Source of the DNA: a virus | Length of the DNA: 55,110 bases | IMG/VR virus record: IMGVR_UViG_3300021197_001923 | Location: 1 to 55,110 of that record | Direction: 5' to 3' (one strand) | In this document: positions 1-55,110 of the stretch, piece by piece | Numbering within the stretch: the stretch's first letter is position 1 | How the letters are laid out: every line of letters starts with the position of its first letter | Notes under the pieces: model-generated | What the model was told of the DNA's origin: nothing | The model's database searches: none | The model's input: the letters and a program-made list of their open reading frames with translations, nothing else | Position numbers and translations under genes: made by a program

Positions 1-1
1 C

Positions 2-1342
2 GGCAAGATGATGTTAAATTTTCACTTTAACTCATCCCCTGCTACAAATAATCTTGTTACTTTTGATCAAGGCGAAACTAATTTTAACGAAAACAGCCAA
101 GACCAAGACTTCCGTGTCGAGAGTGACGGCACCTCGCATATGTTGTTTGTGGATGCGTCTGCCGAAGCTGTAATTATTGGAGATAATAACAAGTCAACCA
201 GTGACTCGGGGCTGTCTGTTGTAGGAACAGCTATAGACAATATTTCAATACAGTACAAAGGCACCGCTGGGGGCCATACTTCTAAACTCAGCTTCGTTGA
301 CAAAAGAGATCAAGTAAATGCTATCGTTCAAAACAATCTTATAAATGATGGTTCTGGAACCGCAGGAGCGCATTTAGAATTTAAGACCGCTGTAGAGGGA
401 ACAGTGTCAAATCGTCTAAGGCTAGGTGGTGGAGCAACACTTGAGGCAGTTTTTAACGATGATGGTTTAAACTACGACTTCCGTGTCGAGAGCGATGCGA
501 ACGCAAACTTTTTACTACTGGATGCCTCTGCGGAAATGCTTCTTGTTGGTGGGGGTTCAAACACAGCAGGTGGTGCTGCATTTAAGGTCACTCAAAGTAA
601 TGACGGTGAACTAACTTTGGATAGCACTTCTTCTGAAAGTAACATTGTAAGCTACGACAGAAATGGAAGTGCTTACCACCCACTAAACATCTATGGCTCT
701 AATGTAAACATTAACCCCACCGCTGGTAACGCAGCTATTTTCAATGAAGCAAGTCTTGACGCAGACTTCCGCATTGAGAGTGACAACAACGCTAATATGT
801 TTCATGTTAATGCTGGTGAGGATGCCATTGGTATTGGAATTGCTGGTCAATCTACTGTTGGGTTGTATGTGGATAAAGGAGCTAGTGCACACGCAGCCGT
901 GTTTAGAGTAGATAGTGCGGGTTTTGCATCTATTATATGTGATAATCAAGCCAACAGTGGTACACGTAATTTTATAAGTTTTAGAATTGATAACAGCTCA
1001 GTAGGGAGCATTACAAGCACAGGTAGTGCAACAGTGTACAACACTTCTAGTGACTACAGATTAAAAGAAAATGTAGATTACACTTGGGATGCAACAACAC
1101 GCCTTAAGCAACTAAAACCCTGTCGTTTTAACTGGATCGCTGATACTGACGTTACAGTTGATGGTTTCCTCGCACATGAGGCGCAAGCAGTCGTACCTGA
1201 AGCTGTTACAGGCACACACAATCAAGTTGATAATAATGGCGATGCCGTAATGCAGGGCATTGACCAAAGCAAACTTGTACCTCTGTTGGTTAAAACAATT
1301 CAAGAACTAGAGGCCCGTATTACGGCTCTAGAAAACGCCTAA
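2..1342 (+). CDS. Tail fibre C-terminal part with S74 chaperone domain (5'-partial)
   Basis: C-terminal part of a receptor-binding fibre. The frame is open to the left edge, so the gene is cut there. The body holds three copies of a ~20-residue module with core DFRVESD followed by N-M/L-F-VDA (around nt 110, 478 and 770). The last ~100 residues form an intramolecular chaperone (peptidase S74) domain. It starts at the S-SDYRLKENV motif (nt ~1043, where this family self-cleaves before a Ser). It ends in a coiled-coil segment (LVPLLVKTIQELEARITALE). In the family this domain trimerises the fibre and is then released. It is probably the end of the gene that starts at 52191 if the molecule is circular, although the join is one frame off. 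Confident in the domain, less so in how the N-terminus is joined. Confidence 0.85.
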   Translation, partial: GKMMLNFHFNSSPATNNLVTFDQGETNFNENSQDQDFRVESDGTSHMLFVDASAEAVIIGDNNKSTSDSGLSVVGTAIDNISIQYKGTAGGHTSKLSFVDKRDQVNAIVQNNLINDGSGTAGAHLEFKTAVEGTVSNRLRLGGGATLEAVFNDDGLNYDFRVESDANANFLLLDASAEMLLVGGGSNTAGGAAFKVTQSNDGELTLDSTSSESNIVSYDRNGSAYHPLNIYGSNVNINPTAGNAAIFNEASLDADFRIESDNNANMFHVNAGEDAIGIGIAGQSTVGLYVDKGASAHAAVFRVDSAGFASIICDNQANSGTRNFISFRIDNSSVGSITSTGSATVYNTSSDYRLKENVDYTWDATTRLKQLKPCRFNWIADTDVTVDGFLAHEAQAVVPEAVTGTHNQVDNNGDAVMQGIDQSKLVPLLVKTIQELEARITALENA

Positions 1343-1404
1343 CCCCTATCCATGAATTTATCCGCCCAGCTGCGTGAAATTCACGAAACCATAAGGATTC
1401 CGAA

Positions 1405-3933
1405 ATGACAAAAGCACGGACACTAGCCGATTTTATATCTGACGGTAGCGAGTTCGCTGACGGTACGATCTCTGTGTCGGAGGTGTCAGGTGCTGCCCCT
1501 ACAGCAAGTCCAACTTTTACTGGTACGACAACGCACAGCGGTGTTCTGCTAATGAACACGAACCACATCCAATTCACGGGCAATTTATCTAAGCCAAATG
1601 TTGGAGCGGCAATTTATCGTCCAGCCGCCGATAGTGTTGCGGTTGTTACAAATAACCAAGACAGACTGGTCATCAGCAACACTGAAGTAAATTTCAATGA
1701 AGACAGTCAGGATACTGACTTCCGCATTGAAAGTGACGATGACGCAAACATGTTTTTCTTAGATGCGAACAACAACAAGATCGGCATTCGCTACAATAAT
1801 CCATCAAGCACCCTCCACATTCGTCCATCTGGCGAAGCAAGTTTAACTGTTGGTTCGTCTAATGCAGGAGGCGCACTTCTTGTTCTAGATGGTGATGCTA
1901 ATGGTGACGCAAGTGGTGGTGACTACGCTTACTTGAAGCACACCACCAGTGGAAATCTTATCATTGAAAATCTTGCTCCGTCTGGCACAGAAATTGTTGT
2001 CAATGAAACTGGCGTAAATATGGATTTTCGTGTCGAAAGTGATAATGAAAGCAATATGCTTTTCGTTGATGCGGGAAACAATCGCCTCGGTATTCGCACA
2101 AATGCCCCAGCCTCAACCCTCCACATAGATAGCGACAACGCATCTGGCACAACTTACGGCATTGTGCAAAACGATGGCACAGCCAACACTAATACCATTG
2201 CGGGTTGGGTTATTCGTGATGGTACAACTGTTATGAGTGGCATTAGACGAAGAAGGGATGGATCAGGTTCGCCAGTTGAGCTTGGGAACTTTAGCAACGA
2301 TGAAACTGTTGATCTAGTTCAAAACAATGAACGCAGAATAACTTTGAACACCAGCAGCCATATCATTGTTAATGAACCAGGACTTGCTTCTGACTTTAGG
2401 GTTGAGAGTGACAGCAACACTCATATGCTATTTGTAGATGGGGCTAATAATCGGATTGGTATCAACGCTTCATCACCTCAAAAGACGCTTGAAGTTGTTG
2501 GTGACATACAGCTTGATGCTACGAATGCTTCCCTTTTTCTTAAATCTGGGGCCACTGGTACTTCGGGATTTGTAAACTGGACCTTTAACACGGATGACAG
2601 TGTATTTGCTAAGGCAGGTATAGACTATGATAGCAGAAGTACCGTGGGTTTTCATTTAGATAGCGGCTATCCTATTTCACTTGATGCCTCTATGACTTCT
2701 TCTAGGGGGTTAGACATTCTTAACGGTGGTAGTCTTATTCACCGCATAAACACAGTTGAAAGTGCTTTTAACGAGAATAGCCTTAACCACGACTTCCGTG
2801 TCGAGAGTGACAGCAACACCCATGCGCTGTTTGTGGATGCTGGAAATAATGTTATCGGCACAGGAACATCAACACCAGCATCATACGTTAATTCAGGAGG
2901 TTTTGCTATAAAAGGAGCAACGGCCTCTGACCTATCTTTGGTTGCAAGTAGCGTTTCGGCTGGAAGTAATTCGCATCAAATGCGCTATTTTAATGAAGCT
3001 GGGGCTTCTTACGAAATTGCTAGGACACGGGTAAATGTAGGTGCAGGACAGGTCAATAGAGGTGAGTATCAGTTTGCCGTAAATAATGGCGCTGGATTAC
3101 GAAGATGGCTGGATGTTAATTACACTGGAGATGTTGTATTTAACGCTGACGCTCATGACAGCGACTTTCGGGTTTCGAGTGACGCCCAAAACTATATGCT
3201 GTTTGTGGATGCGGGTGCAGACGCTGTTTGTATAGGCACTAATTCACCAGACCCTAATGGTGGTGTAATGATGGTGCAAACTTTAAACACCCACGCATCA
3301 GGGCCAACTTTTCAAAGCAACGGAACAACTCAGCTTTGGTTGAAAGACAGTGACGCAACAAGCAACACAAGGCTTTGGGGTTTCCAAAATTCTGGCGGCG
3401 CACTTAACTTTCTTTATGCGGATGATGATAAAACAAATAATTTCCGCACACCCATGACAATGTATCGGGGTTCAGATGGAATTGTTATAAACGAAGATAG
3501 CCACGACCAAGACTTCCGTGTCGAGAGTGACGGCAACGCTAATATGTTTAAAGTCGATGCTGGCGAAGACAAAGTTTTGATTGGTACATCAGGCGTTTTA
3601 GCGAAATTTACAAGTGCGCCCCTACAAGTTGGGGGCTTTGCCATAAGAACTATGGGCGTTAGCAGTTCGGCTACTGATACAGGCATAAGTGTAAATGCTG
3701 GGAGTACGGGCATGGGTATGCTTGTGTTTACATCTCGTAACACTTCAAGCGGAACGGCAACTGCTTCAAGTTTGTATTTGCTCAACTTTTATCACGATGG
3801 AAACCATACCCCTGCGGTGTCACACATTTCTGGAAGCAACTATTTAACTTTTTCAAAAAGCGGCAGCAATACCTTAACCATTCAAAATGCATCTGGCGGT
3901 AACTGTACTTGCACGATGATGATGAGTGGATAA
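1405..3933 (+). CDS. Second repeat-rich tail fibre protein
   Basis: 842-residue fibre-like protein. The start at 1405 has an AAGGA 9 nt upstream. The N-terminus (TLADFISDG..., then a PTFTGTTTHSG stretch) is of the kind seen at the head of many marine phage fibres. Five to six modules with the DFR[VI]ESD core recur (nt ~1720, 2024, 2390, 2790, 3162, 3508), separated by variable beta-rich inserts. This suggests a modular adhesin in which inserts can be exchanged. Unlike the preceding gene it lacks an S74 chaperone and ends in a different ~100-residue beta-rich domain finishing with a Cys-containing tail (NCTCTMMM). It lies directly downstream of the S74 fibre, so it may be an alternative or accessory receptor-binding protein. 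The exact virion position is inferred. Confidence 0.8.
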   Translation: MTKARTLADFISDGSEFADGTISVSEVSGAAPTASPTFTGTTTHSGVLLMNTNHIQFTGNLSKPNVGAAIYRPAADSVAVVTNNQDRLVISNTEVNFNEDSQDTDFRIESDDDANMFFLDANNNKIGIRYNNPSSTLHIRPSGEASLTVGSSNAGGALLVLDGDANGDASGGDYAYLKHTTSGNLIIENLAPSGTEIVVNETGVNMDFRVESDNESNMLFVDAGNNRLGIRTNAPASTLHIDSDNASGTTYGIVQNDGTANTNTIAGWVIRDGTTVMSGIRRRRDGSGSPVELGNFSNDETVDLVQNNERRITLNTSSHIIVNEPGLASDFRVESDSNTHMLFVDGANNRIGINASSPQKTLEVVGDIQLDATNASLFLKSGATGTSGFVNWTFNTDDSVFAKAGIDYDSRSTVGFHLDSGYPISLDASMTSSRGLDILNGGSLIHRINTVESAFNENSLNHDFRVESDSNTHALFVDAGNNVIGTGTSTPASYVNSGGFAIKGATASDLSLVASSVSAGSNSHQMRYFNEAGASYEIARTRVNVGAGQVNRGEYQFAVNNGAGLRRWLDVNYTGDVVFNADAHDSDFRVSSDAQNYMLFVDAGADAVCIGTNSPDPNGGVMMVQTLNTHASGPTFQSNGTTQLWLKDSDATSNTRLWGFQNSGGALNFLYADDDKTNNFRTPMTMYRGSDGIVINEDSHDQDFRVESDGNANMFKVDAGEDKVLIGTSGVLAKFTSAPLQVGGFAIRTMGVSSSATDTGISVNAGSTGMGMLVFTSRNTSSGTATASSLYLLNFYHDGNHTPAVSHISGSNYLTFSKSGSNTLTIQNASGGNCTCTMMMSG

Positions 3934-3960
3934 CCCCCAGCCATAAAGGAGAAACAAACA

Positions 3961-4311
3961 ATGGCTCAAACCACTACTTGGAAAATAAACGACATGGTTC
4001 GTGACGATGCCACGGGCGGCGTAAAAACCGTCTATTGGGAATGTCGTGTGACCGATAATGATCACTCAGATTGCTCTGCAGTCGAAGGTGGTAAATTGCG
4101 CTTGGAGCCTGATGCCACGGCAGCAGACTTTATTGCGTATGCTGATCTAACCGAAGCCACAGTTTTAGGCTGGGTTTATGACAGCTTAATTGAAGGCGAT
4201 GAGACTGCAGCAGAAGCAAAGCAGCGCATCGAGAACAATCGCCAGGGTAAAGTCACTGCACAGGTTGCTCGTAAGACAGCCGAAGCAAACGGTATCCCTT
4301 GGGCTGCTTGA
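3961..4311 (+). CDS. Small tail-fibre-linked protein (DUF7936-like)
   Basis: 116 residues, preceded by a strong AAAGGAG 10 nt before the ATG. The sequence has a short beta-rich N-half (TWKINDMVRD..., an alternating pattern to ~residue 60) and a helical C-half (EGDETAAEAKQRIENNRQGKV). This pattern resembles small proteins found next to fibre genes in marine T4-like and T7-like phages (DUF7936 as far as I recall). No catalytic motif, membrane segment or signal peptide is visible. It sits 27 nt after the fibre gene and just before another small acidic protein, so it is probably part of the fibre operon, perhaps as a chaperone or fibre accessory. The function is not established. Confidence 0.7.
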   Translation: MAQTTTWKINDMVRDDATGGVKTVYWECRVTDNDHSDCSAVEGGKLRLEPDATAADFIAYADLTEATVLGWVYDSLIEGDETAAEAKQRIENNRQGKVTAQVARKTAEANGIPWAA

Positions 4312-4329
4312 AAATAGAGGATGAAAACA

Positions 4330-4551
4330 ATGGCAGAAAACAAAAAAACCATTGTCATTAATGACAACGAATACTCCGAAGATCAGCTTACTAATCAGCA
4401 AAAAATGATGGTTAATCATTTAGCTGATTTGGATCGTAAAATTGGCACTACTCAGTTTAACTTAGACCAACTTAATGTTGGCCGTGCGGCGTTTATGGAG
4501 CACCTTACCATTTCACTCGCAAACCCAGAAACAACTGACGAAGCGGCATAA
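4330..4551 (+). CDS. Small helical protein (DUF6447-like)
   Basis: 73 residues from the ATG at 4330. An upstream in-frame ATG at 4321 touches the AGAGG ribosome-binding site directly, whereas 4330 has 9 nt spacing, so the later start is preferred. It reads as a short beta-strand (KTIVINDNEYSEDQL) followed by a long amphipathic helix with heptad-like leucines. This matches small phage proteins (DUF6447-type) placed next to fibre genes. There is no membrane segment. It ends the fibre operon: a promoter-like sequence follows at 4557. The role is unknown. Confidence 0.65.
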   Translation: MAENKKTIVINDNEYSEDQLTNQQKMMVNHLADLDRKIGTTQFNLDQLNVGRAAFMEHLTISLANPETTDEAA

Positions 4552-4556
4552 ACCGC

Positions 4557-4586
4557 TTGTGCTTAAGCCACTAAATGTGGTATTAT
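4557..4586 (+). promoter_or_regulatory. Putative sigma70 promoter before the acyltransferase gene
   Basis: TTGTGC and TATTAT separated by 18 nt, in the only gap (62 nt) between the fibre cluster and the acyltransferase. A second -10-like TATAAA lies at about 4593. The assignment comes from sequence pattern only. Confidence 0.4.
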
Positions 4587-4613
4587 AGGCGTTATAAAAT
4601 CAACATGTAGATT

Positions 4614-5039
4614 ATGTCAACGCCTGAAAAAGCTGTATTAGACAGTTTATTCCTTTTCAACCAATCTCCCGATCATCGGCTTTATACACTGGTTGAATTT
4701 TCCCACTATTGCCTCTTCCCAATCATGCACAGAAAAGCCCGTTTGTTTTATGACGGCGCTAAACCTGTAGGATTTGTATCCTGGGTCTGGCTGACCGAGG
4801 AAGAGGCAAGCGAATTTTTGTCAGAGCGCTGGATGCCGCAGGAACGGCATTGGAAGCGTCCTGATACAATTGATGATCGTTATCAGCTTTGGGGTATCGA
4901 TTTTATTGCACCCTACGGTCATTCAATACCCATCATGAAAAGCATGATGAAACATTCCCAAACCAGACTTGGCAGAAGAATACCAGCCCGCTGGCGGCGG
5001 TTTAAACAGCCAGACAAAGTGCACCAAAAGGAGTTTTAA
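4614..5039 (+). CDS. HlyC-like toxin-activating lysine acyltransferase
   Basis: 141-residue protein with the layout of the RTX-toxin acyltransferase family (HlyC). An N-terminal SPDHR motif carries the candidate catalytic His21. A strand-rich centre (ARLFYDGAKPVGFVSWVWL) follows, then GIDFIAPYGH with the candidate catalytic Asp96. Both landmarks and their ~75-residue separation match HlyC (His23, Asp92). In bacteria these enzymes move a fatty acyl chain from acyl carrier protein to an internal lysine of the protoxin. Here no RTX toxin is present. The next gene, 2 nt downstream, encodes an acidic repeat protein with one calcium-binding-like loop, the obvious candidate substrate (inference). 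The C-terminus is very basic. The start has no strong ribosome-binding site. Confidence 0.85.
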   Translation: MSTPEKAVLDSLFLFNQSPDHRLYTLVEFSHYCLFPIMHRKARLFYDGAKPVGFVSWVWLTEEEASEFLSERWMPQERHWKRPDTIDDRYQLWGIDFIAPYGHSIPIMKSMMKHSQTRLGRRIPARWRRFKQPDKVHQKEF

Positions 5040-5041
5040 AC

Positions 5042-7429
5042 ATGGGCGGCGGCGGCGGCGGTGGAGACACAATAACAAACACAGGTTTGGGTGACGATCA
5101 GTACCAAACCCTTGCTGATAATCAGGCTGGAATCTCAGGGCAAATAACGACTGCCCGTGATGATGCTGATGCGGCGTATGGTAATATATACGATAGATTT
5201 GACCAATCCAGAGATCGACAGAATGCGATGTCTGACGCTATTGGGTCAAAGGGTCAGACGTTTGATTTTTCTGGCTTTGCTGATGGCGTAACACTTAACG
5301 ATAGCCTTTCTGCTTTAAAACAATCTGTAGGTCTTCAAGATCAAGATTTAAAGTACGATGTTAATGGCGATGGTGTAGTAGACCGCCGTGATGGTGAAGG
5401 CATGATGAGTAACCTCGTTGGCCTTGATCCCAGCAGTGTTGATACGGGCTTATACAAAGAGTTTGCGGATCAAAATAAAAACCTCACAGACCAGTTTGGT
5501 AATGTCACTACTCAGTTTGGTGATCTAACCCGTGATTTAGGTAATCAATCCATTAACATTCAGAGCAATCTTGGTAGCCAATTAGATAATCTCGGCACAA
5601 CTATGGGTGGGCGGTTTGATACTGTCGATACAAATGTAGGTGCCAACCTTGATGCAATCGGTGGCGTAAGTGATCAGGTCACAGACGTACAGTCCACCGC
5701 CGATACAATTGACGATAATACGCAGGACCTTGGCGGAGACATATCTGACTTAGCAGACTCACAAGGAAATCGTTTTGACGATGTTGATGATGCAGTCGAT
5801 ACTGGGTTTGATGAGGCTCAAACTAGCCGTGAAAACATAGGGGATGCCGCCGATGAAGGCCGTGGTGAAATCATCGACGACATTGATACTTTATCTGGAA
5901 ATCAAGCCGATTATTACGATGATCTTGCCGGCACTTTAGGTGATGTCCAAGAAACAACCGATCAATATTCCTCAGACTTTGATGATTACATCGACAGATA
6001 TGCAGACGATGTCAGTGATGCTACCGGCGAGCGATCAGATATTTTGTCGGGCACGGAAGATGAATTAGGCCGATTGCGCACTGACCTCGGTGAATACACG
6101 CAAGCTGTATCTGGTTACGCCAGCGATACTGATGATACTATTCGTGAAGAGTCAGACTTACTCGGTGACACCGTCGTCGGAGGCTTCACCGATATGGAAG
6201 AAAGCCTTGGCACTGGCTTTGCTGACACGCAGGACGTTGTTGGTGAAGAGGTAGAGGGGCTGGACCTACAAAGCCGGCTAGACAACGTTATTGATAGCTT
6301 GGGAGGGGATTTGAGCCAGCTGGACGCTGATATGGCTGAACAGTTTGGTGAAGTAGCTGACGCCTTCGACGATCAAGGCGATTTAATTACAGATGAAATC
6401 GCAGATAATGGCGACATCATAACTCGTGCGCTTGATGATCAAGGCAATTTAGTGGAGCAACGCTTTGATGCGCAGGGCGAGCTAATAGGCGAAACTGAGA
6501 CTAACCTAAGTGATGCCTTATCAGCAGTTGAAAACAGCCTTGGTATTGGCCTTGAAGGCGTCAGTGGCGACATGTCGAATTTATTTGATGCTCAAAACGC
6601 TACGCTGTCACAGCAAGGCTCACAATTGCTTGGCTTAGGCATGGGTATGGATGGACTGTCTGATCAGCAAAAGGCAGACTTCCAGTCAATTTCTGGCGCA
6701 TTCGATGCACAAGGTAATCTTATCCGCACCGGCCAAGACGCTATGGGCAATTTGGTTGAACGTGAGATGGACGCCAGCGGTAACATGATCGAACGAAAGT
6801 TTGATGATCAAGGCAACATGCTGGACGAAACTAGCCTAAACGTTAACGATGTTATGTCAGGCTTGAGCCAACTAGACACAATTCAAGGTAGCATTCAGCA
6901 AGGCTTTGAAGGCGTACAGGACAGTTTTGGCGAGCAAGAGGGCCTAATGACTGAAATGGGCCAAGAACAAACTGCACAGTTTGAGCAAACCCAAGACCGA
7001 ATTATTTCAGGCTTCGACAACACAGCGGGAACTATGGATACGCAAATCCGTGACATCGCAAACGTCGCCTCGCAAATGTCTGACTTAGACACAGGAATGC
7101 GCCAAGAGTTCTATCAGCTTGGTGGCGCCTTCGATGATCAGGGTGAACTGGTCAAAGAAAGCGTTGATGACAATGGTAACATGATCCAGCGATCGATCGA
7201 CACTAATGGAAACATTTTACTACGAGCGTTCGATCAAACAGGTGAATCCATTGGTCAAAATGTAATTAATATTAATAGAGCCTTGGGAAATTTGGCTGAT
7301 GTAAACACGCTCCCTGGCTCCAATATTTCAATGGGGAATCTTACCCCTGCTATGCAAGCAGATCCCCGTGCAAGTCAGCCGAACGTGCCAACTTCAGGAT
7401 TTATGGCACCCTACACGGAAACACGATAA
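5042..7429 (+). CDS. Large acidic repeat virion protein, possible acylation target
   Basis: 795 residues, with AAGGAG 8 nt before the ATG. It begins with a glycine run, then long helical repeats rich in Asp, Gln and Gly. A dockerin/EF-hand-like loop lies at residues ~105-118 (DVNGDGVVDRRD). In the second half a degenerate unit of about 11 residues (D-x-Q/x-G-N-L/M-I/V) recurs many times between residues ~440 and 730. Lysine and cysteine are rare. The composition resembles long tail or internal virion proteins of marine podoviruses. It is sandwiched between the acyltransferase and the endolysin, overlapping the latter by one base (TAATG). A structural role in tail or cell-envelope penetration is inferred. 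The DxxGN repeats are not the RTX nonapeptide, but they could bind calcium. Confidence 0.65.
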   Translation: MGGGGGGGDTITNTGLGDDQYQTLADNQAGISGQITTARDDADAAYGNIYDRFDQSRDRQNAMSDAIGSKGQTFDFSGFADGVTLNDSLSALKQSVGLQDQDLKYDVNGDGVVDRRDGEGMMSNLVGLDPSSVDTGLYKEFADQNKNLTDQFGNVTTQFGDLTRDLGNQSINIQSNLGSQLDNLGTTMGGRFDTVDTNVGANLDAIGGVSDQVTDVQSTADTIDDNTQDLGGDISDLADSQGNRFDDVDDAVDTGFDEAQTSRENIGDAADEGRGEIIDDIDTLSGNQADYYDDLAGTLGDVQETTDQYSSDFDDYIDRYADDVSDATGERSDILSGTEDELGRLRTDLGEYTQAVSGYASDTDDTIREESDLLGDTVVGGFTDMEESLGTGFADTQDVVGEEVEGLDLQSRLDNVIDSLGGDLSQLDADMAEQFGEVADAFDDQGDLITDEIADNGDIITRALDDQGNLVEQRFDAQGELIGETETNLSDALSAVENSLGIGLEGVSGDMSNLFDAQNATLSQQGSQLLGLGMGMDGLSDQQKADFQSISGAFDAQGNLIRTGQDAMGNLVEREMDASGNMIERKFDDQGNMLDETSLNVNDVMSGLSQLDTIQGSIQQGFEGVQDSFGEQEGLMTEMGQEQTAQFEQTQDRIISGFDNTAGTMDTQIRDIANVASQMSDLDTGMRQEFYQLGGAFDDQGELVKESVDDNGNMIQRSIDTNGNILLRAFDQTGESIGQNVININRALGNLADVNTLPGSNISMGNLTPAMQADPRASQPNVPTSGFMAPYTETR

Positions 7430-8160
7430 TGCACCCAACTACAATTTCAGACGACGGTATCGAGCTTATTAAACGTTTCGAGGGCCTTCACAAAGTCGGC
7501 AACGATGGGATGATCCACAGTTACCGTTGTATAGCTAACCGTTGGACCATAGGATTTGGCTCTTGTAAGGGCGTGAGGTCCGGTATGAAGATTACTCGTG
7601 AGGAAGCTGAAAAGCGTCTTCGTGACGATTTGCAGGACGCTGAAAGCGAAGTAAAACGCAGCGTTCATGTCCCGCTTACACAAGGTCAATACGATGCACT
7701 GGTATCGTTTGTCTTTAATCTGGGCTCTGGTAATTTTCGTTCATCAACTCTGCTGAAAAAGCTCAATCAAGGTTTGTATGGCGAAGTGCCAGAGCAGCTT
7801 TGCCGATGGAATAAAGCAAGGGTTTCGGGCAAATTACAGGTGGTTAATGGCCTCACTCGTAGACGATCTGCAGAGGCTGCAATATTCGCTATAGACGCCA
7901 AACTGCCTGCCGATGAAGGCGGACCCATCGGTCCCCAAAAAGTTACCGCAGCAGCTACTAAACCCCTTACTAAATCAAAAACGATGGCAGGGGCTGGTAT
8001 AGCCGGCGCCGCCACTGCGATGGGCGAGATTGCGCCACAAATTGAAGCCTTGGTGCCGTATTCTGACAGCATGAAAACCATCTTTTTGCTGTGCGCTTTA
8101 GGCGGCATTGCATTGGCAGCTTACGCACGGTTTTCTGACCACAAGCAAGGCATTCACTGA
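7429..8160 (+). CDS. GH24 endolysin (muramidase) with C-terminal membrane segment
   Basis: Lysozyme of the T4/P1 type that cleaves the glycan backbone of peptidoglycan. Catalytic landmarks are E18 in RFEGLH, then C34 and T40 in YRC...RWTIGFG. The Cys occupies the place of the usual Asp, as in P1 Lyz (E-C-T). The GH24 domain covers roughly residues 1-155. After a linker comes a weakly hydrophobic Ala/Gly stretch (MAGAGIAGAATAMG) and a clear transmembrane segment near the end (TIFLLCALGGIALAAYARF), followed by a basic tail. The enzyme may therefore be membrane-tethered or carry a holin-like module. No separate holin is evident in the cassette. It overlaps the previous stop (TAATG) and the next start (TGATG), so it is translationally coupled to the spanins. 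Confidence 0.9.
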   Translation: MHPTTISDDGIELIKRFEGLHKVGNDGMIHSYRCIANRWTIGFGSCKGVRSGMKITREEAEKRLRDDLQDAESEVKRSVHVPLTQGQYDALVSFVFNLGSGNFRSSTLLKKLNQGLYGEVPEQLCRWNKARVSGKLQVVNGLTRRRSAEAAIFAIDAKLPADEGGPIGPQKVTAAATKPLTKSKTMAGAGIAGAATAMGEIAPQIEALVPYSDSMKTIFLLCALGGIALAAYARFSDHKQGIH

Positions 8161-8402
8161 TGTTTGGATTGGTGGGTAAAATCAAACTTTACATTATCAT
8201 CGCACTTTCTGTGTTGATGCCCATCATACATCTACTGGGGCGCCGCAAAGGCAGAGCCGCAGAGCAAAACAAAATCATTCGTGATGAATTAGACGCACAG
8301 ACAAAAGCGTCGGACTTTTACAAATCGATGGCAGAGCATGAAGACATTCCTACTACTGATCGTAGCAGTCTTACTGATAGGCTGCGGGGAAACGGTTTAT
8401 AG
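8160..8402 (+). CDS. Inner-membrane spanin (Rz-like)
   Basis: 80 residues with one N-terminal transmembrane segment (LYIIIALSVLMPIIHLLG) followed by a basic and then charged coiled-coil-like stretch. This is the topology of an i-spanin, which spans the periplasm and helps to fuse inner and outer membranes at lysis. Its last 65 nt overlap the lipoprotein gene at 8338 in another frame, the nested Rz/Rz1 arrangement typical of spanin pairs. The periplasmic part is short for the family. It follows the endolysin directly. Confidence 0.7.
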   Translation: MFGLVGKIKLYIIIALSVLMPIIHLLGRRKGRAAEQNKIIRDELDAQTKASDFYKSMAEHEDIPTTDRSSLTDRLRGNGL

Positions 8403-8583
8403 AACCAACCTCGAAGTTTACTGCCCCCCGATCAAGCAATACGGCAACAACTTCAACACCAAATTAGCAGACGAAATAGAAAGCCTACCTTCGGAGTTCG
8501 ATGCAATTCCTGAAGCCCTTTCAAACTACACCAATCTGCGTGACCGCATCCGTCGATGTGAAACCGAGAGGGACAAATTGTAA
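8338..8583 (+). CDS. Outer-membrane spanin lipoprotein (Rz1/LysC-like)
   Basis: 81 residues with a lipoprotein signal: MKTFLLLIVAVLLIGC, with Cys16 as the acylated residue. The mature part contains a CPPIKQY motif and a helix ending with a second Cys, a pattern familiar from LysC/Rz1-like o-spanins. The gene starts inside the i-spanin gene in a different frame, which strongly supports the pairing. Its stop overlaps the start of the next gene (TAATG at 8581), so lysis and internal virion genes belong to one transcript. Confidence 0.8.
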   Translation: MKTFLLLIVAVLLIGCGETVYRTNLEVYCPPIKQYGNNFNTKLADEIESLPSEFDAIPEALSNYTNLRDRIRRCETERDKL

Positions 8584-11063
8584 TGGCCAAACAAAACACG
8601 GCGCCACGCTACACGTCGATTATGGGCCAGCCTCACATGTTGGCTTACATCAATTCCGATGAAGAAAAGTTGCTGCGATCCCGTGGCGGTATGGGCATTG
8701 CTGGTCCTGCTGGAATTAAAGCCTATCCACCTGGTTCCTCTGGCTATGGAAGCGGTGAAGGCACTGGTTACAGCGGCACAACTAATGACACCTCTGATAA
8801 CGATGATGGCTGGGGTGGCGGTTGGTCAAATAGCGGTGGATCGGTTGGCGGTACTTCTTATCCAGACTATGGCCCACCAGGGACTGGTTCGGGAGGCTCA
8901 GGTGGACCAGGAGGCGGTGGTGATGGCGTAGGCCAGCCTTACGTCCCGCCAAGTTCAGACAACGACGGCGGATCTGGTTCATCAGGATCTGGCAATACCA
9001 ATAATGATGACAATATTGTTGATAACAATAACGATGGCATCGATGACAATTCAATCTGGGGCAACGAAACGCCCTTTATTGACCCGTATGAATACAACGA
9101 CCTCATCATGGAAAAAAACCCAGATGGGACTTGGAAATATTCAGATACAGCTGCCTATGATTTATCAAGCATTGATCCCAATGAGGTTTCAGACTCCGAT
9201 TACCAGCGCTACGAGGCGCTAGAAAATCAGTACTACGTGGCGAACCCCACCAGCAACATCAGTGATACGCAATACACACAACAAAAAAAGGTCGCCCGCA
9301 TTTTAGGCGCATTTGTGGGGCCTTTAGGCTTAGGTTTTAACATCGTTACAGAAATGCAGCGTAAAGGCATTCTACCTGGCCCTATGGCTGGTGTGGAGTT
9401 TCTTCCACGTGAAGATGTGCCCGCTGTTACGAACTCTGATCGTGAAAATCGCATTAATGAAGTTTTAAATGACGAAAACCTAACAGATGAAGAGCAGCAG
9501 GACGCAGTTCAGGATATTTTAACTGAAGACGCCATCGCTGCCGGTGCCGAGAAATTAGCCGCAGAAATCAAAATTCTGCGTGATGGTGCTTATGGGGCGA
9601 ACGAAACCCTTAGCCCAGATGATGTTATAGAAGACCCGTCCGCAATCGTAGGTACAAACACGCTAGCTGATCAGGTGCCTACCATAGACGCCGATACCGA
9701 GGGCACAAACCTTGATGCCGACGCCTTTACGCAACCCGATGATGACATAGAGGCAAATGTAAGTACCGTTGGAGATAGTGATATTACCACGGCTTCTAGC
9801 GTCACAGATGGGACTGCAACTGGCTACACTGCCAATGAAGTTTCAGATAAACTTGATAGTGATTTTTATACCGCCGAGGGCGCCACGGGCGAAGTTAGCG
9901 ACGAGGCGGTGGTCGATGCAGAGCAGATAGACGTTGAGAAAACGGAGAAGGGCCTCAACGCCGTGGGTCGTGCTCTGAATGACTTTGCCCGTATTGATAT
10001 ATCTCGTGTGATTGACACCACTACCGTACAAGGAAAACTTCTTGCCGATAAGCTTGGTGAAGGCGGATATGTTGATAGTAAGGCTACGATCCTCGGCCAG
10101 ATGAAAATCATCTCTGATGAATTTAAGGACAGCAACGGTAATCCAAAAATACCTGCATGGGCTCAAGGTTTATCCCGCAACGTCAGCAAGACGATTGCGT
10201 TCAAAGGCATGTCTGGGACTGCTGCAACAGCTGCAGTTACAAATGCAATGATGGAAGCGTCGTTAGGTGTTGCTGAAAAAGAAGCAGCCTTTTTCCAGAC
10301 GTTAACTACGACAAATTTAAACAACCGGCAGGAAGCGGTAATCAATAAGGCAAACGTACTTGCCAACTTTGAAATGAAAAATCTTGATGCCCGTATGGAA
10401 GCGGCGGTGACGAATGCTCAATCATTTTTGAAAATGGATTTGGCAAATTTAGACCACAAGCAACAGGCTGAAATTGTAAACACGCAGGTCCGAGTGGATG
10501 CTTTGCTGGAAGATAGTAAGGCAGTAAATGCCGCACGTTTGTTTAGAGCCGAAGCTGAAAATGATTTTACAAAATACTACGACAACCTGAACGCTCAGAT
10601 TGAAATGCATACTGCAGAGCAAAAGAACGCAATGGAGCGGTTTAATACAGGTGAATTAAATGACAATGCAGAGTTCAATGCTACGCTGGAGCAAAGGCGT
10701 GAAGAGTTCTACAAGGACATGCAGTATAACGTTGAACTGGCTAATGCTCGCTGGCGTCAAGACGTTACTCTTAAAGAGACAGAAATGGCTTTTGAGGCTG
10801 CAAAGACAGACCTTGATAACTTAATCAGCATCAAAAAAGAGGCGCTTACCCAACTTTGGGACAGGGAAGACGCCTTGCTTGATTACACATGGAAAGCTGC
10901 TGAAAGCGAACTTAACCGTGACGTCGAACGGTACAAAGCTGACCGCAATTACGACGTGAACATGTCCAAAATTAACATGGAAAAAGACCAAGCCACGGGC
11001 GCTGCATGGTTCGAGGGCCTTAAATGGGTCTGGGATGTTGGCGACGGGCTGGACTGGTGGTGA
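8583..11063 (+). CDS. Large Gly-rich/coiled-coil virion protein
   Basis: 826 residues. The first ~150 residues after a short basic start are a low-complexity Gly/Ser/Asn/Asp region. A middle domain holds a conserved-looking hydrophobic stretch (RILGAFVGPLGLGFNIV), and the last ~300 residues are almost all charged helix with coiled-coil character, ending in a Trp-rich tail. I recognise no enzyme motif. Its place between the lysis cassette and the transglycosylase-bearing internal protein, and its architecture, suggest an internal core or tail-tip protein ejected into the cell. That is inference. The start is fixed by TAATG coupling with the o-spanin. Confidence 0.6.
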   Translation: MAKQNTAPRYTSIMGQPHMLAYINSDEEKLLRSRGGMGIAGPAGIKAYPPGSSGYGSGEGTGYSGTTNDTSDNDDGWGGGWSNSGGSVGGTSYPDYGPPGTGSGGSGGPGGGGDGVGQPYVPPSSDNDGGSGSSGSGNTNNDDNIVDNNNDGIDDNSIWGNETPFIDPYEYNDLIMEKNPDGTWKYSDTAAYDLSSIDPNEVSDSDYQRYEALENQYYVANPTSNISDTQYTQQKKVARILGAFVGPLGLGFNIVTEMQRKGILPGPMAGVEFLPREDVPAVTNSDRENRINEVLNDENLTDEEQQDAVQDILTEDAIAAGAEKLAAEIKILRDGAYGANETLSPDDVIEDPSAIVGTNTLADQVPTIDADTEGTNLDADAFTQPDDDIEANVSTVGDSDITTASSVTDGTATGYTANEVSDKLDSDFYTAEGATGEVSDEAVVDAEQIDVEKTEKGLNAVGRALNDFARIDISRVIDTTTVQGKLLADKLGEGGYVDSKATILGQMKIISDEFKDSNGNPKIPAWAQGLSRNVSKTIAFKGMSGTAATAAVTNAMMEASLGVAEKEAAFFQTLTTTNLNNRQEAVINKANVLANFEMKNLDARMEAAVTNAQSFLKMDLANLDHKQQAEIVNTQVRVDALLEDSKAVNAARLFRAEAENDFTKYYDNLNAQIEMHTAEQKNAMERFNTGELNDNAEFNATLEQRREEFYKDMQYNVELANARWRQDVTLKETEMAFEAAKTDLDNLISIKKEALTQLWDREDALLDYTWKAAESELNRDVERYKADRNYDVNMSKINMEKDQATGAAWFEGLKWVWDVGDGLDWW

Positions 11064-11067
11064 TCAA

Positions 11068-11244
11068 ATGAAATTACGCTCCGCAATCGAAAGATCAATT
11101 CGACAATTTTATAACGGTAACTTGCCTGATGAGGCCATCGATGCCTCTGAGGACGAATATATCTACACGCTCGAATACCTAGAAAACATTTTTAAAGAGC
11201 AAGACGAAGACAAAGCTGAGGAGGAAGACGACGATGAAGTTTGA
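11068..11244 (+). CDS. Small acidic protein of unknown function
   Basis: 58 residues from the ATG at 11068, 4 nt after the previous stop. An earlier in-frame ATG lies inside the upstream gene and is less likely. The protein has a short amphipathic helical body and a strongly acidic C-terminal tail (EDKAEEEDDDE). It overlaps the next gene by 11 nt. It could be a small internal-core or chaperone protein, but there is no motif to decide. Confidence 0.55.
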   Translation: MKLRSAIERSIRQFYNGNLPDEAIDASEDEYIYTLEYLENIFKEQDEDKAEEEDDDEV

Positions 11245-11761
11245 TGGTCCAATTCCTGGCGAGAACTTTACCTCTGAGGTTAAAAATTATCCTTGGCATC
11301 GCCCCGCCGATGAAACTGATTTTGTTCGTATAGTCGATAAATCTATTAAGAAAATGGCAACCAAGGAGCGCACTGGATTAATCCTGTCAGCGCTTGAAAG
11401 TGGTGAAACTATTCTGGATTTTGTAGCCGGCACAGCCCGTGTTTCAGTCGGTAACGGACGATTACCCATCGACATGGCGATATTAGCCGCTGGGCCCATT
11501 GCCAGATACATTGAGAGCCTCGCTGAAGGGGCTGGAATAGAATTTGAACGTGGTTGGGAGCAAGACCCACCAATGCTTACGTCAGCAAAGCTACGGGCCT
11601 ACGGAGGCACTGTGGCGGAAGTTGAAGAAAAAGACGCCGAAGAAACTTCTGAAACCGGCGATGATGCCAGCGGCTTGATGTCGTACTCTGATCAAACAGC
11701 GCCAGAGGATGAACAAGCAGCCATGCTGGGCTTTTTAGGCGAAGAGGAAGCTGAAGAATGA
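11234..11761 (+). CDS. Conserved phage protein with PGENFTS...YPWHRP motif
   Basis: 175 residues. The N-terminus carries PIPGENFTSEVKNYPWHRP, a signature I have seen in small structural or hypothetical proteins of several marine phage groups including T4-like cyanophages. The function is not known. A hydrophobic patch (LPIDMAILAAGPIARYI) lies mid-protein and the last 55 residues are acidic and disordered-looking. It overlaps its neighbours on both sides (ATGA with the next gene), so it is translated as part of the internal-virion-protein operon. It is probably a virion component. Confidence 0.6.
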   Translation: MKFDGPIPGENFTSEVKNYPWHRPADETDFVRIVDKSIKKMATKERTGLILSALESGETILDFVAGTARVSVGNGRLPIDMAILAAGPIARYIESLAEGAGIEFERGWEQDPPMLTSAKLRAYGGTVAEVEEKDAEETSETGDDASGLMSYSDQTAPEDEQAAMLGFLGEEEAEE

Positions 11762-14001
11762 GCATGGTATTTGCCGGCTTTATGGCCGCACGAAAAGAAG
11801 ATCGTCTTCGTCGTGAAAAGGTTGAACTCGAAGAACAACGATTGCAGGACGATCGGGACTGGCAGTTAAAACTAAAAGACCTGACCAAATATGATGAGCA
11901 AAAGAAAAAAGACGACGAGCTCGCTAAAAATGTCGATTTTTTCATGTCGTCCTATAAAATTGAAAGCAAGTATCGCCCTTCTGTAGCGCAGTATATCGAA
12001 AGCGTTGGGCTTACAGACACCATGTCGATGTTTGACGATGGAAAGCTTAAATTTGATCCTGGCCGTAAATACGATGCCAATACCTTCATGCCAGAATTTG
12101 AGGAGCTCACAAGCAAGTATAACCTTCCTGAAGGTTATTTGGTCACCACAGGGATGCTTGAAAGCAAACTTAATCCTTTGGCTAAAAATCCAGATTCATC
12201 GGCATCTGGAATGTTCCAGTTTACGACTGATGTTGCATCGCAATACAAAGTAGATGTTAACGATTGGAAGTCATCAGCAGATGGCGCAGCACGACTAGCT
12301 CGTGATAACTTTAATACTCTGGCTCAGATGCTTGGCAGGGAGCCTACAGCAGCCGAATTGTATCTAGCACACCAGCAAGGTGCCACAGGGGCCGCAAACC
12401 TTCTTAAAAGCCCATCAAAACTCGCAGCTGATATTGTTGGCTCTGATGCCGTAAAATTAAACGGCGGCAAGCTGGATATGACCGCTGAAGAATTTTCCGA
12501 AACTTGGATTGATAAATACCACGGCGAAAGCCAGTCTGGTCTGGCGGCTCTGACAGCCACCCCAGCTAAAGTGACCACCGGTGACGCTGTAGATAAGCCA
12601 AAATCTTACGATGATTATGCCGAGAAAGCAGGCAATTACACCAATGCCCTGCGGCAGGTGAGCATCGCTGAGATGGATCAAGCACCGCAGGAGGTCGTAG
12701 AACGTCTGCAGAAGCTCGCCGATTCAATGTTGAAAAAAGAGATCCGTGAGAAAGAAATCGAAGCCGGTGTTAACGTCAAAGAAGTTATCGAAGCAGTAGT
12801 TACCAATGAAGACGGCAGCAAGCATGTATCAATGGTTACGTTTGATACTGATGGCAAAACTTACGTTGATACCAAAGAGGTGAACGCTCGGCGCATGAGC
12901 GAAACGGAAACTGAACAATATTTCAAGGTGCCCGCTCAGACGCAAAAAACTGCCCGTGATTACAGTAATGGCACAGTTGCTATGGCAGAGGGCCTACGCA
13001 ATGCACAACAACTTATGGACCTCGCTGAACGTCAGCCAGGCGTCATTTCGTTTGAAGGCGATCTGGCTCAATTTATTACTGGTACTGCTCGAAGCGGTGG
13101 CTCCATTCTCAGCGTTACAAACCGTCTGTTTGATAACAAAGACACCACTGAGGCTGAGGTATATTTAACGCAGGACGAGCTAGAAGCCGCACTACGTGAA
13201 GAAGGCGTATATACGGGCGAAAAGTCATTTTCTGAAATGAACCCTGAAGAGTTCGTGGACAGTTTGATTTCTTCCAACGTTCAATCGCTATCGCAAGACA
13301 CTACTGTGTTCGAGGCACAGATGATTGCATTAGCATTCCGTGTTGGTCGGTTAGAAGGGCAAAGTGGCAACGCTATGTCCAACAAAGACTTTGACCGCAT
13401 CATGGAAATGGTTGGGGATTCAAAAGGAGATGTTGGCGCCTTTAAGCGTATTCTTCACGAATACATGCGCTCTAAAATCAAATCTCATGATGACAGGGTA
13501 CAAACCTTTAATACTGTTGCCAGTGGTTATGGGCAGTTTGAAAAAGTTTATAAATACGTGCCCTATGAAAAGCCTAAAACCTTGGCCGATTATGTACTCG
13601 CCCGTGAGGATGATGAGCTAGCATCAGCGGTGGAACTATTCCGATCGCCATTAGCAAGCAGCGCACCTGTTTCGCAGGATGATACAGATGCTGCAACAGC
13701 AAACGCTGGGCTTTCTGACGATGACATGGGTTTGCCGCAAGAGCCAATAGAAGAAACATCCGCAGAAAATACTGTAGCCATACCTCTAGAAAACAAAGTG
13801 GAATGGGCAAATCAATTTGGCGGCACCGCTGATGAAAAGCGCATGACCGAAAATATGAAGAAGCTGTATGACTCCAATAAAGACGAAAATGTAGGAGAAA
13901 TTATCCTGCAATATCTCACCGATGAAGCAGCATATCTATCAAAACAACATGGCATCGAACTTACCGCCGATGACCTGATTGCATTCGCTGAGGGCAAATG
14001 A
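11758..14001 (+). CDS. Internal virion protein with lytic transglycosylase domain
   Basis: 747 residues. The N-terminal ~60 residues are a highly charged helix. Residues ~120-270 form a goose-lysozyme/SLT-type domain: GMLESKLNP carries the candidate catalytic Glu135, followed by the SASGMFQFT motif and an AELYLAHQQG helix typical of the fold. Such domains in T7-like particles cut peptidoglycan locally during genome entry. The rest is long helical sequence without recognisable motifs. The start overlaps the preceding stop (ATGA), and the stop overlaps the next start. Position and size parallel the internal core proteins of podoviruses. Confidence 0.85.
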   Translation: MSMVFAGFMAARKEDRLRREKVELEEQRLQDDRDWQLKLKDLTKYDEQKKKDDELAKNVDFFMSSYKIESKYRPSVAQYIESVGLTDTMSMFDDGKLKFDPGRKYDANTFMPEFEELTSKYNLPEGYLVTTGMLESKLNPLAKNPDSSASGMFQFTTDVASQYKVDVNDWKSSADGAARLARDNFNTLAQMLGREPTAAELYLAHQQGATGAANLLKSPSKLAADIVGSDAVKLNGGKLDMTAEEFSETWIDKYHGESQSGLAALTATPAKVTTGDAVDKPKSYDDYAEKAGNYTNALRQVSIAEMDQAPQEVVERLQKLADSMLKKEIREKEIEAGVNVKEVIEAVVTNEDGSKHVSMVTFDTDGKTYVDTKEVNARRMSETETEQYFKVPAQTQKTARDYSNGTVAMAEGLRNAQQLMDLAERQPGVISFEGDLAQFITGTARSGGSILSVTNRLFDNKDTTEAEVYLTQDELEAALREEGVYTGEKSFSEMNPEEFVDSLISSNVQSLSQDTTVFEAQMIALAFRVGRLEGQSGNAMSNKDFDRIMEMVGDSKGDVGAFKRILHEYMRSKIKSHDDRVQTFNTVASGYGQFEKVYKYVPYEKPKTLADYVLAREDDELASAVELFRSPLASSAPVSQDDTDAATANAGLSDDDMGLPQEPIEETSAENTVAIPLENKVEWANQFGGTADEKRMTENMKKLYDSNKDENVGEIILQYLTDEAAYLSKQHGIELTADDLIAFAEGK

Positions 14002-17000
14002 TGGCTAGCTTTGATTACGAAAAATACGGACTAACACGGCCTGGGGAAGAAGCAACCAAAAGCAGTGAACCTGTAGATACGCAAACTGAAGATACCAGTG
14101 ATGCGTATTACGAGGCGCTAACTGCGGGGCAGAAGATTGCCTTCGATAGTATGGAGCCCGAACTTCAAAACATGTATCGTGAAAACCCTGTACTTACCGT
14201 CAGGGACGAAGGCGATACTAACCCCAGTTCAGCTGGTGAAGATGATGACGTCGTATTTGTAGGCACACGTCGTACCGTTGATGTAACCGACCAAATTAAG
14301 GACGTGGCAGAGGCTGCGGATGATAATACTTACGAAGCGTTATATCCAGATGCAGCGACCATAAAGCCATCTACTACTATCAAAGCAAAAGCATTTGATT
14401 TTATAAACCTATTGTTTCCCGATATGCCTGAGCAGGACGCACAAGCTGAGTTCAAAAAACAGTCCGCAGACAGAAAGAAGTTTCTGGAAGAAGCGCAGAA
14501 AGTTTACGAAGATATTGGCTTTGAGCGTGATGGTGAACGTGTGCTTGAGGAATGGGATGTAGATAAAGATGGAAATCTAACCCTTTTAAATACAACATTA
14601 ATTCCATCCCCCGATAGCACCGAATGGCAAAGGGTAATGACTAACACTGGGCGCAATATACAGGCGCAAGTGGGTGGCTTATTGACCGAAGGCGCTATTG
14701 CTTCTGAAAGTGACTTTGAGCGCAGCATACCAACCTTCGAGCAATCTAGCGGCGAAGACTTTGTGACGGATATATTGACGTTTGGTTTACCTGCCGTGGG
14801 TGCCCAGCGCCTTGTAAAAGGTACTCGTGCTTTAGCGGCAGCGACTATTATACCCCAGCAAGTATTGAATTTATCAAAAGTCACTGCTGCTACCCGCTAC
14901 CTAACAAATACATTGGGCGTTGCGTTTTCTGATGCGGTAATAGCATCCGGAGAAGATCAAGGATTTATTGATCCAAAGGTTATTGAACAGCGGTTTGGTA
15001 TGTCTTCAGAAGACGCTCGTGATGCAGCTTTATTTTTTGAAAGTATGGCATTTTCCGGTGCAATGGACGGAATTGCTTCAGTTGCCGGTATATTTGGCGG
15101 ATTTGGAAAAAGACGTGTAGAGGGTGTTCGAGCTTTTACCAGCAAAGACTTTATTCGCAATAAATCTGCACAAGGTGCAATGATGGGAGTGGTAAATTTA
15201 CTAGACCCATCAATAGCTAAGGCATCGAAGTTTAACCAAAAGCGTAAATTGGCTGCTATGGCAGATATGTTATCAAACAACGCAATGCTCAAGCTGTCAG
15301 CGGGTGATGTAGAGGCGTTAATACCCTCTGACTCAGCAACCGCTGTATTAAACGGCGCCAAAAAATATATCGCCAACACTCGGTCGGACATGCGCCGCAA
15401 GCTATCACAGGATGAGTTTTTTAAATACGTCGATGAAGAAGCTGGCAAGATGGCTTTAACGATGATTGAGATCGCCCGCACACGGGCTGGTGACCCCGCT
15501 ACAGTTGCTGCGCAGGGGCGGACCATGAAAGGGTTTGAGAACTTTTTAAACAAAGTTTCTGTCAGGAAAATCCCCGAAGGCCAATCAATACAGGAAGCAC
15601 TAGAAGGCTCGATTAATGACCTTGTCAGCTTGCGTAATAGCCAAGTAGATGATGCAGCTTCAGATGTCGTTATAACATCTGTAGCCAAGGACCAAGCGCA
15701 GGACGCTGTCGATAACTCCATCATGCAGGTTCCAGAGTTACAGAAACTCATGGAAGGGACACCAGACGTATTTAATTCTCAAGCATTTTATGACCGCCTA
15801 ACTAAGTCTATGACTGGGCTGGAAGGCTCAGGGTCTTTGCTTGAGCAGTACAAAAAGACGTGGGATGAAGTTCAAGCCGCTTATAAGGCTGTGCCAAACG
15901 TACCAATTGATCTGAACCTGTTTAAGTCGGAGCTTGATATAGCTTTAGCATCGGCAGGACCCTTAGACACAAGTGGGCCTGCGATCCGCAAAGTATTAGG
16001 TGACATCGAAAAGATATTTAAACCTAAAAAGATCGGTTCGGAGCAAGTTGTAGATCCGCTTGGAGACCCCCGTTCACCAGCTACTCGTGACATCATGCAA
16101 ACCAAAGAAGACTTGATGGAAGGTTTGTCGGAAATCGGTTTTCAGGATTTGTTAAAGTTTAAGCAAAGCTTAGAGCAGTCGATCAGCAAAATGCCTGACA
16201 GCGAGGCTCGAAGAAGTCTAGAGCAATTTGCAAGGCACATTACTGACAGTGATGCGGGTCAGTTAGCCTTTGTGGCCAACAGCGTTGATAGCGAGGCCGC
16301 AGAAGCAGCACAGACGGCGATCAACAAGTTTATTGATGCCAAAGGTAAGTTTGAAAACTCTACCCCGATGCAGCAATTTTCGCAGGGGGCCAGAGTGGTC
16401 ACAGGTAAGGGTATGAATACAGCAGTATCAGGAGATGGTGCTATGCGTGGGATGCCTGACCTGCAAAAGTTCTCGACCACAGACATGCCTGGATTGCTTG
16501 TTTCGGACAAATCTGGGGCTTGGATGCGTAATTATGTGACGGCGATGGGTGGAGGCGACAATGCTGCACTACAGCCGATGCGTGAACTTGCTGAAGCACA
16601 GGCGCAGTATGAGCTTGTACAGGCTATGCGCAGCGGCAGTAGTGATCAGGTCAATCAGATATTTGATGTGCTTAATGGCAACCGCTCAACGCTCGACGCT
16701 CTTAATTCAACGTTAGTAGATGATTTGCAGAAAGTCGCAAAAGATTTGCGAATAAAGCAAACTGAATTGGGCGACGATCTGGCCGGTGCAGATGATGCTT
16801 TAAGGTCCGCCAAAGAGCGCTTGGCAAAAGCGGAAAACAGCATTCTTGAAAGCTTTATTTCTGATAATTTTCCAGACATGCCGGTATCAAATCCTAAAGA
16901 AGCGTTGACGCTTATGATGACCGACAGCGTTGATGGTGCAAATAAAATTGCCAGTTTGCTTGATGAGGTTAGTAAACTGCCTCCAGAGCAAGCTATGGCT

Positions 17001-17684
17001 GTCAGAGGGGCTATGAAGGGGGCCGTAGTCGATAGCCTCGTCACAGAAGTATTTGGTGCCACACCAATGTCAGTGGTGGGTGATGCGGCCGCATTTAATA
17101 CAAAGATAGGACGTTTAAAAAACGTATTGGATCGCAAGGGTAATGATTTTCTTGGCGGCCTAAGAGTCATGTTCAAGGATGATCCAGAGGCCCTGCAGGG
17201 TGTTGAATTGGCTTTGACGGGCCTTATGCGCCAAAACGTGCCTTCACGCATCAAAATCAATCAGGCGGGATCTGACACAGCCTTCAATCAGCAAATGATC
17301 GATGAAGTTAGTGACAGCGTATCGGCTGGGGTGCTTTTAATATTTGGATACATGACACCGGCGGGTGCCTTGGCTCGCAATGTATCTCGTGGTCGGATCA
17401 AAGAAATGGAAGGATTAGCCAAAACTGTTGGTGATGAAACACTCGCATTGATTATTTCCAACCCAGTAGAATTTGGGCAGATGGTACGAGATGTCTCAAA
17501 AGCACAAAGCAGAGGCGCCAAGGAAGCAATCGCCAGAACATATGTTGAAACTGTAACGCATGGATTGGGCTATCAATTGCGTATCGATGAGACTGGAGAA
17601 AAACCTGTGCCTTTGGATCAGCAAATGATTGACCTTGGCGGACAAGCTCAACAAGTTGTGAATGAGGTTATACCCCAGCAGTAA
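13998..17684 (+). CDS. Very large internal virion protein
   Basis: 1228 residues, the longest intact gene. It begins with ~90 disordered acidic residues. Mostly helical sequence follows, with hydrophobic segments around residues 255-320 (VTDILTFGLPAVGAQR..., GVAFSDAVIA) and near the C-terminus (VSAGVLLIFGYMTPAGALA). I see no catalytic motif. Large size, last place in the operon and membrane-active-looking stretches fit an ejected inner-core protein like T7 gp16, which forms the trans-envelope conduit (inference by position). The stop is followed 8 nt later by a hairpin terminator. Confidence 0.7.
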   Translation: MMASFDYEKYGLTRPGEEATKSSEPVDTQTEDTSDAYYEALTAGQKIAFDSMEPELQNMYRENPVLTVRDEGDTNPSSAGEDDDVVFVGTRRTVDVTDQIKDVAEAADDNTYEALYPDAATIKPSTTIKAKAFDFINLLFPDMPEQDAQAEFKKQSADRKKFLEEAQKVYEDIGFERDGERVLEEWDVDKDGNLTLLNTTLIPSPDSTEWQRVMTNTGRNIQAQVGGLLTEGAIASESDFERSIPTFEQSSGEDFVTDILTFGLPAVGAQRLVKGTRALAAATIIPQQVLNLSKVTAATRYLTNTLGVAFSDAVIASGEDQGFIDPKVIEQRFGMSSEDARDAALFFESMAFSGAMDGIASVAGIFGGFGKRRVEGVRAFTSKDFIRNKSAQGAMMGVVNLLDPSIAKASKFNQKRKLAAMADMLSNNAMLKLSAGDVEALIPSDSATAVLNGAKKYIANTRSDMRRKLSQDEFFKYVDEEAGKMALTMIEIARTRAGDPATVAAQGRTMKGFENFLNKVSVRKIPEGQSIQEALEGSINDLVSLRNSQVDDAASDVVITSVAKDQAQDAVDNSIMQVPELQKLMEGTPDVFNSQAFYDRLTKSMTGLEGSGSLLEQYKKTWDEVQAAYKAVPNVPIDLNLFKSELDIALASAGPLDTSGPAIRKVLGDIEKIFKPKKIGSEQVVDPLGDPRSPATRDIMQTKEDLMEGLSEIGFQDLLKFKQSLEQSISKMPDSEARRSLEQFARHITDSDAGQLAFVANSVDSEAAEAAQTAINKFIDAKGKFENSTPMQQFSQGARVVTGKGMNTAVSGDGAMRGMPDLQKFSTTDMPGLLVSDKSGAWMRNYVTAMGGGDNAALQPMRELAEAQAQYELVQAMRSGSSDQVNQIFDVLNGNRSTLDALNSTLVDDLQKVAKDLRIKQTELGDDLAGADDALRSAKERLAKAENSILESFISDNFPDMPVSNPKEALTLMMTDSVDGANKIASLLDEVSKLPPEQAMAVRGAMKGAVVDSLVTEVFGATPMSVVGDAAAFNTKIGRLKNVLDRKGNDFLGGLRVMFKDDPEALQGVELALTGLMRQNVPSRIKINQAGSDTAFNQQMIDEVSDSVSAGVLLIFGYMTPAGALARNVSRGRIKEMEGLAKTVGDETLALIISNPVEFGQMVRDVSKAQSRGAKEAIARTYVETVTHGLGYQLRIDETGEKPVPLDQQMIDLGGQAQQVVNEVIPQQ

Positions 17685-17691
17685 AGAAAAA

Positions 17692-17715
17692 CCCTCGTAA
17701 CTTTCGCTACGAGGG
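17692..17715 (+). terminator. Hairpin terminator after the late operon
   Basis: Perfect 8-bp stem CCCTCGTA / TACGAGGG with an 8-nt loop, placed 8 nt after the stop of the 1228-residue gene. The following T-run is poor, so termination may be partial. A stronger terminator follows at 17928. Confidence 0.65.
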
Positions 17716-17927
17716 CCTCATATCTAACTAAACGACAAGGTGACCAAACCCTGTGTCCAATGTTTATATAGCAATACGCTAGCACTTAATAAAGTTTTAA
17801 ATGCACCAAACTACGCAAAAGTTTACATATTTATATAGCTGTATACACGTTTTTGATTATTGACGATTACAAGTGCACTACAAATTAGTTTAGAAGCATT
17901 TAGGTACATTTTATGTATATTTTACAG

Positions 17928-17962
17928 ACGCTTTTGCTGAACTACAGCAGGAGCGTTTTTTT
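17928..17962 (+). terminator. Strong intrinsic terminator
   Basis: Interrupted stem ACGCT-TT-TGCTG / CAGCA-GG-AGCGT with a 5-nt loop and a run of seven T. It closes the rightward late transcription unit before the attP/integrase region. The stretch 17716-17927 between the two terminators is AT-rich and shows no gene. Confidence 0.8.
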
Positions 17963-17988
17963 GTGATTTTTCGCTTTTCTGGCTAATT

Positions 17989-18010
17989 TTGTCACATCAC
18001 TGTTACAAAA
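17989..18010. promoter_or_regulatory. Operator-like dyad, copy 1
   Basis: A near-palindrome of the form TTGTNACA-N4-TGTNACAA. The whole 22-bp element occurs again, exactly and in inverted orientation, at 33567-33588. It lies about 220 bp upstream of the small plus-strand gene at 18232. The exact repetition in two intergenic places indicates a protein-binding site. The regulator is unknown. Confidence 0.55.
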
Positions 18011-18231
18011 GGCTGGCAAATCGAAGGGAGCATCACAAGTCGTCGGATACAGCAACTAATCCACAAAAACATACAATTTGCCCCACAGCTGTAGATTCGG
18101 ATATTGTGAGAGCACAGTCTCGTAATGAAGAGACTTAATCGTGGAGTGCAGTCTGACCAGCCGCTTATACTCCGCAAATTTGAACTTTTGAAGTCCACAT
18201 GAGGGTTTCATATTTAACTAAAGGGATGTCT

Positions 18232-18459
18232 ATGAAAATGACACCACACATGGCCATTGAAAAGGGCCAGAAACTACTCGAACAGTCAATAAAAATGGAA
18301 GAACAAGGTCAGGCACTTATCGATGCCGGCTTTGCAGATGGTCGAGATCAACTGGTTTACGAAAGTGCCTTCGGCGGCTGGAATGTCGATGACGTTCACA
18401 ACACCGATGATTATCACTACGATCCATCAATCGATTTTTTGATTACAAATGCAGCTTAA
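18232..18459 (+). CDS. Small acidic protein next to the integrase
   Basis: 75 residues from the ATG at 18232, chosen because AAGGG lies 6 nt upstream. In-frame ATGs at 18199 and 18226 lack proper spacing. The N-terminal half is an amphipathic helix (IEKGQKLLEQSIKMEEQGQALI). The C-terminal half is rich in Asp, His and Tyr (DDVHNTDDYHYDPSID). There is no helix-turn-helix. It forms its own unit, with operator-like DNA upstream and a terminator right behind, and converges on the integrase. That position fits a lysogeny-expressed or regulatory gene, but no family is recognised. Confidence 0.6.
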   Translation: MKMTPHMAIEKGQKLLEQSIKMEEQGQALIDAGFADGRDQLVYESAFGGWNVDDVHNTDDYHYDPSIDFLITNAA

Positions 18460-18461
18460 TT

Positions 18462-18486
18462 AAGGCCCCTTCGGGGGCCTTTTTTA
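18462..18486 (+). terminator. Intrinsic terminator between converging genes
   Basis: Stem AAGGCCCC / GGGGGCCTT with a TTC loop and a T-run. It serves the 18232 gene, and the integrase stop codon lies inside the T-run. In the opposite direction the stem is followed by a weaker T tract, so it may also act for the integrase. Confidence 0.85.
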
Positions 18487-19776
18487 TGCCCGTGGATATT
18501 GTAGCTTCAACATTGTTTTCACCGCTACATCCCAATCGATTTTACCTGAATATCCACCGTATGTTTCATCTGGCACTGCATGACCAATAATACGTGCCGC
18601 TAAGTTTTGTTCTACTTGAGCGTTTTCAAAACGATTTGCCATGGTGGCTCGAAAGCTATGGAACGCATGGCGCTTGGTCTCGAAACCGAGTTTAGACTTG
18701 AGCCTATTAAACCGATGGCTAATGCCTTTGGTACGAGTTTTATATTTGTTGTTAGATGACTCTCCTGAAATCAAAAAGCCATCTGTGCTTGTTTGCTTTA
18801 AGCGTTCAACCATTTGTTGAATATCAGGATGGATCGGTATTTCACGCTCGCCATTATAGGTTTTTGAGTCCTCTACCACAAAACGGTCGTCTAAAACCGA
18901 GGTTACCTTCATGTTGCCGATTTCGTTTAAACGCATCCCAGTGTACATGCCCAGCTTAATAATATCGATTAAGTTTTGATCGTCCTTTTCAACAGCAGCC
19001 TCCAGCAGCATGTAGCATTCTGCTACCTCGTAGGGTTTATAAGTGACGTTCGTACTCTTTTTTCTAGCAGCTTTTGTTCGATTGACTGGGGGTAGTATAG
19101 ATGATCCCACCGCTAAATTTGTGGCCTCAGTATATTTCCCCTCACAATACGCCCAAAGTTTATTCACGTACCCAAAGTTTTTGTTCACTGTTCGGCGTGT
19201 CCACTCTGGGTAACCGTTACGACCTTGCAGCATATCATCCACCCAAATTTTGAGCTCTGACTTTTCTATCGTTTCAAAAAACGGAAAGCGCTTGCAGAAA
19301 TTACCCAGCAAAAACGTTACAGCGCCATCTTTGCCTGAAGGCACGTACCCATGCTGCGTCACCCACTCATCCACGTACTTGGTGGTAGGAGTATAGGCTT
19401 TTGTTGCCATCCCAAATGCTCGCACCTTGTCCTTCGTTTTTTCGTCCAATTCTGCGCCAGGTCGCAGGGTGTGCGCCACCGTTTCAAAGGCACTCTCGCC
19501 GCCGCCAAGTTCTTCAAATAGCCTTCTGGATTCTTCAGCAGTTGCGTCGAGGTCAACAATTTCGCCTCGCTCTTTTGCCCGTGCAGCTTTGATTAAACTT
19601 TTCCAGCGATGGACATGCGGCAGCTTTCTAATTTCAGCCTCGGCAAAGTTATGGGTCTCCAGCGTTTGGATGAACTTTCTTTTGCCAAAAGTGGCGTGTA
19701 AATCTTTCGGCACTTGCATCACAGCGTAGTAAGTTTTGAACTGTGTGATGAGATATTGCCCGTTAGCTTTAGTCAT
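18484..19776 (-). CDS. int: Tyrosine-recombinase integrase (integrase 1)
   Basis: 430-residue site-specific recombinase. The catalytic set is visible: R282 in TGMRLNEI, K305 in the beta-hairpin DSKT, H373-x-x-R376 in HSFRATMANRF, H399 in IIGHAV, and the nucleophile Tyr in TYGGYSG (Y409, alternatively Y406). Residues 1-60 form an arm-binding-type N-domain, and ~120-230 the core-binding domain. The start has GAGG 6 nt upstream. It is transcribed away from a region with two triplets of direct repeats flanking a tRNA-3'-end-like sequence, which fits integration into a host tRNA gene. The first repeat triplet lies in its promoter region, so the integrase may autoregulate. Confidence 0.95.
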   Translation of the reverse strand: MTKANGQYLITQFKTYYAVMQVPKDLHATFGKRKFIQTLETHNFAEAEIRKLPHVHRWKSLIKAARAKERGEIVDLDATAEESRRLFEELGGGESAFETVAHTLRPGAELDEKTKDKVRAFGMATKAYTPTTKYVDEWVTQHGYVPSGKDGAVTFLLGNFCKRFPFFETIEKSELKIWVDDMLQGRNGYPEWTRRTVNKNFGYVNKLWAYCEGKYTEATNLAVGSSILPPVNRTKAARKKSTNVTYKPYEVAECYMLLEAAVEKDDQNLIDIIKLGMYTGMRLNEIGNMKVTSVLDDRFVVEDSKTYNGEREIPIHPDIQQMVERLKQTSTDGFLISGESSNNKYKTRTKGISHRFNRLKSKLGFETKRHAFHSFRATMANRFENAQVEQNLAARIIGHAVPDETYGGYSGKIDWDVAVKTMLKLQYPRA

Positions 19777-19790
19777 GCATATCCTCAGTT

Positions 19791-19828
19791 TTTATACCTA
19801 GGTTTATACCTAGGTTTTTATACCTATG
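19791..19828. repeat. Arm-site repeat triplet, left
   Basis: Three direct copies of TTTATACCTAGG (starting 19791, 19803, 19817; the third ends in TATG). The spacing of 12 then 14 nt is repeated exactly in the right-hand triplet. Confidence 0.85.
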
Positions 19829-19953
19829 CAACAAAAAGACCATATTTTATTGGTTTTTTATGGACATTATGAACTTAGGGATAGCTTCCCGCTACCCGCT
19901 CCAAGATATTTTTATCCAATAAAATCAGTTACTTAAACAAACTGACTAGGATA

Positions 19954-19991
19954 ATTATACCTAGGTTTATACCTAGATATTTATACCTAGG
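19954..19991. repeat. Arm-site repeat triplet, right
   Basis: Three copies of TTTATACCTAGG (starting 19954, 19966, 19980) with the same 12/14-nt spacing as the left triplet, 163 bp away in direct orientation. The first copy begins ATTATACC and the second ends TAGA, so drift is small. Confidence 0.85.
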
Positions 19992-20008
19992 TTTTGATCT
20001 ATGCATAC

Positions 20009-20038
20009 AAAAAGGCCCCCAGAATAAACCAGGGGCCC
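20009..20038 (-). terminator. Terminator of the early leftward operon
   Basis: Read on the minus strand: stem GGCCCC / GGGGCC with a 12-nt loop, then five T. It separates the last gene of the early cluster (20067) from attP, so replication-operon transcripts do not run into the attachment site. Confidence 0.85.
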
Positions 20039-20066
20039 TCTTGTTTTGCTTCGGAATCGCAGTTTT

Positions 20067-20318
20067 TTACACGTCGAACTTAATTTGATTGCGAGTATAT
20101 GCCGACGAATAGTCGCTGGCATTGTCTGAACTCGAACCAACATAACGATGTTCAATCATTTCGGTGCTGCGAAAATCCCATGATGTAATCCCATAGTCGC
20201 CGCCGATTACGCAATCTATCGGCCCAGTTGCCTTTTTGATTGCGTCGTCTAAAGCGTTTTTAATTCGGATCGCATCTTCGAGGTATATTGTACCTTCAAA
20301 GCGATTGTTTTGAACCAT
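20067..20318 (-). CDS. Small protein of unknown function
   Basis: 83 residues. The ATG at 20318 is chosen because AAGGA lies 5-6 nt upstream. The same frame is open further up to 20477, but that part is Cys/His/Arg-rich and looks non-coding. The protein has a helical segment (YLEDAIRIKNALDDAIKKA) and a polar C-terminus with Ser/Tyr/Asp (SSSDNASDYSSAY). No family is recognised. It is separated from the nuclease gene upstream by about 530 nt containing a long hairpin, so it is probably expressed from its own promoter. It ends just before an intrinsic terminator. Confidence 0.5.
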   Translation of the reverse strand: MVQNNRFEGTIYLEDAIRIKNALDDAIKKATGPIDCVIGGDYGITSWDFRSTEMIEHRYVGSSSDNASDYSSAYTRNQIKFDV

Positions 20319-20407
20319 ATAGTTCCTTCCATGCCTTGGGTGGGAGCACCCGTTAAAGTTTGTTTTGCGTATTCGTACCGTTTTCCGCTCGCCAGCTCCT
20401 TTTTCAT

Positions 20408-20443
20408 TTGCTGGATGCAACAATGTTTCGCTGCATCCAGCAA
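20408..20443. repeat. 12-bp perfect inverted repeat in the leader of the 20067 gene
   Basis: TTGCTGGATGCA and TGCATCCAGCAA, separated by 12 nt. It can form a strong hairpin in RNA of either strand, or a binding site for a dimeric protein. There is no T-run, so it is not a typical terminator. Confidence 0.6.
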
Positions 20444-20477
20444 TCACTTTGGTCACACGTTTATCGCTCGTCAGCAT

Positions 20478-20849
20478 AGATATGAGGCCCTGAAGTAAGC
20501 CATCGCTCTACGAATGGCAGCGGGTATCTCATGCAGCCCGTTATGTTGCGCTGCGTATCAAAACATTAACCTAAAACGTTCGACCAAAAAATAGCTGGAA
20601 GGGATTTATTTTGAAATCTTTTCTCTTGACATCGGTATTCTCAACGGATCAACGTTCGCTTTTCGTTCTAAACCGCTGATTTGCTTGAAAAAAGCTGCTC
20701 CTGACAAGTTAGGACAACATGTAGTGGTGCGTGTCACTAACTGCATATATGCGGTATATGCAAAAGGTGACTCCCAATTGTAAATTTAGAAAGTTTATTT
20801 TTGCCCAAATTGAACCATTTTGCCCCGCATCGCACCGAATCGGCCCGAA
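20478..20849. other. Non-coding stretch between the PD-(D/E)XK gene and the 20067 gene
   Basis: No convincing gene was seen. It contains a TTGACA at 20637-20642 on the plus strand without a good -10, a GTAGTG...CACTAAC dyad at about 20731-20752, and a GCATATATGC palindrome. These may be leader or operator elements for the gene at 20067 or for early control. Confidence 0.4.
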
Positions 20850-21284
20850 TCACTCTGGCGGTTTTGCCAGAAGGTTGATGATCTGAATAGCTTGCTTTGA
20901 GACATCATAGAATTTTTCACCGACAGGCACCTTAACGTTTGGTATTACCTCAATGGGAGCGGCCAGCACTGTGTGACGACTAATAATTGCTGCGTGGGTC
21001 ATGCCTTGGTTTAGCACAAAAAAATGGCATGGGCGTTCTGTGAACTTTTTCTTTCGATACGGAATCCGCAGTGTGGGAAAATTGAACTCAGGCCCATGCC
21101 ATCCTAATTTCACTTCAACTTCACAGCCAAAGGATTTGCCCTTGCCTCTCACCAGCAGGTCAACGCCGAAATGGTCAGGGTTTTCGTTGCACTCATAACC
21201 CAACTGTTCCCAAAACTTTTGGGCAGTGAATTTTGCAGCATTATCGTATTGCTCGTAAACATCTCGCTCGAATTGTTTAAGCAC
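20850..21284 (-). CDS. PD-(D/E)XK nuclease-like protein
   Basis: 144 residues, GTG start at 21284 overlapping the stop of the RMF-like gene. Motifs fit a restriction-enzyme-like fold: a helical N-terminus with aromatic residues (FTAQKFWEQLGYECNEN), then DHFGVDLLV (candidate Asp) and, after a short loop, CEVEVK (the E-x-K of the active site). It could be a host-DNA-degrading nuclease or a repair nuclease. The family is not specified by the sequence. It closes the nucleotide-metabolism operon and lies downstream of ribonucleotide reductase, which fits recycling of host DNA (inference). Confidence 0.6.
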   Translation of the reverse strand: MLKQFERDVYEQYDNAAKFTAQKFWEQLGYECNENPDHFGVDLLVRGKGKSFGCEVEVKLGWHGPEFNFPTLRIPYRKKKFTERPCHFFVLNQGMTHAAIISRHTVLAAPIEVIPNVKVPVGEKFYDVSKQAIQIINLLAKPPE

Positions 21285-21447
21285 GGCGCCGCTCCTGGTT
21301 TTTCAGGTATGCGCAGTTCCAGCCTCGAATCCATTCACGGGCGTAAAATGATTGCGGCCTATATGGGCACCGATCATCGGTTAAAAAAGCGTTCCAGCCA
21401 ACTTGGTAGGGCCGCTCTGCGGGGAAAAAACGTTTCATGTACTGCAT
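21277..21447 (-). CDS. RMF/CrpP-like ribosome-modulation-factor homologue
   Basis: 56 residues encoded between ribonucleotide reductase and the nuclease, with GGGGGAG about 10 nt before the ATG. The layout matches ribosome modulation factor: G-W-x-A-F, then D-R-CPY, then R-E-W-x-R-GW and a basic C-terminus. E. coli RMF has the same G...A, CPY, R..W..GW order in 55 residues. RMF binds near the 16S 3' end and drives 100S ribosome hibernation. A phage copy could dampen host translation or alter anti-SD access, but this is inference. Its stop overlaps the next gene's GTG start by 8 nt. Confidence 0.75.
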   Translation of the reverse strand: MQYMKRFFPAERPYQVGWNAFLTDDRCPYRPQSFYAREWIRGWNCAYLKNQERRRA

Positions 21448-21477
21448 CCATATTCTCTCCCCCCATCATGGTTTGAG

Positions 21478-23160
21478 CTAGACGCCGCAGCTGCCACCTG
21501 TGCCGCTGATGTCGCAAATATCGTGAGTTTCTATTGCTTCATCAAATTCCTCGCCAAGCTTGGCCACAGCCTCGCTGTATGGGACTGATGTAAGCGGTTG
21601 GCCACCACGGGAACCGTCTGGGTAACAAGTGAAGCCACGAAGCCCGTGAGCATATTTGGCAAGGGTTTCGGCAAACTTTGGCACGGTGTCTTCGTTATTT
21701 AACTTGGTGCCCCACGCCGGCAGATTGATCGTTGAGGAAATCGACATATCAACGTAACTTTGTACATCACTTTGAAATTTCATGCGCCGTTCATAATCGC
21801 TGGCCAAATCCAAAGCGCTCTCAATTGTATCGGGAGAAGCTCCATAGCGATCAATCAGTTGCTGCGCAGCGGAATCGACAACGTATTGGTAAACCCAGCG
21901 ACTATTACCTTTCAGGTAACGCCTTTTATAAGCAACGGCAAAGATAGGCTCAACACCAGTAGAGGTACCAGCCAATATGCCAATCGAACCTGTCGGGGCG
22001 ATGGCTCGATTAGCAACAGGGCGAGTGATGCTAAAGCGATCCGCAGTTTCTTTGCTAACTTTGTCAGAAATACCTTCGTAAACCGAAAGCCAATTATGTA
22101 GTTCAGGGGTAACTTCATAGCGTGATCCTCTTTGTATAAGCCACTCGTGGATGCCCATTAAGCCCAAGCCCAAGCGACGGTTTTTCGCACGGGTCAATTC
22201 AACTTGGGGGTAAGGCAGCTTTGCTTTCATTGTTCCGCAAAGCAAAAATTTTGTGGCCAGTTCTACGACTTCCGCCATTTCGTAGATGTCTTCGATACGG
22301 CCCATGTTAATGCTGCCTAAGTTGCAAACATCACTGTCATCAGCGGACGTAATTTCCGTACAAGCGTTTCTTAACGTTTCGTTTTCTTTGTCGAAGAAAT
22401 TGAAGCTAAAACCAGGTTCGGCGGTCTTCATGGCTTGGTGGACATTCTCCAAAAATACATCGCCAACATCGCCAGTTTTGTAATAATTAAGCAGCCATTC
22501 GGTGTCATAATTCACGCTGATATTGGTCATATCTAGAGGGGCAGGAAAATTGAAATCGTGCTGCTTAATATCCCATAAGCTTTGGCCCGTATTTCCCACC
22601 ATCATAGACTGCCAATCCTTGGCGTGAAGGAAATCCAGTATATCGCCGTGCTTCCAGTTCAAGCTAGCGTAAATGGCCGATCTACGAGAACCGCCTTGCA
22701 TCACCTTCGACCCAATAGAATTGATCATCTGCATCTTTGGGATCGGGCCTGAAGCTGTGCCGCCAGTTTGATGAATTGGAGATCCAGCGGGGCGGTAAAC
22801 TGAATAATCGATGCCGATTCCGCCGCCAGTCATGAGGCAGCTTTCCGCCTTCCAACTAAGGTTTGCCCAGTCTTCACGAGTGTCTTCTTCGGCTTTCAAC
22901 AAAAAACAATTATTGAAAAATTTATTCGAGCGACCAGCGTAATAAAGATACCGGCCCCCAGGGATGAATTTCAAATCCCTTATGAACTCGTACAAGCGCT
23001 GGACATCATCCTTTTGCAAAAACTCGCTACATACATCTTCGACCAGAGTTGATGCCAAAGCATCCCAAGTCTCGGCCCCCTCATGGGCATATTTATGATT
23101 AAAAATGTCTTCAGAAAATTTGCTCCGAAACATTGGGTTGAGGTTGCTTTTAAAACTCAT
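21478..23160 (-). CDS. nrdJ: Class II (B12-dependent) ribonucleotide reductase
   Basis: 560 residues, with GAGG 6 nt before the ATG. It makes deoxyribonucleotides for phage replication. The active-site cysteine pair is C85 (NNCFLLKAEED) and C279 (CNLGSIN). The radical-site motif N265-A-C267-T-E269 matches the NxCxE of class I/II enzymes. The C-terminal redox cysteines are in CDISGTGGSCGV. There is no ATP-cone domain and no nearby small subunit, so class II with adenosylcobalamin rather than class I is inferred. The length is compact but complete. It sits in an operon with MazG-like, DUF3310 and nucleases, a classic marine-phage nucleotide-scavenging set. Confidence 0.93.
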   Translation of the reverse strand: MSFKSNLNPMFRSKFSEDIFNHKYAHEGAETWDALASTLVEDVCSEFLQKDDVQRLYEFIRDLKFIPGGRYLYYAGRSNKFFNNCFLLKAEEDTREDWANLSWKAESCLMTGGGIGIDYSVYRPAGSPIHQTGGTASGPIPKMQMINSIGSKVMQGGSRRSAIYASLNWKHGDILDFLHAKDWQSMMVGNTGQSLWDIKQHDFNFPAPLDMTNISVNYDTEWLLNYYKTGDVGDVFLENVHQAMKTAEPGFSFNFFDKENETLRNACTEITSADDSDVCNLGSINMGRIEDIYEMAEVVELATKFLLCGTMKAKLPYPQVELTRAKNRRLGLGLMGIHEWLIQRGSRYEVTPELHNWLSVYEGISDKVSKETADRFSITRPVANRAIAPTGSIGILAGTSTGVEPIFAVAYKRRYLKGNSRWVYQYVVDSAAQQLIDRYGASPDTIESALDLASDYERRMKFQSDVQSYVDMSISSTINLPAWGTKLNNEDTVPKFAETLAKYAHGLRGFTCYPDGSRGGQPLTSVPYSEAVAKLGEEFDEAIETHDICDISGTGGSCGV

Positions 23161-23167
23161 GGCAACC

Positions 23168-23593
23168 TCACGCTAAATCAGACAGATCGGGCGCTTCGTA
23201 ATTAGGCCCTTTCATAATTTTGCCGTCCTTCCGAACAATCGGATTTCCGGTATCATCCAGTTTGCTCATGTTACTTGCATGTACACGGCGGAATGCGGCA
23301 TCTAAATCCCAGCCAAATGAAGCAGCGTAGCCATAGGCAACGTAGAGCACGTCACAGAGCTCTTTTACGACCTCCTCAGATGTCTCCGCCGCACAAACTT
23401 CATCAAACTCCTCTTGCAGCAATTTTAAGCGCAATCGGTCCAGATCCGAGTTCTGGATGTAAGGGTGATCTAACGAATGCCCCATCACACGATGAAACTG
23501 TCGTACCATCTCCATTGGTGTTTTCCCGATGTAAGTATCAGGGTTACGCAGGGCGTCATTACCCTCGTCATAATATTCAAATGCCACGTCCAT
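23168..23593 (-). CDS. MazG-like nucleotide pyrophosphohydrolase
   Basis: 141 residues from the ATG at 23593 (GAGG 6 nt upstream; an in-frame ATG at 23608 lacks spacing). All-alpha NTP-PPase features: an E-E-F-D-E motif at LLQEEFDEVCAA and, downstream, KELCDVLYVAYGYA with the metal-binding E...D pair. Such enzymes hydrolyse NTPs/dNTPs, and phage versions may clean non-canonical dNTPs. It overlaps DUF3310 by 17 nt and precedes ribonucleotide reductase by 7 nt, so the three are co-translated. Confidence 0.85.
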   Translation of the reverse strand: MDVAFEYYDEGNDALRNPDTYIGKTPMEMVRQFHRVMGHSLDHPYIQNSDLDRLRLKLLQEEFDEVCAAETSEEVVKELCDVLYVAYGYAASFGWDLDAAFRRVHASNMSKLDDTGNPIVRKDGKIMKGPNYEAPDLSDLA

Positions 23594-23879
23594 TTTCGGC
23601 CTCTTCAAGTTTTTCGATTAATCGGTTGATGTACCAAGCAGCCTTTTTCAAATCCTGAACGGGGTTGTGCTTGTAGGGCCAACGCCAAAGATATTTGAGT
23701 GCATTTTGCCAAAGGTACGATTGATGTGCGGGGATCTCTGAACCTTGCACCATGGCTTCCATGGCATCGATGCATTCCAGTTTTCCGTTGCGATAATGTT
23801 GCGGCTTATCTACGGCCGCTTCCGAGCGTAGTTCCGCCAAACTTCTAGTGTCCAGCTTGGACAAATCCCACTTCGCCAT
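23577..23879 (-). CDS. DUF3310 protein
   Basis: 100 residues. The motif VDKPQHYRNGKLECIDAMEA in the middle and the KYLWRWPYKHNPVQDLKKAAWYINRLIE helix pair at the end are diagnostic for DUF3310 (SaV-like), widespread in phages and often annotated as nucleotide kinase without proof. It sits in the nucleotide-metabolism operon, immediately after the previous stop and overlapping the MazG-like gene. Confidence 0.88.
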   Translation of the reverse strand: MAKWDLSKLDTRSLAELRSEAAVDKPQHYRNGKLECIDAMEAMVQGSEIPAHQSYLWQNALKYLWRWPYKHNPVQDLKKAAWYINRLIEKLEEAENGRGI

Positions 23880-24202
23880 CAGTGAAACTTCTTTTTGATT
23901 GGCACCACTTTTTCATTGTTGGCGAACATCTCTTTAAAGTCATCGTCCCAATCAATTTCGCCCTCTTCATCCAATGCTTGACCAACGGTCATCATTATTC
24001 GATGCATGGCGCCAACAGTGCCCAACACTTCAGGGTGAAACTTCAAAACGAAGTGCAAACCGGCGAGCATATCAATCCAGCCACTGGCCGCTTCTCTATC
24101 AAAATCAGGGTGAAAATTATACGCAGTGGTGACACCCATTTCACCGTCTTCACCACAATCAATTTCAACGGCAATTTGGTTATCTTGTAGTCTGTTATCC
24201 AT
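23879..24202 (-). CDS. Conserved early protein of unknown function
   Basis: 107 residues from the ATG at 24202, which overlaps the stop of the endonuclease gene (ATGGATAA). It has a beta-rich acidic N-half (AVEIDCGEDGEMGVTTAYN), a helical middle (WIDMLAGLHFVLKF) and a basic tail (VVPIKKKFH). No motif is recognised. Tight coupling to nuclease and DUF3310 genes suggests a role in DNA replication or repair. Confidence 0.6.
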   Translation of the reverse strand: MDNRLQDNQIAVEIDCGEDGEMGVTTAYNFHPDFDREAASGWIDMLAGLHFVLKFHPEVLGTVGAMHRIMMTVGQALDEEGEIDWDDDFKEMFANNEKVVPIKKKFH

Positions 24203-24554
24203 CAGGGTCTTTCCTGCTAATAAGTTCAAAAAAGTGATCCATATCGATCACAGCTAAAGGTTTGCGGCGGTCAGCTTTTATGATGACCAGCGGCTCGGCA
24301 CCGGAGGGGCAATTTGCAACGCATTGATCCACAAATTTGTAAATGGCGATGTTTTTCAATGCCTTACATTCAATCGAATATGGAAACAGCCGGCGGGCTT
24401 GTGAGGCCATTTGGATGTCTTCACCAGACTGGCCCATTCCCGTAGAGCGCACGTCTTGGTCCGTCAGCATTGGAAACAGAGATAATATTTTGTCTCTGGC
24501 TTGCTGTTGAAGACGACGCCCCTTTGCCTTTGCAGACGAAGGTTTGATAGCCAT
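24195..24554 (-). CDS. Small PD-(D/E)XK endonuclease (Holliday-junction-resolvase-like)
   Basis: 119 residues. A basic N-terminus (KPSSAKAKGRRLQQQARDKI) is followed by SGEDI (candidate acidic residue) and, after a ~17-residue loop, YSIECKA, the E-x-K of the PD-(D/E)XK active site. A strand with a downstream basic stretch follows (PLVIIKADRRKPLAVI). Size and order resemble small phage endonucleases and resolvases that trim replication intermediates. It directly follows the Cas4/RecB-like exonuclease. Confidence 0.7.
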   Translation of the reverse strand: MAIKPSSAKAKGRRLQQQARDKILSLFPMLTDQDVRSTGMGQSGEDIQMASQARRLFPYSIECKALKNIAIYKFVDQCVANCPSGAEPLVIIKADRRKPLAVIDMDHFFELISRKDPDG

Positions 24555-25405
24555 TATTCAGGTTCCAAATACCAGTACTGCGGCGGGTTTTTAGCTGCAG
24601 AGTCTGGATGAGCTTTAAACTCAGCTGTAGGCCAACATTGCGCCTTAAAATCACAAAACTCGCAGGTTTTTCCCAAACGCTTACGACCGGTAGGCCGACC
24701 TCGCCATTTATCTTCTACAGGCTCAAAGCAGCGCTGAAACGGTGCATTGGTTGTAATAGATTTGACGTTGGTTTTTATGCGCTCTGAAATCTCTTTGCGC
24801 TCATCCACCGAAGCATCGCACTCGACCACCTTAACAGCACCGGTACTTTTACAAACAACGATCCAGCCACCAGGCTCTTGGCCCTTTGCAGAAGCATATC
24901 CATGCAGCTGTGATACATACCCAAAATCGTCATGGGCCTTTAGGAATTCATACCCTTGGCTCCATTTGTTTGAGAATGACCATGGACTAGCCGACTTTAT
25001 GTCAAAAACTCTATGATCGATGCTGATGTCGTCAGTGCCTTTGATAACAGTATCGTCGACCTGTAATTCCACCGCATCAGAACGGCTGGTCACGTTTACT
25101 TTGGCAATTTTAAGCATCAGATCCGTGATTATTTCGACGCAATCGCCGAGCAGCATGACCATGATAAAATTATACGGCTTGCGGGTGGCTGGAGCGCCTT
25201 TTGCTTGCATTTGCAGCTGACATAGAGGTTTGCCAAAATTGCTCATGCGCAAACTAAAGTTGCCGTCCCGTGGAGACAATTGCTTGCGAAGCACCCCTTT
25301 GAGTGCCTCGCCCGCTTCATCAATCCAACGATCATCGATAGTAACCTTATCGAATTGGTTGTTGGATATGTTGTCCAAAGCCAAGTGGATTTGGGGTTCA
25401 ATCAT
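24554..25405 (-). CDS. Cas4/RecB-like exonuclease with Fe-S-type cysteines
   Basis: 283 residues. The active site of a RecB/Cas4-type PD-(D/E)XK nuclease is visible: H/E-rich helix, then GTDDISIDHRVFDIKSASP (D and D-x-K), then an YVSQLHGYA (QxxxY) helix. Near the C-terminus CEFCDFKAQC, together with an upstream Cys, forms the Cys set of an iron-sulphur cluster as in AddB/Cas4. It probably acts as phage exonuclease in recombination and host DNA recycling. It overlaps the ssDNA-binding-like gene (TGATG) and the resolvase gene, so they form one operon. Confidence 0.85.
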   Translation of the reverse strand: MIEPQIHLALDNISNNQFDKVTIDDRWIDEAGEALKGVLRKQLSPRDGNFSLRMSNFGKPLCQLQMQAKGAPATRKPYNFIMVMLLGDCVEIITDLMLKIAKVNVTSRSDAVELQVDDTVIKGTDDISIDHRVFDIKSASPWSFSNKWSQGYEFLKAHDDFGYVSQLHGYASAKGQEPGGWIVVCKSTGAVKVVECDASVDERKEISERIKTNVKSITTNAPFQRCFEPVEDKWRGRPTGRKRLGKTCEFCDFKAQCWPTAEFKAHPDSAAKNPPQYWYLEPE

Positions 25406-26250
25406 CAGGCAGCGTCTACGAAGTCTGATTCAAGGTCGCCCTCAATCGCATTTAAGGCCCGCTGATCCATCTTTTGGTTTGTAAGGGCCGCATTGTAGGC
25501 GGTTGTGATGCCCTTATTTTCCGACTTTATATAATCAGCGATAGCGCCAATGCTATCCACCGTTTCCTGATCAAGCCCAAGCGGGTTACTCAAGTCCGGT
25601 TCAAAGTGAAAAGTATACCATACAACAGAGCCATTTTTGTGACGCTTAGAGGTAATTTTAGCCTGATAATCCCAAATATTACGACCCTTTGGAATTTTAC
25701 GCAAAAACTCCTCATCGAAAGGTTGGAAATTAGTGCCTTTTAGCATCAAAATTACAGGCTTATTTTCGTACAAAATCTTTTCACCAGAGGCCGTTTTGCC
25801 CTCAAAACTCACGAGGCCACGAACTTGGCGAAAGCACGTGATTCCGCTATATTTTTCACGCTTCTCAGGCGACATTTCAGCCAGCTGCGATGACTTAGGC
25901 TTACCGCAGCGTACTGTACCGGCAGTATCAATTGGCTCTTCTCCAAAATGTGAAATGATTTTGGATTTAGAAACCAACTTATTCAGCGTGTTATCATAGT
26001 GCAAATACTGAAAATGATGCGACAACGCTCTAAAAGAGACGTTTTCAGAGTATGCACCTGGGTCTTCACCTTTAATAAAAAAGTGCCCACGGGGTAGAGC
26101 ATTCCCCTGATCATCGTCGGGGGACGCATTGATCTTTAATTCGCTCATACGGCTAGCACTATTGCCACCGCTTGTTTGGCCCACTGTGGCGCCAAGTTCC
26201 TGCGCAAGTTGCGCTATGGATTTTCCATTTGTTGTAACGAGTTCTGTCAT
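25405..26250 (-). CDS. Putative single-stranded-DNA-binding protein
   Basis: 281 residues. The ATG at 26250 is chosen for AAGGA 6-8 nt upstream, over an earlier ATG at 26280. The central region is beta-rich with aromatic residues (RALSHHFQYLHYD, VVWYTFHFEP), contains two Cys (VRCGKPKSS, ITCFRQVRG), and ends in a short acidic tail (EGDLESDFVDAA), the usual partner-binding tail of phage SSBs. I cannot name a family. The assignment rests on these features and on its place at the head of the exonuclease/resolvase operon, next to DNA polymerase. It has a good promoter with an operator palindrome. Confidence 0.55.
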   Translation of the reverse strand: MTELVTTNGKSIAQLAQELGATVGQTSGGNSASRMSELKINASPDDDQGNALPRGHFFIKGEDPGAYSENVSFRALSHHFQYLHYDNTLNKLVSKSKIISHFGEEPIDTAGTVRCGKPKSSQLAEMSPEKREKYSGITCFRQVRGLVSFEGKTASGEKILYENKPVILMLKGTNFQPFDEEFLRKIPKGRNIWDYQAKITSKRHKNGSVVWYTFHFEPDLSNPLGLDQETVDSIGAIADYIKSENKGITTAYNAALTNQKMDQRALNAIEGDLESDFVDAA

Positions 26251-26299
26251 AAAATTTCCTTTGAACAGAGGTTTGGTCATGCTGTTTAGCTAGAGGTTT

Positions 26300-26328
26300 C
26301 GTATATCCGAATCTTGTACCCAAGTCAA
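26300..26328 (-). promoter_or_regulatory. Sigma70-like promoter of the SSB/exonuclease operon
   Basis: On the minus strand TTGACT (26328-26323), 17 nt, TATACG (26305-26300). The 14-bp palindrome at 26330-26343 abuts the -35 hexamer. Confidence 0.65.
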
Positions 26329-26329
26329 C

Positions 26330-26343
26330 TATAGTGCACTATA
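26330..26343. promoter_or_regulatory. Early-gene operator palindrome (site 1)
   Basis: Perfect palindrome TATAGTGCACTATA directly upstream of the -35 of the SSB/exonuclease operon promoter. One of five intergenic copies in the genome. Confidence 0.75.
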
Positions 26344-26357
26344 TATTGCACAATAAA

Positions 26358-28451
26358 TTAGGTGATGAGCCAGTTTTTTCCAGTCTCAATTTCGATGCCA
26401 AGGGGTAATACAAATTCGTAGTCCCAACGCTCAGAGGCTTCTTCCAGAACACCTGACATCGCCCAAGTAAGCACTTCGGCAACAGTATCAATTTCATCAG
26501 GATGTGTATCCACTACCAAGCTATCGTGTACGGTCAGGATTAGCTTTGAATGCAGTTTTAATTCTTTAAACCGCCGATACGCTCGAACGCATGAAAGTTG
26601 CACCAGATCATTACCAAAACCCTGCACCGGATAATTTTTGACTTGTGTGGCGTTGCTTATGCTTCCGTTGCCATAGCGTTTAGCATTAGGCCAATGATAC
26701 TGGCGCCCAGACGGCGTTTGTATCAAGCCGTTCTTAACTACACCATCCATCAGCTTTTTATGATACTTGGCGAGACCAGGATATATCTTCATAAACTCTT
26801 TAAAATACGCCTGTATGTGAGGTTCTGTGCCCATGCCCTGCCCTCCAAAAAGCGGGCTAAAAGTCCACTTTTTTACGCTACCTCTAAGCTCTTTTGTAAC
26901 CTCTTCAGGTTTGCAGCGGTGTATAATGGTGGCCGTCTGCTTATGGATGTCCTTGCTGTTGCAAATATCATCGATGATTTGTTGATCCCGTGATAATTCT
27001 CCAGCGCAAACCCATTCAAGACTCGCAAAATCCGACTCTGTTATCAGTCCGTTTTCAAATCTGGACACAACGCATTTGCGGATAGGAAATCCACGCTTTG
27101 GCTGGTTTTGGAAGTTCGGGTTAGATGAACTTAGCCGACCTGTGCTAGTTACACATTGGTTAAAATTTGTGTGCAAAAAACCGCTGCTGCGTGTCCAGGT
27201 TTGAATGCCTTTTACGAAGGAATCCAAATAAACAGAGACAGCGTTAAGCCGGCTAATTTTTTCCAAAAACTCTACCGCCAAATCATTACCTTTTAGGCGA
27301 GCTTGGGAGATCAAAATTTGGATCGTATCTTTATCCGATTTAAATCCGTGAATGGCGGCAAACGTGGCATCAATGGGAGTAAGTTTTAACCCTGCCACTT
27401 TGCCGGTGGATTGATACAAGGCACCTTTGCCCTGGCAATCAGGGCACTTGGTTTTGTTTTTGTAAGGATCGCCATTCTTTTTCCATTTCTGGATCAAGCC
27501 ACGGCCATCACAAGTATCACAGCAAATAGCCATAGTCTTGTACGCCACTTCAGTGGTTTTGCGTACAGCTTGTGAAAACTCAGACTTATTCATACGTGGC
27601 GGGCGCAAAGCCTTACCATTTGCACCAACACCTATATTAAAGGTTTCTCGGTGTTTTTGACGATCGGTGACTTCCCGACTGTAAATAATTTTTGTGCGAT
27701 CAATCCCAGAATTTAAATTGCAAATCGTATCGCCCATGACCTCTTCAACAATTTCATTAAGTCGTTTTTCGAGCTCCACTTTTTCTGCTGCAAAAGACAT
27801 CTCAACATCAGCTAAAGCCTTGAGATCAACCTTGATGCCGTTGCGCTCCATATCAACAAGGCAAAGCAACATTTCACGGGAAAGTTTGACAATGTTGCGC
27901 AGCGAACGGTTTTCAGATTGTGCGAAATCATCCAGCTGCCGCAGGTAGACTTCGCCACAAGCAACAACATCTGCTTCGGCGTAAGGAATAACAACGTCAT
28001 GTAAGGGCATTTCTTCAAAGCCAATGCCTTTTTTCCAAAGCTCCGCAGTCAGATCTGATTTTTTTTGTGTAACGCCCCGACGCTCGGCTGTGGCTTTAAG
28101 CGATATTTCTCGCCGTTGCCCTTTGCTTAGTATGTATTCGTGCAACATTGTGCATGATATTAGGGGAGGAAGCTCAAAACCCATTTCCAAAAGCCAAAGC
28201 GCATCAAATTTACTGTTGTGGCAAATAAGCTCATCAGCCTCGGATAAGGCCTTTCTAAGCCGGCTTGGATCATCCGGTTTGTCTTGCTCGACATGATGGA
28301 ATACTAAGCTGCAAACGTCTTCGACACTATCCCAATTCAAAAACCCAAAATGTGCGCTAACGCATTTATTCTGGCGGTTAAATGGACTGTTATCAATTTT
28401 GCCGTCTAAGCGCTCTACGCTGACCTCCAAGTCCAAAACTAGCCGCTTCAA
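26358..28451 (-). CDS. Family-A DNA polymerase with DnaJ-type zinc-finger insert
   Basis: 697 residues. The N-terminal 3'-5' exonuclease has D7-x-E9 (LVLDLEVS), CHNSKFDALWL and YAEADVV. The polymerase domain has motif A (SDFASLEWVCAGELSRD), motif B (RGSVKKWTFSPLFGGQG) and motif C (LTVHDSLVVD). Between them, residues ~305-345 hold two CxxCxGxG units (CDTCDGRG and CPDCQGKG), the zinc-binding pattern of the DnaJ central domain; this insert is the hallmark described for phage HMO-2011. The start is TTG at 28451, overlapping the stop of the 59-residue gene upstream (TTGA), so translation is probably coupled. It replicates the phage genome together with the helicase and primase. Confidence 0.95.
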   Translation of the reverse strand: MKRLVLDLEVSVERLDGKIDNSPFNRQNKCVSAHFGFLNWDSVEDVCSLVFHHVEQDKPDDPSRLRKALSEADELICHNSKFDALWLLEMGFELPPLISCTMLHEYILSKGQRREISLKATAERRGVTQKKSDLTAELWKKGIGFEEMPLHDVVIPYAEADVVACGEVYLRQLDDFAQSENRSLRNIVKLSREMLLCLVDMERNGIKVDLKALADVEMSFAAEKVELEKRLNEIVEEVMGDTICNLNSGIDRTKIIYSREVTDRQKHRETFNIGVGANGKALRPPRMNKSEFSQAVRKTTEVAYKTMAICCDTCDGRGLIQKWKKNGDPYKNKTKCPDCQGKGALYQSTGKVAGLKLTPIDATFAAIHGFKSDKDTIQILISQARLKGNDLAVEFLEKISRLNAVSVYLDSFVKGIQTWTRSSGFLHTNFNQCVTSTGRLSSSNPNFQNQPKRGFPIRKCVVSRFENGLITESDFASLEWVCAGELSRDQQIIDDICNSKDIHKQTATIIHRCKPEEVTKELRGSVKKWTFSPLFGGQGMGTEPHIQAYFKEFMKIYPGLAKYHKKLMDGVVKNGLIQTPSGRQYHWPNAKRYGNGSISNATQVKNYPVQGFGNDLVQLSCVRAYRRFKELKLHSKLILTVHDSLVVDTHPDEIDTVAEVLTWAMSGVLEEASERWDYEFVLPLGIEIETGKNWLIT

Positions 28452-28627
28452 ACTTTAAACCCAGCAAGTTTTGCTACAATTTTAGTCTGCACATTAATCA
28501 GTGCTTGAATAAGCTCGACCTGCTGCTCAAGCAGAGGCTCCAACTCCGTTGTTTGGCGCTTTGTGTATTCTTGCTGTTTCTTACGCAAAAGCTCGTGATA
28601 TTCTTCCATTTCATCAGGCCCAATCAT
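28448..28627 (-). CDS. Small coiled-coil protein between helicase and polymerase
   Basis: 59 residues, almost entirely charged amphipathic helix (EEYHELLRKKQQEYTKRQ..., LLEQQVELIQALINVQTK). It overlaps the helicase stop (ATGA) and the polymerase's TTG start, so it bridges the two genes translationally. It may be an accessory factor or a helicase-polymerase linker, or simply a coupling ORF. No family is recognised. The overlap at both ends is the main support. Confidence 0.6.
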   Translation of the reverse strand: MIGPDEMEEYHELLRKKQQEYTKRQTTELEPLLEQQVELIQALINVQTKIVAKLAGFKV

Positions 28628-29844
28628 TCGACATACCGCCCGATGTCAGGCTCAATTGAACAGCAAATTGTGCCGTGAAAGCCGCTGATTTTGTTTTTGG
28701 AGATATGAAGAAAGCGGGTGTAATCTACGCTTTCGTCGTCAGCATCACCGTTGTGTTTTCCGATACCCAAAATGATGTCAGCTTCGGCGGCTTTTCCGGT
28801 TTTTGAGCCTTCGGCCATGGAGAAATCTATGCGAGTTTTGCCCTCACCATCCGCCGAGGCTTGGCTTACTCCGATCACTGCACACTGATGGCGCTTGGCC
28901 AATTCTCGCAAACGGCGATACAGTTCCCTTAATCGCTCATGTGTCGCTGTATATTGGCCAGAGATGCCAACCTTGTCAGCTTGATCAATGATCAGCACAT
29001 CCGGTTTCATTTTAGACATGTAGCTGTCAATCTTATCCAGATCCCAATCCACCGTGTCCTGCATATCCAAATTATCTGCGATGCGGTTGAACGCAATCAT
29101 AGCGGTGCTTGGGTCTTCAGCAATTTCGTCACGAGTCATACCCGCAGCTGCTTGTATTGAGCGTAACATTGTTCGGGTAGTTTCTTCTTCGTTACCCAAA
29201 ATTAGAACTTTGGCGCCCTGCTCACAGAACCCTCCAGGCCCAGCGCATAGCGAAACCAAGAATGTTGTCTTTCCGGTTTCAGGACGGGCTAGCACAATTA
29301 GAAATTCGCCGCTGCCAACGCCATATAGATGGCGTGACAGGGTGCGGATATTAAATTCCCAGCGATTGTCATTGGAAGATTTCGCAAGAAGCGTATCCAA
29401 ATCTTTAGTGGTTGGATCGCCAAAATCATCAGGGGAATAATCCTCGGCCACACGATCCAGCAATGCCCTTAGCAAGCCCATGGCGCTGTTATCACCTTCT
29501 GCCATGTTGATGCCGAGGCTGCTGACCTGTCTGCCGATCTCTTTACGCCACAATTTGTCGATCACGTCGTGCGCAATATCTTGCGCAATCTCATTGGACT
29601 TCCGGACGTCATCAAGCAGGTCCATGAAGTCGGCCTTTTCGCTATTTGTAGCGATTGGATGATCCGCCAGCCACAATGACAACAAGTCATCCGTACTTAA
29701 ATCGTGGTTGTAACGATCATGGGCCATCCCCATCAAATCGAATAACTCCGCAGCGTCTTCAGAAAATATTGACCGCTTGAGGCGTGGCCTATTTGTTTTG
29801 AAGGTATCGTTGCAGAGGAGAGTTTTTAACAATTGTGATTCCAT
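28624..29844 (-). CDS. DnaB-like replicative helicase
   Basis: 406 residues. RecA-type core: Walker A at residues 186-193 (ARPETGKT), Walker B at 283-288 (VLIIDQ) and the DnaB-type motifs IGVSQASADGEGKTRI and AEADIILGI further on. The N-terminal ~150 residues are helical, as in DnaB N-domains. It unwinds DNA ahead of the polymerase. The primase is a separate gene here, unlike T7 gp4. The start lies 25 nt downstream of operator site 2, with a moderate -35/-10 pair (TTGTCT, CTATAA) overlapping that palindrome. It heads the helicase/59-residue/polymerase unit. Confidence 0.93.
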   Translation of the reverse strand: MESQLLKTLLCNDTFKTNRPRLKRSIFSEDAAELFDLMGMAHDRYNHDLSTDDLLSLWLADHPIATNSEKADFMDLLDDVRKSNEIAQDIAHDVIDKLWRKEIGRQVSSLGINMAEGDNSAMGLLRALLDRVAEDYSPDDFGDPTTKDLDTLLAKSSNDNRWEFNIRTLSRHLYGVGSGEFLIVLARPETGKTTFLVSLCAGPGGFCEQGAKVLILGNEEETTRTMLRSIQAAAGMTRDEIAEDPSTAMIAFNRIADNLDMQDTVDWDLDKIDSYMSKMKPDVLIIDQADKVGISGQYTATHERLRELYRRLRELAKRHQCAVIGVSQASADGEGKTRIDFSMAEGSKTGKAAEADIILGIGKHNGDADDESVDYTRFLHISKNKISGFHGTICCSIEPDIGRYVE

Positions 29845-29868
29845 CGTATCTCCAACTTATGTGCAAAT

Positions 29869-29882
29869 TATAGTGCACTATA
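29869..29882. promoter_or_regulatory. Early-gene operator palindrome (site 2)
   Basis: Perfect TATAGTGCACTATA upstream of the helicase start, between a TTGTCT and a TATAAT-like hexamer on the minus strand, so it overlaps the probable helicase promoter. A terminator lies just upstream. Confidence 0.75.
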
Positions 29883-29895
29883 GTTTGAGATAGAC

Positions 29896-29927
29896 AAAAA
29901 GAAAAGCCCCAATCCTACGACGGGGCT
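29896..29927 (-). terminator. Intrinsic terminator after the 261-residue gene
   Basis: Minus strand: stem AGCCCC / GGGGCT with an 11-nt loop followed by TTTCTTTTT. It separates the primase unit from the helicase unit. Confidence 0.8.
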
Positions 29928-29955
29928 GCTCTATTTGCGTTATTGAAATGTGGGT

Positions 29956-30741
29956 TTAGGCCGACAGTTCATTGTATGCTGGAATTTCTTCGAGGAGCCG
30001 TTTTTGATCCTCTTCGTCAAGTCCGTTTTCTTTAAGCTCGTTAATAACACTCCGCCACTTTGGTGACTTCTTAACCGTTGTCCAATGAACTTTATCACTC
30101 TTGATGCTTATGTTTTGCAACATTTCCGTCAATCGTTGCAGACGTTCGGGGTCAATCTTTCTAGCCCATTCCGTTTTAGAAAAAGTACGAAGGTCGAGGG
30201 TAAATGTTTTGGTGGTAATGCCACTCCTACTACGGGAGCCAGCAGTCTTACCTTTACCACTAACACCGCCAACTTCGACTGTGGCGTTCTGCACTGCCAA
30301 GCTTGGCTTCATATTTTCTGATGTTAAACTGGGGGCATCTACCATCATACCTTGCTTCTCGGCTTTTTGCCGCAGCATTAAATACCGCTTTCGCTCTTCA
30401 TGAGATAGTCCCATACCAAGCTTAACACGCTTACCCATTTCAGTAAGGCGTTCGATTTGCGCCTTTGATAACTTAGCATTTTCGCCCCTACCACCACGGA
30501 AAGTCATCATATCAATAGGCCCTGTAGGACCACGGCGATCTCTAAAATGTGATTGTGGATTTTCTACGCTTACGTGTTTGGATAACTCGAACTCACCATC
30601 CATTGCACCATCGGCTAATCGTTCTGCAAACAGCGCCATATGCTTTTCAAGTGCTGTCTCCAAAGCACCGAACATCTTGTAATTCTCTTGGTCAACGTCA
30701 AAGTCAAATGCGATCACGCCTCTGAACTGTTTCCTGGCCAT
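29956..30741 (-). CDS. Basic early phage protein of unknown function
   Basis: 261 residues, with GGAG 8 nt before the ATG. It is rich in Arg and Lys. It has an N-terminal beta stretch (RGVIAFDFDVD), a charged middle with a helical MLRQKAEKQG region and a low-complexity Gly/Ser/Arg linker (KGKTAGSRSRSGITTKT), then a helical C-terminal domain. It follows the primase by 25 nt in the same unit, so a role in replication or transcription control is likely. No domain is recognised. Confidence 0.6.
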   Translation of the reverse strand: MARKQFRGVIAFDFDVDQENYKMFGALETALEKHMALFAERLADGAMDGEFELSKHVSVENPQSHFRDRRGPTGPIDMMTFRGGRGENAKLSKAQIERLTEMGKRVKLGMGLSHEERKRYLMLRQKAEKQGMMVDAPSLTSENMKPSLAVQNATVEVGGVSGKGKTAGSRSRSGITTKTFTLDLRTFSKTEWARKIDPERLQRLTEMLQNISIKSDKVHWTTVKKSPKWRSVINELKENGLDEEDQKRLLEEIPAYNELSA

Positions 30742-30766
30742 TATAGGGTCTCCGCCTGAGTTTTTT

Positions 30767-31594
30767 TTATTTATTATTTATTTGTTTAACTGATAAGTGC
30801 TGCGCATCATTGGTCTCCTCCAAACGCAACACACGCTTAACTTCACATATGCCCAATTCTTTTGGGTCTCTGTCTGTAATTCTCAGAAATACACTGCCTC
30901 TAACTTTTTTTATTAGCTTCACAGCTTTGCTGCTTGCATCGTTGTCTAACAATATAAATATATTTACATATATTTGTAAAGCATTTCTTAGTGCACTAGT
31001 TAAGTTAGTCCCTAGCAGCGCAACACCAGCCAAGTCTGGGATGCGGGATATGGAGCAGGCTGAAGCTGCGTCTTCAACCAAGACTGCGTTTTTACCCTTC
31101 CCCACGTGAATACCTTCACTCGTATCGCCGTAAGTAATCCATTTAGGACCGGCGCCTAATAAATTGCGCCCCACAGCACCAGTCAAAGATTTATTATAAA
31201 ACAGCACCCGCTTTTCACGAGGTGCATATCGCATCCGTATCAATCCCGATTCATATGCATCGATTGAATTTACCGAGCGCAGATATTCCAGAGCGTGGGG
31301 CACATTAGCCAAGCTGGTAGTGATTTCAGGAATTTGTAACTTTGGCTTGCTGCGCACCTTTTCAGGCCCGTGGTCGTGATAACGTTTGGCTGCTGTCAGG
31401 GATCTCTCGCCTTGATAACTGCCCCGCACCTCACAGCTGGCCCTGAAGCAATTCCAAAGCAGTTGGCCTGATGCAAGCCGATCGATGGTAAATTTCTTCT
31501 GCCCGCCACAAAACGGGCAATCCAAGGTTTTGCGCTCGCCCTCTGCAATCTTAATGCGGCGGACCTCGGTCAATTGTTCACGATAGCTATACAT
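30767..31594 (-). CDS. DNA primase with zinc-binding and Toprim domains
   Basis: 275 residues. The ATG at 31594 is preferred because GAGG lies 7 nt upstream; another ATG at 31600 is only 1 nt from it. The N-terminal zinc finger is C-P-F-C...C-F-R-A-S-C (residues ~25-55). A Toprim fold follows, with VLVEDAASA (catalytic acidic residue) and FILLDNDASSKA (the DxD). This is the DnaG/T7-gp4 primase type, without the helicase. The T-run of an intrinsic terminator ends 11 nt upstream of the start, so its expression appears to depend on readthrough or an unseen promoter. Confidence 0.88.
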   Translation of the reverse strand: MYSYREQLTEVRRIKIAEGERKTLDCPFCGGQKKFTIDRLASGQLLWNCFRASCEVRGSYQGERSLTAAKRYHDHGPEKVRSKPKLQIPEITTSLANVPHALEYLRSVNSIDAYESGLIRMRYAPREKRVLFYNKSLTGAVGRNLLGAGPKWITYGDTSEGIHVGKGKNAVLVEDAASACSISRIPDLAGVALLGTNLTSALRNALQIYVNIFILLDNDASSKAVKLIKKVRGSVFLRITDRDPKELGICEVKRVLRLEETNDAQHLSVKQINNK

Positions 31595-31605
31595 TTTCAT
31601 ACCTC

Positions 31606-31643
31606 ATAAAAAAACCTCGCCAGAGAAAGCAGCTGGCGAGGTT
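31606..31643 (-). terminator. Intrinsic terminator immediately before the primase (possible attenuator)
   Basis: Minus strand: 10-bp stem ACCTCGCCAG / CTGGCGAGGT with a 9-nt loop and seven T. It lies between the DUF932 operon and the primase, ending just before the primase ribosome-binding site. No good promoter was found between the hairpin and the gene. Confidence 0.9.
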
Positions 31644-31706
31644 CTTGGTCATCCCTGCTTGCAAGAAGGCGGAGTCAAAACCTTCGGCTTGCAGGGGCGC
31701 TGGTGA

Positions 31707-31931
31707 TCAGTCAGCGCTTGGCAACTTGTGTACTGGCACACCGTCCCTGAACCAGCCGTGATCTTCGGCAATTTTGGTAACAGCGTTGATGTGAATCTGA
31801 AGGTCATCGATCAATTCATCACAGTGCATCGACATCGTGGTCTGTTCAGAATGCCCGCCGTTTAAAAAGACAGGGCCACCCTTCACGTATTTAACCAGGT
31901 TTTCGTAGTTTTGGATCATATCACGATTCAT
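31707..31931 (-). CDS. Small early protein
   Basis: 74 residues, start overlapping the previous stop (ATGA). Contains HCDELIDDLQIHINAVTKIAEDHGWFRDG, similar in flavour to the C-terminal half of its upstream neighbour (helix with a HxxDxxNxxxKIAxEHG-like pattern). The two may therefore be distant paralogues. No known family. It is the last gene of the DUF932 operon, ahead of the terminator at 31643. Confidence 0.6.
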   Translation of the reverse strand: MNRDMIQNYENLVKYVKGGPVFLNGGHSEQTTMSMHCDELIDDLQIHINAVTKIAEDHGWFRDGVPVHKLPSAD

Positions 31932-32200
31932 GCTTTCACCAATTGCAATGCAGCGTTGTGATCCCCCGCAGTGCCCGTGCTGTTAGCCTCGTGCAGCCAT
32001 GTCTGATCTAAAACCAAACCGTGCTCCCGTGCGATTTTCATCATCATATTAGCAGTGTCCGTCATGTGAATTGCACTTTCAAAATGCGCCTCAACAAATT
32101 CCTTTACGAGCACCGCAACCTCATGACGTTGAGATTTAGTCGTGGTGGTTGCACCTAGGGTTTCCAGCAGTCCCTCCACAGATTTCACAGAGTTTTTCAT
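31928..32200 (-). CDS. Small early helical protein
   Basis: 90 residues from the ATG at 32200, with GAGGGGG 7 nt upstream. It overlaps the stop of the Zn-finger gene. The sequence is helical (RHEVAVLVKEFVEAHFESAIHMTDTANMMMKIAREHG). The pattern around KIAREHG recurs as KIAEDHG in the next gene, suggesting duplication. No function is recognised. It is cotranscribed with DUF932. Confidence 0.6.
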   Translation of the reverse strand: MKNSVKSVEGLLETLGATTTTKSQRHEVAVLVKEFVEAHFESAIHMTDTANMMMKIAREHGLVLDQTWLHEANSTGTAGDHNAALQLVKA

Positions 32201-32388
32201 ACACAAACCCCCTCTGTTGAAGCCGCACGAGATGGCGCATTACAACCACAGCAGTAAACCGTGCTTTGGTCGTAGGTGGACATAAAGCGCTGATCGTTTT
32301 GGTTCCAACGAGTGCGAAACTTAAAGAACACCCGATTGTTGCCGCAATTGACGCAATTGTGGGCTGCGTAGCCAGCAAATTTCTGCAT
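32197..32388 (-). CDS. Small zinc-finger protein
   Basis: 63 residues, start coupled to the DUF932 stop (TAATG). Two Cys pairs, CVNCGNN near residue 12 and YCCGC near residue 46, would form one zinc ribbon. The surrounding sequence is basic and aromatic (RVFFKFRTRWNQ). It is probably a nucleic-acid- or protein-binding regulator, but the family is not recognised. Confidence 0.65.
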   Translation of the reverse strand: MQKFAGYAAHNCVNCGNNRVFFKFRTRWNQNDQRFMSTYDQSTVYCCGCNAPSRAASTEGVCV

Positions 32389-33341
32389 TATGACCAATCC
32401 TTCCAAGCTGTGCTCGAAACGATCTTGCGCACGAAATCTTCACGCTGCGACATACCAACCGCTTCATTGTCTTTGTTGGCGCTGTCTTTGACGTAAAAAC
32501 GTTCATTATTGTGCGTACAAAACGCTGTCAGCGCTGAATATGCCGCCAGCTTTGTCTGCCCACGAGTATTCACCTCATCGGAAAATTGCTCAATGATTTT
32601 GGTTTGAAAGTTGTCAGAAATAAGACCGCTCTGATGAAGCAAAACTGTGAAATCCGTTTCGCTTATCGCAGTGCCATTCCATTCTCGCAACTGAGCGATA
32701 CGCAACCCAAAATCCGCAACTTCCTTCCCAATAAACTGCTGTAGGCCATCAGTGCTGAAGCTGTTAGTATGGCCTTTGCTCCAAACCGAGGAGGCATCAA
32801 ACACCATGGCATTATCACAGAAGGTATCACGGGCGCCTACAGCCACTTTAACGCTGTGTGTTGCCTGATTTTCGACACGCACATCCAATTCAACACGGAT
32901 CATTTCTCCAGTCGGGTGCTGTATTGCTGCCCCTAGGCTGGGGAAGCGGTATTCAGCACGGAAAAAATTCATGTTTGAGATTTTCTCAGATAATTTCACC
33001 GAAGCATGAACATGGGGCGGCATCGCCATCCGAGTGGCAGATTCAATCGCCTCGTGCAGTTCTTGCATCTGAACGATACGGTAATCTTTGCCGGCAAAAT
33101 GGATAGCTTCGCCTGTATCTTTGCGAACTATTGCGCTCTGCTGATCCATGGGGATTGGCATCACAATTCCGTCCATAATCTTATTGGGCGTTTCGTCCTC
33201 AATATAGAGCGGGCGCTTTACCAACTCGATATTGAGCAAATCCAATTTGGGCCATGCAGCAGTCTTTGCACCCATCGCAGCTTTAACTGCTTGCGGTGTG
33301 AACAATGTGCGGGGCGCTTCTTTAAGAACAGGGTAAGTCAA
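32388..33341 (-). CDS. DUF932 family protein
   Basis: 317 residues if started at the TTG at 33341, which has AGGAG 8 nt upstream. An ATG at 33389 is possible but lacks a ribosome-binding site at usual distance and lies only ~13 nt from the predicted transcription start. The body matches DUF932 proteins of phages and plasmids (IVRKDTGEAIHFAGKDYRIVQ near the N-terminus, VGARDTFCDNAMVF in the middle, then AQLREWNG). Its function is unknown; some members are linked to plasmid or phage DNA replication or anti-defence, unproven. It heads a four-gene operon controlled by a strong promoter and operator site 3. Confidence 0.8.
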   Translation of the reverse strand: MTYPVLKEAPRTLFTPQAVKAAMGAKTAAWPKLDLLNIELVKRPLYIEDETPNKIMDGIVMPIPMDQQSAIVRKDTGEAIHFAGKDYRIVQMQELHEAIESATRMAMPPHVHASVKLSEKISNMNFFRAEYRFPSLGAAIQHPTGEMIRVELDVRVENQATHSVKVAVGARDTFCDNAMVFDASSVWSKGHTNSFSTDGLQQFIGKEVADFGLRIAQLREWNGTAISETDFTVLLHQSGLISDNFQTKIIEQFSDEVNTRGQTKLAAYSALTAFCTHNNERFYVKDSANKDNEAVGMSQREDFVRKIVSSTAWKDWS

Positions 33342-33410
33342 GATGGGTACTCCTAATGTTATAATCTTGATTTTGGTCAGGTTGGCCATTCAGCCGATAT
33401 GAGTGCCTCC

Positions 33411-33438
33411 GTTATACACAAGATTCGGTACGTGTCAA
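33411..33438 (-). promoter_or_regulatory. Strong sigma70 promoter of the DUF932 operon
   Basis: Minus strand: TTGACA (33438-33433), 16 nt, TATAAC (33416-33411). The operator palindrome abuts the -35, the same geometry as at the SSB operon. Confidence 0.75.
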
Positions 33439-33440
33439 TC

Positions 33441-33454
33441 TATAGTGCACTAGG
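33441..33454. promoter_or_regulatory. Early-gene operator palindrome (site 3)
   Basis: TATAGTGCACTAGG: one half is perfect, the other has two changes at the edge. It lies directly upstream of the -35 of the DUF932 promoter. Confidence 0.7.
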
Positions 33455-33566
33455 TTTAGCAAATTAATGTGCTGGGTATTGTGTTTTACAGCGCCAGACA
33501 GAAATTTCCAATATACATGCGATTTTCCTCGTAAACTTGTTTGAAAGCTCGCAAGTCATGCATGGA

Positions 33567-33588
33567 TTTTGTAACAGTGATGTGACAA
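33567..33588. promoter_or_regulatory. Operator-like dyad, copy 2
   Basis: Exact inverted copy of the 22-bp element at 17989-18010, with internal dyad TTGTNACA-N4-TGTNACAA. It lies in the gap between the integrase-2 unit's terminator and the DUF932 promoter. Confidence 0.55.
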
Positions 33589-33605
33589 TTTTGTGTGATT
33601 TGAGT

Positions 33606-33633
33606 GAAAAAGAGGCCGCTAGGCCCCTTTTTT
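33606..33633 (-). terminator. Terminator of the integrase-2 unit
   Basis: Stem GAGGCC / GGCCCC (one mismatch) with a GCTA loop. It is flanked by T-runs in both reading directions, so it may act bidirectionally. Confidence 0.7.
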
Positions 33634-33772
33634 AACTCTTTCCGCCGTATTTCAGGTCGTACTGTTGGCAGAGGTATAACATTTCTTGGTGCAGTTGTTC
33701 AAGAAGCCGGTCCTCTGCCGATTTACGCTTCTGTATGCGGTCCAATGATGCTGGACGTTCGAGTTTACCCAT
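33632..33772 (-). CDS. Small basic protein coupled to integrase 2
   Basis: 46 residues; the ATG at 33772 overlaps the last codons of integrase 2. It is highly charged and helical (RIQKRKSAEDRLLEQLHQEM), ending in KYGGKS. Its size, basic charge and coupling would suit an excisionase or accessory DNA-binding factor, but there is no recognisable winged-helix, so this is only a suggestion. Confidence 0.5.
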   Translation of the reverse strand: MGKLERPASLDRIQKRKSAEDRLLEQLHQEMLYLCQQYDLKYGGKS

Positions 33773-34853
33773 ATGTCGCCTCACGTTTGCTTTGAGCAGC
33801 TTCGGCCTGACGGCGGGTGGTCTGCACATAAGTATTCAGCACTGCACGGGATCGATGGCCAGTGATACTTCTCAGCTGATCTTCGCTACAGCCAGCATCT
33901 CCAAGCTCGGTCGCAGCACTGCGGCGCAAGTCAGATATTTTGAGGTTGTGGTCGAGGCCGGCAAGCTTACGCACCAATTCTGCTTTCTTGCGGTATAACC
34001 TTCCAGAATACCGCTCGCCTGTACCCTCGTATTTAGCAATGGTCTCGTCATGCTTGCAGTTTGATAGCAGCTGTATTTGGCGGATGCGCTCCCGCAACAT
34101 CGCTGTCGCAGGGATGTCCATGTCGGCGCCGGTCTTTTGCTGCTTAAATACGAAAAAACCGTCTTGATAGTTAGACCAAGTCATATTGCGACAATCGCTT
34201 GGACGCTGGCCCAATTCAAATGCCATAGCAGCGATCGTACCGATACTTGTAAGCCCGTTGGAATCTGCAGTTGCGATAAACATATTCAATTCGTCACGAT
34301 GCCAGCGAGTGGTACGGGGCGAAGTTGGTAGCAATGTCAGATCTGTGAATGGGTTGCTCACGTTGAAATCAAAGCTTGGCGCCTTGTTCCAGATCCGCCG
34401 CAAAACCTTTATCACCTGATTGGCCGTGGCCAAGGATTTCTGCTTGCGCAACTCCTTATATATAGCTTCCGCCTGTCGTGGGCGGATATTGGCAACCAGC
34501 TGCTCTGTAAATGGCTTACTGCCAATTAGCGTTGCTTCCAGCACAATACCCAACATCGTGGCGTAATTTCGTTGGCTATTCTCTGCTAAAGCGTCCCAGC
34601 TGCTCGAATTTTGATAGGCTAGAACCAGGGCGCCAACAGTGCTGTGAGTACGATCCTGAAACCGCTCACCTGACTCCTTATATATACCCAGCGCTTTAAT
34701 CGCCTCGTCGATGCGGGCCAAGGCGTCTTCCTTCCGGTCGTATTGCTCGTATTTAAAACCCAGTTTGTCAGACAGGGATTTACTCGGCTTGAAGGCGTGG
34801 GCAATCTTGCCACTCTTCAGATTAATCTCTTTATAGTGCGGAATTTTGGTCAT
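33765..34853 (-). CDS. Second tyrosine recombinase (integrase 2)
   Basis: 362 residues from the ATG at 34853 (GGAG 7 nt upstream; an in-frame ATG at 34901 lacks one). Catalytic set: R217 (ELGQRPSD), K240 (QQKTG), R310 in SDLRRSAAT, H333 (TGHRS) and Tyr342 (NTYVQTT). The usual first His of the HxxR box is Ser307. The N-terminal core-binding domain covers ~70-165. Unlike integrase 1, no attP-like structure was found nearby. It lies within the early cluster, downstream of operator site 4. It may act in excision, inversion, dimer resolution or replication-related recombination. Confidence 0.9.
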   Translation of the reverse strand: MTKIPHYKEINLKSGKIAHAFKPSKSLSDKLGFKYEQYDRKEDALARIDEAIKALGIYKESGERFQDRTHSTVGALVLAYQNSSSWDALAENSQRNYATMLGIVLEATLIGSKPFTEQLVANIRPRQAEAIYKELRKQKSLATANQVIKVLRRIWNKAPSFDFNVSNPFTDLTLLPTSPRTTRWHRDELNMFIATADSNGLTSIGTIAAMAFELGQRPSDCRNMTWSNYQDGFFVFKQQKTGADMDIPATAMLRERIRQIQLLSNCKHDETIAKYEGTGERYSGRLYRKKAELVRKLAGLDHNLKISDLRRSAATELGDAGCSEDQLRSITGHRSRAVLNTYVQTTRRQAEAAQSKREATYG

Positions 34854-34880
34854 TACTGTCTCCAGATAGATATGGCACAA

Positions 34881-34909
34881 AGCATAGGTCCCGCACGTCA
34901 AAACGTCAA
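34881..34909 (-). promoter_or_regulatory. Putative promoter of integrase 2
   Basis: Minus strand: TTGACG (34909-34904), 17 nt, TATGCT (34886-34881). Operator site 4 lies 25 bp upstream. Confidence 0.55.
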
Positions 34910-34925
34910 TCCGTAAATTTAGCTA

Positions 34926-34954
34926 TTGCATAACATAGTGCACTACAGTAAAAA
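34926..34954 (+). promoter_or_regulatory. Putative rightward promoter with operator in its spacer
   Basis: TTGCAT (34926-34931), 17 nt, TAAAAA (34949-34954). The operator at 34934-34947 fills the spacer. It would transcribe the structured segment at 34961-35100. Confidence 0.4.
34934..34947. promoter_or_regulatory. Early-gene operator palindrome (site 4)
   Basis: CATAGTGCACTACA, between the diverging integrase-2 promoter and the rightward promoter. Confidence 0.65.
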
Positions 34955-34960
34955 TGATTC

Positions 34961-35100
34961 TGTACCCAGCGGATAAGCAATCTCCTCCCATCATGCTGTT
35001 GGGTACAAAGGGCAAATCTTCTACGCTCTTGTCCTTTTTGCTAGTTGGTGCCGTTTCTGACCTTTTTCTCTCAATTCTACTCCAGAAACGGCACCTTTTT
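34961..35100 (+). ncRNA. Candidate small structured RNA ending in a terminator
   Basis: Two strong hairpins in tandem. The first pairs TGTACCCA (34961-34968) with TGGGTACA (35000-35007). The second pairs GGTGCCGTTTCTG (35047-35059) with CAGAAACGGCACC (35083-35095) and is followed by five T, as in an intrinsic terminator with a long loop. No convincing reading frame with a ribosome-binding site is present. A promoter-like sequence with an operator sits just upstream. It might be a short regulatory or antisense RNA made in the early or lysogenic phase. It could also simply be a leader or terminator. Confidence 0.45.
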
Positions 35101-35217
35101 CACTCGCACGTCAAACGCATTTGTATGCTCATATGTATATACAGCCTTCTGACAACTTATCCTGACATAACGCTGAACTTTGCAATTAGTGATTTCACGT
35201 AAAATTTATTTCTTTTT

Positions 35218-35231
35218 CATAGTGCACTATG
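35218..35231. promoter_or_regulatory. Early-gene operator palindrome (site 5)
   Basis: Perfect palindrome CATAGTGCACTATG about 107 bp before the foreign module's first gene. The rest of the 35101-35337 gap shows no gene. A weak TTTACA lies shortly downstream. Confidence 0.7.
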
Positions 35232-35337
35232 TTTTGCTTTACAAATTTAGACCTTTTTGGGATTCTGATTGCACCGGCCGGCGCCCGACCAGCGCTGCTT
35301 TGGCCGGCTCATATCTAGCAAAAAGGAAAACCCAACC

Positions 35338-36162
35338 ATGGGATACAATTTCAGAAACACGGAAACGGCAACGCCGGCATTGCTCAACGGCAATGTGAAT
35401 TTAACCTTAAAAAGCCGAAACAAGAAAACCGGTGATATACCGGTATCAACCAGCGGAAAGCAAACATGCCCCGACTCTTGCCCACTAAAAGCAAGCGGCG
35501 CTTGTTATGCCATGACGGGCCCGCTTGGCTTATTCTGGCATAAAGTATCGATCGGCAATGCCGGCGCAACATATGACCATTTTGTAAAACAAGTGGCCGC
35601 TTTGCCTGATGGTCAATTGTGGCGCCACAATCAAAGCGGAGACTTGCAACCATCATACACCGATCGGGAAACGATCGACGCACCGAAATTGCTGGCATTG
35701 GTTGAAGCAAATCGGGGCCGCAAGGGTTTTACATTCTCGCATTTCGACCCGATCGCAAACCCGCTCAACAATTATGCGCTGGCCATGGCCAATAATAACG
35801 GCTTCACGATCAATTTAAGCGGAAACGATGTAAACCACGCCGATCGGCTGGCAGATACAAATTGCGGGCCGGTTGTTTCAGTTTTGCCGCTTGAATATGA
35901 GCGCAGAACAGAACGGACGCCGGCCGGCAAGCAATGGGCCGAAACGATCGCCGAATATAAAGACCGGCTGGCAAGCTTGCCCAAAGCAACACCGGGCGGG
36001 CGCCGCTTGGTTGTTTGTCCTGCCACCTATTCGGACGATGTTTCTTGTAAGACTTGCGGGCTTTGCCAAAAGCAACGGGCAACAATCATCGGTTTTCCTG
36101 CACATGGCACAAGCCGGCGCAAAGCCGATGCCGTCGCAAAGGGAGAATTGACCCATGCCTGA
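35338..36162 (+). CDS. Cys-rich phage/plasmid protein (DUF7227/Gp88-like)
   Basis: 274 residues from the ATG at 35338, with AAGGA ~10 nt upstream. The N-terminal third has a Cys cluster, TCPDSCPLKASGACYAMTG, and the C-terminal part has another, VCPATYSDDVSCKTCGLC, spaced as in metal- or Fe-S-binding folds. HFDPIANPLNNYALAM lies between them. I recall related proteins (DUF7227; similar in plan to mycobacteriophage Gp88) without known function. Base composition is markedly different from the rest of the phage (rich in CGATCG, GCCGG, GGCC), indicating recent acquisition. Its stop overlaps the next start by 8 nt. Confidence 0.7.
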   Translation: MGYNFRNTETATPALLNGNVNLTLKSRNKKTGDIPVSTSGKQTCPDSCPLKASGACYAMTGPLGLFWHKVSIGNAGATYDHFVKQVAALPDGQLWRHNQSGDLQPSYTDRETIDAPKLLALVEANRGRKGFTFSHFDPIANPLNNYALAMANNNGFTINLSGNDVNHADRLADTNCGPVVSVLPLEYERRTERTPAGKQWAETIAEYKDRLASLPKATPGGRRLVVCPATYSDDVSCKTCGLCQKQRATIIGFPAHGTSRRKADAVAKGELTHA

Positions 36163-36424
36163 TATTTATTGTTCAAAATGTGGCGAGCCATGGGACGCCG
36201 ATGAATTGCACGACGTGCCGGCGATCAATCCCGATCGGGGCGCCGGTGTCTTAACTTACAAGCAAGCGGCCAAAATGTTTCCGGCCTATGGTTGCGGGCT
36301 TTGGGTCGATCGTTTCGACGGTGGCGCTTTTACACCGTGCACGGCGCCGATCGTCGATGATGTCAGGGCAGAACATGCATCCGTCATGCATTCAATAAGC
36401 CCGTTTCCGGATGATTGGTTGTGA
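36155..36424 (+). CDS. Small zinc-ribbon protein of the foreign module
   Basis: 89 residues, overlapping the DUF7227-like gene. It opens with C6-SKC9 (IYCSKCGEPWDADELHD) and has two further Cys downstream (YGCGLWVD..., FTPCTAP) that could complete a zinc site. It shares the unusual CGATCG/GGCGCC-rich composition. The function is unknown; it probably works with its larger neighbour. Confidence 0.65.
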   Translation: MPDIYCSKCGEPWDADELHDVPAINPDRGAGVLTYKQAAKMFPAYGCGLWVDRFDGGAFTPCTAPIVDDVRAEHASVMHSISPFPDDWL

Positions 36425-36426
36425 TA

Positions 36427-36606
36427 ATGTATTTACTCGCATGGACAATTAACCACGGCCAAAACAATCTGATCGACCATCAGATAATAGAGGATGAGCC
36501 GCAAGCTGTTGCGCAATGGGTTGATTCAATCCAGACGCAAGCCGACGTTCATTGTTGGGCCGCTTGCAAGATATTAGAGGCGAGCGAGCCGCATTGGATA
36601 GAATAA
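36427..36606 (+). CDS. Small protein of the foreign module
   Basis: 59 residues, ATG 3 nt after the previous stop (a GTG at 36421 would overlap it). A mixed alpha/beta-looking sequence with DHQIIEDEPQAVAQWVDSIQTQADVHCW; two Cys. No family is recognised. The tight spacing and shared composition make it part of the same acquired operon. Confidence 0.55.
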   Translation: MYLLAWTINHGQNNLIDHQIIEDEPQAVAQWVDSIQTQADVHCWAACKILEASEPHWIE

Positions 36607-36607
36607 C

Positions 36608-36679
36608 ATGGCGCCCATATATCAGGCGATCGGCTTTGCTGTGTTTTGGCTGGCCGTGATCGATCTAGCCTATAATTGA
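36608..36679 (+). CDS. Putative 23-residue single-span membrane microprotein
   Basis: ATG 1 nt after the previous stop. The peptide is almost entirely one hydrophobic helix (IGFAVFWLAVIDLAY). It ends 11 nt before the terminator, so it closes the foreign operon. It is too short to be certain, but its coupling and composition are suggestive. Confidence 0.35.
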   Translation: MAPIYQAIGFAVFWLAVIDLAYN

Positions 36680-36690
36680 AAACAAATAAG

Positions 36691-36716
36691 CCGGCCTTAA
36701 TTGGCCGGTTTTATTT
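36691..36716 (+). terminator. Terminator of the foreign module
   Basis: Perfect CCGGCC / GGCCGG stem with a TTAATT loop, then TTTTATTTT. Confidence 0.85.
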
Positions 36717-36719
36717 TGT

Positions 36720-37350
36720 CCTAATGTTGACCAGGCGGGCGCCGTGTTCCTGGTAAGCAATGGGCCGATCGCAAGGCCGCTTTAATCAATCCCACGCAAT
36801 GCCCAAAGCCGGCGCCGTTGCACGTTACACGGCCGCATGTGGCGATCGCCGGTTAACTTGTCAGTCCTTGCCCCGATCGGATGCAGGGCCGCCGCTGCTG
36901 TCGTATAGGTGCACCGCTAAGGCCCGCCCGCCGGCTTATGAAAATTGCCAAGCGGCCATTGCCGGCGATTTTTGGGGCCCTGATTTGCGGCGTTATTTTA
37001 TTTGTAGATTGATTTTGTAGATTGATTTTTATCAGGCCCAACAAAACAAGGGCAATTAGCGATCGGGGCCGTTAACTTATGGTAAGCGGCCCTTAGATTC
37101 GGCCTGATTTTCTATAAATTTAAAGCTTTTTCGCTCGCAATCGGCCCCGCATGTGACAGGGCCCCCCATACCGGTAGCGTATACAAACCCAACCTATTTT
37201 TGAAAAATTGGTACTGTAAAATAGGCCCTGCTTTAAAGCACCCCATGCGGACCATTTCGGCGGATCTGTCAAAATGCTTGCGGCGGTGTGCGGGAAATTT
37301 ACAGCAGCGTCTGTAAAGCCAATTTTAGTTCTATTTCGGAGCATATCGGC
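36720..37350. other. Non-coding, palindrome-rich remnant region
   Basis: No supported gene. Up to about 37100 the sequence keeps the foreign composition (CGATCG, GCCGGC, GGCC, GTTAAC). It contains a phrase near 36753-36766 (AAGCAATGGGCCGA) shared with the DUF7227-like gene at ~35930, which suggests a decayed partial copy. A direct duplication TTTGTAGATTGATTTT lies at about 37001-37030. From 37100 on the composition returns to that of the phage. Confidence 0.5.
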
Positions 37351-37379
37351 TTGTCCTGAATCCCATAATTTGATACAAT
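37351..37379 (+). promoter_or_regulatory. Putative promoter of the HNH unit
   Basis: TTGTCC, 17 nt, TACAAT, 41 nt before the ATG at 37420. Confidence 0.55.
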
Positions 37380-37419
37380 AAGGGCACAGGGAAACCTGTT
37401 CATATCAAAGGCTCTAATA

Positions 37420-37743
37420 ATGGGCAATTACGGAACTGATGCATCATTGCAGGTTCCCGTTTCTCTCGAATTTGACGTAGATTTAGACGATGACGGCGTA
37501 AGCTATTTTGTGGCTAACGTTTACATTGCGGATACTGATGATTCACAAGAGATACGGGTCGAAACTGATGAAGTTGTGGAGTCACTAAGTGACTTTTATG
37601 GCGATGTAGAGGGCTATCAGCACCTTTACGTTGTAGCGCACGAACTCAATCGGGTTTCAGAACAATTGAGGGAAAAAGCAGGTTTGATAGAAGACAGCGT
37701 TGTTGCTGTAAATGATCTCTTCGACCTGGACTATGACGACTGA
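37420..37743 (+). CDS. Acidic protein preceding the HNH nuclease
   Basis: 107 residues, with AAAGG 8 nt upstream. Very acidic (VDLDDDGVSYFV..., NDLFDLDYDD), mixed beta then helix. It overlaps the HNH gene by 11 nt. The charge and coupling could fit an inhibitor or partner of the basic nuclease or a DNA mimic, but there is no known family. Confidence 0.6.
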   Translation: MGNYGTDASLQVPVSLEFDVDLDDDGVSYFVANVYIADTDDSQEIRVETDEVVESLSDFYGDVEGYQHLYVVAHELNRVSEQLREKAGLIEDSVVAVNDLFDLDYDD

Positions 37744-38128
37744 ATCTAAGCGATGTGGGCGTTGTAAAACAATAAAACCGATTGAAGCATTTTACCTCAA
37801 TCGGTCTAAAAGTATGGGCAGGTCGTGCACATGCAAGGAGTGCTTTAATCACCATCAGGCAATTATTCGGCGGTTACATAGCGAGCACCAAGTTTCTGAT
37901 GGTCATTTATGTCCAATATGCTGGCGTTCGGCGGATCAAGTAACCACTCCAAGCAGTCGCACTAAGACCCCGTGGCGTTTAGATCACGATAATGAATCTG
38001 AACTGTTTAGAGGGTTTTTATGCGATGGTTGTAATACGGGCCTAGGTAAATTTGGGGAAAGCCCTGAGCGGCTAATGAATGCGATGGTGTATTTGTTGGA
38101 TAATGCCAGTCACTTTGGAAGGGAGTAG
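37733..38128 (+). CDS. HNH / endonuclease VII-type nuclease
   Basis: 131 residues from the ATG at 37733, inside the end of the previous gene. Zinc cysteines lie in CGRCKTIKP and CTCKEC near the N-terminus and in CPICW. The nuclease core LDHDNESELFRGFLCDGCNTGLGKF is the signature of recombination endonuclease VII (Asp-His metal/catalytic pair plus Asn). These enzymes resolve branched DNA before packaging or act as homing-type HNH nucleases. It is just upstream of the packaging/late block. The ribosome-binding site is weak, so coupling is likely. Confidence 0.85.
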   Translation: MTTESKRCGRCKTIKPIEAFYLNRSKSMGRSCTCKECFNHHQAIIRRLHSEHQVSDGHLCPICWRSADQVTTPSSRTKTPWRLDHDNESELFRGFLCDGCNTGLGKFGESPERLMNAMVYLLDNASHFGRE

Positions 38129-38145
38129 TATTACCCCTCTCCAAA
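38114..38145 (+). terminator. Probable terminator after the HNH gene
   Basis: Stem TTTGGA-GGG / CCC-TCCAAA with a small internal loop, overlapping the stop codon and followed by a T-rich stretch. Confidence 0.5.
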
Positions 38146-38213
38146 AGGCTTCTTATTTTACCATGTTCGCCAGAAAAATCAACCCCTAAAACACAATATG
38201 TTGTTTTCTGTGG

Positions 38214-38242
38214 TTGTGGAAAACAAAATATTGTGGTATAAT
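38214..38242 (+). promoter_or_regulatory. Strong promoter of the late block
   Basis: TTGTGG, 17 nt, perfect TATAAT, 40 nt upstream of the first small late gene. It may drive the rightward structural transcript. Confidence 0.7.
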
Positions 38243-38282
38243 ACGATCATATCCCAAAATTTTAATACTTAGGAGTACCACC

Positions 38283-38429
38283 ATGAAAGCTGGTAAAGCT
38301 AAATGTGGTGCGTCCAATCCCCCTGCACAAAAATCTACGCCCAAAATGATGGGTGGAGGTATGGCTTACAAAAACTCTAAGCCCAAAATGATGTATGGCG
38401 GAATGGCGCATAAGAAGAAAAAGGCCTGA
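38283..38429 (+). CDS. Small basic Met/Gly-rich repeat protein
   Basis: 48 residues, with AGGAG 7 nt upstream and the promoter at 38214. It contains two imperfect copies of a P-K-M-M-x-G-G-M-A-Y/H-K motif and a lysine-rich tail. Such short basic repeat proteins precede terminase genes in marine podoviruses; their role is unknown, perhaps DNA or virion binding. Confidence 0.65.
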   Translation: MKAGKAKCGASNPPAQKSTPKMMGGGMAYKNSKPKMMYGGMAHKKKKA

Positions 38430-38432
38430 TCG

Positions 38433-38720
38433 ATGCGTAGACCAATGCCTAGACAAAACCGCCCTGCAAACAGATTATCCGGTCGGCCGATGCCAGCTGG
38501 AGGACAGCGTCAGGGAATGGCTCCACAGCCAGCCCCACGTCAAGCTATGGCTGCACAAGCCGGTGGCCGAGCGGCAATGCCAAACCCACCGCAGCCCGCT
38601 AGACGGCGCATGGCTGCGAACCCTGCACCAAGACCTATGAATCGAGGCGCTCGCCAAGAAGTGGCGATGCAGGACAGCAAAAGACGTCCAGCGCCCGCAC
38701 CTAGACGTCCAATGAACTAA
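38433..38720 (+). CDS. Pro/Arg-rich basic low-complexity protein
   Basis: 95 residues made almost entirely of Pro, Arg, Ala, Gln and Met with repeated RRPM, PAPR and NP motifs; no fold is expected. The strong positive charge suggests binding to DNA or capsid. It is 3 nt after the preceding gene and its stop overlaps the next start (TAATG). Confidence 0.6.
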   Translation: MRRPMPRQNRPANRLSGRPMPAGGQRQGMAPQPAPRQAMAAQAGGRAAMPNPPQPARRRMAANPAPRPMNRGARQEVAMQDSKRRPAPAPRRPMN

Positions 38721-38914
38721 TGTTTTGGGTGGCCTTGGTTTTAGCCTGTAAGGGGCCCATGGCCATACACTGCCAACCAATAGTAAATTCAAACGCATTT
38801 CTTAGCCAAACTGAGTGCATCGCTGATGTGCAAAATGTCGTAAAGCAACTCACCGCCCAAAAACTGATGGCGATGGGGTCCTGCTTCAAAATCAAATCTG
38901 GACTTTCAATCTAG
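38720..38914 (+). CDS. Small putative exported Cys-containing protein
   Basis: 64 residues starting in TAATG coupling. A hydrophobic N-terminus (MFWVALVLA) looks like a signal or anchor, followed by cysteines in HCQPIV, TECIAD and GSCFKI. Export to the periplasm or membrane is inferred. No family is recognised. Confidence 0.55.
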   Translation: MFWVALVLACKGPMAIHCQPIVNSNAFLSQTECIADVQNVVKQLTAQKLMAMGSCFKIKSGLSI

Positions 38915-38935
38915 CAAGCACTTTCGGGGGGAAAG

Positions 38936-39406
38936 ATGTTAGCCGAAACATTAGCCGTGGTCAGTGCGGCCAACGCAGCTATTGGGCAAATCAAAACCTT
39001 AGTCAGCCATGGCAATGACATCAGCAGCATGGGGCGCCAACTTGGCGCAATCCTGACCGCTGAAGAGACATTACAGGCTCAAGGTAATAGCAAAAAGAAA
39101 TCGCTGTTTTCAAAAGCCTTGGGCAAGGACAACGATTCATTTGAAGAATTTATGCACCTCGAAAAAATCCGTGAGGCTCGCAAAGAAATCGAGTCGATGA
39201 TGAAAATCTACGGTCGAGCGGGGCTTTACCAAGATTGGGTCAATTTCCAGCGTGAAGAACGTGTTCGGAAGAAACAGGAAGCGGAAGACCGTGCTAAGGC
39301 TAGAGCTTTTTTCGTTAATCTGGCGCAGTGGTCTATTGCCGGCCTGATTATGTTTGGATCGGCATTCGGATTACTCTATTGGGCATGGCTCACTCGTGGC
39401 TGGTGA
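38936..39406 (+). CDS. Coiled-coil protein with C-terminal membrane anchor
   Basis: 156 residues, with a GGGGG run 4-9 nt before the ATG. The N-terminal Ala-rich helix (ETLAVVSAANAAIGQIKTLV) and a charged coiled coil (HLEKIREARKEIESMM..., REERVRKKQEAEDRAKA) are followed by one transmembrane segment (WSIAGLIMFGSAFGLLYWAW). Similar small membrane proteins sit before terminase in marine phages; the role is unknown. Confidence 0.65.
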   Translation: MLAETLAVVSAANAAIGQIKTLVSHGNDISSMGRQLGAILTAEETLQAQGNSKKKSLFSKALGKDNDSFEEFMHLEKIREARKEIESMMKIYGRAGLYQDWVNFQREERVRKKQEAEDRAKARAFFVNLAQWSIAGLIMFGSAFGLLYWAWLTRGW

Positions 39407-39437
39407 AACTTTAATCAGCCACTTTCCCCTACCATCG

Positions 39438-39656
39438 ATGCCGTTTCAAACGCACGTAAACATCGTGTTTCAAAACGGGGTGGGTGAGCCAACGGAGAAA
39501 ATGGCGAGATCCGAAACAGGCGGTACGAAGCAAGAGCTCGATCCCGATACACCGGTTGAAAACCTAAAGATCGTAAATCAGAAATACGCCTATCACCCAG
39601 ATCCAAACAAACTCCGAACACCAGACGGTCAGATCGTGGACTTCGTTGTGGCTTGA
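39438..39656 (+). CDS. Small late protein of unknown function
   Basis: 72 residues from the ATG at 39438. An internal ATG at 39501 with GGAG close upstream would give 51 residues and may be the true start. The C-terminal half is polar with QKYAYHPDPNKLRTPDGQIVDFVV. No family is recognised. Confidence 0.45.
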   Translation: MPFQTHVNIVFQNGVGEPTEKMARSETGGTKQELDPDTPVENLKIVNQKYAYHPDPNKLRTPDGQIVDFVVA

Positions 39657-39783
39657 TAAAAAAAGGCTGGCTACTCAAACCCAGAATAAGCCAGCCAGAA
39701 GGAACATGTCGACCTCGTAATGTCGGGAAGAGCATTACGAAGAGGGTTAGACTGACTTCCCCAACCATTGACGGAAGCCAGCC
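39657..39783 (-). ncRNA. Candidate structured RNA / 3'-UTR element with terminator
   Basis: Read on the minus strand, the octamer GGCTGGCT occurs at 39783-39776 and 39696-39689, and both can pair with AGCCAGCC at 39672-39665, which is followed by seven T. The near pair makes an intrinsic terminator. The far pair would close a ~119-nt multibranch structure containing an internal hairpin (CATTAC / GTAATG plus CCTC / GAGG, around 39713-39745). It lies downstream of the minus-strand Zn-ribbon gene at 39905. It could be that gene's 3' UTR, an attenuator, or a small RNA. Confidence 0.45.
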
Positions 39784-39904
39784 CGTGAAACATTCACTGG
39801 TAATAAATATTTCACCTCTGATGATTGCCTCACTTATTAAAGTGTCAAAACGTTACCTAACGTCACAATTTTAAATTTTCATTCACTTGCTTAATTTTTG
39901 ATCA

Positions 39905-40195
39905 CTATTCTAAATTTGCATCACCACTTTCTTCACTATCCTGTGCTGTTCTACTGCCTGACATAGCAAATTCAGAATTTCCGACATAAACAATCTGACT
40001 GCCCGCCCGAACTGACGCACCGCATTTCGTACATCTGGTTTTAGTCACAGCCTGATCCGCAGTTATATCAGGCCCAAATTTCTCAATAAAAGCTTTAACG
40101 GGTATTAGTCCAGCGTGGCCACACCAGCATCTGATGCTCAAGTGATTGTTTCTAATTGCTCCGAGTCTGGTCATATGTTCACATTTTGTTCTCAT
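39905..40195 (-). CDS. Zn-ribbon protein on the opposite strand
   Basis: 96 residues from the ATG at 40195 (89 from 40174). Two Cys pairs (RCWCGHAG and RCTKCGASV), 30 residues apart, fit a zinc ribbon. In between is helical PVKAFIEKFGPDITADQAV. The tail is acidic and polar. It runs against the late genes and diverges from the 40209 gene with only 13 nt between starts. Ribosome-binding sites are weak on both sides. The 39784-39904 stretch behind it is AT-rich and otherwise empty. It is probably an accessory gene inserted into the late region. Confidence 0.55.
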   Translation of the reverse strand: MRTKCEHMTRLGAIRNNHLSIRCWCGHAGLIPVKAFIEKFGPDITADQAVTKTRCTKCGASVRAGSQIVYVGNSEFAMSGSRTAQDSEESGDANLE

Positions 40196-40208
40196 TGGCA
40201 GAATTGCA

Positions 40209-40451
40209 ATGGCAAAAGTCGATAAATCTAAAATGAAGTGCAACAAACCTCGGCGCACACCCGAGGGGCCAAAGAAGTTCGTGGTCAAAGCGTGTGAGGG
40301 CGGCAAGGAAAAGATCATCCGATATGGCGACAGTTCCATGCGGATCAAGAAGTCCAATCCTGAGCGCCGCAAATCCTTCCGTGCCCGCCACAAGTGCAGC
40401 ACTGCGAAATCAAAACTGACCGCTCGTTATTGGTCGTGCAAAAATTGGTGA
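40209..40451 (+). CDS. Small basic protein (DUF6321-like)
   Basis: 80 residues. The pattern K-P-R-R-T-P-E-G-P-K-K-F-V-V-K, EKIIRYGDSSM and ERRKSFRARHKCSTAKSKLTARYWSCKNW is what I recall for DUF6321 proteins of cyanophages and pelagiphages, where the C-terminus ends in ARYWxxKxxW. The function is unknown; the basic charge suggests DNA or virion association. It has a weak ribosome-binding site. It precedes another tiny basic gene by 4 nt. Confidence 0.7.
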   Translation: MAKVDKSKMKCNKPRRTPEGPKKFVVKACEGGKEKIIRYGDSSMRIKKSNPERRKSFRARHKCSTAKSKLTARYWSCKNW

Positions 40452-40455
40452 GCCC

Positions 40456-40587
40456 ATGTCCTTAGTCAAAAACATGAATAAGCGTAAGAAGGCTGGCACT
40501 TCTCGCTCCAAAAAAGACAGCACTGTAAGCCCGAAAGCCTACAAGGACATGAAGGCTGGCTGGCCCAAAAAGGGTAAGAAAAAATGA
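40456..40587 (+). CDS. Tiny lysine-rich protein
   Basis: 43 residues, with about a third Lys/Arg (NMNKRKKAGTSRSKKDSTVS..., AYKDMKAGWPKKGKKK). It has the typical motif order of small phage proteins seen beside DUF6321 in marine phages. The ATG follows the previous stop by 4 nt and its stop overlaps the next start (ATGA). Role unknown. Confidence 0.6.
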   Translation: MSLVKNMNKRKKAGTSRSKKDSTVSPKAYKDMKAGWPKKGKKK

Positions 40588-40850
40588 GCGAAGACCGGCT
40601 TACACGCATGGAGGATAAACTCGACAAATTGTCAGAAGCTGTCCTCGCCATCGCCCGAATGGAAGAGCGAATGCTCACCGTGTTTAAGCGGTTGGAAAAC
40701 GTGGACGGCAGCATAAAGAAAATGGATGACCGCATCGATGAGATGGAAAAACAAGCCATCGCCAGAGGTCAAAAAATTGCATTTGCCGAACGCATATTCT
40801 GGATGATCTGCACGGGCGCCGTGGGTTTAGCCTTCATATATTTGAGGTAG
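40584..40850 (+). CDS. Coiled-coil membrane protein
   Basis: 88 residues: a long heptad-patterned helix (RMEDKLDKLSEAVLAI, RLENVDGSIKKMDDRIDEME) and one C-terminal transmembrane span (IFWMICTGAVGLAFIYL). This topology fits a tail-anchored inner-membrane protein. A holin or superinfection role is possible but unsupported. It is coupled to the lysine-rich gene. Confidence 0.65.
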   Translation: MSEDRLTRMEDKLDKLSEAVLAIARMEERMLTVFKRLENVDGSIKKMDDRIDEMEKQAIARGQKIAFAERIFWMICTGAVGLAFIYLR

Positions 40851-40877
40851 GCATTAGCGCTTCGAGGCGAGTTATTA

Positions 40878-41225
40878 TTAAAAATTATATCCTTTGGCGA
40901 TACAGAACCGTTTCAATGCGGAAATCAGTATTATCGTAGCGGCAACATTCTCCTGATTTGAATGTTTCCAGTATGATGAATCATACTCTTCGGCGACCAA
41001 TTCGTGTAACTGCAATAAATTAATCTTCGTTTCAGTAAAGCATTCGTAAAGCTTCATTTCTTCAGGGCCTGGATTTATCAACAGACCTTCAAAAGCACCC
41101 AACAAGTGAACCATTTGACCCTGCTGGTCATACCTATCCCAAACCGATTTATTGAAGGCATTAGCCTGAGTTACCAGAGTGATTAGGAAAACTAGCGGAA
41201 GTAATTTTATTTGACGTAAGCGCAT
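40878..41225 (-). CDS. Exported protein, last gene of the opposite-strand operon
   Basis: 115 residues from the ATG at 41225. A clear signal peptide (IKLLPLVFLITLVTQANA, cleavage before F) is followed by a helical mature domain with two Cys (LYECFTE, LKRFCIAKG). It overlaps the preceding gene by 19 nt and converges on the membrane protein at 40850. It is probably periplasmic. No family is recognised. As a small exported protein transcribed against the late genes it fits a moron (lysogenic conversion or superinfection exclusion). Confidence 0.6.
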   Translation of the reverse strand: MRLRQIKLLPLVFLITLVTQANAFNKSVWDRYDQQGQMVHLLGAFEGLLINPGPEEMKLYECFTETKINLLQLHELVAEEYDSSYWKHSNQENVAATIILISALKRFCIAKGYNF

Positions 41226-41590
41226 CGCATTGGCCTTTGTCCAGCTTGAATTGTACTGCTGTATGCAATTGCTCCCTGAATGTGATGAAAGCAAGCATTC
41301 TGCAGCAGCATTCGTTGAGGGTCGAGGGCGAACATACAAGAACTTTGTTCAGATTTTTCAAACGACGACCATGAAATCATTTTACCTGTCCACGAACCCA
41401 CAGGATATGTGGCATCCGCTTGGTCAGTTTTAAATCTTACGGTTGCTGTAGATTTATCAAAATCCAAAAATATAAGGTAATCAGGCTTTTCAATGTTGCA
41501 GACTAAAGCAACCACGCTGTCAGAGGCAGCAACCTGAGAGGCTACTATTATAGAAAACGCCGTGGCTATATTTCGTAATAGCTTAGTCAT
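41207..41590 (-). CDS. Exported beta-rich protein
   Basis: 127 residues. Signal peptide LLRNIATAFSIIVASQVAA, then a beta-rich mature domain with cysteines that could pair (ALVCNIEK, SSCMFAL, NACFHH, MRCAYV). The ATG overlaps the stop of the 50-residue gene upstream. It is probably periplasmic, cotranslated with its neighbours. The function is unknown. Confidence 0.65.
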   Translation of the reverse strand: MTKLLRNIATAFSIIVASQVAASDSVVALVCNIEKPDYLIFLDFDKSTATVRFKTDQADATYPVGSWTGKMISWSSFEKSEQSSCMFALDPQRMLLQNACFHHIQGAIAYSSTIQAGQRPMRCAYVK

Positions 41591-41735
41591 TTTTATCTTC
41601 CAACATCACATTGATCTGCTTCACGACTTGATCGTTTTCACCTTCCAGAAGCGTGACTCGTTCTGACAGTTCTTTGATTTTCCGGTTAAGTAAAAACCAC
41701 ATGATTATCACTAAAAGTAACGCTAGTGCTTCCAT
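41583..41735 (-). CDS. Small membrane/coiled-coil protein, first gene of the opposite-strand operon
   Basis: 50 residues, with GAGGG 5 nt upstream. An N-terminal transmembrane helix (ALALLLVIIMWFLL) is followed by a coiled coil (KIKELSERVTLLEGENDQVVKQ). It overlaps the next gene (ATGACTAA). It heads a three-gene unit of membrane/exported proteins that diverges from the terminase genes. Confidence 0.6.
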   Translation of the reverse strand: MEALALLLVIIMWFLLNRKIKELSERVTLLEGENDQVVKQINVMLEDKND

Positions 41736-41775
41736 AATCACCCTCTCAATTTAAGATCAAACTGTACGGAAAAGT

Positions 41776-42162
41776 ATGGATATTGCAACTAAAGAACTGA
41801 CAGACAAACAGGCTGCTTTTCTAGAAGCACTTCTAGGCGAGGCCCGTGGTAACATCCGTCTGGCTATGGACATCGCTGGATATTCCAAAACAACAGCCAC
41901 CACAGAAGTCGTTGGCCCTCTAAAAGAAGAAATCACAGAACGTGCTGGTATGATGCTGGCCATTAATGCGCCTAAAGCTGCATTCGGCATCATAGATGTT
42001 TTAGACGATCCATCGGCACTAGGCGCTCGCAACGCAATCTCTGCTGCCCGTGAAGTTCTAGATCGCACCGGTCTGGTGAAAAAAGAACAAGTTGAGATTA
42101 CCGCAAACGCCGGCGGTATGTTTATATTGCCTCCGAAAACTAGCAATGATGTGGCAGAATAA
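41776..42162 (+). CDS. terS: Terminase small subunit (probable)
   Basis: 128 residues directly before the large terminase, overlapping it. The N-terminal part (LTDKQAAFLEALLGEARGNIRLAMDIAGYSKTTATTEVV) is a typical TerS helix-turn-helix. The rest is helical for oligomerisation (AAREVLDRTGLVKKEQVEI, the family's usual linker phrase). It recognises phage DNA for packaging. It starts 40 nt from the divergent exported-protein operon. Confidence 0.85.
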   Translation: MDIATKELTDKQAAFLEALLGEARGNIRLAMDIAGYSKTTATTEVVGPLKEEITERAGMMLAINAPKAAFGIIDVLDDPSALGARNAISAAREVLDRTGLVKKEQVEITANAGGMFILPPKTSNDVAE

Positions 42163-44011
42163 ATCTAGACCAAACAAAACCGCCAAAGTACCATACGCCT
42201 ATGTACCTAGCGAAGCCGATACATTGGTTCTTATCCCTGACCCTGAAATGGTTAGGTGGGTGGAAGACGCTCTTGATCATCTTGATCAAGGCCATAGCAG
42301 TCGCAGGGTGGCGGCGTGGTTGGTGGAAAAAACTGGCAAAAAGATTTCTCACCAAGGCATCCTGAATATTTGGCGGGAGCGTCGTGGAGATACATCCAAA
42401 ACAATCAAAAAACTAAATAAAGCCGCTAAACAAAAACGGCCTAAAACAAATCAAGATAAAAAACTAGCAGCAGTAAAACGTAAGAAGTCAGACGCTAAAC
42501 GTGTGCTGACAATGACGGAAAAAAAACTTGCCAAACTTGAAGGTGAGAATGATCATCAAAACCCCGTTTCGGACAATTTAGATTTTAACGTTGTTCAGCA
42601 AAAATTTGCGAACCGAGACATCATTTTCGAGCCGCTCCCTGGCCCGCAAACCGAATTTCTGGCGGCACCGGAGCGGGAAGTCTTATTCGGTGGGGCAGCG
42701 GGGGGCTCAAAAACCTACAGCCTCATCGCAGACCCTCTCCGATATTTCGGAAACGGAAATTTCAATGGTCTGCTTTTGCGGCGAACCGTTGACGAATTGC
42801 GGGAAATCCAGTGGGCCACACAGAAGCTGTATCCGCAAGCGTACCCGAATGCGAAATGGTCGGCGAAGGCGAGCCAGTGGACGTTCCCAAGCGGCGCTAG
42901 AATTTGGCTGACTTACCTAGAACGCCCTGAAGATGTTCTTCGCTATCAGGGACAAGCGTTTAGCTGGATAGGTTGGGACGAATTAACCCAGCATCCAACG
43001 AGTTTTGCATTTGATTACATGCGCTCAAGGCTTCGTACTACCGACCCGACGTTACCGCTATGCGTCCGTGCGACCACGAATCCAGGTTCCAGTGGGCACG
43101 GTTGGGTTAAACGCTTATTTGTAGACCCCGCACCCGCTAACACACCCTTTGCTGCTACAGACATTAATACAGGTGAAACGCTGGTTTACCCAGCTGGGCA
43201 TGAAAAAGCAGGGCAGCCGCTATTTATGCGGCGGTTTATCCCGTCAAAGCTTTCAGACAACCCTTATCTAGCAAAAGACGGCGTTTACGAAGCTAACCTA
43301 TTATCGCTTCCTGAAAACCAACGGCGGCAATTACTGGAAGGCGATTGGACAATTGCGGAAGGGGCTGCGTTTTCTGAGTTCAGACCGGACATTCATACCT
43401 GTGAACCATTTAACATTCCCCCTGAATGGCGAAGGTTTCGTTCATGTGATTTTGGGTATTCAAGTTTTTCAGCTGTTCATTGGTTTGCGATCGACCCTAA
43501 TTACAGCACCCTTTACGTCTATCGAGAATTATATGTTTCAAAGCATACGGGTCGGGACTTAGCTAAAGCAGTTTTAGCCGCTGAAGCTGGTGAAAAAATG
43601 CAATACGGAATATTGGATAGCTCCTGCTGGCACAATCGTGGTCAGATTGGCCCAAGCATAGCTGAAGAGATGATTTCCGAAGGCTGTAGATGGCGCCCAA
43701 GCGACCGATCGGCTGGTTCAAGGATTGCGGGCAAAAACCGCCTCCACGAATTACTTAAAGTCGATGAATATACTGAGCAGCCAGGAATTATTTTCTTTAA
43801 TACCTGCCGCCAAATCATCGCAGATTTACCAGTAATTCCCTCTGACCCAAAAGGTACTGACGACATCGATCCTCGCTACGCCTCTGATCATACTTTCGAC
43901 AGCATTAGATATGGGATTCAAAGCCGCCCACGAGCCCAATCACCCTTTGATTTTGGCACAGGTGTTTCACAACAAGGCTGGCAACCATCAGATTCAATAT
44001 TTGGATATTAA
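42146..44011 (+). CDS. terL: Terminase large subunit with N-terminal HTH-like extension
   Basis: 621 residues (start 42146 or 42149, overlapping terS). Walker A at residues 182-190 (GGAAGGSKT), Walker B with D278-E279 (WIGWDEL), coupling motif TNPG, and the RNase-H-like nuclease beginning at D435 (CDFGYSS), so both the motor and the nuclease are present. The first ~150 residues are unusual. They hold a helix-turn-helix-like stretch (GHSSRRVAAWLVEKTGKKISHQGILNIWRER) and a lysine-rich linker, perhaps extra DNA recognition. Confidence 0.93.
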   Translation: MMWQNKSRPNKTAKVPYAYVPSEADTLVLIPDPEMVRWVEDALDHLDQGHSSRRVAAWLVEKTGKKISHQGILNIWRERRGDTSKTIKKLNKAAKQKRPKTNQDKKLAAVKRKKSDAKRVLTMTEKKLAKLEGENDHQNPVSDNLDFNVVQQKFANRDIIFEPLPGPQTEFLAAPEREVLFGGAAGGSKTYSLIADPLRYFGNGNFNGLLLRRTVDELREIQWATQKLYPQAYPNAKWSAKASQWTFPSGARIWLTYLERPEDVLRYQGQAFSWIGWDELTQHPTSFAFDYMRSRLRTTDPTLPLCVRATTNPGSSGHGWVKRLFVDPAPANTPFAATDINTGETLVYPAGHEKAGQPLFMRRFIPSKLSDNPYLAKDGVYEANLLSLPENQRRQLLEGDWTIAEGAAFSEFRPDIHTCEPFNIPPEWRRFRSCDFGYSSFSAVHWFAIDPNYSTLYVYRELYVSKHTGRDLAKAVLAAEAGEKMQYGILDSSCWHNRGQIGPSIAEEMISEGCRWRPSDRSAGSRIAGKNRLHELLKVDEYTEQPGIIFFNTCRQIIADLPVIPSDPKGTDDIDPRYASDHTFDSIRYGIQSRPRAQSPFDFGTGVSQQGWQPSDSIFGY

Positions 44012-44014
44012 TTA

Positions 44015-46162
44015 ATGGCACTCATGGACAAACCAGAAGGATTTGACGCTGACGAGGCGACTGAATCTGATACAGTTATGAGGCTGGAAGAAGAAGGTGA
44101 CGTTGAACAGGAAAATATTGACCTGTCTGGTGTTGCTGCCTTCGTACAATCACAATTTCGTCGTTCCAAAGACCGTCGCATGTATGACGAAGATCGCTGG
44201 TTACGGTCATATCGAAATTACCGAGGTTTATATGGGGCTGATGTTCAGTTTACCGATACGGAAAAGTCCAAAGCTTTTGTAAAAATCACCAAAACAAAAG
44301 TTCTAGCGGCTTATGCGCAATTAACCGACGTTATTTTTGCAGGACAACGCTTTCCAATTGGAATTGAACAACGCCGGTTTCCTAACAACGTAGCTGACGC
44401 AGTAAGCTTTGACCCAAAAGGTTTAACCGATGAAAAGGTCAAAGAAAAAACAGGCGTTGACTACAAAGTTCCTAAAAAAGTTATGCGTCCTGATGTGGCA
44501 AAAGATTTAGGAATTTACGAAGATCAGCTTGAGCCTGTTAAGGACGACTTGGAGCTTGGTGACGGTAAAATTCCTGGCTCTATAACTTTTGAACCAGCAG
44601 ACCGTGCTGCGAAAAAGATGGAGCACAAAATCCACGACCAGCTGGAGGAAAGTAACGCCTCAAAGCATCTTCGGTCAGTTGCATTTGAGTGTTCACTCTT
44701 TGGCACAGGCGTCATTAAAGGGCCATTTGCCCATGACAAAGAATATCCAAGGTGGAGTGAGGAAGGCGAGTATGATCCGCTTTTTGAGACCATCCCAAAA
44801 GTCGAATATGTAAGTCTATGGGACCTGTACCCTGATCCTGATGCTCGTAACATGGGTGAAGCAGAATATATCGTCCAAAGACATCGCTTAAATCGTACAC
44901 AAATGCGTCACTTGAAAAATCGACCGCATTTTCGTGAAGATAGCATCGAATTAGCATTAGAATATGGCGCCAGCTACACCCGTGAATACTGGGAAGATAC
45001 GCTGGACGACAACACAAACTCCGAGGGTGTAGATAGGTTTGAAGTGCTCGAATATTGGGGCATTTTGGACGCAGAATTAGCAGATGAAGCTGATTTTGAG
45101 ATACCAGATGAATTAGCCGATCGTGATCAGGTCCAAGTCAATGTTTGGATTTGCAATGGTCAGATTTTACGTCTGGTTCTCAATCCCTTCACACCAGTTC
45201 GCATTCCCTATGCTGCCGTGCCTTACGAGCTAAATCCATACTCATTTTTTGGCATCGGCGTAGCTGAAAATATGGAAGACACTCAGCTGATCATGAATGG
45301 TATGATGCGTATGGCGATAGATAATGCTGCGCTGTCAGGAAACCTCCTAATTGAGATTGATGAAACTAATCTTGTCCCTGGCCAAGACTTATCCGTGTAC
45401 CCTGGCAAGGTGTTTCGCAGACAGGCGGGAAGTCCAGGCCAGAGCATTTTTTCGACCTCATTTAAAAACGTCAGCCAAGAGCTTTTAATGATGTTTGATA
45501 AGGCTCGTCAGTTGTCAGATGAAAGCACTGGTATACCCTCATATAGCCACGGAGTAGGAGGTGTGATGGGTGTGGGACGAACCGCAAGTGGTATGTCCAT
45601 GCTCATGGGTGCCGCAGCGCAAAACATCAAAGCCGTGGTGCGCAATATAGACGACTATTTGCTATCCCCGCTGGGCAAAGCGATGTTCAATTTCAACATG
45701 CAATTCGCCTTCGACAAAGAATACACGAAGGGCGACTTGGAAGTTAAGGCTCGTGGCACTGAAAGCCTGATGCGCAACGAGATCCGTAGCCAACGTTTAA
45801 TTCAATTTATGCAGATGGCTCAAAACCCAGCAATGGCGCCATTTGTAAAGTATGATTACATTTTGCGTGAATTAGCGACATCGATGGACCTTGATGAGGA
45901 TAAAATCCTTAACGACCAACGTGAAGCCGTGATCCAAGCTAAAATGATTGCGGAAATTCAGGCTTTAATGCCCCAGCAAGCACCAACACCTGAACAAGGT
46001 GGAGCTCCTAGTCCCAATGATCCAACCGGCACAGGCGGGGGTAATCCTACTCCTGGCAATGCTCCAGAACCAGGCGCCAAAGGTTTCACCGGAGCCGGCG
46101 GAGGAGACAACGGTGGCGATACGACTGGCGGACAATCTCCGCAGGGCCAGCAGCCACAATAA
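44015..46162 (+). CDS. Portal protein
   Basis: 715 residues, 3 nt after terL. It matches the P22-like head-to-tail portal by position, size and composition. It has a helical N-terminus (RRMYDEDRWLRSYRNYRGLYG), a central crown/wing with LWDLYPDPDARNMGEAEYI and YSFFGIGVAENMEDTQLIMNGMMRMAIDN, and a late helical barrel region. The last ~80 residues are disordered and rich in Gly, Pro and Gln. It forms the dodecameric DNA gate. Followed by small virion genes and scaffold. Confidence 0.92.
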   Translation: MALMDKPEGFDADEATESDTVMRLEEEGDVEQENIDLSGVAAFVQSQFRRSKDRRMYDEDRWLRSYRNYRGLYGADVQFTDTEKSKAFVKITKTKVLAAYAQLTDVIFAGQRFPIGIEQRRFPNNVADAVSFDPKGLTDEKVKEKTGVDYKVPKKVMRPDVAKDLGIYEDQLEPVKDDLELGDGKIPGSITFEPADRAAKKMEHKIHDQLEESNASKHLRSVAFECSLFGTGVIKGPFAHDKEYPRWSEEGEYDPLFETIPKVEYVSLWDLYPDPDARNMGEAEYIVQRHRLNRTQMRHLKNRPHFREDSIELALEYGASYTREYWEDTLDDNTNSEGVDRFEVLEYWGILDAELADEADFEIPDELADRDQVQVNVWICNGQILRLVLNPFTPVRIPYAAVPYELNPYSFFGIGVAENMEDTQLIMNGMMRMAIDNAALSGNLLIEIDETNLVPGQDLSVYPGKVFRRQAGSPGQSIFSTSFKNVSQELLMMFDKARQLSDESTGIPSYSHGVGGVMGVGRTASGMSMLMGAAAQNIKAVVRNIDDYLLSPLGKAMFNFNMQFAFDKEYTKGDLEVKARGTESLMRNEIRSQRLIQFMQMAQNPAMAPFVKYDYILRELATSMDLDEDKILNDQREAVIQAKMIAEIQALMPQQAPTPEQGGAPSPNDPTGTGGGNPTPGNAPEPGAKGFTGAGGGDNGGDTTGGQSPQGQQPQ

Positions 46163-46171
46163 GGGTAAACT

Positions 46172-46387
46172 TTGAATAAAGACGATTATCGTAATCTCTT
46201 ACCGCTCGTAAATGATCGGTCGAAATTACAACTGCTTCAGGAGTACGCAGCCTCTCGCATTTCATACATGCACGGGTTGTTGGAAACGGCAAAAGACCAA
46301 TCCCGCATATTAGAAATACAGGGCGCAATCGCTGAATTGCGCAGGTTCGATACCTTGAAGGACGAGGTCAAAGAAAGGGCCAAGTAA
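46172..46387 (+). CDS. Small helical protein between portal and scaffold
   Basis: 71 residues with a TTG start and AAGGG 7 nt upstream. All helical (LLPLVNDRSKLQLLQEYAASRISYMHGLLETAKDQ). It overlaps the next ATG by one base. Possibly a head assembly factor; no family is recognised. Confidence 0.65.
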   Translation: MNKDDYRNLLPLVNDRSKLQLLQEYAASRISYMHGLLETAKDQSRILEIQGAIAELRRFDTLKDEVKERAK

Positions 46388-47172
46388 TGGCATCAAACAA
46401 AGAAGCTAGAAAAGGCATTCGCTCAAAAGCTGGTGCTGACATGGCCAACAAACGTTTTCAGTTAGATGAAGACAAAGCTGATTTAGACAAAGACGGAAAG
46501 CTGTCGAATTACGAACGTGAGCGAGGCAAAGCGGTCCAGAAAGCGATTAAAGATGACGAAATTATCGACGAAGAACGTGTTGGTATGTTTCATGGTGGGA
46601 TGCCTTGCGGGATGGATGATGGGCTTATGGTTGACCCCGAAAGTGGAAACGAAATCCCAATCGGTTCTTCCCCCGAAAACGTGCGTGACAACCTCGAAAT
46701 TATGATCTCTGAGGGTGAATATGTTTTGCCCGCTGACGTAGTTAAGTGGCACGGCCTGAAACACATTATGGATATGCAATCGGAAGCAAAACTGGGGCTA
46801 ATGTCCATGTTTGCAGAAGGCTTAATTCAATATGTTGACGAAGAAAGCGCTGATACCATTCCATGTCCTGAATGCGATGGTGAGGGTTGTGATCATTGTG
46901 ATGGAAAAGGCTATCACTATGCGGACGAAAAAGAACCCGATAGCGAAAGCGGTGCGGACACCGAAGTATCGGATGAGGGTGATCCCGAACAAGAAGAAAC
47001 CACAGAGACAATCGAAACACCGCAAGGCAATGAGATTGAAATGGCAGGAGTAGAAACAACCTACAACGAGCCAATTCTTGAGGAAACCGAAGACTACCTC
47101 GCCAGCGATTATGGCAAAACTTCGGAACCCTACGGCACGATGATGAAGCAGAAGATCGCATTTATCGTGTGA
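46387..47172 (+). CDS. Virion-associated protein with EF-hand-like loop and DnaJ-type zinc motif
   Basis: 261 residues, AAGG upstream. An EF-hand-like loop at residues ~34-45 (DKDGKLSNYERE), a conserved-looking SEGEYVLPADVVKWHGLKH middle, and CPECDGEGCDHCDGKGYHY (two CxxCxGxG half-sites) at ~158-176. The C-terminal 80 residues are acidic. Marine phages carry similar proteins next to portal/scaffold genes, with the GEYVLPADVV core. A structural or chaperone function is inferred. This is the second DnaJ-like zinc motif of the genome. Confidence 0.7.
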   Translation: MASNKEARKGIRSKAGADMANKRFQLDEDKADLDKDGKLSNYERERGKAVQKAIKDDEIIDEERVGMFHGGMPCGMDDGLMVDPESGNEIPIGSSPENVRDNLEIMISEGEYVLPADVVKWHGLKHIMDMQSEAKLGLMSMFAEGLIQYVDEESADTIPCPECDGEGCDHCDGKGYHYADEKEPDSESGADTEVSDEGDPEQEETTETIETPQGNEIEMAGVETTYNEPILEETEDYLASDYGKTSEPYGTMMKQKIAFIV

Positions 47173-47216
47173 ACCAATGGGCCACCCGCAAAGCGGCCCC
47201 CACGGAAATTTTCAAC

Positions 47217-47999
47217 ATGGCAAAATATAGACGACAAGAGGGCATCAGTACCCTTGAAAAAGAAATTGAGTCTGAAATGGCTCGCACCACCCCCACTAAG
47301 GTAGAGGTTCGAGAACCTACAGAAGCAGAGGATGGTTCGTTTAAAAAACGTTACGGTGACCTGCGTCGGCACTCGCAACAATTAATGCAGCAAAAAGATG
47401 GTGAAATAACCCAGCTGAAACAACAGTTGGACGCTGCTGCAAAAGGACAAATTAAGTTTCCCAAAACTGACGAGGAAATCGAAAACTGGTCTAAACGCTA
47501 CCCTGATGTTGCCCAGATCGTTGATAGCATTGCTCAGAAACGAGCCAGTGAAGCACTAGCGGAAGGCGAAAAACGACTAGCGGGATTAAAGCAGCTTGAG
47601 CAAAAGCTAACCCGCAAAGAAGCCGAACAGCAGTTGTTAAAGCAGCACCCAGATTTTATGAAAATCCGTTCTTCACAACACTTCCATGATTGGGTCGCCC
47701 ATCAGCCCGCATACATCCAAGACGCCCTCTATAAAAACAATACCGATGTTCAAGCAGCATCAAGGGCGATCGATTTATACAAGGCTGACAGAGGCAAATC
47801 CAAAAAAAGTAATTCGTCCGCAGCCCAAGCAATCGGCCGAACCACAGGGACGGCTCCTGTTTCACAAGGACGCAAAACGTATTCAGAAAGCCAAGTCGCA
47901 AAAATGAGCACTGCTGAATACGAAAAACACGAAGAAGCAATTATGTCTGCCATGCAAAATGGCAGCTTCAAATACGACCTTTCTGGCGCTGCCAGATAG
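47217..47999 (+). CDS. Capsid scaffolding protein (probable)
   Basis: 260 residues from the ATG at 47217; a GTG at 47169 overlapping the previous stop would add 16 residues. Highly charged coiled coil (RRHSQQLMQQKDGEITQLKQQLDAA, KRLAGLKQLEQKLTRKEAEQQLL), a WSKRYPDVAQIVDSIAQKRA motif typical of podoviral scaffolds, and a disordered C-terminus with KKSNSSAAQAIGRTTG. Position just before the coat gene is standard for a scaffold. Confidence 0.85.
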   Translation: MAKYRRQEGISTLEKEIESEMARTTPTKVEVREPTEAEDGSFKKRYGDLRRHSQQLMQQKDGEITQLKQQLDAAAKGQIKFPKTDEEIENWSKRYPDVAQIVDSIAQKRASEALAEGEKRLAGLKQLEQKLTRKEAEQQLLKQHPDFMKIRSSQHFHDWVAHQPAYIQDALYKNNTDVQAASRAIDLYKADRGKSKKSNSSAAQAIGRTTGTAPVSQGRKTYSESQVAKMSTAEYEKHEEAIMSAMQNGSFKYDLSGAAR

Positions 48000-48225
48000 A
48001 TCGCTACGACTGACAAATAAACGTCGGTCACCCCGCACAGGGCCACCGCTTAGGTCCACCCCTGTAAATCCCAAAATCAGAAGAAATAGACGTTAGTCCA
48101 CCAGTACGTTCTGGCCCGTGAGCTTGCTAGTTCGCACCACCCAGTGACCCGTACTGCCACTGATTTGTCCCCCTTCTGTGCTGTCGGGCGCCCAGCGCCC
48201 CGCCATTCACAAAGGAGTACAATAA
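48000..48225 (+). promoter_or_regulatory. Coat-gene leader with strong hairpin
   Basis: 226-nt gap with no gene. It is GC-richer than its surroundings. A perfect GGGCGC / GCGCCC hairpin with a CCA loop lies at 48186-48200, followed by AAAGGAG before the coat start. It may stabilise or focus expression of the coat mRNA. No promoter was clear. Confidence 0.5.
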
Positions 48226-49299
48226 ATGGCATTCCCAGCAGCCGCAGGTCATGGAAACCTGCCCAATGGAAACTTTTCAAGTGTAATTTACTCGAAAAAG
48301 GTCCAGCTTGCATTTCGTAAGGCAACAGTTGTCGGCGACATCAGCAACTCTGATTATTTCGGAGAAATTGCTGCCCAAGGCGATACTGTAAAAATTATCA
48401 AAGAACCCGAAATTTCTGTGTCAGCCTACCAGCGTGGCACCCAAATATCGGCCCAAGACCTTGATGACGAAGACTTCACTCTCGTGATCGACAAGGCAAA
48501 TTACTATGCCTTCAAGATCGACGATATTGAAGAATCTATGAGCCACGTAAATTTTTTACAGCTTGCAACAGACCGTGCAGCATATCGTTTAGCTGACCAA
48601 TACGACCAAGAAGTTCTTGGCTACATGGCCGGTTACAAACAAACAGCGCTTCACGGAAAAGCCGATACCGTAAACGACCAAGTGAACGGTACAAAAGCTG
48701 TCTCAACAGCCGGTTCAGACGAACTGCTGACGAGCATGAAGCTGAAAAAAGGTGACTTTGGCAACATCACAACAGGCTCTGCAGGTGATCACTCGATCCC
48801 TCTTGCAGCACGTTTGCCAGGCGCAACAGCACTACCAACCGCAACAGCTTCACCAGCAATGGTGGTTGCACGGATGGCCCGTCTGCTTGATCAACAACAA
48901 GTTGATACGCAGGGCCGTTGGTTGGTCGTAGACCCTGTATTCATGGAACTGCTTCGTGACGAGGATTCTCGTTTCTTGAACGCAGATTATGGTGAGTCAG
49001 GTGGACTACGGAATGGTTTGGTTCTGAAGAATTTCCACGGTTTCCGTGTTTATACTTCGAGCAACCTACCAGCAGTCGGTACAGGCCCAGGTACAACTGG
49101 TTCTGCTAACCAAAACACCAACTACGGTGTCATCGTTGCAGGTCACGACAGTGCCGTCGCAACAGCGGAGCAAATCAGCAAAACGGAAACCTACCGTGAC
49201 CCTGATTCATTCGCCGACATCGTTCGTGGCATGAGTCTTTATGGCAGGAAAATACTCCGCCCTGAAGGTCTTGTTTCATGCAAATACAACGCAGCTTGA
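48226..49299 (+). CDS. Major capsid protein
   Basis: 357 residues, with AAAGGAG 10 nt before the ATG, the strongest in this region. HK97-fold coat of the P22-like/marine podovirus type: N-arm with FSSVIYSKKVQLAFRKATVVGDI, a DTVKIIKEPEISVSAY strand and a central P-domain including RWLVVDPVFMELLRDEDSRFLNADYG. The C-terminus has VAGHDSAVATAEQISKTETYRDPDSFADIVRGMSLYG, a phrase common to such coats. Follows the scaffold. Confidence 0.92.
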   Translation: MAFPAAAGHGNLPNGNFSSVIYSKKVQLAFRKATVVGDISNSDYFGEIAAQGDTVKIIKEPEISVSAYQRGTQISAQDLDDEDFTLVIDKANYYAFKIDDIEESMSHVNFLQLATDRAAYRLADQYDQEVLGYMAGYKQTALHGKADTVNDQVNGTKAVSTAGSDELLTSMKLKKGDFGNITTGSAGDHSIPLAARLPGATALPTATASPAMVVARMARLLDQQQVDTQGRWLVVDPVFMELLRDEDSRFLNADYGESGGLRNGLVLKNFHGFRVYTSSNLPAVGTGPGTTGSANQNTNYGVIVAGHDSAVATAEQISKTETYRDPDSFADIVRGMSLYGRKILRPEGLVSCKYNAA

Positions 49300-49311
49300 G
49301 GAGTATAAAAA

Positions 49312-49803
49312 ATGGCTACAATTACTACACTCGCTAAAGCTGCCGGCGGTAAAGGCAACCCTAGTCGTAAGGCGTATATGGTCGAAAAAGAAATCGACTT
49401 GGCCGCAGCGGCAACCGCAAAGGGTTCTGCCCTAGCAGCTAACGACATTATCCAAGCAATCACAGTTGGGGCAAACACCCTAGTAATTGCAGCTGGAATG
49501 GAAATTACCACGGCGCCAGCTGGTGGTAACTCCTGTACCATTGATCTTGGTATTACCGGTGGCGATGTCGATGCATTTGTTGACGGTATGACCGTTACTG
49601 GTGCCTCTGCTGGTGCTTACGGCACCTTAGCAAATACTGCTTGTCCAATCCTCGTCACAGCATCCGATACAATCGACATGCTCTTGCTTGGAACGACACC
49701 AGACACCTCTGGAAAAATCCGTGTTTACGCTGTCCTGTTGGACGTAGACGGCATGGGTTCAGACAAAGGTGCTGACGAAGTAGATCGTGACTACTTAGCT
49801 TGA
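49312..49803 (+). CDS. Head decoration-type protein
   Basis: 163 residues directly behind the coat, with GAGGAG 7-8 nt upstream. Beta-rich, Ala/Gly/Thr-rich (NDIIQAITVGANTLVIAAGMEITTAPAGGNSCTIDLGITGGD), a composition of small head-decoration or fibrous capsid proteins of marine phages. No signal peptide. The function is inferred from position. Confidence 0.65.
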   Translation: MATITTLAKAAGGKGNPSRKAYMVEKEIDLAAAATAKGSALAANDIIQAITVGANTLVIAAGMEITTAPAGGNSCTIDLGITGGDVDAFVDGMTVTGASAGAYGTLANTACPILVTASDTIDMLLLGTTPDTSGKIRVYAVLLDVDGMGSDKGADEVDRDYLA

Positions 49804-49809
49804 TTCTTT

Positions 49810-49831
49810 GGGGCTGGCTTCGGCTGGCCCC
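49810..49831 (+). terminator. Hairpin with UUCG loop between capsid and tail genes
   Basis: Nine-pair stem GGGGCTGGC / GCTGGCCCC (two G-T pairs) closed by TTCG. The T-run is weak, so it probably dampens rather than stops transcription, or protects capsid mRNA ends. Confidence 0.5.
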
Positions 49832-49857
49832 TCTGACATTTTAATGGATTTTCCCAC

Positions 49858-50547
49858 ATGGCAACTACTTTCCTCGACCTATGTAACTTGGTCCTGCGCC
49901 GCCTTAATGAGGTGGAGATAGCGCAAGATGACTTTGGCAACGCACGAGGCATTCAGGCGCTTGTGAAAGACGCTGTGAAAGCAGCAGTCGCCCGCATAAA
50001 CCAGCAAGAGTTCGAGTGGCCCTTTAATGCGGCAAGTCATACTGCAACTTTGGTAGCAGGGCAGAGCGAATATACTTTTCCTGATTTTTTTAAGGTAGCA
50101 GACTACAACAGCTTCCAGATCCAGAAAGATGATACTCTCGGTACTGGTTTCAAAGCTTTAAAAGTTCTTGATCGTGACGAATGGTATCAGCGGCATCGTG
50201 ATATTGATTATGAGGCCGGCTCTGCGGGTCGAGGAGTGCCTGAATACGTTTTTGCCAGTCACGGAAGTGGCTATGGTGTAAGCCCGTCTCCTGACGCCGC
50301 TTATTCAATTAAATTCAAGTATTATCTGAACTATTCTGATCTAACTGCTTACAACGACATCACCCGTATCCCATCAAGTTTTGACACGGTCCTCATCGAT
50401 GGCGCCCTTTATCACCTCTACATGTTTAAAGATAACGTCGAAAGCGCTCAGGCTGCATATATGGCCTTTGAGCGTGGTCTTAAAAGCCTCCAAACTCTGT
50501 ACATCAATAATTTTGAATACATCCGTGACACACGAGTGAGGTTCTAA
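49858..50547 (+). CDS. Tail tube/adaptor protein (T7 gp11-like)
   Basis: 229 residues. It starts with TTFLDLCNLVLRRLNEVEIAQDDF, a helix pair typical of podoviral adaptors, then beta-rich sequence (YTFPDFFKVADYNSFQI), ending in helical YMAFERGLKSLQTLY. The stop overlaps the nozzle gene (TAATG). It bridges portal and tail nozzle. Confidence 0.8.
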   Translation: MATTFLDLCNLVLRRLNEVEIAQDDFGNARGIQALVKDAVKAAVARINQQEFEWPFNAASHTATLVAGQSEYTFPDFFKVADYNSFQIQKDDTLGTGFKALKVLDRDEWYQRHRDIDYEAGSAGRGVPEYVFASHGSGYGVSPSPDAAYSIKFKYYLNYSDLTAYNDITRIPSSFDTVLIDGALYHLYMFKDNVESAQAAYMAFERGLKSLQTLYINNFEYIRDTRVRF

Positions 50548-52187
50548 TGCCTGACCGGATAGAGAACCTGAAAATTATCTCGGCGGGTGGTCTAAACTCT
50601 AATGAAAACCACTTAGATTTATCGGATAATGATCCTGGTGTAGCAACACGCTTAGTGAATTTTGAGCCCAGTCTTTTTGGCGGTTATCGTCGTATTTCAG
50701 GTTATAACCTCTACAAAAGTGATTTTCCTGAAGTAGGTGCAGGATCGGCTGCCGGTAAAATCTTATGCATAGCTATTTTTAAAAACGATGTGCTCGGCAC
50801 AACTCGTATAATTGCTACCCGAAAAAATAGTGGCGCCAACACTTACAGCTTCTATCAATACGTCCCGCTCAATGGCTGGCAGGTAATTTCAGGAGCTCCA
50901 ACGCCTGCTACGACTGACGGCGTAGTTACCGTAGATAAAATCCGTCATGCCCAATTTAATTTTGGATCTGGTAATCAGATCATTTTTGCTGACGGTGTAA
51001 ACAATGCAATCGTCTACACAGGCAACGCTTGGTATACTTTAAGCAGTTCAAATAACGGCGGAACATCCAGTCCAGGCGGTAATCAAATTTTAAACTCACC
51101 ATCGGTAGTTGATGTATTTGAAAACCATATTTTTCTATCCGGTGATGAAGACAACGAAGCCGTAGTTGCCCATTCTGCACCAAATGATCCACTTACTTGG
51201 ACTGTGGCTGCGGGGGGAGGACAGCTTACAGTGGGCACTGAGGTGGTTCAAATTAAGCCATTTCGTGACAATCTTTTTGTCTTTGGTACTAACGCCATCA
51301 AAAAGGTTTCTGTGGACGCTGGCTCTGGCGACTTCGTAACGGAAAATGTTACGTCTAACGTTGGTTGCATTGCTAAAGACAGCGTTTTGGAAATTGGCGG
51401 CGATCTTATGTTTTTGGCACCCGACGGTTTACGTCCGGTGGCTGGTACAAGCCGCATCGGCGATGTTGAGTTGGAAACCATCTCCAAATCAATCCAAGGT
51501 GCGCTAGTTGACCTAATCGAAAATTTTGATCTCAGTACGATGAACGGTGTGGTTATTCGTACTAAATCACAGGTTAGATTTTTCGTCGGTGATGATACAA
51601 ATTTTGCAGCAGACAGCACTGGAATTATTGGCGGTTTATCAAACAATAGTGGTTCAATCGAATGGGAGTTTGGAACTCTACTCGGCATACGGGCATCTTG
51701 TTGTACCTCTGGGTATGTAGGCACCGAAGAATTTGTTCTGCACGGTGATTACGACGGCAAGATATACCGGCAGGAACAGGGAAATAACTTCAATGGCAGC
51801 GATATTGTTTCAATTTATGCCACTCCATATTTGGATTTCGGCGATGCCGGAGTTCGCAAAAACATACGCAAGATAAATACTTTCATTCGGGCTGAAGGGC
51901 CGCTCGAAATGAACCTGGCCCTCAGTTACGACTGGGGTGACTACAATACAGCCAGACCCTCTACCTACACTCAAAATTCAGCTGGTGCGCCAACCACGTA
52001 TGGCGGTCGGAACATCGATTATGGCGCAGCTAACATCGTTTATGGCGGATCTGAAAAACCCATTATGGAGACAGCAGTTCAAGGCTCAGGCTTTGCTTTG
52101 AGAGCCACTTTTGTGACCGTTGGGCAGTACAATCCATTTTCGATCCAAGGGCTAGTAATCGAATATTCCGTCGCAGGGAGAAGATAA
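50547..52187 (+). CDS. Tail nozzle protein (T7 gp12/P22 gp10-like)
   Basis: 546 residues, coupled to the adaptor. N-terminus MPDRIENLKIISAGGLNSNENHLDLSDNDPGVATRLVNFEPSLFGGYRRISGY is typical for marine podovirus nozzle proteins. The remainder is a beta-propeller-like sequence (VFENHIFLSGDEDNEAVVAHSAPNDPLTW, VQIKPFRDNLFVFGTNAIKKVS). Precedes the fibre gene by 3 nt. Confidence 0.85.
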   Translation: MPDRIENLKIISAGGLNSNENHLDLSDNDPGVATRLVNFEPSLFGGYRRISGYNLYKSDFPEVGAGSAAGKILCIAIFKNDVLGTTRIIATRKNSGANTYSFYQYVPLNGWQVISGAPTPATTDGVVTVDKIRHAQFNFGSGNQIIFADGVNNAIVYTGNAWYTLSSSNNGGTSSPGGNQILNSPSVVDVFENHIFLSGDEDNEAVVAHSAPNDPLTWTVAAGGGQLTVGTEVVQIKPFRDNLFVFGTNAIKKVSVDAGSGDFVTENVTSNVGCIAKDSVLEIGGDLMFLAPDGLRPVAGTSRIGDVELETISKSIQGALVDLIENFDLSTMNGVVIRTKSQVRFFVGDDTNFAADSTGIIGGLSNNSGSIEWEFGTLLGIRASCCTSGYVGTEEFVLHGDYDGKIYRQEQGNNFNGSDIVSIYATPYLDFGDAGVRKNIRKINTFIRAEGPLEMNLALSYDWGDYNTARPSTYTQNSAGAPTTYGGRNIDYGAANIVYGGSEKPIMETAVQGSGFALRATFVTVGQYNPFSIQGLVIEYSVAGRR

Positions 52188-52190
52188 CAC

Positions 52191-55110
52191 ATGGCAGGTT
52201 ATATACGCCAATCAGTCGCTGACATTATTAACGGCGCTGACATTACAGCACCGCCAATCAATGCTGAGTTTAACCAACTTGTCTCCGCATTTAATGCGAG
52301 TTCGGGACATGCTCACGACGGCTCTACGGGTAACGCTCCGAAAATTAATCTGACGACTTCAATCTCAGGATATTTACCAGCAGCCCACGGTGGCGTCGGT
52401 GGTAAAAACAAAACTGATGCGACGTCAGCGCCTCTAACAACAAATGACAACACCGAAGGCTATGCACCTGGCTCCATTTGGGAAAACACCTCAAATGGGC
52501 GGGTGTATATTTGTGTTGGAAACACCACAAATGCAGCCGTCTGGCGTGAACTGGTAACCGTAATTTCTGGCAACAAACTTGAACCTGTTGCCCACAACAC
52601 CATCGACATCGGGACGCCCAGCGTAAGGTTTCAAGATTTGTATCTGCAGGGCGGATCAGTAATCGCTGGCAACTCAAGTTTCGGCGGCACTCTCACGGTC
52701 ACAGGCAACGTTACAGGATCAGCAAACCTTGCGATCACGGGTACTTCCACCCTCACAGGCGATGTGTCTGCTGGAGGCGCTCTGACGGTCACTGGCAATA
52801 CAACTCTCAATGGGAATACCACAGTCGGTAACGCTGCTTCAGACACCATTACATTTAACGCAGACGTTGCTTCGCACCTTTTACCATCAGCTGACGACAC
52901 CTATGATTTAGGTGCCTCTGGTGGCCCAGAATGGCGTAATTTGTACATCGATGGCACAGCCCAAATCGATACGCTTGATGTGGACGAGAATGCTAATATT
53001 GATGGCAATCTCACTGTCACTGGAACGGTAGGTGTTACAGGTTTAACAACCGTTGCAAATCTCACTTCCACAGGCACTGCAACGCTTGCAACTGTGGACA
53101 TAAATGCAGGTAATATTGATGGCACCGACATTGGTACGTCCAGCAGAGGTGCAGCCAGCTTTACCACAGTTAATTCAAACGCTGGCATCACAGGCGACCT
53201 CACGGGCAACGTAACTGGTAACGTCACAGGCAATATCACCTCGACAGGAACTTCGACCTTCTCTGCCATCGACGTGAATGGTGGAAACATCGACAATGCA
53301 GTTATTGGTGGCGCCACACCTACCGCAATAACTGGAACGACGATTACAGCCAATTCAGGCTTCACTGGGGCCATTACAGGTAATGTGACGGGCAATGTGA
53401 CAGGTAACGTTACAGGCGACGTCACGGGCGATCTGACAGGTAATGTGACCGCTTCTAGCGGCAGCACCTCGCTCAACAATTTGACCGTCAATGGGACGAT
53501 TGATGTCACCAATGCAACTATAGACAACGTCACCGATCCTACGTCCAATCAACAGGCCGCAACTAAAGCCTATGTTGATACGCAGGTCAGTAATTTGGTG
53601 GATAGCGCACCAGGCGCATTGGACACTTTAAATGAACTTGCAGCTGCCATTGGCGATGACGCAAACTTCAGCACCACGATCACAAATTCAATCGCCACTA
53701 AAGTTCCTTTAGCTGGTGGTACGATGTCGGGCGATCTGAACCTTGGCACGAACAAAGTCACAAACCTTGGTACGCCTTCAGCGTCCACAGACGCCGCTAC
53801 AAAGGGCTATATCGATACGGTATTCGGCAGCACCTCGTCTGCGGCTACCAGCGCTACAAACGCCGCAAATTCGGCCACAGCAGCGGCTTCAAGCGCAACC
53901 AGTGCAGCGACCAGCTATGACAGCTTTGATGATCGTTATTTGGGCGCAAAATCTGATCTGGCTACCAGAACTACGGACAATGACGGTGACGCCCTTGTAA
54001 CTGGCGCACTGGCATTTGATTCAGTCAATAACGTGATGAAAGTGTGGAGCGGTTCAGAGTGGGCAGCAGCCTCATCATCCATCGAAGGTATTAAGTCCAG
54101 TTTCCGTTACGTGGCAACGGCTGGACAAACCACGTTCTCTGGCTCCGATGCTAACAGTAGCACGTTGGTCATCGATCAGGCTGGGCTTACAAATGTATTC
54201 CTAAACGGGGTACGCCTAGTTCAAGGGTCTGGTCAGGATTACACCGTATCAGCTGCCAACAATAGCGTAACCTTGCTATCAGCCGCAGCGGTTAATGACG
54301 TGATGGAGATCGAAGTCTTCGGCAACTTTGCTGGTCAGTCTGGTGCTGCTGTAGCGATTACGGGCGGTAGCATCACTGGTTTGAGTTCGCTTGATGTTAC
54401 AGGTACGCCTACCTTTGACGGATTGACGGTTGATGGAAGTGCTTCAATAGGAACGAACACTGCGGGTATTCTCAGCGTAAAAGGTGGCAGTTCTACTTCT
54501 TCACAAGTTCGTTTCTTTGATGGTGGCACAGCACGGGCAAGAATTGGCGTACCAACAGGCCAGACTTATTTAAGTCTTTCTGGGTCGGACACGCTCACCG
54601 CTGACGTTGCGATTGATGCGACAGGTAATTTCATGGTGGGAACTCTCGACAGCACACCTATCGGGTCTGGTGGTACTGCAATTACCTCTGATGGGCGTAT
54701 AGATATTTCAAGGAATGATGGACTAGCCGCTCAATTTGAAAGACGTACTAATGATGGGAACATTGTTAGCTTTATTAAAGATGGTAATTCTATCGGAACC
54801 CTCGGTAGCAACACAACAGGCGGTCAAAGTTTATTTGATATAGCGTCAAGAAGTAATGCCGCATCAAACATGCGATTTTTAACGCATGATGGTTCCTCTC
54901 TACAAGAAGTTATGCGCCTCAGTAGTAGTGGATTATTAACCAAATACGGTGCTTCTACTTTTAATGAAGGGGGTGCAGACGCAGACTTCCGTGTTGAGAG
55001 TGACAGCAACGCTAATATGCTGTTTGTGGATGCTGGGAATAATCGGATTGGTATTAGAAACACTGGTTACAATACTACAGCAGATTTAAATCTGCTAGGA
55101 AAGGGTCTTA
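52191..55110 (+). CDS. Long tail fibre, N-terminal 973 residues (3'-partial)
   Basis: Open to the right edge. The N-terminal ~150 residues (AGYIRQSVADIINGADITAPPINAEFNQL..., HAHDGSTG) look like a podoviral tail-binding domain of the kind where GHxHDG marks metal-binding trimers. A beta-helical shaft follows, with G-N-V-T-G-D/N-x-T repeats, GTMSGDLNLGTNKVTNLG and NGGNID motifs, and a GFTTATS-like DUF-type SFRYVATAGQTTFSGSDANS domain. The last ~35 residues include the DFRVESD module shared with the genes at the left edge. Probably continues into the S74 part at nt 2 if circular. Confidence 0.85.
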   Translation, partial: MAGYIRQSVADIINGADITAPPINAEFNQLVSAFNASSGHAHDGSTGNAPKINLTTSISGYLPAAHGGVGGKNKTDATSAPLTTNDNTEGYAPGSIWENTSNGRVYICVGNTTNAAVWRELVTVISGNKLEPVAHNTIDIGTPSVRFQDLYLQGGSVIAGNSSFGGTLTVTGNVTGSANLAITGTSTLTGDVSAGGALTVTGNTTLNGNTTVGNAASDTITFNADVASHLLPSADDTYDLGASGGPEWRNLYIDGTAQIDTLDVDENANIDGNLTVTGTVGVTGLTTVANLTSTGTATLATVDINAGNIDGTDIGTSSRGAASFTTVNSNAGITGDLTGNVTGNVTGNITSTGTSTFSAIDVNGGNIDNAVIGGATPTAITGTTITANSGFTGAITGNVTGNVTGNVTGDVTGDLTGNVTASSGSTSLNNLTVNGTIDVTNATIDNVTDPTSNQQAATKAYVDTQVSNLVDSAPGALDTLNELAAAIGDDANFSTTITNSIATKVPLAGGTMSGDLNLGTNKVTNLGTPSASTDAATKGYIDTVFGSTSSAATSATNAANSATAAASSATSAATSYDSFDDRYLGAKSDLATRTTDNDGDALVTGALAFDSVNNVMKVWSGSEWAAASSSIEGIKSSFRYVATAGQTTFSGSDANSSTLVIDQAGLTNVFLNGVRLVQGSGQDYTVSAANNSVTLLSAAAVNDVMEIEVFGNFAGQSGAAVAITGGSITGLSSLDVTGTPTFDGLTVDGSASIGTNTAGILSVKGGSSTSSQVRFFDGGTARARIGVPTGQTYLSLSGSDTLTADVAIDATGNFMVGTLDSTPIGSGGTAITSDGRIDISRNDGLAAQFERRTNDGNIVSFIKDGNSIGTLGSNTTGGQSLFDIASRSNAASNMRFLTHDGSSLQEVMRLSSSGLLTKYGASTFNEGGADADFRVESDSNANMLFVDAGNNRIGIRNTGYNTTADLNLLGKGL
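53376..53450 (+). repeat. Tandem GN[VI]TG-coding repeat in the fibre shaft
   Basis: Six in-frame 12-nt units (ACAGGTAATGTG-like, with GGC/GGT and GAC/AAC changes) code for T-G-N/D-V/L repeats in a beta-helix shaft. Such repeats may lose or gain units by slippage, changing shaft length. Confidence 0.7.

Follow-up and report, generated by a model that had tools for sequence, protein, structure and literature searches.

The closest precedent for the system described here is that of Cluster A mycobacteriophages (L5, Bxb1), in which the operator motif differs by subcluster, co-varies with the repressor and defines immunity groups (PMC6550527, PMC9283540). Their sites, called stoperators, are asymmetric, 13 bp long, mostly in one orientation, number up to ~30 per genome and are bound by a monomeric helix-turn-helix (HTH) repressor (PMC6550527, PMC9283540). 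We compared with this precedent a window of 55,110 nt, which represents the entire stretch of viral DNA analyzed (IMG/VR record IMGVR_UViG_3300021197_001923). As in Cluster A, one set of short sites per genome occurs at early promoters and inside genes, and a Cas4-family gene is present in both. However, there are only 5–7 sites here, all of them dyads, each located at a promoter or at one fixed intragenic place. The window has six exact dyad cores instead of up to ~30 asymmetric 13-bp sites, and none of the early and right-arm genes compared with PHROGs and Pfam matched an HTH immunity repressor. Because the form and the number of sites differ and no such repressor was found, we do not file the system as a Cluster A-type member, even though by analogy it may work like one.

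Lambdoid phages with CI/Cro also have tandem dyad operators at early promoters, one over the -10 element and another upstream of the -35 element. In contrast, the sites described here are spread over 9 kb, their 12-bp tandem spacing is closer than that of lambdoid dimers, and no CI/Cro homolog was seen among the genes scanned. Tandem-site ribbon-helix-helix repressors (Arc, MetJ, CopG) use short dyad sites repeated at about one DNA turn, which the tandem sites described here may resemble; no ribbon-helix-helix protein was recognized in the window.

Judged by its genes, the window is an integrase-bearing HMO-2011-type phage. Its polymerase is 56–60% identical to those of Roseobacter phages CRP-235, CRP-212, CRP-738 and CRP-3 and 37% identical to that of HMO-2011. 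It is a family A polymerase with the DnaJ-like CXXCXGXG insert, encoded in the common primase/helicase/polymerase order, as described for the group (PMC9038755). Its genes include two integrases, a DnaB-like helicase, primase, Cas4-like exonuclease, RusA, RNR and MazG. The polymerase gene is whole in the window; in five relatives (L007, L008, L009, L010 and L013; for example, L009 5197–7295) a break after about residue 129 leaves two ORFs that overlap at ATGA, with most of the exonuclease part separated from the remainder. Integrases are carried by some members of the group (PMC9038755, PMC6918029), and CRP-3, which has the operator set of the CRP clade, integrates into tRNA-Met of strain FZCC0040 (PMC6918029). 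No repressor is named in PMC9038755 or PMC6918029 (the word itself is absent from the text of the latter), and no published operator for the HMO-2011-type group was found in the literature searched. A polymerase query of the species-genome collection returned no prophage of the group, and a helicase query returned only distant relatives (34–35%) in metagenome-assembled genomes.

Putative operator sites and predicted promoters in the window

The earlier note reported a near-perfect 14-bp palindrome at five coordinates. The palindrome, TATAGTGCACTATA, is present at all five; it is perfect at 26330 and 29869 and has two mismatches each at 33441, 34934 and 35218, for which 'near-perfect' is generous. 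The term does fit the 10-bp core TAGTGCACTA, exact in all five. The window contains six exact cores against 0.02 expected, and none of 100 shuffled sequences had as many, so that a single word recurs at several early promoters well above chance. The sixth core (30989–30998) lies within the primase gene. The description of every copy as intergenic and preceding an early unit is therefore right for the five listed sites, which lie upstream of the genes named, and wrong for the sixth.

The first operator (26330–26343) is directly upstream of the -35 element of the SSB promoter, and L006 has the identical sequence at its orthologous site (9734); a weaker tandem operator, TATATTGCACAATA (26342–26355), adjoins it at a distance of 12 bp. 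The operator preceding helicase and polymerase (29869–29882) also has a weaker 12-bp-spaced copy beside it, TATGTGCAAATT (29858–29869). Tandem sites at this spacing recur in L006 and L007, and at the helicase in L005 (8749/8761) and L006 (6378/6390). Further operators are located upstream of the DUF932 operon (33441–33454; orthologous sites at L006 2390, L009 974, L013 953 and L007 4131), between integrase 2 and the rightward transcript (34934–34947; L006 1026, L005 3690) and upstream of the DUF7227 (R35269) module (35218–35231; core exact, two mismatches in the 14-mer). The same core at each of these sites is what would be expected if, as proposed earlier, one regulator recognizes a dyad-symmetric site at several early promoters, that of the DUF7227 module included. 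Compared by inspection with the consensus sequences, the site fits neither the NrdR box, whose half-sites are in the reverse order, nor the alphaproteobacterial SOS box. Far from the remaining sites, non-coding AAGTGCACTA (17871–17880) matches the core at 9 of 10 positions, which may be chance. Two clusters of TTTATACCTAGG repeats, spaced by 12–14 bp, flank the upstream side of integrase 1 (19792–20003); they may serve as arm sites for the integrase or as operators for a second regulator.

The predicted SSB/exonuclease promoter (TTGACT-17-TATACG, 26300–26328, minus strand) is a match to consensus only and fails a stricter promoter scan, and the predicted DUF932 promoter (TTGACA-16-TATAAC, 33411–33438, minus strand) was read directly from the sequence. 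The identical geometry noted earlier at these two promoters is confirmed: the distance from the palindrome center to the first base of the -10 element is 31 nt at both SSB (8+6+17) and DUF932 (9+6+16). The corresponding distance is 32 nt in L005, L006 and L009. An overlap with the helicase promoter had been noted as well, and the site indeed covers the predicted helicase -10 element, as it does throughout the clade of the window (the W clade); in L007, for example, the operator lies over the -10 of TTGACA-17-TACACT. The SSB operator abuts the -35 element at constant spacing in the W clade and lies within the promoter spacer in the CRP clade.

Putative operator words of related phages

Exact copies of the 14-mer were found in 30 stretches of viral contigs, and recognized relatives were only in the L006 and L012 contigs. 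These two genomes have the window core in the divergent integrase region, before DUF932, both before and inside primase, before helicase and after polymerase. Among the relatives first fetched, the others of similar polymerase identity have no window core at the corresponding sites. Instead, different palindromes occupy these places in them (before helicase, SSB and integrase, and inside primase): CCAATATATTGG or CTAATATATTAG in L004/L005, CTAATACACTAG in L009/L013, TTAGTGTAATA in L007/L008 and CTAGTGTATTGG in L003. The word of the CRP clade of cultured roseophages is CACYTARYTARGTG, which CRP-212 and CRP-3 also have in their right arms. At one and the same place, CRP-235, CRP-738 and CRP-3 have ~750–860 bases without annotated genes (L046 48879–49631, L048 48727–49532 and L049 48354–49211), and in CRP-3 this stretch terminates in an operator-like promoter, CACCTAACTGTTGACC. 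The expected conservation upstream of orthologous early genes is thus found by position, and by sequence only in L006 and L012. A regulon private to the window genome is ruled out; across integrase-bearing HMO-2011-type roseophages the sites are kept and their sequence is swapped by lineage. This goes beyond the earlier note. A different word at the same switches is expected for a shared switch whose specificity varies between phages. The half-sites of the relatives' words are related (YTARTR), which suggests one family of regulators.

To assess within-genome coherence, 80 loci with a polymerase alignment were fetched; 31 dereplicated genomes entered the helicase/SSB test and 19 the integrase test. 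The statistic was the summed best 11-base match between the helicase-upstream stretch and the post-polymerase stretch. Matches within the same genome exceeded those to foreign genomes, with none of 20,000 permutations reaching the observed sum; the preference was not seen in L068, L080, L090, L132 and L135. Similarly, the integrase-upstream stretch matched the other two stretches of its own genome (0 of 20,000 permutations). There is no homology between the helicase-upstream stretch and the post-polymerase stretch, so that relatedness alone does not produce such a match. The sites thus occupy orthologous promoters and share a coherent word within each genome. As read from these sequences, this is a real, conserved regulon of the whole group, in which the operator sequence changes by lineage.

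The operator inside primase behaves in the same manner. L006 and L012 keep the core at the codons where the window has it, and in L004, L005, L006, L009, L012 and L013 these codons hold each relative's own operator. The site follows operator type, being exact in the window, L004, L006 and L013, and both DNA and protein vary with it; one and the same codon position has ACT AGT GCA CTA in the window, ACC AAT ATA TTA in L005 and TCT AAT ACA CTA in L009. With an operator in its codons, primase clearly exemplifies a protein sequence altered by a regulatory site. Across the group as a whole, the primase site pairs only weakly with the operators of its own genome (190 of 20,000 permutations) because the CRP clade has no operator match at this position; for the W clade alone the value is 33 of 5040. 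The 60-nt bin with the window site is 77% AT compared to 53% overall, and throughout the W clade this bin is 68–87% AT compared to 52–53%. A predicted promoter (TTTACA-18-TATATT, 30951–30980, minus strand, 10 of 12 matches) lies 13 nt past the operator center; promoter-like matches in this region are no more frequent than in shuffled sequences, and a promoter next to this operator is suggestive only.

The DUF7227 module of the window (35269–36606; Pfam E-value 2.7e-81) and its counterpart in G005/L008 share 93% identity, which makes them far closer than the rest of the genomes. The idea that the regulon captures this acquired module is borne out in part. It agrees with L006 and L007, where relatives of R35269 are preceded by an operator of the type used elsewhere in that genome or by a weak form of that type. 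It does not agree with L005, a CCAATATATTGG-type genome whose sole AGTGCACT (3480–3530), a window-type core, precedes the DUF7227 gene, as would be expected if L005 had acquired the module from a phage with the operator type of the window.

Mode of control and alternative readings

We propose that the palindromes are operators bound by one phage-specified dimeric regulator. It would switch the replication, SSB/exonuclease, DUF932, integrase and DUF7227 units as a set, most likely by repression, within a lysogeny/immunity or early-shutoff circuit. Operator and regulator would have diverged jointly in each lineage, such that the sites stay and their sequence changes. We put the probability of this reading at about 0.62. 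Repression is the simplest reading of the direction of control, since the sites either cover the helicase -10 or lie directly next to the -35 elements of SSB and DUF932; at all three promoters a bound protein could block polymerase, and every position is compatible with a repressor. At SSB and DUF932, the location upstream of -35 would suit an activator as well. An activator or a dual regulator could turn on SSB, DUF932 and integrase from upstream of -35 and turn off helicase over its -10. The SSB -10 is weak, and the SSB operator is centered ~31–32 nt before it, about -43 from the start, constantly across genomes; class II activators bind at this position, as does lambda CI at PRM. Against such a role, the SSB operator of the CRP clade sits in the promoter spacer, a repressor position, the helicase operator overlaps -10 throughout the W clade, and a dimer abutting -35 would block polymerase too. 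We regard an activator or a dual regulator as unlikely.

About equally improbable is a host transcription factor, whose sites would differ in sequence because the hosts differ. Such a factor had been among the sources of the regulator considered earlier, and it would agree with the lack of a recognized phage repressor in the gene scans. A host protein could also explain the half-site CACYTA common to three phages of host strain FZCC0040, but the full words of these phages differ, mainly in the flanks. Moreover, relatives of equal polymerase identity have different words, each coherent within its genome, and primase codons are altered to fit them. A word that is coherent within a genome and yet different between close relatives makes a phage-specified regulator more likely than a host factor. 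The sites also cluster around replication genes, the one in primase lies in an AT-rich patch and integrase genes are nearby, all of which might be expected of replication or structural elements, such as origin iterons or sites for primase or recombinase. That the palindromes are such elements and not transcriptional operators is nevertheless very improbable: over 9 kb, each transcription unit has one site, at a fixed distance to promoter hexamers. DUF932 and the DUF7227 module are preceded by sites as well, as is a right-arm gene in CRP phages.

If the palindromes do act as operators of a phage-specified repressor, the operator words predict between which phages of the same host a lysogen of one should be immune to the other. 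The lineage-specific operator map also names the bait DNA for finding the regulator.

Candidate regulator

The absence of a recognizable CI/Cro/LexA-type protein, pointed out earlier, holds for the subset of ORFs, among the early and right-arm genes, that was compared with PHROGs and Pfam; none of these matched CI/Cro/LexA or an HTH repressor. The best candidate is h29956 (29956–30741, minus strand), flanked in the window by the primase and helicase operators. Its first ~90 residues correspond to the gp07 family, and its C-terminal part is variable. The gene lies between primase and helicase throughout the group; the gp07 profile matches 60 of 61 loci, and four CRP proteins of 65–96 residues match the N-domain of h29956. 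A tblastn search of phage records with gp07 matched these four CRP phages only, with nothing in HMO-2011, CRP-1 and other distant members. In the annotations of HMO-2011, CRP-1 and HTVC033P, primase and helicase adjoin or overlap.

Similarity of gp07 tracks that of the operators even when polymerase and helicase are accounted for (partial r 0.26, 1 of 5000 permutations). Primase similarity does so nearly equally (partial r 0.24, 0 of 5000), and linkage may explain the gp07 correlation. As primase is adjacent and holds an operator in some genomes, gp07 is a candidate only. Structure and profile searches assigned h29956/gp07 to no known fold, family or recognizable DNA-binding fold, and the profile search of solved structures returned nothing for it. 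The structure of h29956 was predicted poorly with eight relatives (pLDDT 54, pTM 0.25). The short gp07 was predicted with local confidence (pLDDT 88, pTM 0.65); it matched no solved fold and, in a viral library, one uncharacterized protein at a weak E-value of 0.05. We weakly favor the N-domain of h29956 as the regulator. It is a doubtful extension that group-restricted gp07 (~67 residues) might represent a new sequence-specific DNA-binding immunity regulator, co-evolving with its operators, including the one in primase codons, and dividing these marine phages into immunity groups.

Other genes were rejected as the regulator. Similarity of integrase 2, SSB and DUF932 does not follow operator type, and h32197, Zn-ribbon-like and with the look of a plain accessory gene, occurs only in genomes with the window word and is absent from other operator types. 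An Rfam search found no RNA family. Two further small ORFs were observed on the minus strand. One, between helicase and polymerase (28448–28627, 59 residues), has a match only in G005 (71%) among the relatives compared. The other (21277–21447) encodes a 56-residue protein with a sub-threshold match to RMF, the ribosome modulation factor (Pfam E-value 4e-4, 20.9 bits against a cut-off of 27.9), and is 58–78% conserved in G001, G002, G003 and G006.
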